Program-made: the position numbers and the translations under genes
Source of the DNA: a virus
Direction: 5' to 3' (one strand)
Length of the DNA: 22,217 nucleotides
IMG/VR virus record: IMGVR_UViG_3300040751_000012
Coordinates: 1 to 22,217 of that record
Shown here: piece after piece, positions 1 through 22,217 of the stretch
Numbering within the stretch: position 1 is the first letter of the stretch
Layout: each line of letters starts with the position of its first letter
The notes under the pieces: model-generated
Told to the model about the DNA's origin: nothing
Databases searched by the model: none
The model's input: the letters and a program-made list of their open reading frames with translations, nothing else

Positions 1-174
1 CAATTTGCTGGATGTTGAAGTAGGCGTAAAGTTTATGGTCAAGTTTGAAGCTGTAAAAGTACCTGAACCACCAGTATGTGTTGATATAGTATTGCTCTCA
101 GCATGTTTCACCTGAAGCACATTACCAAAAGTAGAAGCAGGGGCTGAACGACTGTTTAATTTTACAAGTGCCAT
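1..174 (-). CDS. Fibre-like protein, N-terminal fragment cut by the window edge
   Basis: The first 58 residues are present: Met-Ala-Leu-Val-Lys-Leu-Asn-Ser-Arg-Ser at the start, a Leu-Gln-Val-Lys-His-Ala (about 20-25) and Thr-Ile-Asn-Phe-Thr-Pro-Thr-Ser-Thr-Ser-Ser-Lys (about 46-57). A Gln-Val-Lys/Val segment, a Ser/Thr-rich strand and then Thr-Pro-Thr-Ser-Thr-Ser-Ser-Lys is the familiar opening of a fibre-tip domain in marine phages, so the gene is probably one more stand-alone tip module. TAGGAGAC lies 6 bases before the ATG and 9 bases separate it from the previous stop. Its length and C-terminus cannot be judged here. Confidence 0.75.
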   Translation of the reverse strand, partial: MALVKLNSRSAPASTFGNVLQVKHAESNTISTHTGGSGTFTASNLTINFTPTSTSSKL

Positions 175-183
175 ATCAGTCTC

Positions 184-1104
184 CTATTTGTATGCGGTGA
201 TTTTTAAGGTTGGCAATTTCAAGTGACCACCACTGGGTGTGCCACCGTCCCAATAAACATTGTGGTGTAAATCAGTAGCATCACTTGCGCTATATGCTCT
301 TGCTTGCAACTTCATTGTTTTGCTTGTTGTCCAACTCGCAACCCTGCCAACATTCGTATCAGCAGTTCCACCGATACCTAATATCCACTTAAAGTGAAGA
401 GGTTCTTCGTATGAGTTAGTAAAATCACCAAAAGATGTCCTAGCGTAAACCACCTCATCACTGTCCAAATAAAATTTGAAATGATTAAAGTGCCTGTTTG
501 CTGATGAGGCGTGTTGTATAATTATATCATACTCAACTCGCGTTGCATCCGATGGTGGTGTGTAAGCAAAACTTGAACCTGTAACATCAGCATATGATGT
601 TGTGGTTGTTTGTTTTGCTGTTACGTTTGGGAAGGTGTATGTCGTCCCATTTACAATTTGAGTAGACCCATCACAGACGCCAGAGATGACCTCAAGAATG
701 TTACTACCAGCAGAAATGCCAGTCAGCGCAGAACCATCCAACGCTGGTAATGTACCACTCGTTGCCAGCTTATCCATAGTTACAGCTTGGTTAGCAATCT
801 TAGCCGTGGTAATAGCACCATCAGTAACACTACCAACACCCAACACATCACCAAGAGCCACAACAAAGTCAATGCTGTCTGAGGCTGTCAGTGCGCTGTC
901 GAATACAAGGTTGCTTCCTGATACGGTAAACGAATCTTGTGGTGCTTGAATAACACCATTAAGTGAAACCAGAAGCTGATTAGCAGTCTCTGGATAGTAT
1001 GCTGCGCCACCTAGCGTAAGAGCGTAGGTAGCGGTAGCAGAGGCAGTCAGGTTGTCCAGCTTGTGGAACCCACCGCCTACAGGGGATTTACCTATGTAGG
1101 GCAT
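184..1104 (-). CDS. Tail fibre protein with Tyr-Ile-Gly domain and a separate tip domain (306 aa)
   Basis: Residues 1-~115 are the same N-terminal domain as in the gene at 4036-4533: Met-Pro-Tyr-Ile-Gly-Lys, Leu-Leu-Val-Ser-Leu-Asn-Gly-Val-Ile-Gln-Ala-Pro (about 44-55), Asp-Ser-Ile-Asp-Phe-Val-Val-Ala-Leu-Gly, then Asp-Gly-Ala-Ile-Thr-Thr-Ala-Lys-Ile-Ala (about 95-104). Residues ~135-306 form a distal beta domain with Tyr-Ala-Asp-Val-Thr-Gly-Ser-Ser-Phe-Ala-Tyr-Thr-Pro-Pro followed by strands rich in His, Tyr and Trp (Ala-Asn-Arg-His-Phe-Asn-His-Phe), as expected of a host-contact surface. It is the longest of the accessory fibre genes and combines anchor-like and tip-like parts. AAGGAGAGG precedes the ATG. 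Confidence 0.82.
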   Translation of the reverse strand: MPYIGKSPVGGGFHKLDNLTASATATYALTLGGAAYYPETANQLLVSLNGVIQAPQDSFTVSGSNLVFDSALTASDSIDFVVALGDVLGVGSVTDGAITTAKIANQAVTMDKLATSGTLPALDGSALTGISAGSNILEVISGVCDGSTQIVNGTTYTFPNVTAKQTTTTSYADVTGSSFAYTPPSDATRVEYDIIIQHASSANRHFNHFKFYLDSDEVVYARTSFGDFTNSYEEPLHFKWILGIGGTADTNVGRVASWTTSKTMKLQARAYSASDATDLHHNVYWDGGTPSGGHLKLPTLKITAYK

Positions 1105-1114
1105 CTGCCTCTCC

Positions 1115-1396
1115 TTATGGTTTCGTAGGCCAGACTACAGTGTCTAGCGATTGATATGTGTCCGTTATGTCACGCAATGCTTGACGATAAGTAGACATCT
1201 CTGATGATAATGTATTGTCTGACAAAGCTAGGTAGTCTGTCTCTGCCAGTTTTGCGTTTCTTTCTTGCCGCAACATTTGCAAAGATTCAGCCGCTAATTC
1301 ATCTACGCTTAATCTCCAAGACATTTCATCCGCCGAAACTGTAAAAGTTTCAGATTGACCAGTTTGCAAATTAAGTCTTGTGCCTGTATCTGCCAT
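1115..1396 (-). CDS. Phage tail assembly chaperone (Pfam Phage_tail_APC-like)
   Basis: A 93-residue protein with the family's layout: an N-terminal beta part, then Arg-Gln-Glu-Arg-Asn-Ala-Lys-Leu-Ala-Glu-Thr-Asp-Tyr-Leu-Ala-Leu-Ser-Asp (about residues 43-60), Thr-Tyr-Arg-Gln-Ala-Leu-Arg-Asp-Ile (about 69-77) and a C-terminal Val-Val-Trp-Pro-Thr-Lys-Pro. The Arg-x-x-Lys-Leu-x-x-Thr-Asp-Tyr and Tyr-Arg-Gln-Ala-Leu-Arg-Asp-Ile motifs with a final Trp-Pro are diagnostic of this family as I know it. Family members accompany fibre genes and assist their folding or attachment. AGAGG precedes the ATG; the next fibre gene follows 10 bases after the stop. Confidence 0.85.
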   Translation of the reverse strand: MADTGTRLNLQTGQSETFTVSADEMSWRLSVDELAAESLQMLRQERNAKLAETDYLALSDNTLSSEMSTYRQALRDITDTYQSLDTVVWPTKP

Positions 1397-1404
1397 TAAA
1401 ACCT

Positions 1405-1995
1405 CTATGATGTGTATAAAATATTTATGTCACCAGCTACAAAATTGCCGCTTGCCATCGTAACTCTGACTTGTGTTAAATCGGCCGATAGTGTTTTTTT
1501 TACTGCTGAATAAACTGAATAAGACCCGCCTTCAGCGGCATGACATCTTCCCCACATTACCCATTGCGTTTGGTCTGTACTCATTCTCATAATCGTTGCA
1601 AAACCTGAGTGCTTGGTAGCTCCATAATACCACATTCTTAACCCATTGGATTCAGCAGCAGAGTTAGCGACATAAGTGTTACCAGAACCCGGATATGCAA
1701 CAGAAGATGTATAACCTGTAGTCTCAAACCCACCGCTATCCCCAAGTTGGATAATTCCCCAAGCAGAACTGCTTCTATCCAATTCATTAAATAAAAGATG
1801 AATGACTTTTACATCGCTTGGAATACCTGTAAAATCAACAGTTGTGCCAGATGTAGGCGAAACTTTTGTGCCTTGAGTGTAACCACCAGCACCACTTACT
1901 GTGCCAGTAAATGCAAAGTCATCAGTTAAATCTAAAATAGTATTATCTACAGCATCAGCCGTAAGGCCAGCGGTATCTATCTTTGAAAGTGCCAT
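1405..1995 (-). CDS. Fibre-tip protein (196 aa)
   Basis: Opens with Met-Ala-Leu-Ser-Lys-Ile-Asp, Gly-Leu-Thr-Ala-Asp-Ala-Val-Asp and an Asp-Asp-Phe-Ala-Phe-Thr-Gly-Thr-Val stretch, a short connector common in marine fibres. From about residue 40 follows a tip domain: Ser-Gly-Thr-Thr-Val-Asp-Phe-Thr-Gly-Ile-Pro, Val-Ile-His-Leu-Leu-Phe-Asn, Ile-Gln-Leu-Gly-Asp-Ser-Gly-Gly-Phe-Glu-Thr-Thr-Gly-Tyr. In other phages, as I recall, this domain sits at the C-terminus of long fibres, so here it is again a stand-alone gene. TAGGAGG, the strongest ribosome site in the locus, lies 6 bases before the ATG and suggests high expression. A candidate receptor-binding protein. The paired chaperone-like gene follows 8 bases downstream. 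Confidence 0.78.
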   Translation of the reverse strand: MALSKIDTAGLTADAVDNTILDLTDDFAFTGTVSGAGGYTQGTKVSPTSGTTVDFTGIPSDVKVIHLLFNELDRSSSAWGIIQLGDSGGFETTGYTSSVAYPGSGNTYVANSAAESNGLRMWYYGATKHSGFATIMRMSTDQTQWVMWGRCHAAEGGSYSVYSAVKKTLSADLTQVRVTMASGNFVAGDINILYTS

Positions 1996-2007
1996 TGTAG
2001 CCTCCTA

Positions 2008-2370
2008 TTAGTAAGGGCTTGCACCAAGTACAGATGTATCCCAAGCAGCCTTTAGTTCTTCGATGGTAGATGCTGAAGCAATAGCAGCAGCGGCTGGTGC
2101 ATCACGCAGTGCGTTCTTAGCAGCAGCAATAGCTGTTGTGTCTGCACCTGTTTCTAGTGCTTTCATCAGTTCTACGTCTTTGGCTTCAAGCAAAGGCGCA
2201 CGTGCTTCACGTACTTTGTCCTTGAAGATTTCACGTGCTGTTTCAATATCCTCAGAGATTACGTTACCTGAGAGTACCCAAGCACCACGGAAGTGACGGT
2301 CTGAGGGAACGGTTACATTAGCAGCATTTGCCTGATTACCGTCTTTATCTACGATATATGTATCAACCAC
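2008..2370 (-). CDS. Probable tail fibre assembly chaperone-like protein (120 aa)
   Basis: A GTG-started protein. The N-terminal third is beta-rich (Thr-Tyr-Ile-Val-Asp-Lys-Asp-Gly, Phe-Arg-Gly-Ala-Trp-Val-Leu). From residue ~42 it is helical: Ala-Arg-Glu-Ile-Phe-Lys-Asp-Lys-Val-Arg-Glu-Ala-Arg, then Leu-Arg-Asp-Ala-Pro followed by Ala-rich sequence and Thr-Ile-Glu-Glu-Leu-Lys-Ala-Ala-Trp. The Arg-x-Ala-Arg, Leu-Arg-Asp-x-Pro and terminal Leu-Lys-x-x-Trp pattern is shared with phage fibre-assembly and DUF4376-like proteins. It lies between fibre-type genes and would assist folding of one of them, by analogy. Sequence does not show whether it stays in the virion. Confidence 0.7.
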   Translation of the reverse strand: MVDTYIVDKDGNQANAANVTVPSDRHFRGAWVLSGNVISEDIETAREIFKDKVREARAPLLEAKDVELMKALETGADTTAIAAAKNALRDAPAAAAIASASTIEELKAAWDTSVLGASPY

Positions 2371-2376
2371 TTTTAG

Positions 2377-2382
2377 TCTCCT
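2377..2382 (-). promoter_or_regulatory. Shine-Dalgarno that sets a GTG start
   Basis: AGGAGA on the minus strand, 6 bases before GTG at 2370 and overlapping the TAG stop of the gene upstream. No ATG lies nearby in that frame, so GTG is the start. Confidence 0.75.
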
Positions 2383-2845
2383 ATGCGGCTATGTTAAGTT
2401 CCTCAGAAATCTTCCAAGCATTACGCCATTCTCTTGTCTGAGGTAGTTGTTGTTTCTTGCAGATAACCATCTTAGGACGGTTACCTTCGTTATATGTTTT
2501 CCATACAGATTCAGGACAGTCTTTCATAATTAAGTATTCGATTGCCTCTTCCTCTGTCATTGGGCCAACAGGCTCTGTCTGATGCAGAAGGTATCCACGT
2601 GTATGCTTCTTAAAGTTAGGCTGCGCCTCATCTTTAGCCAACTCATGGTACACCCACACAGGTGGAAGGATACCGCCCTGCAATGCACACGCCATCCAGT
2701 TAGGGTCAGGCACAAGTATCTTGGCGCACTCATCAATGCTGTCCTCAAAGACAACACGATAGTCTGACTGCACACCGTCTAGGTTTTCCTTTGCCCAGCA
2801 GAGGCGGTCAAACAGGTGGGTGCCTTGAAACTCTGGTGTATTCAT
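2381..2845 (-). CDS. Conserved phage protein of unknown function (154 aa)
   Basis: A compact globular protein, unlike the Ser/Thr-rich fibre modules around it. It contains Pro-Glu-Phe-Gln-Gly-x-His-Leu-Phe-Asp-Arg-Leu-Cys-Trp-Ala-Lys-Glu-Asn (about residues 4-21), Asp-Pro-Asn-Trp-Met-Ala-Cys-Ala-Leu-Gln-Gly-Gly-Ile-Leu-Pro-Pro (about 47-62), an acidic Met-Thr-Glu-Glu-Glu-Ala-Ile-Glu-Tyr-Leu (about 96-105) and a C-terminal Arg-Asn-Ala-Trp. I recognise close relatives beside fibre genes in many marine phages, from memory; none has a known function to my knowledge. It begins in a TAATG overlap with the last fibre-tip paralog and ends on the ribosome site of the next gene. A fibre-assembly helper or modifier would fit the context. 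Confidence 0.85.
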   Translation of the reverse strand: MNTPEFQGTHLFDRLCWAKENLDGVQSDYRVVFEDSIDECAKILVPDPNWMACALQGGILPPVWVYHELAKDEAQPNFKKHTRGYLLHQTEPVGPMTEEEAIEYLIMKDCPESVWKTYNEGNRPKMVICKKQQLPQTREWRNAWKISEELNIAA

Positions 2846-2859
2846 TAGGCAAGGTCTCC
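2843..2859 (-). promoter_or_regulatory. Shine-Dalgarno built into the Gly-Asp-Leu-Ala codons, junction 3
   Basis: Minus strand GGAGACCTTGCCTAATG: same arrangement as junction 2, with synonymous changes in the Leu and Ala codons but GGAGA kept, 9 bases before the ATG of the 154-residue gene. Confidence 0.78.
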
Positions 2860-3243
2860 GAATATTGCTAAGTCCACTCTTTCAGCGTCTTGATTTCCAG
2901 CATCGTTGTAATCAAGTGTTATTAACCTACAACCACTAGATGCCCTGTTTGCAGTATCACAAGCAGTAAAATCTGCACCACCACCACCGTTGTCTGCATA
3001 TTGTGAAATACCTGAACAAACTGCTGAATAGTTTGCGGCGTTCATACTGCTAGAAAACGATGGTGACATTTTTCCTGCCAACGTATCTGCGACTGAACTT
3101 ATATTAAATGAATCATTTGTTGCGTGACCTGCCCTAGATGTTTGGTCTAACCAAGCCTTCGCACTACCCTCGACAACATAGTTCGTGGCGATTGACCCAG
3201 CGGTGCTGTGTTCCAGCGTATCTGCTACAATTTTACCAGCCAT
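2845..3243 (-). CDS. Free-standing fibre-tip module, tandem paralog 3
   Basis: A 132-residue protein starting Met-Ala-Gly-Lys-Ile-Val-Ala-Asp-Thr-Leu, matching the openings of the two upstream paralogs. It has Gly-Ser-Ala-Lys-Ala-Trp-Leu-Asp (about residues 26-33), Asn-Asp-Ser-Phe-Asn-Ile-Ser-Ser-Val-Ala-Asp (about 43-53), Asn-Ala-Ala-Asn-Tyr-Ser-Ala-Val (about 67-74), three Cys in the distal half and a run of four Gly. The end is Phe-Gly-Asp-Leu-Ala. It is closest to the remembered Lys-Ala-Trp fibre-tip consensus. The next gene starts in a TAATG overlap. The role, as for its siblings, is inferred to be the distal fibre. Confidence 0.78.
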   Translation of the reverse strand: MAGKIVADTLEHSTAGSIATNYVVEGSAKAWLDQTSRAGHATNDSFNISSVADTLAGKMSPSFSSSMNAANYSAVCSGISQYADNGGGGADFTACDTANRASSGCRLITLDYNDAGNQDAERVDLAIFGDLA

Positions 3244-3257
3244 TATGCTAAGTCTCC
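3241..3257 (-). promoter_or_regulatory. Shine-Dalgarno built into the Gly-Asp-Leu-Ala codons, junction 2
   Basis: Minus strand GGAGACTTAGCATAATG: the last codons of paralog 2 hold GGAGA 9 bases before the ATG of paralog 3 in a TAATG overlap. This decides the start at 3243 rather than the in-frame ATG at 3285, which lies inside paralog 2 and would read its coding end out of frame. Confidence 0.8.
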
Positions 3258-3647
3258 CATCATAAAGATGTTGGTTCTGTGCCAATCAATAAGAGATGTA
3301 GTATTAGTGCCACACTCAGCCCCCATTGCAGACGTACTAAGCATAAAACCTGCCGACTGAACGGCAAGATTTTCTGAGCCACTGGCGTACTGAAATGGAT
3401 TGGCCGCACCGCAACAATTGTCAGCAGTGCTGAAAGCATTTGTTAGATTCACCTGCGGTTTTCCAGTCGTTCTATCGAAGAAGCTGGACGAATTTAGGCT
3501 GTCATTTATGCTTGATACAGTCGCAATCATTGCCCACGCTTTTATTACACCCTGTTCCAAAGACTGCGTAGCAGTAGCACCAACCGTCACGGTGATGTCG
3601 TTGGCGGTGGTCTTGCCTGTGAGGGTATCTACTTTTATCTCACTCAT
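3243..3647 (-). CDS. Free-standing fibre-tip module, tandem paralog 2
   Basis: A 134-residue protein aligned with its neighbours by the opening Met-Ser-Glu-Ile-Lys-Val-Asp-Thr-Leu, the Ile-Lys-Ala-Trp-Ala-Met-Ile segment (about residues 35-41), the Asn-Asp-Ser-Leu-Asn-Ser-Ser-Ser stretch, and the terminal Met-Gly-Asp-Leu-Ala. The part between about residue 70 and the end differs from both neighbours and contains a Cys-Cys pair and one more Cys, unusual for a phage fibre domain. The pattern of conserved scaffold and variable distal half fits receptor-facing surfaces, which is inference. Both ends overlap neighbours (ATGA at the start, TAATG at the end), so the three paralogs are translated as a coupled set. 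Confidence 0.78.
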   Translation of the reverse strand: MSEIKVDTLTGKTTANDITVTVGATATQSLEQGVIKAWAMIATVSSINDSLNSSSFFDRTTGKPQVNLTNAFSTADNCCGAANPFQYASGSENLAVQSAGFMLSTSAMGAECGTNTTSLIDWHRTNIFMMGDLA

Positions 3648-4039
3648 GCTAAGTCTCCGTGTACTGACATGCCAAAATATTTAAGGTCTCTCGCGCCAGC
3701 ATCACTTTGGCGGTTATCAGTGTGAAAATCTGATGATGTCATCTGACGGCTACTTGTTGTTGACCTTCCCCACACTCCAAAATCCCCCCCAGCTTCATCT
3801 TGTGCTTGTCCAGTACCAGACACAGCATAAAATGAATTAGAAAAACTATTTGTAAATGTTATTTTGGTAACGCCAGTAGCAATATCTGCGGTTGAAGCAA
3901 TGTTGAGCGCATCTAATGTTGGATGGTCTGTTGCATCTTGGTCAATGGATGCCCACGCCTTCGCCGCACTCTGCTTAGTCAGCGTGACAGGACTGGTGCC
4001 ATCACTAGCACTTATTGTGTTTACTCTTAAATCACTCAT
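3644..4039 (-). CDS. Free-standing fibre-tip module, tandem paralog 1
   Basis: A 131-residue protein, first of three tandem paralogs. It starts with Met-Ser-Asp-Leu-Arg-Val-Asn-Thr-Ile-Ser, then Ala-Ala-Lys-Ala-Trp-Ala-Ser-Ile (about residues 25-32), Leu-Asn-Ile-Ala-Ser-Thr-Ala-Asp (about 45-52) and Phe-Tyr-Ala-Val-Ser-Gly-Thr-Gly (about 70-77). Lys-Ala-Trp, Asn-x-Ser-Ser, and a strand ending Tyr-Ala-Val together form a domain usually found at the C-terminus of long fibre proteins of marine phages; here it is a separate gene. It ends in Gly-Asp-Leu-Ala, whose codons supply the next gene's ribosome site. The start overlaps the previous stop (ATGA). A receptor-contact role is inferred. Confidence 0.78.
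   Translation of the reverse strand: MSDLRVNTISASDGTSPVTLTKQSAAKAWASIDQDATDHPTLDALNIASTADIATGVTKITFTNSFSNSFYAVSGTGQAQDEAGGDFGVWGRSTTSSRQMTSSDFHTDNRQSDAGARDLKYFGMSVHGDLA
3645..3658 (-). promoter_or_regulatory. Shine-Dalgarno built into the Gly-Asp-Leu-Ala codons, junction 1
   Basis: Minus strand GGAGACTTAGCATG: GGA GAC TTA GCA TGA ends paralog 1, while GGAGA lies 6 bases before the ATG of paralog 2 inside the ATGA overlap. It sets the start of paralog 2 at 3647. Confidence 0.8.
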
Positions 4040-4533
4040 GCTATCACCATGTTACCATTAACAGTAATAGTAACTCCTGTTGCTACAGTTAAAGGACCAG
4101 CACACAGAGCGTTGGTATTAGCTGCCACAGTAATGTCTGTGTTCAACTCATCTTCATGTACACGAAAGATGTCAGCAGTTCCCCCACCGCTATCTCCAAG
4201 AAAGCTACCACCACCTAATACAAGGGCAGGGTCTAGCTTGGCCTGTGTAATAGAACCATCAGGGGGTACAGATGTCTGCAATGCTAGTGCATTATACACA
4301 ACGTAAATATCATCTGAGGCAGATACAGTGTAGCCATTAAGGGTAACTGTAGTACCTGCTGCACCGTATGATTCGGTAGGCTCCTGACGGACGTTATTGA
4401 TATATAGGTCAATAGCCTCTGGGCTAGATACAGCGTGGGTCAGTGTTAGTGTCCCACCTGTTGCACCTGTTAAGTCTTGTTTAGCAGGGATGCTGCTGTA
4501 GCCTTGTACAGCCTGATTACCAATGTAACCCAT
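4036..4533 (-). CDS. Fibre-like protein with an N-terminal Gly-Tyr-Ile-Gly domain
   Basis: The 165-residue protein has the marine-phage fibre N-terminal domain: Met-Gly-Tyr-Ile-Gly-Asn at the start, a central Ile-Asp-Leu-Tyr-Ile-Asn-Asn-Val-Arg-Gln-Glu-Pro, a Tyr-Thr-Val-Ser-Ala-Ser-Asp-Asp-Ile-Tyr-Val-Val strand pair, then Pro-Asp-Gly-Ser-Ile-Thr-Gln-Ala-Lys-Leu. The same layout occurs in the 306-residue gene at 184-1104 (Met-Pro-Tyr-Ile-Gly, Leu-Asn-Gly-Val-Ile-Gln-Ala-Pro, Asp-Gly-Ala-Ile-Thr), so the two are paralogs over about 110 residues. The C-terminal ~50 residues are Gly/Thr/Val-rich and may trimerise. AAGGGAGATAG precedes the ATG; the stop overlaps the next start by ATGA. Confidence 0.82.
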   Translation of the reverse strand: MGYIGNQAVQGYSSIPAKQDLTGATGGTLTLTHAVSSPEAIDLYINNVRQEPTESYGAAGTTVTLNGYTVSASDDIYVVYNALALQTSVPPDGSITQAKLDPALVLGGGSFLGDSGGGTADIFRVHEDELNTDITVAANTNALCAGPLTVATGVTITVNGNMVIA

Positions 4534-4544
4534 GTCTATCTCCC

Positions 4545-4880
4545 TTATGTGCTAATTGCGTCAACGGCAGATACCCATACATCCAATGATGCTGCTGTAT
4601 CGGACTGTACCCACAGTCTGTCACCACTTGCTACGACTACCTTTGCGCCACCATCAAGAAGCTGCAAAGCACCGCCAGCGGCGATTGGTGCGCCTTTGAT
4701 GAGGTAGTGGTTAGTACCACCGTTAGAAAGGTAGCAGTCTACTGTGATTGCGTTAGATGTTGTGTTAGTCATGTGGATACCTACAATGGTATCGTAACTG
4801 TCAAAGTCTGTGCCATTAGGTATATCAGCAGCCGAAGTGCCTACGCCCTGTAGCATATATCGTCTAAAATTTTGTGCCAT
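4545..4880 (-). CDS. Small fibre-associated structural protein (111 aa)
   Basis: A beta-rich 111-residue protein with no signal peptide. It opens Met-Ala-Gln-Asn-Phe-Arg-Arg-Tyr-Met-Leu-Gln-Gly-Val-Gly-Thr-Ser. Central Tyr-Asp-Thr-Ile-Val-Gly-Ile, Gly-Gly-Ala-Leu-Gln-Leu-Leu-Asp-Gly-Gly-Ala-Lys-Val-Val and C-terminal Ser-Leu-Asp-Val-Trp-Val-Ser-Ala-Val-Asp-Ala-Ile-Ser-Thr complete it. I recognise this as a family common beside fibre or neck genes of marine phages, including large cyanophages, with no confirmed role. The alternating hydrophobic pattern fits a single compact beta domain that could bind the fibre or the tail. AGAGGATAAAC precedes the ATG; the gene lies 10 bases after the fibre stop. 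Confidence 0.8.
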   Translation of the reverse strand: MAQNFRRYMLQGVGTSAADIPNGTDFDSYDTIVGIHMTNTTSNAITVDCYLSNGGTNHYLIKGAPIAAGGALQLLDGGAKVVVASGDRLWVQSDTAASLDVWVSAVDAIST

Positions 4881-4890
4881 AGTTTATCCT

Positions 4891-6120
4891 CTATAGGGCG
4901 ATTGCCATTGCGATTGCGAAGCCGTTAGTGGCAAGACTACTAGTATCTGTAGCTACATCCTGCCATCCTGAGAACGTGCGTACACGCATCACATTATCTG
5001 TGCTGTTAAAGTAAAGGTCACCGACATTCACTGTGCCTTCGTTAGTGTTTAGCTGGTAATCTTCTGCGTTTGAATCTGAAGTGAATGAACCGTAGTACAC
5101 ATCTACAAAGTCTTTAGCAGAGTTAGCTGCTTGGTTAGCCCAATACTTGGCTGAGTATTCAGCACTAGCACCTGCACCCTTTACGGCTGTGTCACGGTCA
5201 AAACCAGCACCACCACCCAAAGCCCACTGTTTAGCGGAGCCTTCTAGGTTTGTTACTTGTGTACCAATAGCGTATTCTTTAGATGAGAACTCAGTGCCAT
5301 CCACTAATCCTGTGGTTTCTACTGCCCAATCTTTAGCAGGTCCAGCACCAGCAGTATCTGTGATACCTGTACCACCTACAGACCAAGCCTTCGCTGAGTA
5401 ACCTTCACCTGTTACTGCTTCACCGTCTACCTTGACAGCCCAATTCTGTGCGTTAGTCTCAGAGGTTGCTGCATTAGTCTCACTTGTGCTTGCATTAGTT
5501 GCAGAGGTAGCAGCACCATCCTGATAATGCTTGGCTGAGTAGTCAGTAGTTGTACCATCTGACAGTGTGTACTGTGAACCAATCGGATGGATAGCAAGCT
5601 TAGTAGCATCTGGAATGATGTTACCTGTAGCTTCGTCAACCTCATCCTGTGCGGCTAGGATAGCTGCTGCTTCTGCTGCTGTAACAATACTATCTGCGTA
5701 GGCTTTTGTAGCAGCGTCTGTGCTTGCTGTAGGAGAGCCTACGTTAATAATTCTATTGTTACCAGCATCCCAACGGTTAGTTGTGTCCAGACCAATAGTG
5801 TCCCCAACCCTGTCTACTGCTTCTTGTGCAGAATGAAAGAGTTGGATAGCACTATTGTCTAAGTCTTCTTCTGTGAGAACTGAGCCTGATGCAAAGTCAA
5901 CTGCACGTGCTGTCAAATCAGTTGTACGGCGAACCTGTACAATAGCATTAGTTGTTGGTGCAGAAGTTAGCTGTACACTTGCAGCAGAAGGAAAGGTCAG
6001 GCCTGTCTCAGCCACACCATCTACCGTGACGCTAATCTCACTGGTATTTTGATATGTAAAGTTGATGGCAAACGTATCTGTTGTACCATCCCCTGTATAG
6101 TTAGTATATGAAAGAGCCAT
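4891..6120 (-). CDS. Tail fibre protein with T7 gp17-type N-terminal anchor
   Basis: Residues 1-~145 are the T7 tail-fibre N-terminal domain that docks on the tail: Thr-Asn-Tyr-Thr-Gly-Asp-Gly-Thr-Thr near the start, Val-Arg-Arg-Thr-Thr-Asp (about 62-67), Leu-Thr-Glu-Glu-Asp-Leu-Asp (about 82-88) and Asn-Arg-Trp-Asp-Ala (about 115-119). Residues ~194-338 are a shaft of degenerate repeats with a Ser-Ala-Lys-x-Trp-Ala core, interrupted by Ala-Thr-Ser-x-Thr-Asn-Ala units (203-224). Residues ~342-390 hold the Tyr-Gly-Ser-Phe and Gly-Asp-Leu-Tyr-Phe-Asn-Ser-Thr-Asp-Asn segment seen in many phage fibres. At 409 residues it is shorter than T7 gp17 (553) and lacks a recognisable receptor-binding tip, which the following small genes may supply. 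AAGGATAAGAG precedes the ATG. Confidence 0.9.
   Translation of the reverse strand: MALSYTNYTGDGTTDTFAINFTYQNTSEISVTVDGVAETGLTFPSAASVQLTSAPTTNAIVQVRRTTDLTARAVDFASGSVLTEEDLDNSAIQLFHSAQEAVDRVGDTIGLDTTNRWDAGNNRIINVGSPTASTDAATKAYADSIVTAAEAAAILAAQDEVDEATGNIIPDATKLAIHPIGSQYTLSDGTTTDYSAKHYQDGAATSATNASTSETNAATSETNAQNWAVKVDGEAVTGEGYSAKAWSVGGTGITDTAGAGPAKDWAVETTGLVDGTEFSSKEYAIGTQVTNLEGSAKQWALGGGAGFDRDTAVKGAGASAEYSAKYWANQAANSAKDFVDVYYGSFTSDSNAEDYQLNTNEGTVNVGDLYFNSTDNVMRVRTFSGWQDVATDTSSLATNGFAIAMAIAL
5107..5541 (-). repeat. Degenerate repeats coding for the fibre shaft
   Basis: Codes for fibre residues 194-338. The Ser-Ala-Lys-x-Trp/Tyr core recurs near residues 195, 242, 262, 280, 296, 323 and 335, with unit lengths of about 12 to 27 residues between most copies. 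A short heptad-like Ala-Thr-Ser-x-Thr-Asn-Ala series lies inside. The repeat is visible at protein level; DNA copies have diverged. Confidence 0.7.
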
Positions 6121-6140
6121 CTCTTATCCTTGTGTTTTGT

Positions 6141-6158
6141 CTAATGATGTAACTTTAG
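6141..6158 (-). promoter_or_regulatory. Candidate phage promoter element, copy 2
   Basis: On the minus strand CTAAAGTTACATCATTAG, differing from the copy at 21265-21282 by one base. It fills almost half of the 39-bp gap between the gp16-like and fibre genes and ends 20 bases before the fibre start codon. The placement would let the fibre locus be transcribed independently of the ejection genes. No intrinsic terminator is visible in the gap. Confidence 0.5.
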
Positions 6159-6159
6159 G

Positions 6160-9100
6160 TTAGTTGCCTAACTCGTTGGCTGTGTAGTTAATTAACTGCC
6201 TAGCACCATACAAAGATTGTGCAGGAAGTAGGCGTAATGCTCTACGATATTCTGCCTCTGTAATTTCACCATCATTATAGGCTTGTGTTACTTGTAACAT
6301 AGATTGTGCAATAGAAACAGCAGGTGGTGTCATGGCATATGTATTACCATCCATAGCACCAGTAGTAACCTGATAGATGTATCCAAATAAGGAAGCTGCA
6401 CCAATCTGACTTAACGCACCTTGTGCAAAGTTAGAAGGTTTCATACGTTCTTGTATGTATTCATCAGCATCACTCCGTCCAGCAGCGTTCATATGTACAC
6501 GTGCTGTATACATAAGGCTACCCATGAAAGCAGAAGACATAAGTATTTTTGCTACTGCCATATCACCATGTGCTGCTCGTACACCCAATCTCATTGTCTG
6601 CTGTTCAAGCGAAGCTAAAGGAAAACTAAGGAACTGAAAGAATGTTTTACCAAGTTCAGAGCGTAAGAAACCATTGGTTGATGCAATGTTCATTTCCTGT
6701 ACGCTTTGTCTTGCTTCCTTAAAACCTGCTGCTTGAAACTTTTCTCTAACAGGTTCAGGCCATTTCTCTAAGTTAAGCCTATCTAACACAGAACCTTTGA
6801 AATCAGCAAACTCATTGATAGCGTTCTTAATGTCGTTTACATCAGTATCATCTAAGCCTAATTGTCTTAGTTTTACATCACTAAATACACTACCACCCTT
6901 CTTAGCTGCTCGTGCAAACTGTGTAGAAAAATGTAGCATAGACATGCGCCGAAGCGTCTGTGTAACACCATTAAGACCTGACCAATAAGATACAAACTGT
7001 TGAGCCTTTAGTGCGCCTTTGCCCCATCCACTTTGTTCAGGACCAATGTAACCTTCAACATTGCCACCTTCATAACGAGTAGCTTTGTTATATCTACCTA
7101 AAGCAACCTCACCACCAATGCCCATGCCTTCTACAAGTTCTTTCATAAGGCCATCTTCAAGTCTACCTTGAGATGCTTTAGCGTACAACTTACGATAAGC
7201 TGGCATAGTCTTGAGTAGTGTTCTAACACTATATTCAAACATGGCGTTAGATATTTCCATGAGGGCTGACATCCCAGACATACCCATATTAACAGAGAAA
7301 CTATATGCTCTAGTAACAATAGCTGCTTCTCTAAAATTATTGGATACTTCTTCTCTTTGTGCTAGTCTTCCTGTGATACCATCATACATAAAGTCTAAGG
7401 CTTTTATTTCTTTGCTAGGGTCTATCCCCTTTTCTTTAGCCTCTTGTATAATGTTCTTTTTAAAAGCACTCCAAGAAGAGTTTATTTGATTTGTATTAAT
7501 ACCATTACGAGCAAGACCAACAGCACCTGACATTTGGAATATATAAGAGTTATGCAACTGCTCAATATCTTCCTCTAGCAAGTCGTAGAAATGTATTTCT
7601 TCTACCTCACCATCAGCACGTGTAGCATATACAGAAGTTTTTTCATCCAAGATAATTCTAGGACGTGCGCGTTTGTGGTCTTTAGATAACATCTTACCTG
7701 ACTTAGTAAGCATGTCTATAACATCTAATACCTCATCTTCATCAAAACGACTACCAAAGGTTTCTATGAAATCTTCGATGTTCATTTCGTTAGCACCTGC
7801 TGGTCCTTTAGCCATACCCACTTTAGGGTCAGTTATAGTCTTAGTATAACCTTGCGCTATTCTACGAATGTAATCATCAATAGACTTTTGTGTTATCCGT
7901 TTTCTACCTTTACGCTGTAAGCTTTTTGTCACATCAGCTACAATGTCAGGCTGTGCATTACGGATAGCTTTCTCAACTAAGTCAGCTATAGCTTCGTCTG
8001 CATTTGCTCCAAGCTTTTGACGCAGTGCTACAATCTTTTCATCGTTAAAAATACGTGGTAGATAGTTAGCGTGTCTATCCAGCATTAGCGGTGTAAAACC
8101 AGCCACATCATTTTTAATAGCAAGTTCAGCAAGCTGACGTTCCTGTTGCTTAAACAAATCAGCTACTGCTTTTACTTCAGGGTCAACGTCAGTAATAATA
8201 CCACGTGCATATCTAGAAGCTAGTTTATTAAACTCTTCTATTGTACCACCAGTACGTTTAGTCCATGCTCTTTGGTTAGGATGTAGTGTATATGCAGCAG
8301 GAATACGGAATTGACCTTGCATACGCTCTGCAATTTCAGATGCTGAATCTACTGTCTTAGTGGTTCCGTCTACAAAACCTGCGCTGTTCATACCAAGTTT
8401 AGCACCACCTAGTCTAGCTAGATTTAACTTAGACAAACCTGACCTAGCACCTGTAGAGATTAACTCTCGCAATCCAAACATACTAACACCTGCCATCTTA
8501 GGCACGGCAGCAGCTTCTTCTGCTGATATGTCTCCAATAGACCTAGCTGTAGATGTGGCATCAATAGACTGAATAAAACTTTCGTCCTTTAATGTATCAT
8601 CTATAAGCTTTTGTGTGGTTGCTTCTACATTGTTAGCATCGTAAAAGGCTCTTTGTGCAGGGGTAAGTTCACCACCTTCTGCTACAATCTTAGCTAGGCG
8701 TGATACGTTAGCACGTTTGACAAATGCAGTAGTGGCAGCGTTTATACCACCACCTAAACCTGCACCCAAGCCAGCAGCTATAAGTACATCGTTAGCATCA
8801 ATGTCATATTTTAACCCAGCACGGATACTCTCAAATGCTGCAAGTTCTGCTGCTGTTACACCAGCACCTGCTAATGCAGCCCTGCCTACAGAATAGGCTT
8901 TCTTGGCTCTCTTAGCCGCACCAGCAGCCAACACTGCACCACCAGTAAGGGGAGCAGCAGGGCCACTTAAAGCTGATATAGCAGCAGCGGAAGCACCAAT
9001 AGTAGCCCACTCAACAGGGTCAAACATAGCAGCCAATACTGTTGCTGATGTACCAGTAAAACCTTCGGCAGCTAGTTCAGCCCTACGCTGTTGAGTACGT

Positions 9101-9462
9101 AAGTGTGTTTCTTTTATTGCTAACGCACTATCCATACCTACAGTAGCGGCCTCTTGTAATACTTCCTTTACTGCTACTTTATCAAGCAAACCTTTAGTTA
9201 GGCTTTCAGTAATCTCAGGAGTTAAGTCGACAGGCTGACCATCATATGACCTGAACCTGTCCATGTTTTCATACACAGAAGGTATAATCCACTCTTCAGA
9301 AACAGCAGTACCTAGACTAGAGAGAAAACCCTTAGTCTCAGGTGCTGCTTGTTCTCTGGCTTGAAATAATTCAGCTTCAGTGACGGTTTGTAGAGAAGGT
9401 AACTCTTCATACCCTGTCTTAAATCCCAAATCTTTTAGGACTTGTTGTGAATCTTCAGCCAT
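6160..9462 (-). CDS. Internal virion protein D, T7 gp16-like, without the N-terminal lytic domain
   Basis: The largest ejection protein, expected to form part of the trans-envelope DNA channel and core. The 1100 residues compare with 1318 in T7 gp16. The first ~135 residues show no Glu-Ser/Gly-x-Met-Gln lytic transglycosylase pattern, which fits the shorter length and the domain's presence on the upstream gene. Residues ~135-247 are an Ala/Gly-rich hydrophobic region that could insert in a membrane. The C-terminal half has the Asn-Met-Gly-Met-Ser-Gly-Met-Ser-Ala-Leu-Met-Glu-Ile-Ser-Asn segment and Gly-x-Asn-Gly-Val-Thr-Gln-Thr-Leu-Arg-Arg, known to me from gp16-type proteins. The end (Leu-Leu-Pro-Ala-Gln-Ser-Leu-Tyr-Gly-Ala-Arg) is typical. 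AAGGA precedes the ATG. Confidence 0.9.
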   Translation of the reverse strand: MAEDSQQVLKDLGFKTGYEELPSLQTVTEAELFQAREQAAPETKGFLSSLGTAVSEEWIIPSVYENMDRFRSYDGQPVDLTPEITESLTKGLLDKVAVKEVLQEAATVGMDSALAIKETHLRTQQRRAELAAEGFTGTSATVLAAMFDPVEWATIGASAAAISALSGPAAPLTGGAVLAAGAAKRAKKAYSVGRAALAGAGVTAAELAAFESIRAGLKYDIDANDVLIAAGLGAGLGGGINAATTAFVKRANVSRLAKIVAEGGELTPAQRAFYDANNVEATTQKLIDDTLKDESFIQSIDATSTARSIGDISAEEAAAVPKMAGVSMFGLRELISTGARSGLSKLNLARLGGAKLGMNSAGFVDGTTKTVDSASEIAERMQGQFRIPAAYTLHPNQRAWTKRTGGTIEEFNKLASRYARGIITDVDPEVKAVADLFKQQERQLAELAIKNDVAGFTPLMLDRHANYLPRIFNDEKIVALRQKLGANADEAIADLVEKAIRNAQPDIVADVTKSLQRKGRKRITQKSIDDYIRRIAQGYTKTITDPKVGMAKGPAGANEMNIEDFIETFGSRFDEDEVLDVIDMLTKSGKMLSKDHKRARPRIILDEKTSVYATRADGEVEEIHFYDLLEEDIEQLHNSYIFQMSGAVGLARNGINTNQINSSWSAFKKNIIQEAKEKGIDPSKEIKALDFMYDGITGRLAQREEVSNNFREAAIVTRAYSFSVNMGMSGMSALMEISNAMFEYSVRTLLKTMPAYRKLYAKASQGRLEDGLMKELVEGMGIGGEVALGRYNKATRYEGGNVEGYIGPEQSGWGKGALKAQQFVSYWSGLNGVTQTLRRMSMLHFSTQFARAAKKGGSVFSDVKLRQLGLDDTDVNDIKNAINEFADFKGSVLDRLNLEKWPEPVREKFQAAGFKEARQSVQEMNIASTNGFLRSELGKTFFQFLSFPLASLEQQTMRLGVRAAHGDMAVAKILMSSAFMGSLMYTARVHMNAAGRSDADEYIQERMKPSNFAQGALSQIGAASLFGYIYQVTTGAMDGNTYAMTPPAVSIAQSMLQVTQAYNDGEITEAEYRRALRLLPAQSLYGARQLINYTANELGN

Positions 9463-9473
9463 TATTTTGTTCC

Positions 9474-12449
9474 TTACTGATTGCTATATTTTTTCATGCT
9501 TGCTCTAAATGCTTTAGACCTATCAAATCTATCACGGTCAGCACCAGCCCACCAGTTATCTAACCAGAACTCTGTTAAGTCCTGTTCACCATTAATAACT
9601 TTTGAAATGTCGGCAGTAGGATGTTGTAGCAAGTCATACACTGCAAGAGCCATCTGTTGATTGGCAGATAGTTCAGTGATAGTTTTCTGTATAGATTTAT
9701 TATCTCCTGATGTATCAATACTAGAAATCCATTCAGGCAGGTCTTGTCCAACAATCTTATGATAGTTCTTAGCACGTTGTATAGAAGTCTTAAACCTAGC
9801 TGGTTCAAACTGCATAACACCACGTGCTGGTCCATCCCCATATTGCTTGAGATTAGGGTTCATAGTACCATCTGATTCGTGGAAAGCCATCGGCTTGATA
9901 ACTTTTTCAAGAATATCCTGCTCAGAAACACCCTTTGTAATAGAAGCTTTAGCCAGCGCATCTGTTAAGTCTTGGCTAGTTTCTACATCATACTGACGTT
10001 CACCAGCATTTTGCGTAGCAATGATTGTTCTAGCTATTGCTGCCTGTTCTTTCTGAGTGATACCTCTTACAGATTTACCACCACTAGCTAGAAGACCCCT
10101 TACGTCTAGTTCAAGTTCTTCTATTAGTTCTGGTATATCTTCTAGTATGCGTTGTGCTTCTTGAATAGCTTTGACATTACTTAACTTACGCTTAGTATTA
10201 TCATACTCTTCTTTGAAGAATGTACCAACACCACCAACAGCCTGTGACAGTTGTGGTAATATCTCAGTTGTGGTTTCTTCCACTAAGTCAGGAACATCTA
10301 ATTGTTCTTGTGCAAAGACTTCGCTTACACTATCCTTAATACTTTGCAGAGCAGGAGAAATAGCCTCACCTAAATCTTTCAGAGGTTCAGAGATAACACT
10401 TAGCATATCGCCCATGTTCTCTTTGAACTCTTCCTTAGTTGGTAAGTCAGTACCCACATTCTGAGCCATCATCAAATCATCAGGAGAGAGGAATGGGTCA
10501 TCAATATCAGCTATGCTCTTAGGTTCACCCTCATCTGTCTTTGGTGCGCCAGTGGTAGGGTCTATGCCCATGTCTACAGCATCTTGGATATTTTTGGCTA
10601 TCAAATTATTAACAGCATTAGGGTCATTTAGTAACTGTTTCTTACTAATTGTACCTAGACTACCCATCCAGTTTCCTTGCTCATCAATAATGTTTACATT
10701 GACAATCTCTGGATTAACACCGTTTGTTAAAGCAACGCCAGCGTTTTCAACTGTGGGATATAGCTTACCAATAATGTTCTGCATCTGAACATCATTACCA
10801 ATCTCAGTTGCAGCGGCATTAAGTGTTTGCTGTACAGGAAGTGATACATTGACATCCGTATTACGCTGTTGAAAGCTAAGTTCAACACCATTAGAAGCAG
10901 TATGCACAATATGGTCTTGATTAAATACTTCTACAGCTAGTTTGATAGCTTCTTCTTCACTCTCCACACCTGACTGCATAAACAACATAGCATCTTCAAC
11001 AATATTATTTATGTTCTTAGTCTTATTCTTTGTATCACCGTGGTCTGTGATGAATACTGTACCTATTTCGTTTATTACTTTTGTTCTAAACTTGTTCTTA
11101 TTCTCAGGTACAATAGTTGTATCAATGTTTTGTGCTTTTAGGAGAGCAGTACCTAAGTCAACACCTTTATCACGTGACCATACTTCTGCAATACGGAAGC
11201 GTTTCATTTCTTCTTCAGACATTAAAGAAGAAGGAATATCTAGGCCTGATGCTTCCATCTGCATAATAGCTTGCATTGCTCTTTCAGCTTGTGCTATATT
11301 AGCTTCATTTATTTCACCATTAACAAGCATAAATTTGCCAGAATTAATGGAATCTTTTGCTGCTCTAGGTACTAAACCGTTTCTCTTATAGAAATCAACA
11401 ATAGCAGCCCCACTTAGGTTTTCAGATTGAGCATAAGATTCAAAAGCAGATACTACATCATCTTCACTAATTGTTTGTTTAGCACCGCTAGGTAGTGTAA
11501 TTTCTTTCCCTATCATAAGCATAGCATTACTAACAACTTTTCCGTCAGCAATACCAGTCATATAGGAATCAATACCACCAAGTATCTGTTGTTGAAACAC
11601 AATAGGGTCTTGTTGCTTTAACATTCTTTCGTCACGAATACGTAACTCGTTATTCATAGTCTTGACAGTTTTCTGATACCGTCCTACGTTGTATAACTTT
11701 TTCTGCTCACCCCATCTATACAAGGCATCTCTGCCATTAGATTGTGTACGTGGGGCAATAACATTCTCAAATACGTAATCGTTAATTTCATTAAACGAAT
11801 ATCCAGAAGCCATCTGATACTGATTAATAGTATCTTCAATTTGATTAACTTTGAATAGTGTTCTATCTGTAGGAGTAGCACCAATATCTGGGTCTCCCAT
11901 CATAGCTTCGTTATCAGAAATAGCTATTAGTTCTTCAGTCAGTGACTGCATGTCCATGTTAAAGTCATATTGACGCTTTGTTGGGTCATATACTTTAGCG
12001 AAGAAATTAAGATTGCCCATCTCAATATCAGAACTTAGGGCATCAACAAGCAGTTGGTCTCCTGACTGGTTAGCCATGTCAATAAAAGGTTGCATGACTT
12101 CAGCACGTCTTGAGGCTATTTCTTCCTCAGACAGTGACATATATTCTTCTTGGTTATCTAGGAAATCTTGACTAGCAGCACGTAATGCTTTACCTACACC
12201 TAGTTTTGCATCAGCAGCACGTTTAGCTGCCACACCTCTTTCAGCCTCTCGCTGTAATTTTAGGGCTTGTTCTTTCTTAGCCTGTGCTTCTGCTTTTATA
12301 GCAGGTGTAATGGCTGTAAGAAATTGTGATAAACCACTAGGTGGTACTTGCGCCTCTGGTGGTCTTACATAAGTTTCTACAGGAGTAGCAACAGCCCTGA
12401 GTTGTTCAGGCGCACTAAGTTCATCGACTTGTAATCTACGTTTAGCCAT
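9474..12449 (-). CDS. Internal virion protein, T7 gp15-like, with C-terminal lytic transglycosylase-like domain
   Basis: An ejection-channel protein carried in the internal core, called by position and by its long helical, Gln/Glu/Lys-rich character. At 991 residues it is longer than T7 gp15 (747). Residues 1-~80 are basic and helical; residues ~630-780 are acidic and helical. The extra length is explained by the last ~155 residues, which match the SLT/lysozyme-like pattern: His-Glu-Ser (Glu858 the candidate catalytic acid), Asn-Pro, then Ala-Arg-Gly-Val-Met-Gln (about 875-880), a helix Gln-Gln-Met-Ala-Leu-Ala-Val-Tyr-Asp-Leu-Leu and an aromatic Asn-Trp-Trp-Ala-Gly near the end. It would cut peptidoglycan so the channel can cross the wall. 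T7 carries this domain on gp16 instead. TAGGAG precedes the ATG. Confidence 0.85.
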   Translation of the reverse strand: MAKRRLQVDELSAPEQLRAVATPVETYVRPPEAQVPPSGLSQFLTAITPAIKAEAQAKKEQALKLQREAERGVAAKRAADAKLGVGKALRAASQDFLDNQEEYMSLSEEEIASRRAEVMQPFIDMANQSGDQLLVDALSSDIEMGNLNFFAKVYDPTKRQYDFNMDMQSLTEELIAISDNEAMMGDPDIGATPTDRTLFKVNQIEDTINQYQMASGYSFNEINDYVFENVIAPRTQSNGRDALYRWGEQKKLYNVGRYQKTVKTMNNELRIRDERMLKQQDPIVFQQQILGGIDSYMTGIADGKVVSNAMLMIGKEITLPSGAKQTISEDDVVSAFESYAQSENLSGAAIVDFYKRNGLVPRAAKDSINSGKFMLVNGEINEANIAQAERAMQAIMQMEASGLDIPSSLMSEEEMKRFRIAEVWSRDKGVDLGTALLKAQNIDTTIVPENKNKFRTKVINEIGTVFITDHGDTKNKTKNINNIVEDAMLFMQSGVESEEEAIKLAVEVFNQDHIVHTASNGVELSFQQRNTDVNVSLPVQQTLNAAATEIGNDVQMQNIIGKLYPTVENAGVALTNGVNPEIVNVNIIDEQGNWMGSLGTISKKQLLNDPNAVNNLIAKNIQDAVDMGIDPTTGAPKTDEGEPKSIADIDDPFLSPDDLMMAQNVGTDLPTKEEFKENMGDMLSVISEPLKDLGEAISPALQSIKDSVSEVFAQEQLDVPDLVEETTTEILPQLSQAVGGVGTFFKEEYDNTKRKLSNVKAIQEAQRILEDIPELIEELELDVRGLLASGGKSVRGITQKEQAAIARTIIATQNAGERQYDVETSQDLTDALAKASITKGVSEQDILEKVIKPMAFHESDGTMNPNLKQYGDGPARGVMQFEPARFKTSIQRAKNYHKIVGQDLPEWISSIDTSGDNKSIQKTITELSANQQMALAVYDLLQHPTADISKVINGEQDLTEFWLDNWWAGADRDRFDRSKAFRASMKKYSNQ

Positions 12450-12458
12450 TAGTAACTC

Positions 12459-13079
12459 CTATTCGTCATCAGCCATGCCCCACGGTGCATCTTGTACAGC
12501 ATATACAGCTTGACCACTACCAAAGATAGAACTAACAGACCCAGCAGCTAAGAATGTAGCAGCATAGGGGTCTACTTTATCCACTGTTAATGATTTTTCT
12601 ACAGCATATGCACTTGCTGCCGTACTAACTGCGTGAAATAATAAATTAGGTTTCATACCACGTGGTAATGAATTTATTCTATTCAAAGCTTCTGCTGAAG
12701 AACCTTGCTTTTGTAACTGTATTTGCTTTTCTAGGTTTTCTACATTAGCGTTGATAGCACTAAAGCCTCTTAGCTTTTGTTTATCATATTCATTAACAAG
12801 ATTATCTACTGAAGAACCAGATACACCTGCTTCACCTGCTGCAACTTTTGCTCTCTCTCTTTTCTTCATAGCTTCAATACTAAGAGCAAGCTTTTTTTCA
12901 GCGGCAATCTCAGATTCTTGTATCATACGTGCATTGAGACCCTGTATCTTTAGGTCTCTTGCAGCAGCGGCATTAACACGGTTTTGTTGGTAACGTGCTT
13001 CAGTCCATTCTGCTTCGTTCTCAGCCTGAAAGTAGCCAGCAACACCCTGACCTATAGTCAGTATGGTCAATGGTTCCAT
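12459..13079 (-). CDS. Internal virion protein B, T7 gp14-like
   Basis: A core and ejection protein; T7 gp14 inserts in the host outer membrane during infection. The 206 residues match T7 gp14 (196). The first ~25 residues are mildly hydrophobic (Leu-Thr-Ile-Gly-Gln-Gly-Val-Ala-Gly-Tyr-Phe), followed by a long Ala/Glu/Lys/Arg-rich helix (about residues 25-80). The family motif Val-Ala-Ala-Gly-Glu-Ala-Gly-Val-Ser-Gly-Ser-Ser-Val-Asp (about 79-92) comes next, then a Gln/Lys coiled segment (about 112-126). The C-terminal third is again moderately hydrophobic. GAGG lies before the start, which overlaps the gp13-like stop by TAATG. Confidence 0.88.
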   Translation of the reverse strand: MEPLTILTIGQGVAGYFQAENEAEWTEARYQQNRVNAAAARDLKIQGLNARMIQESEIAAEKKLALSIEAMKKRERAKVAAGEAGVSGSSVDNLVNEYDKQKLRGFSAINANVENLEKQIQLQKQGSSAEALNRINSLPRGMKPNLLFHAVSTAASAYAVEKSLTVDKVDPYAATFLAAGSVSSIFGSGQAVYAVQDAPWGMADDE

Positions 13080-13537
13080 TATCGTATCCTCACAAATTCT
13101 AGAAATGGTTTATTACCTACGCCCCATTTCTCATGTTTCTTGATAAATGTGAAACCAACAAAACGTAGCCAATTGATAGCTACAGTATAGTCTGCATCTA
13201 CTGCATTAGTAAGTAGGGGGTATTTTTGATTAGCTTCTTCTACCCATTTACGTGAGCCACGTAGGAATGGTAGCCATATCTTTTTGATAGCAGGTGTGGT
13301 CAGTAACCACGGTACTGCTACGTCATCGTCATACCTAGCTAGTCCATATATACCAGCTATCTCGCCTGTGTCTTTCACAGTGATAGTCCAACATTCTTCT
13401 GATTCATCAAAGCCTACCTGTAAGGCCTCTCTAGTGCTACCATGTGAGGCAAGTACCTCTTCCCTATCCTCAGGGCGTAAGTTGTCACAAAGATATTCAA
13501 CATCATCTTGGGTACTCTGTCTCACATGGACTTTCAT
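13079..13537 (-). CDS. Internal virion protein A, T7 gp13-like (GNAT-like fold)
   Basis: The 152 residues correspond to T7 gp13 (138 aa, DUF2833), needed for correct assembly of the internal core. The sequence has an acetyltransferase-like (GNAT) layout: an N-terminal Arg-Gln-Ser-Thr-Gln-Asp-Asp-Val-Glu-Tyr-Leu, a central strand pair (Trp-Thr-Ile-Thr-Val, Glu-Ile-Ala-Gly-Ile-Tyr-Gly), Pro-Trp-Leu-Leu-Thr-Thr-Pro, and the C-terminal Ala-Ile-Asn-Trp-Leu-Arg-Phe-Val-Gly-Phe that resembles the last GNAT helix-strand. No clear acetyl-CoA pyrophosphate loop is visible, so enzymatic activity is doubtful. Both ends overlap neighbours by TAATG. Position between nozzle and gp14-like genes is exactly that of T7. 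Confidence 0.85.
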   Translation of the reverse strand: MKVHVRQSTQDDVEYLCDNLRPEDREEVLASHGSTREALQVGFDESEECWTITVKDTGEIAGIYGLARYDDDVAVPWLLTTPAIKKIWLPFLRGSRKWVEEANQKYPLLTNAVDADYTVAINWLRFVGFTFIKKHEKWGVGNKPFLEFVRIR

Positions 13538-15879
13538 TACATTCTCCTAGAACGTAGAACATAGAAGCCTTCCCATTCTGCCGATTGAAATACACATGGC
13601 AGGTGGCTATCACTCTTTAGTACGATACTAACTTTGTCTGACTTAGCCAGAATACCAAACTCATATGTACCTGAATCAATGGCGGCTCTATTAAGTATGT
13701 TTGCTGCACCACTAACAATACGTCCTGTAAACTTACGATTGTATGTGGCACGTCTAGAAGGTGTTACATCTACCTCAAAGAAACCTGTGTTGTTATACAC
13801 AACTGCATAGTTCCTAAGGTTCAGTACACCTGTGGTTACTGGTTGGTTACCCTGCTTTACTACAGGCTCAGAGAACTGGTATTTAAACGTATACGGAATA
13901 CCAGCATAGACTACTTCATCATCCGCTAACTTACCTGCTACATCTGCTAGGTTTATTACATTACCTGTTTGGTCAATGTAGATTGTGGCTGCGTCAACGT
14001 ATGGTACTGTAGTAAGACCAGCAGTTTCTAATTGTACACGTCTATCCAGATGAATGGAGAACTGACCTGTGGTGTAGTTCGTTGCATCATCTACTGATAA
14101 GTTAATACGCTCAAGGTATAGATTAGTGTCTCTCTTGATTAGCAGTGTAATATCTGCACGGTTAAATGAGCATCCTATTACATCACCATCAAATACCCAG
14201 CGTGACCATGACGACTGTAGCTTTTCTCTGCCTGACCAATAGTACCTGTATACATACAAGGCCTGTGGGTCATTGTCAGTTTGTACCAGTAGCATATCCT
14301 CGTTGGATGATGCTTGGATATTAGTTACATCACCATTGAGATACTCAGGTACGTGTGCTGTAGATTCTGTAGCATCGTTAGTATCTGTGTCTGTATCTAC
14401 ATAGTACTCCCACATGCCAGACCATGCACCACGCTTAGATGCGAAGTACACAAACTTACCTGCTTGTGCTGGTTTGGCTCTGAGGGATGCCTCAAACTCT
14501 GTGGTATTAGTAATGTTTACAGTCTCAGGGGTAAGTACAGGGTCAGCAGTTAGCTTGAACTGTGTAAGGTCTGAGAATAGTAGTAAGGCCTCGTTGAAGG
14601 GTACAGCATGTTTAAGAATACTAACCTTATTAGAGGATACTGCAACATCAATGGGGTCACTATCAACAATAGTAAGTGTAGACTTTCGGAAGAAATCAAA
14701 GTCAACATATTCTCCTGCACGTGCAAAGATAACATTCTCATCAGCTAGGACACCTAGCCTATCACGATGGAAGAAGATGTCAGCCAGAGTATAACCTATG
14801 AATGATGGGAAGTCGTTAGTACCATCATCACCCACCCTACGGTCAGCGTAGCTAACCTCATCAAAGATAAAGCTACCGTCTGGTTGCTTGGCTAGTTTAT
14901 GTGGTAAGGTGGTAGCATCAAGGTCTACAATAATATTAGGCTCAATGGTTTCTTTCCACACACCATCTGCTGTAAACTTGACGTAGTAATCGTCCTGTGC
15001 CTTTTGGTTGTCGCCAGATACTTTAATGTTAAAGTCTACTGGTCCCTCTGTAGGCAGCTTCTTAAAGTCAGCAGTCTCAGTTTTAAACAACAATAAGTGG
15101 TCACCACCATGTGAATCACCTACCTCTACAGTAAAGTTAGTAGTGTCTGTAGACTGAATGTGAATGACAGAACCGTAGCGTGTCAGTGTCAAGCCTGTGA
15201 CAGCAGCACCATTAGTAATGTTATCATAGTAAGTGGTGTTGACTGCTGTGCCTGAGAACGTATCTAAGTTCTCTGCAATAAGGTCAGTAGATGCACCACG
15301 TTCTGCGTTTTGCGTAGCACTAGTACTACTCTGTGTTGATGACTTAGTAGCAAACTCAACAGTGCTTGTGCTTGCACCCTTTGTTAGTTTTAATCTGTAT
15401 GTTGAAGAGTAGTCAGCTTGTTTGACATACACCAATGCCTCAGGATTACGTGAGGGTGATGTGTTAGTACCTTTAGCTACTACTGTGTTCTTGTTTAGGA
15501 TAAAAGTTGTATCAGCAATAGAGACAGCAGCCAACTCTTGGCTTGGGTCAGTCAATCCAGATAGGTATGAGGCTGCATTATTAGTTACAGTCTTTGATAC
15601 ACCATCCTTGTCAAACACTTTGATTGTGCCAGCAGTATCAACAACCATAGAGTAGAACTCATTCTCATCTCTACGGATAGTGTGGATAAAGGCCTTGTCT
15701 ATGTTGTTAATAACTCCTAAGTCAGCAATGTGCTGAGAACTAGGACGCTTAGATAAGCCTGTTACAACATTAGATAAACCGTTTTCCTGTAACTCTGCCT
15801 GTGTGTTAAGACGTAGAGATGGTGGTTGTTGTGATACACCGTTAATCAGATTGGGGATAGATTGACTGATGAGTGCCAT
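13537..15879 (-). CDS. Tail tubular protein B (nozzle), T7 gp12-like
   Basis: Forms the tail nozzle below the adaptor. The 780 residues are close to T7 gp12 (794). The N-terminus has the typical Ser-Ile-Pro-Asn-Leu-Ile-Asn-Gly-Val-Ser-Gln-Gln-Pro, with Gln-Glu-Asn-Gly and Gly-Leu-Ser-Lys-Arg-Pro shortly after. The middle carries the family's Phe-Phe-His-Arg-Asp-Arg-Leu-Gly-Val-Leu and the Ser-Ser-Asn-Lys-Val-Ser-Ile-Leu-Lys-His segments. The C-terminus ends in Glu-Trp-Glu-Gly-Phe-Tyr followed by an Arg-rich tail. The coding end supplies AGGAGA as the ribosome site for the next gene, which starts in a TAATG overlap. No irregularity in length or frame. Confidence 0.95.
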   Translation of the reverse strand: MALISQSIPNLINGVSQQPPSLRLNTQAELQENGLSNVVTGLSKRPSSQHIADLGVINNIDKAFIHTIRRDENEFYSMVVDTAGTIKVFDKDGVSKTVTNNAASYLSGLTDPSQELAAVSIADTTFILNKNTVVAKGTNTSPSRNPEALVYVKQADYSSTYRLKLTKGASTSTVEFATKSSTQSSTSATQNAERGASTDLIAENLDTFSGTAVNTTYYDNITNGAAVTGLTLTRYGSVIHIQSTDTTNFTVEVGDSHGGDHLLLFKTETADFKKLPTEGPVDFNIKVSGDNQKAQDDYYVKFTADGVWKETIEPNIIVDLDATTLPHKLAKQPDGSFIFDEVSYADRRVGDDGTNDFPSFIGYTLADIFFHRDRLGVLADENVIFARAGEYVDFDFFRKSTLTIVDSDPIDVAVSSNKVSILKHAVPFNEALLLFSDLTQFKLTADPVLTPETVNITNTTEFEASLRAKPAQAGKFVYFASKRGAWSGMWEYYVDTDTDTNDATESTAHVPEYLNGDVTNIQASSNEDMLLVQTDNDPQALYVYRYYWSGREKLQSSWSRWVFDGDVIGCSFNRADITLLIKRDTNLYLERINLSVDDATNYTTGQFSIHLDRRVQLETAGLTTVPYVDAATIYIDQTGNVINLADVAGKLADDEVVYAGIPYTFKYQFSEPVVKQGNQPVTTGVLNLRNYAVVYNNTGFFEVDVTPSRRATYNRKFTGRIVSGAANILNRAAIDSGTYEFGILAKSDKVSIVLKSDSHLPCVFQSAEWEGFYVLRSRRM

Positions 15880-16463
15880 TAGAGTGTTCTCCGTCCCTGC
15901 CTGTCGATAATACTAAAGGTGTCATAGTTGTCAAAGATGTTGTGGTCATCAGCAGCCTTGTCGAACTCTTTAAGTTCTGTTAGTGCTTGTGCCTCATCTC
16001 GTATTTGGAAATCATGTAATGTGTTGGAACCTACAACTCTATCTTGGAAGATACGTGTGGCTCTCATTACAATGTAGCGTTTAGCCACCTCTGGTAAATC
16101 AGCAAAGTTTAGCTGTACGACAACATCAAGTGCTGCCTCTGCATTGATTGTAAATGTATGGTTCTTTCTGTCATACATCTTCAGACCACGTTGTACTAGG
16201 TCTGGACTGTCTGGTTTTTGTGTTGCATCTGCACGTAGGATGTCAGTGCCTAATATAATCTCACCATTAATGTCCTGTGCATATGACTTATTTAATTCTG
16301 TATTAAAGTGCCAGCCCATAGACTGCACTTCACGGTCAACTGTATCTACAATAGTTTCTGCTACCTCTGCCTCAAGCAAGCCAGATGATAGACTACTAAC
16401 TGGTGCTTCGCCAATGGCAGAAAGCATAATGTTGACCGCATCTAATTTAGTTGTTCCTGCCAT
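15879..16463 (-). CDS. Tail tubular protein A (adaptor), T7 gp11-like
   Basis: Ring-forming adaptor joining the portal to the nozzle and providing attachment sites for fibres. The 194 residues match T7 gp11 (196). Characteristic features are the opening Ala-Val-Asn-Ile-Met-Leu-Ser-Ala-Ile-Gly-Glu-Ala-Pro-Val, the Gly-Trp-His-Phe-Asn-Thr-Glu segment (about residues 50-56), the Leu-Pro-Glu-Val-Ala-Lys-Arg-Tyr-Ile helix and a C-terminal Asn-Ile-Phe-Asp. AAGGTG lies about 7 bases before the ATG. Its stop overlaps the start of the nozzle gene (TAATG), with GGAGAA inside its last codons acting as the next ribosome site, so the two tail-tube genes are translated together. Confidence 0.94.
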   Translation of the reverse strand: MAGTTKLDAVNIMLSAIGEAPVSSLSSGLLEAEVAETIVDTVDREVQSMGWHFNTELNKSYAQDINGEIILGTDILRADATQKPDSPDLVQRGLKMYDRKNHTFTINAEAALDVVVQLNFADLPEVAKRYIVMRATRIFQDRVVGSNTLHDFQIRDEAQALTELKEFDKAADDHNIFDNYDTFSIIDRQGRRTL

Positions 16464-16472
16464 GTTATCACC

Positions 16473-16733
16473 TTATGCTTTATCTTTCCACTTGACCTTA
16501 TTAGCCCAATAAGCTGCGCTAGTCTCACCCTTGGCTATGTTCTTACGATGTCTATTTCTAAAAGCATCCCTTTGTTCTTTGCTTTGATTAGTCTTAGCAC
16601 CTAGTTCACCAAACCTAATAATCTCTGGGTTTTTCTTAGTACCAATTAAGACAGCGTGTGACTTGTTACCTTTAGGGGAACGCTTCGGTATACGTAAACC
16701 CGTGAAGGTTTCACCTGCATGTTGAATAGTCAT
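16473..16733 (-). CDS. Small basic conserved phage protein (86 aa)
   Basis: Function unknown. The first half looks like a small beta fold (Gly-Leu-Arg-Ile-Pro-Lys, Lys-Ser-His-Ala-Val-Leu-Ile-Gly, Glu-Ile-Ile-Arg-Phe-Gly). The second half has a conserved-looking motif, Ser-Lys-Glu-Gln-Arg-Asp-Ala-Phe-Arg-Asn-Arg-His-Arg-Lys-Asn, followed by Ser-Ala-Ala-Tyr-Trp-Ala-Asn-Lys-Val-Lys-Trp. A Phe-Gly, Arg-rich His, then Tyr-Trp pattern is shared by small uncharacterised proteins of several tailed phages (DUF5754-like), remembered rather than searched. It is translationally coupled to the 52-residue gene upstream and followed 10 bases later by the adaptor gene. Its place between capsid and tail genes suggests a virion or assembly role. 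Confidence 0.8.
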   Translation of the reverse strand: MTIQHAGETFTGLRIPKRSPKGNKSHAVLIGTKKNPEIIRFGELGAKTNQSKEQRDAFRNRHRKNIAKGETSAAYWANKVKWKDKA

Positions 16734-16888
16734 GCTTTTTTCTTTCCGTACTTAGCCATGATTGCAGCTACCTGCTTTTGTGGCTTACCGCCAAATGACA
16801 TCTTCTTGCCTGTTTTCTTAGATTCAGCTTTAGCAGCAGCTACACCTTCTTTAGTATATTTGTATTTCTTTCCACCAACTTCAGGCAT
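16730..16888 (-). CDS. Small basic phage protein (52 aa)
   Basis: A complete short gene directly after the capsid terminator. The product begins Met-Pro-Glu-Val-Gly-Gly-Lys-Lys-Tyr and is about a quarter lysine, with Lys-Lys-Thr-Gly-Lys-Lys in the middle and Lys-Tyr-Gly-Lys-Lys-Lys-Ala at the end. Small proteins opening with Met-Pro-x-Val-Gly-Gly-Lys-Lys-Phe/Tyr are familiar from many tailed-phage genomes, from memory, and have no settled function. A GGAG Shine-Dalgarno lies 7 bases before the ATG. Its TGA overlaps the next ATG (ATGA), implying coupled translation. The charge would suit contact with nucleic acid or with the capsid interior, which is a guess. T7 has no gene at this place. Confidence 0.85.
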   Translation of the reverse strand: MPEVGGKKYKYTKEGVAAAKAESKKTGKKMSFGGKPQKQVAAIMAKYGKKKA

Positions 16889-16902
16889 ATCTTACTCCAA
16901 AT

Positions 16903-16935
16903 AAAAAAGGAGAGAGGCTCTAGAAACCTCTCCCC
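16903..16935 (-). terminator. Intrinsic terminator after the major capsid gene
   Basis: On the minus strand GGGGAGAGG pairs with CCTCTCTCC (nine pairs, one G-U) around a 9-base loop and is followed at once by six T. It starts 8 bases past the capsid stop codon. It corresponds in position to the T7 late terminator after gene 10. Downstream tail genes must be reached by read-through, unless a promoter hides in the short gap. Confidence 0.9.
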
Positions 16936-16943
16936 TCGTTAGA

Positions 16944-18059
16944 TTACTGTTCAATCAAGCCGATGCAGCAAGCAGGACGCAGGACGTTATGCCCCATTGC
17001 GTACTTAGCTACCATCAGTGTACCTTGACGATTAATCTGATACTCTGATTCCATGCCCAAGTCAAGCAACTTGACAGTAGCAACGGCATCAGGAGTAAAG
17101 ACAAATCCACGGAACTGCTTGGCTTCTGCAACCATGTCACGAGTGTCAACAGCAGCAGTTGGCAGGTCATAATGAGTTGTACGGCCTGAACCAGCAGTGT
17201 TAGCTAAAGGCTGGTTGTCAGAAGTCTCACCTTCCGCAGCATTACCTGTTACCAGTGAAGCATACAGGTTGTTTACGTTAGCATGGTTTGACATGATAAC
17301 AGGCATACCAGCGATTGATGGTACTGTAGCACCTGCTACTGAACCTGTGCCACCAAAGTCACGGTTCATGTATGTCAGCTTGCTACCATCAGTAACGTCA
17401 AGCAGTGCATAGTACTGGTCAGGAGCCAGAACAACGGTTGCACCCTCAGTTGGTACGTTCTTGACTTCCATCTCTTTACGAGCATCAAAGATAGCTTTAG
17501 CAATCTTAGCTGGGTCAAGTGAATCAGCAGTAGCTGTACCGATGTCTACGTTGTCTGTAAAGTCTTCCTCAGTGAAAGCTTTGTAGTCTTGGACAAGACC
17601 AGCAGCAGCAGTTGCGTTGGTTGACAGAGCAGCCTTAACGAGCATACGTGCTACGTTACGGTCAGCTTCGTTAGCCAATGCGATACCAGCTTCTTTTGAG
17701 TAGATGCTACGTACATCGTAGTGGTTGATTGCTTCGTCAATGTTAGCAATGAACTGGCTTGAGATAAGCAAGTCATCAATCGTGACGATACGCTCACCTG
17801 CACGAATGTTGCCACCAGTGATTTCGTTCCCTGGGGTCAAGTATTCGGCAGTTGCACGTCCTGTCATTGGGAATGATGCAGACTTACCTTTTGAAATTGT
17901 GCGAGTACGCACTTTGTCCATAAGGACTTTCTTTTCCTCAAAGGCGGTAAGGACTTCCCCAGCATACAGCTTGAGAAACAAGTCTCTTACGTCACCTGAG
18001 AGGTTATTCTGACCCTGAAAGCTTACGGTGTAAGCAGGGTTTGAAGCAGCTTGTGCCAT
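16944..18059 (-). CDS. Major capsid protein, T7 gp10-like
   Basis: Main shell protein, HK97 fold by family. The 371 residues compare with 345 for T7 gp10A. Visible hallmarks are the N-terminal Gly-Asp-Val-Arg-Asp-Leu-Phe-Leu-Lys and Gly-Glu-Val-Leu-Thr-Ala-Phe-Glu segments (about residues 22-42), the E-loop-like region with Ser-Phe-Pro-Met-Thr-Gly (about 63-68), Asp-Asp-Leu-Leu-Ile-Ser-Ser (about 94-100), and the conserved Pro-Asp-Gln-Tyr-Tyr-Ala-Leu-Leu motif in the second half. It has its own long leader upstream with GAGG before the ATG, and a strong terminator 8 bases after the stop, so its expression can be set separately. The early terminator leaves no room for a T7-style frameshifted 10B extension. 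Confidence 0.95.
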   Translation of the reverse strand: MAQAASNPAYTVSFQGQNNLSGDVRDLFLKLYAGEVLTAFEEKKVLMDKVRTRTISKGKSASFPMTGRATAEYLTPGNEITGGNIRAGERIVTIDDLLISSQFIANIDEAINHYDVRSIYSKEAGIALANEADRNVARMLVKAALSTNATAAAGLVQDYKAFTEEDFTDNVDIGTATADSLDPAKIAKAIFDARKEMEVKNVPTEGATVVLAPDQYYALLDVTDGSKLTYMNRDFGGTGSVAGATVPSIAGMPVIMSNHANVNNLYASLVTGNAAEGETSDNQPLANTAGSGRTTHYDLPTAAVDTRDMVAEAKQFRGFVFTPDAVATVKLLDLGMESEYQINRQGTLMVAKYAMGHNVLRPACCIGLIEQ

Positions 18060-18268
18060 TTTAAATTACCTCTTAGTAATGTTAATGTTGAGTTGTAGTT
18101 ACACTCTGCATTACATTACATCCTTTCTCCAAGATTGTCCCTCGCAAGGGGTCAGGGGTAATCGTTTGTATGTGTGCTTTCGTGTATAGGGCGTCCCCTA
18201 TTAAATACACCCACGTTAGGTGTACTTAAAAGGAGAGGGGAGCAAGCCCCCCAATCCCATGCAACAAT
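18060..18268 (-). promoter_or_regulatory. Structured leader before the major capsid gene
   Basis: This is the only long non-coding stretch in the window. In transcript order it holds four potential hairpins: 18237-18252; a nine-pair stem (one G-U) with 7-base loop at 18203-18227; a six-pair stem (ATAGGG/CCCTAT) with 4-base loop at 18186-18201; and a CCCT/AGGG stem with 4-base loop at 18139-18150. The last ~55 bases before the start are A/T-rich and unstructured. They contain AGGATGTAATGTAATG and CAACATTA at 18083-18090, a partial match to the end of the candidate promoter element. In T7 the equivalent gap holds the strong gene 10 promoter and leader. A promoter here is expected, but no convincing one is visible. 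Confidence 0.55.
18237..18252 (-). terminator. Hairpin after the scaffold gene, possible weak terminator
   Basis: On the minus strand GGGGGGCTTGCTCCCC folds into a six-pair stem (one G-U) closed by a CUUG tetraloop, 16 bases after the scaffold stop. The run of four T falls five bases beyond the stem, so it is not a textbook intrinsic terminator. It may attenuate transcription or protect or process the 3' end of the portal-scaffold message. Confidence 0.45.
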
Positions 18269-19024
18269 TTAGAACAGACTAGACTTAGCCAACTTATCAG
18301 CTATGCTTTGCCTGTAGGCAGGGTCTTTAGCGTATCTAGGGTCACCCATAGCAGCAGTAAGTTCCGCAGTACTTTCAAAACGCCCACCTGAGGATACAGC
18401 ACCTGTGCCACCTTGCATCAGTGTCGGCTCTGCCTCAGAACGATAACGTGCATTAAGACCTTGTACGGCTAACCTAATCATATTAGGGTCACCGCTTTCC
18501 ATTGTTGCATTGTAGGCATTAACCTCGTTATCTGGAAGGTTATCTGCTGCCCACTGAACCATTTGTGCGTACTGTTCTCCACCACCAGCAACGTCATACA
18601 TTTCTGAGGTCATCTGTGCAGCTAGTGCATCCTGACCTGCAACCCATGAATCAACCATGCTGCGTGGGAACCCAGCCTCTTGCAAGGCTTGATACGCATC
18701 TTCAGATAATCCACCATTCTCTGCGTACTCCTGCTGGAATACGTCAAAGTCTAGTCCTTTATCATCTAGTAGTTGTGCCACATCTGAGGCACTCTCTTCA
18801 CCAGAGACTTCTACTTCTTCTGTAGTCTCTTTTTCTTGCTGTGGTTGACCAAGCTTGCTCTCTAATGCTGAGTAAGCTTTAGCCATATCTTCCACAGACT
18901 TAAACTTTTCAGGCAACCAGTCAGGACGCTCTTCAGTCTCTGTACGCTCTTTGTCGAGCATAGCCTGAACATGTTCCTGTGATTCTGGTGCTTCTTCTTG
19001 ATAAGTATTTAAGGCATCTGCCAT
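18269..19024 (-). CDS. Capsid assembly scaffolding protein, T7 gp9-like
   Basis: Guides polymerisation of the major capsid protein into the procapsid and leaves before DNA packaging. The 251-residue protein is strongly acidic in its first half. It contains Trp-Leu-Pro-Glu-Lys-Phe-Lys-Ser-Val-Glu-Asp (about residues 39-49) followed by an Ala-Tyr-x-x-Leu-Glu-x-Lys-Leu-Gly helix, a signature of phage scaffolds. The C-terminus (Tyr-Arg-Gln-Ser-Ile-Ala-Asp-Lys-Leu) is a basic helical tail of the sort that contacts the coat protein. Position between portal and major capsid supports the call. GGAG lies 6 bases before the ATG. A G/C-rich hairpin follows the stop, so expression may be set apart from the capsid gene. 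Confidence 0.92.
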   Translation of the reverse strand: MADALNTYQEEAPESQEHVQAMLDKERTETEERPDWLPEKFKSVEDMAKAYSALESKLGQPQQEKETTEEVEVSGEESASDVAQLLDDKGLDFDVFQQEYAENGGLSEDAYQALQEAGFPRSMVDSWVAGQDALAAQMTSEMYDVAGGGEQYAQMVQWAADNLPDNEVNAYNATMESGDPNMIRLAVQGLNARYRSEAEPTLMQGGTGAVSSGGRFESTAELTAAMGDPRYAKDPAYRQSIADKLAKSSLF

Positions 19025-19027
19025 CTG

Positions 19028-20563
19028 TTACTCCGATTCTACTACGCCTTTAGCTACTTGTGGTGCTGCTGCTTGCATTGCACCCATAGCTGCTTGCTGT
19101 TCCATCTGTTGTTGCATCATCATTTGTTGTTGCATCATCTCTTGTTGTTTCTGCTCTGGTGATTTAATCAGGCCAGATGTATCAATACCAAGTGATGCAG
19201 CCAAACGGTCTATGTAGTCACCTAGATTCATCTCACTAGCAATAACTTCTTGACCCAAGGGCTGTAAGTATTGCAGAAATGCTGCTAGTTTATTCAAGTC
19301 TTGTCCACGTCCAAGTGCTTCGATACCTGTAACAACAGTAGGTTTAACACTATCCTTAGGCATACGAGGCATCTTGCCCTGCTTAGTCAATGATTCAAGT
19401 AGCAGGTTGATAAGTGGTAGTTGGAACTCTTGGGACAGGATGGAGTATACACCACCCAAGGCAGTCTCAAGTTCCTGTGCCATGTACCTAATCTCTTCGG
19501 CAGTCACACGTTCTGCTGGACGCTGAATGGAAGAATTAAGTAGAAACGCAGCAGCCAGACGCTCGTTAATCATACGCATAGTCTCAAGGGCTACACGGAA
19601 ATCACCTGACTTCTGCACCTGTAGTGTTGATACATCGTTAGCATCACCTGTTAGGAACGCACCGTTTGCTGCTTTTGCAAGGTTCGCTGACTTGGTGCTA
19701 CCGTTAGGACGTACCAAGAATAATACTTTAGATGATGCAGCACTACCCTGCACAATGGCTTGGGTCAATGCCTCAAGTGAACGCAAGTCACCGATGTATT
19801 CTTCGATGAAACCACGTCCATAATCCTCACCATCAATACGGATAAAACGTAATGGAATAAATGGGTTCTGGTCTTCTTTGAATGTACCACGTGAATTAGG
19901 TACTTCGATACCAGCTACCTCTTGATGCACCTCAAAGCCTTTTTCTGTACGCTTGAGACATGTGTACAGGTCATAATTTTTCTTTGGTGAATCTGATGGG
20001 GGTATCATATCCTTGACTGCATCAGGCAGCATCATAGCTGCAACACTTTCCTTGGTAATAATCTCTAGGATATTACCCATAGCATCACGCTTGGTAGTGT
20101 AGCGGTCAGGTCTATATACTTTCATACCACCCTGTTTAGGCATGTATACCAAAGCATTGCCTGTCACAATAAGCAACTTTAGTGCCTCAAAGACAGGCAC
20201 ACGTATGGCTTTGCTTTCTATCTCTTGCATGGCTGCACGTTCAATACGTGCTAAACCTTCCTCTACTTGACCACGATTATCACCAGCAATAGTTTGCAAG
20301 TCAAAGTCGTCAATGGTCAGGCGAAAGAAAGGGCTATTGGGTGGCAAGAGTGCCATCAACAATTTGGATGCAAGGTTATTTACACCCCTTGCCCCAATGC
20401 CTTGATACGGTGTAGCATACACAGATGAACTGCTATGCCCTTCGTCTGGCAAAAGAGTAGGGATAGTCAGCCTTGCTGCTTCACGTCCACGTTCTAGGAA
20501 CGTATCACGCTCACTTTCTAATTGACTGTAGCGTTTAGCTACTGTTCCTACTTCTTGTTCCAT
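19028..20563 (-). CDS. Portal (head-tail connector) protein, T7 gp8-like
   Basis: Forms the dodecameric ring at the capsid vertex through which DNA is packaged and ejected. At 511 residues it is close to T7 gp8 (536). Recognisable portal stretches are the N-terminal Arg-Glu-Ala-Ala-Arg-Leu-Thr-Ile-Pro region, the Gly-Ala-Arg-Gly-Val-Asn-Asn-Leu-Ala-Ser-Lys-Leu segment (about residues 57-68), Thr-Gly-Asn-Ala-Leu-Val-Tyr (about 154-160) and the Arg-Pro-Ala-Glu-Arg-Val-Thr-Ala-Glu-Glu-Ile-Arg segment in the C-terminal half. The last ~45 residues are rich in Gln and Met, then Ala, and look flexible. AAGGA precedes the ATG by 6-7 bases. The scaffold gene starts 4 bases after the stop, the usual T7 order. 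Confidence 0.95.
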   Translation of the reverse strand: MEQEVGTVAKRYSQLESERDTFLERGREAARLTIPTLLPDEGHSSSSVYATPYQGIGARGVNNLASKLLMALLPPNSPFFRLTIDDFDLQTIAGDNRGQVEEGLARIERAAMQEIESKAIRVPVFEALKLLIVTGNALVYMPKQGGMKVYRPDRYTTKRDAMGNILEIITKESVAAMMLPDAVKDMIPPSDSPKKNYDLYTCLKRTEKGFEVHQEVAGIEVPNSRGTFKEDQNPFIPLRFIRIDGEDYGRGFIEEYIGDLRSLEALTQAIVQGSAASSKVLFLVRPNGSTKSANLAKAANGAFLTGDANDVSTLQVQKSGDFRVALETMRMINERLAAAFLLNSSIQRPAERVTAEEIRYMAQELETALGGVYSILSQEFQLPLINLLLESLTKQGKMPRMPKDSVKPTVVTGIEALGRGQDLNKLAAFLQYLQPLGQEVIASEMNLGDYIDRLAASLGIDTSGLIKSPEQKQQEMMQQQMMMQQQMEQQAAMGAMQAAAPQVAKGVVESE

Positions 20564-20573
20564 TAGTTATTCC

Positions 20574-20822
20574 TTACGAAGTTGGAATGTTAAGGCCACT
20601 AGCACCCTCACCGCCTACGTTAGCAGCAGCAGGGCTGAGTGTCAGGGCTTTCTTGCCCTTCTTTTTCTTTTGCATCATGCCTGAATCAGTTTCGATTTCT
20701 GAAACTTCTGTGTCTTCTGTACTTTTTGCTGCGGCTGTAGTAGTCACATCAGCAGGTGCAGATGCTGTATATGATGTTTGGGGTTTACTCTTGCCTGTTA
20801 ATTGTTTAATTGTGCCACCCAT
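20574..20822 (-). CDS. Lysine-rich small protein B, paralog of the preceding gene
   Basis: An 82-residue Ser/Thr/Ala-rich, probably disordered protein. A Thr-rich stretch is followed by an acidic segment (Thr-Glu-Val-Ser-Glu-Ile-Glu-Thr-Asp), then Lys-Lys-Lys-Lys-Gly-Lys-Lys-Ala-Leu and a C-terminal Gly-Leu-Asn-Ile-Pro. The basic nonapeptide is identical to that of the upstream neighbour, and the tails match in pattern. The start overlaps the upstream stop (TAATG), implying translational coupling. The portal gene follows 10 bases after the stop, so it is co-expressed with head genes. No enzyme motif is visible. A minor head component, an assembly factor or a DNA-contacting protein are all possible and not separable from sequence alone. 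Confidence 0.75.
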   Translation of the reverse strand: MGGTIKQLTGKSKPQTSYTASAPADVTTTAAAKSTEDTEVSEIETDSGMMQKKKKGKKALTLSPAAANVGGEGASGLNIPTS

Positions 20823-21064
20823 TACATACCACCTGTATTAGCTTTAGGAATCTGTAGACCAGCACCAGTGCTACCTGTCTGTGTAGAAGGGTCAGTCAGT
20901 GGCGTCTTCAGTGCTTTCTTACCCTTCTTCTTCTTGGTAAGCTGCTCTGATTCCAAATCTGTTTCGTCTAACTCAATGTCTGGTGTCTTAGTTACTGCTG
21001 TCACAGGACGTGCAGGTGTTGGCATTACTGGTGGTGGTTTTGGTCCACCTAAAATTGAACCCAT
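20822..21064 (-). CDS. Lysine-rich small protein A, paralog of the next gene
   Basis: An 80-residue, low-complexity, probably disordered protein. It opens with Met-Gly-Ser-Ile-Leu-Gly-Gly-Pro-Lys and a proline-rich stretch, then an acidic block (about residues 33-45), a basic Lys-Lys-Lys-Lys-Gly-Lys-Lys-Ala-Leu motif (about 49-57), and a Gly-rich tail with Gly-Leu-Gln-Ile-Pro. The same order (acidic block, basic motif, Gly-Leu-x-Ile-Pro) recurs in the next gene, so they look like diverged duplicates. The ATG at 21064, with GAGG upstream, is preferred over a TTG five codons earlier that would overlap the previous gene. The stop overlaps the next start as TAATG. Small Met-Gly-x-x-x-Gly proteins with a basic motif occur near portal genes in many podoviruses, from memory; a virion or head-assembly role is only a guess. 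Confidence 0.75.
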   Translation of the reverse strand: MGSILGGPKPPPVMPTPARPVTAVTKTPDIELDETDLESEQLTKKKKGKKALKTPLTDPSTQTGSTGAGLQIPKANTGGM

Positions 21065-21068
21065 GATA

Positions 21069-21248
21069 TTAATCCTCAAAATCTGTGTGTTGTAACTCTA
21101 TCAACTTGTCGATGACTGATTGTTGCCCCTGAAGAAAGCTTAGTTCCTCAGGGGTAACGTGTCCAAGCGGCAGTTTGTTAGGATACAACTCTTTAAGGTG
21201 GTTAAGTAGTCCATCTGTGATGTTAAAATCGTTGCCTAATACTCTCAT
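21069..21248 (-). CDS. Small hypothetical phage protein (59 aa)
   Basis: Function not recognised. The protein is soluble-looking and slightly acidic, with a leucine-rich middle (Leu-Leu-Asn-His-Leu-Lys-Glu-Leu) and a second predicted helix (Ser-Val-Ile-Asp-Lys-Leu-Ile-Glu-Leu) near the C-terminus. Pro-Glu-Glu-Leu and a short Gln-Gly-Gln-Gln stretch lie between them, suggesting a small two-helix fold. The ATG at 21248 is preferred over the TTG three codons upstream; no strong Shine-Dalgarno precedes either. It is the first gene after the candidate promoter, and its stop sits a few bases before the start of the next small gene, so it belongs to the head operon by position only. Confidence 0.7.
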   Translation of the reverse strand: MRVLGNDFNITDGLLNHLKELYPNKLPLGHVTPEELSFLQGQQSVIDKLIELQHTDFED

Positions 21249-21264
21249 AATAAACAAACTTTCG

Positions 21265-21282
21265 CTAATGTTGTAACTTTAG
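21265..21282 (-). promoter_or_regulatory. Candidate phage promoter element, copy 1
   Basis: On the minus strand this reads CTAAAGTTACAACATTAG. It matches the element at 6141-6158 in 17 of 18 positions, and both sit in short intergenic gaps, 16 and 20 bases upstream of a start codon. It overlaps the TAA stop of the ribonucleotide reductase gene and precedes the whole head-gene block. Its length and the final TAG recall promoters of single-subunit phage RNA polymerases (T7 and SP6 promoters end in TATAG), but no known consensus is matched. The promoter role is inferred from the repeat and its placement. Confidence 0.5.
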
Positions 21283-22217
21283 ATTTCACATACACCTGCT
21301 GTACAGGCTAATTCCTGAGAAGATGTAGTATTATCAGCTAGTTCTGTGTACTCAGAGAAGTCTACATCAGGTACTTGTGCCTTTAATTCAAGGTAAGTAT
21401 CCTCATCAATCTCTTCGTATGGTGCTTGAGCATAGCTATGATTGTCATCCTCACGTGGTAGGAATGATACACCACAGATTTCATCCCAATGCTTGTACAC
21501 CCACGCACCTACCTCTGCCCATTCTTCCTCACCCACATAGATAGTGACTGATGGATTGTGGTCAGTCCAGTGCTTACGATACTTGAGCCACAGTTCTAGG
21601 TGCTGAATAGCAGACACATCATGTCGTGTCAAACTATTCTCAGCAGATTTCATTGGGAAACTGAATACCAAGTTCTGCGGATTATAGACATCTGCTTCGC
21701 AAGGCACACCTTTGTCTTGCATCCACGTTGCCAAAGGGTCTTTAACGTCTGCACGTACACGTCTGATATAATATTTTGCATAGCGAGGATGAATACCACT
21801 TCCACTGTTTACAAGCTGCGACACAGTACCGCTAGGCTTGACTGTCGTAATAGCTTTTGATTCAGGGATGCCTAGCTTTGCTGCCCACTCTTTGTTAGTT
21901 TCACGTGCAACCTCACGGAATTGTTGCAGTGTGCCAGCCAGAATGTTTGATTCGTACTCACCCTGCCCTGACATAATCTTATGGTCAAAGATACCTGTGA
22001 GTGACACACCTAGCAGTCGCTCTTCTTCTGAGTTCTTCTTCCACTTAGGTGACAGATACTTAAAGTCTACTAGTGCTGACTGGATTGTACCGATGATGGT
22101 AGCAATCTCTATCTTTTTCTTGATTTCAGCAGTACCATCAGTCTCACGAATGATTACCTCTGACAGATTACAGAACTGTTTGCTGCGTAGGCTAATCTCA
22201 CCACATGGATTAGTACC
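21279..22217 (-). CDS. Class II (B12-dependent) ribonucleotide reductase, C-terminal part
   Basis: Reduces ribonucleotides to deoxyribonucleotides for phage DNA synthesis. The gene enters through the right edge of the window, so only the last 312 residues are present; the frame is open from the first base, and the GTG near 22007 is internal. The visible part begins with Thr-Asn-Pro-Cys-Gly-Glu-Ile, the active-site loop of class I/II reductases, with the thiyl-radical Cys, the Glu and the Asn at local residues 5, 7 and 3. It ends in Cys-Thr-Ala-Gly-Val-Cys (residues 305-310), the redox pair that re-reduces the active site. The spacing between the two motifs is close to that of the monomeric Lactobacillus leichmannii enzyme, which supports the adenosylcobalamin-dependent monomeric type. 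Such genes occur in marine podoviruses such as roseophage SIO1. The stop codon lies inside the 18-base repeated element at 21265-21282. Confidence 0.93.
   Translation of the reverse strand, partial: GTNPCGEISLRSKQFCNLSEVIIRETDGTAEIKKKIEIATIIGTIQSALVDFKYLSPKWKKNSEEERLLGVSLTGIFDHKIMSGQGEYESNILAGTLQQFREVARETNKEWAAKLGIPESKAITTVKPSGTVSQLVNSGSGIHPRYAKYYIRRVRADVKDPLATWMQDKGVPCEADVYNPQNLVFSFPMKSAENSLTRHDVSAIQHLELWLKYRKHWTDHNPSVTIYVGEEEWAEVGAWVYKHWDEICGVSFLPREDDNHSYAQAPYEEIDEDTYLELKAQVPDVDFSEYTELADNTTSSQELACTAGVCEI

Follow-up and report, generated by a model that had tools for sequence, protein, structure and literature searches.

In the viral DNA analyzed here (the window, i.e., all 22,217 nucleotides of IMG/VR record IMGVR_UViG_3300040751_000012), three tandem tail-fiber genes most probably constitute fixed slots for an exchangeable tip domain, where a short element, GGAGACYTNGCAT, supplies the codons of a C-terminal Gly-Asp-Leu-Ala (GDLA) tail, the Shine-Dalgarno (SD) site of the next gene and the 3' boundary of exchange. 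In the proposed mechanism, the array is a row of slots holding a putative receptor-binding domain. Each slot has its own start, and its N-terminal 25−40 residues probably fix the protein to its own position in the fiber. The β-structured domain from the Ala-Lys-Ala-Trp (AKAW) codons onward would be replaced wholesale, with other phages or other slots as donors. The element GGAGACYTNGCAT would encode the GDLA tail outside the predicted fold, act as the SD site of the next slot, whose start overlaps the preceding gene, and form the 3' boundary of the exchanged segment, at which donor and recipient DNA would be alike irrespective of slot. Because it would do all three jobs, the next gene would remain translatable whatever body arrives between the boxes.

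The three paralogs, P1, P2 and P3, are all found on the minus strand and end in HGDLA, MGDLA and FGDLA, respectively (Table 1). Each matches phrog_11355, "tail fiber protein", in profile searches (E-values 1.6e-11, 1.1e-8 and 1.1e-10), as do 44/44 aligned relatives, and a BLAST search with P1 retrieves P3 and P2 at ~30% identity; i.e., the three are homologous. Pfam scans of the array proteins gave no confident family, neither Pfam nor PHROG scans matched them to T-even gp37 or gp38, and tblastn of phage records with P2 as the query gave no hits. In an AlphaFold2 model of P1 (pLDDT 79) the strands span residues 28−127, and GDLA (residues 128−131) follows the last strand. A Foldseek search against BFVD returned 49 hits (E <= 1e-3), among them tail fibers of ACG-2014f, Syn5 and S-TIM5, which places the predicted fold close to the tip domain of marine phage fibers (the C-termini of Synechococcus and Prochlorococcus phage fibers); sequence and fold searches of the PDB gave nothing significant. 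The flanking gene g12 matches the tail-fiber profile phrog_18673 (1e-7) and is kept 5' of the array in relatives. Gene g13 has 583 confirmed relatives in IMG/VR and no PHROG or Pfam match in profile scans, while g14 shows weak similarity to tail fiber assembly proteins.

Table 1. Features of the fiber array and its surroundings in the window
Feature	Position	Strand	Remarks
Upstream fiber-tip gene g12 (MGYIG type)	4036..4533	-	ATGA overlap with P1 start; 5' flank of array
P1, slot 1 small fiber protein	3644..4039	-	131 aa; HGDLA end
P2, slot 2 small fiber protein	3243..3647	-	134 aa; MGDLA end
P3, slot 3 small fiber protein	2845..3243	-	132 aa counted from its ATG; FGDLA end
P1 5' box GCGAAGGCGTGG	3953..3964	-	Ala-Lys-Ala-Trp; upstream limit of exchanged segment
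P2 5' box ATAAAAGCGTGG	3534..3545	-	Ile-Lys-Ala-Trp
P3 5' box GCGAAGGCTTGG	3151..3162	-	
P1 exchangeable body	3659..3952	-	
P2 exchangeable body	3258..3533	-	Unrelated to counterpart in near-identical phage L005
P3 exchangeable body	2860..3150	-	Unrelated to counterpart in L005
P1/P2 3' box GGAGACTTAGCATGA	3644..3658	-	GDLA codons, SD site and stop; ATGA overlap
P2/P3 3' box GGAGACTTAGCATAA	3243..3257	-	TAATG
P3/next gene 3' box GGAGACCTTGCCTAA	2845..2859	-	TAATG
Conserved gene g13 (MNTPEFQGTHLFDRL...)	2381..2845	-	3' flank of array
Conserved gene g14	2008..2370	-	Between first and second arrays; phrog_20196 match
Second-array position	1405..1995	-	Further KAW genes there in L005, L032, L038, L039 and others (0-5 copies)

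The junctions that close P1, P2 and P3 share one formula, GGAGAC(TTA/CTT)GC(A/C), which places GGAG(A) 6 or 9 nt ahead of the next start: GGAGACTTAGCATGAGTGA at P1/P2 (ATGA overlap, 6 nt from GGAGA to ATG), GGAGACTTAGCATAATGG at P2/P3 and GGAGACCTTGCCTAATGA at P3/g13 (both TAATG, 9 nt). An earlier note on this DNA had described this arrangement of three GDLA-ending paralogs, and the open reading frames and junction sequences bear it out. The window contains exactly three copies of the string GGAGACYTNGCMT (2847-2859, 3245-3257 and 3646-3658, all on the minus strand), where shuffled sequences give an expectation of 0. Overlaps of the ATGA and TAATG types with an SD site inside the upstream gene are those of translationally coupled overlapping genes, and translation of neighboring slots is predicted to be coupled. 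The third junction opens into g13, a conserved but unrelated gene, not into another fiber gene. A 12-base identity that the same note had emphasized, TAGCATGAGTGA, is indeed present where P1 and P2 begin (exact occurrences at 3640-3651 and 4032-4043; 0.02 expected), but it is not a swap boundary because the exchanged sequence stops before the stop codon.

Homologous arrays are found in ~90 IMG/VR loci, in Puniceispirillum phage HMO-2011 and in two cyanophages; the carriers are a large group of aquatic phages. The backbone of L005 is 96−99% identical to that of the window, and several flanking gene products are 98−99% identical in amino-acid sequence. In all three array genes the two phages are near-identical up to the AKAW codons, the C-terminal bodies are then unrelated, and identity resumes at GGAGAC, i.e., there have been three independent body replacements, each with an unrelated adhesin segment inside near-identical flanks and each bounded by the same two elements. 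Bodies also move between slots. The P1 body matches a slot-2 body of L031 (89% amino-acid and 93% DNA identity) and a body in the T1 slot of L032 (77% amino-acid identity). All 18 cross-slot pairs with at least 60% amino-acid identity (range 60−95%), as judged by eye, switch over at the KAW codons and within GGAGACYTNGCAT. The mean DNA identity is ~0.3 upstream of the 5' box and 0.89 from the K codon onward; at the 3' end it is ~0.9 just ahead of the box, 0.94/0.88 inside it and 0.27 beyond. The sequence thus changes over at KAW and at GGAGAC, so that what is exchanged is the C-terminal domain. Copying within a genome was rejected as a source, as no locus contains similar bodies (>=50%).

Hypervariable tips next to a conserved frame are typical both of diversity-generating retroelements and of DNA inversion, but either origin of the variable bodies is very hard to credit here. 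Differences between bodies, indels among them, extend over the full length, and bodies reappear in different slots of different phages with DNA identity as high as 98%; this is whole-length replacement with cross-slot recurrence, and not the adenine-directed point variation of a variable repeat. Furthermore, the two boxes are unlike each other rather than inverted repeats, and no such enzyme was recognized on reading the open reading frames of the window.

Exchange of domains leaves the slots themselves in place. Between the flanking genes of the first array there are three KAW genes in 62/64 loci, and copy number and order are almost invariant, so that whole-gene duplication or loss was rejected there; the only array observed to gain and lose copies is the one downstream of g14 (0−5 copies). 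The start, N-terminus and type of overlap belong to the slot (ATGA in 42/47 for slot 1, TAATG in 53/56 for slot 2), and only the part from the AKAW codons to GGAGAC moves. The cassette array envisaged in the earlier note consequently stands as regards breakpoints at the GDLA/SD junctions and the role of the RNA signal, but not as regards whole genes with their junctions being exchanged, or modules being added, removed or reordered in this array. Frame and translation are kept, as had been proposed, since the GGAGAC...GCAT box is the same whether it arrives with the body or is already present at the new site.

The GDLA tail depends on tight coupling to a downstream start. Among 267 distinct GDLA-type ends, 261 overlap an ATG and the other six have an ATG 0−1 nt past the stop. 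In a set recruited without use of the C-terminus, GDLA ends overlapped an ATG in 73/73 cases (73 coupled and 0 uncoupled genes with the tail vs 20 and 194 without it). In the non-redundant set, the last codons contained an SD motif in 265 coupled and 0 uncoupled genes; the motif was not obvious in 11 coupled genes (11/276) and was absent from 97 uncoupled genes. Disjoint closest pairs were concordant in 165 cases, reversed in 0 and uninformative in 13. Uncoupled homologs mostly end in (A/S/T)(I/V)FR, and their SD site is intergenic. Three GDLA genes that had appeared uncoupled (L214, L220/L253 and L115) proved to have the junction ATG, followed by a short or interrupted reading frame.

A requirement for the peptide itself, e.g., for docking to the next subunit or a chaperone, with the SD match as a by-product, could account for GDLA being by far the most frequent end and for the retention of Leu and Ala while their codons vary (Leu: TTA, CTC, CTA, CTT). 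This explanation is improbable and largely contradicted: the tail is absent from homologs that lack a coupled downstream start; substitutions of Asp retain the nucleotide signal (GSLA, GGGAGT; GELA, GGAGAA; GGLA, GGAGGC); the unrelated tails of other coupled relatives (FGGR GGAGGTCGTTAATG, GGNS, GGQA, YGDQ and GVIR) still spell GGAG or GAGG; and Gly is encoded by GGA in 141 of 145 body-cluster representatives (97% vs a background of 21%). The association might instead reflect two old lineages, GDLA/coupled and FR/uncoupled, such that one event is counted repeatedly. The domain tree is weak, with 2 independent pairs on supported branches, and phylogeny-aware pairing is accordingly low in power, which counts against our interpretation. 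Descent alone nevertheless seems unlikely, as bodies more than 55−60% identical carry either tail according to coupling (L185 with FR vs L072 with GDLA, 62%; L152 vs L242, 62%), under parsimony coupling has to change 24 times and the tail SD 26 times, and the same signal is spelled by independent tails in Vibrio, Pseudomonas and Nostoc phages and by the slot-2 protein of L115, which is unrelated (end CTGGAGGCTAACTAATG). From these data it becomes apparent that GDLA is conserved mainly because its codons are the ribosome site of the next gene, where they mark the end of the exchanged piece; a link between the tetrapeptide and an RNA signal had been anticipated in the earlier note.

Codon usage is biased at both boxes. 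Among the 145 representatives, which stand for greedy 50% clusters of bodies (single-linkage clustering merged them all), GAC is found in 132 (background 0.40) and GCA in 120 (0.38) at the 3' box; at the 5' box, GCG accounts for 99 of ~129 Ala codons (0.14) and AAG for 114/155 Lys codons (0.375). Neither 5' bias has an SD role. The GAC and GCA biases could stem from inheritance rather than constraint.

A lesser but serious possibility is that the boxes promote nothing and that, after random illegitimate or ordinary homologous recombination, only those joints survive that keep the first strand of the fold (KAW) and the ribosome site. Both boxes have functions of their own, i.e., the start of the predicted fold and the SD site, and same-slot donors gain long homology from the N-terminus of the next gene, such that a crossover need not hit the box. 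Sharp boundaries are equally expected from such survivorship, and slots share only a short stretch of homology on the 5' side; both points weigh against our interpretation. On the other hand, cross-slot pairs share almost nothing beyond the boxes, yet such transfers are as frequent as those within a slot (18 vs 16), and the box DNA is more uniform than coding and SD function demand (GCG AAG at the 5' box; GAC and GCA at the 3' box). These observations suggest that the two short boxes (~9−13 bp) may serve as crossover homology and are not merely surviving joints. The broader proposal is a dual-purpose junction code, in which the DNA-conserved boxes GCGAAGGCKTGG and GGAGACYTNGCAT would be maintained for short-homology recombination of any tip into any slot, leaving the fold and translation of the next gene intact and setting the C-terminal peptide of the fiber family; we consider the arguments for and against it evenly balanced.

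The array offers a base-resolved case of phages reshuffling putative receptor-binding tips across positions without breaking the operon, and a clear case where an RNA signal, not protein function, sets the conserved end of a protein. Conserved C-terminal tetrapeptides, therefore, need not be interfaces. With 583 confirmed g13 relatives, exchange rates, donor pools and breakpoint choice can be counted from public data.

In our literature search, which covered few subscription papers, we found no report of the junctions of the phrog_11355 array family. In HMO-2011 (NC_021864), the gp28−gp43 region contains five GDLA-ending family members. Each has the same coupled junction, and homologs of g13 and g14 adjoin them; unlike in the window, other genes are interleaved and break the three-slot order. 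These genes are annotated merely as tail fiber or hypothetical. At spacings under ~5 nt the SD site falls in, and constrains, the upstream coding sequence (Palleja 2009, PMC2784483); beyond this, the SD site of the array dictates how the proteins of a fast-evolving family end and lies at a boundary of exchange. T-even type phages are reported, in work cited in PMC7468147, PMC6027323 and PMC3797505, to swap adhesin domains at short conserved motifs in or beside the adhesin gene. The array is similar in having its breakpoints at short conserved motifs, but it belongs to a different protein family, has several paralogous slots between which tips move, and has a 3' motif that doubles as the ribosome site of the next gene with a stop/start overlap. 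Metaviromic islands and flexible host-recognition genes of marine and cryoconite phages likewise involve near-identical phages with unrelated tip variants maintained by recombination, with the variable regions delimited by read recruitment (Mizuno 2014, PMC3909814; Bellas 2020, PMC7468147). In contrast, the cassette limits and slot-to-slot movement in the array are resolved to the base.

The three small fibre paralogs P1, P2 and P3, in slots 1−3 of the array, all match the tail-fibre family phrog_11355. The window, an IMG/VR fragment of 22,217 bases, encodes a capsid protein that shares approximately 40% identity with its counterparts in T7-like marine podoviruses, e.g., HTVC019P and CRP-118. 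The genes, their Gly-Asp-Leu-Ala (GDLA) ends, the GGAGA sites and a 12-base identity between gene starts are found where an earlier note had placed them; the chance expectation for the last three is none. At the three junctions, GGAGA is located 6, 9 and 9 nt ahead of the next ATG. Array members, here called KAW genes, carry Ala-Lys-Ala-Trp codons (5′ box) and end in a 3′ box composed of the GDLA codons, a Shine-Dalgarno (SD) site and the overlap with the next start; the C-terminal segment between these boxes is referred to as the body.

Coordinates of array genes in the window and of features in related loci
Feature	Locus	Coordinates	Strand	Remark
P1	window	3644−4039	−	slot 1
P2	window	3243−3647	−	slot 2
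P3	window	2845−3243	−	slot 3
g12	window	4036−4533	−	5′ flank of first array
g13	window	2381−2845	−	3′ flank of first array
g14	window	2008−2370	−	before second array
GNAT-like frame	window	13079−13537	−	between tail tube B and internal virion proteins; labeled by eye
Fusion gene	L079	3581−4603		g12-type gene fused to KAW tip domain; one 340-aa protein
Slot 2 occupant	L115	805−1413		unrelated 202-aa protein
Array site	L006	12386−14815		P1−P3, g13 and g14 missing

About 90 array loci were gathered using three anchors, i.e., the internal virion protein, P1 and g13, where the best 80 of 583 g13 relatives confirmed in IMG/VR were included. The order g12−KAW−KAW−KAW−g13−g14 is nearly constant, and of the 64 loci in which both flanks are visible, 62 hold three KAW genes in the first array and two hold two, contrary to the change in copy number proposed in the note. 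A second array, downstream of g14, contributes 0−5 further KAW genes. Three KAW genes and g13 are also found in Microcystis phage Mel-JY33 and Nostoc phage Nsp-JY18. The g13 product, 81−96% identical next to entirely different fibres, had no match in PHROG or Pfam and represents an abundant uncharacterised family; it also occurs in HMO-2011 and, at 44−48%, in the Microcystis and Nostoc phages and Dunaliella viridis virus SI2. The position of the GNAT-like frame is kept in relatives.

In HMO-2011, whose host is SAR116, five GDLA genes belong to the fibre family, with other genes interspersed. Its array adjoins backbone genes different from those of the window, and homologs of the window's internal virion proteins and fibN were not found in the HMO-2011 stretch compared, which suggests that the array may move between phage types. 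The L079 fusion protein still ends in LGDLA, with the junction seen in the array. Because the L115 occupant, whose end likewise comprises a ribosome site within the coding region and TAATG (CTGGAGGCTAACTAATG), is unrelated, slot 2 is not bound to a single protein family. In L006 and L025, though several neighbouring genes are 84−94% identical, P1−P3, g13 and g14 are all missing and a different tip gene ending LMEIAQ* occupies the site; its junction carries ATGGAGATAGCACAATGA.

Locus L005 is approximately the same phage as the window, with 96−99% identical products of tail tube B, GNAT, internal virion, fibN, g11 and g12. In each of the three genes the two DNAs match as far as the Ala-Lys-Ala-Trp codons, are unrelated beyond them and become identical again at GGAGAC, a pattern for which divergence within slots cannot by itself account. 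Among 200 unique genes, body pairs of at least 60% identity comprise 18 cross-slot and 16 same-slot pairs, while the N-termini remain slot-specific. When bodies are clustered, 19 of the 29 clusters with more than one member cover more than one slot. In the best case (slot 1 of L033, slot 2 of L047) the body DNA is 98% identical, with no relation before the AAAGCGTGG codons or after GGAGAC.TAGCAT; the window's P1 body is found in slot 2 of L031 (89%, amino acids), and L032 has it in its second array (77%). Mean identity over the 18 pairs is about 0.3 upstream of the Lys codon and 0.89 from it on, then approximately 0.9 immediately upstream of the 3′ box, 0.94 and 0.88 across the two halves of this box and 0.27 beyond; same-slot pairs with different bodies display the opposite profile. 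The overlap type goes with the slot (ATGA after slot 1, TAATG after slot 2), which places the joint inside GGAGACYTNGCAT, ahead of the stop. Exchange thus breaks at the GDLA junction, as the note had proposed, but it involves bodies alone rather than whole-gene cassettes, and the 12-base identity does not serve as its boundary.

The tip domain is similar to the C-terminal parts of tail fibres from cyanophages (Syn5, ACG-2014f and S-TIM5); a search of solved structures revealed no relative. Because of this resemblance, the tail-fibre neighbourhood and the exchange pattern, it is a putative receptor-binding domain.

That the two boxes drive recombination is, in our judgment, about as likely as not. 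Against it, joints at other positions would frequently be lethal and thus escape observation, and the uniform codons may be inherited. In its favor, the boxes are the sole DNA common to different slots, and their uniformity exceeds the needs of coding and SD. The 5′ box encodes Ala by GCG in 99 of approximately 129 cases (14% elsewhere) and Lys by AAG in 114 of 155 (37.5% elsewhere), a bias present in every slot while the adjacent N-terminal DNA is unrelated. The 3′ box uses GAC for Asp in 132 of 145 cases (40% elsewhere), and for Ala it uses GCA in 71 of 98 even without the ATG requirement.

Conservation of the peptide itself was addressed in 287 distinct domains, recruited with profiles lacking the C-terminus so as not to bias the set. 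Domains followed by a gap, which holds the SD site, end mostly in (A/S/T)(I/V)FR, while those overlapping the next start (coupled) end mostly in GDLA; an ATG overlap accompanies 73/73 GDLA-type and 20/214 other ends (Fisher, 4 × 10−50, uncorrected for shared descent). After reduction at 65% identity, an SD-like motif occupies the last codons of 265 coupled genes and is lacking in 11, compared to 0 and 97, respectively, for uncoupled genes; disjoint closest pairs differing in coupling were concordant in 165 cases, contrary in none and without difference in 13. Asp-site variants keep the signal (GSLA, GGGAGT; GELA, GGAGAA; GGLA, GGAGGC), and each of the independent tails FGGR, GGNS, GGQA, YGDQ and GVIR contains GGAG or GGAGG at the correct distance. 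The RNA-signal reading is checked independently by Vibrio and Pseudomonas phage homologs (L123, L127, L129), whose junctions are coupled with different tails (GGNS, GGR, GGL). Of 145 body-cluster representatives, 141 encode the tail Gly by GGA, compared to 21% in the same genes, and an AlphaFold2 model (pLDDT 79) has strands from residue 28 to 127, with GDLA beyond the last. Therefore, the GDLA peptide is best interpreted as being carried along by the RNA signal, in line with the note's suggestion that this signal may partly explain its conservation.

SD sites within an upstream coding sequence have been described in general (Palleja 2009, PMC2784483); in the literature searched, we found no description of a signal of this strength or of its coincidence with an exchange boundary. 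Marine and cryoconite phages are likewise known to have variable tip genes (PMC3909814, PMC7468147). Adhesin exchange in T-even phages is also bounded by motifs (Tetart 1998, via PMC7468147, PMC6027323 and PMC3797505). What is new in the present array, and distinguishes it from the T-even case, is exchange among multiple slots with a joint that doubles as the ribosome site of the next gene.
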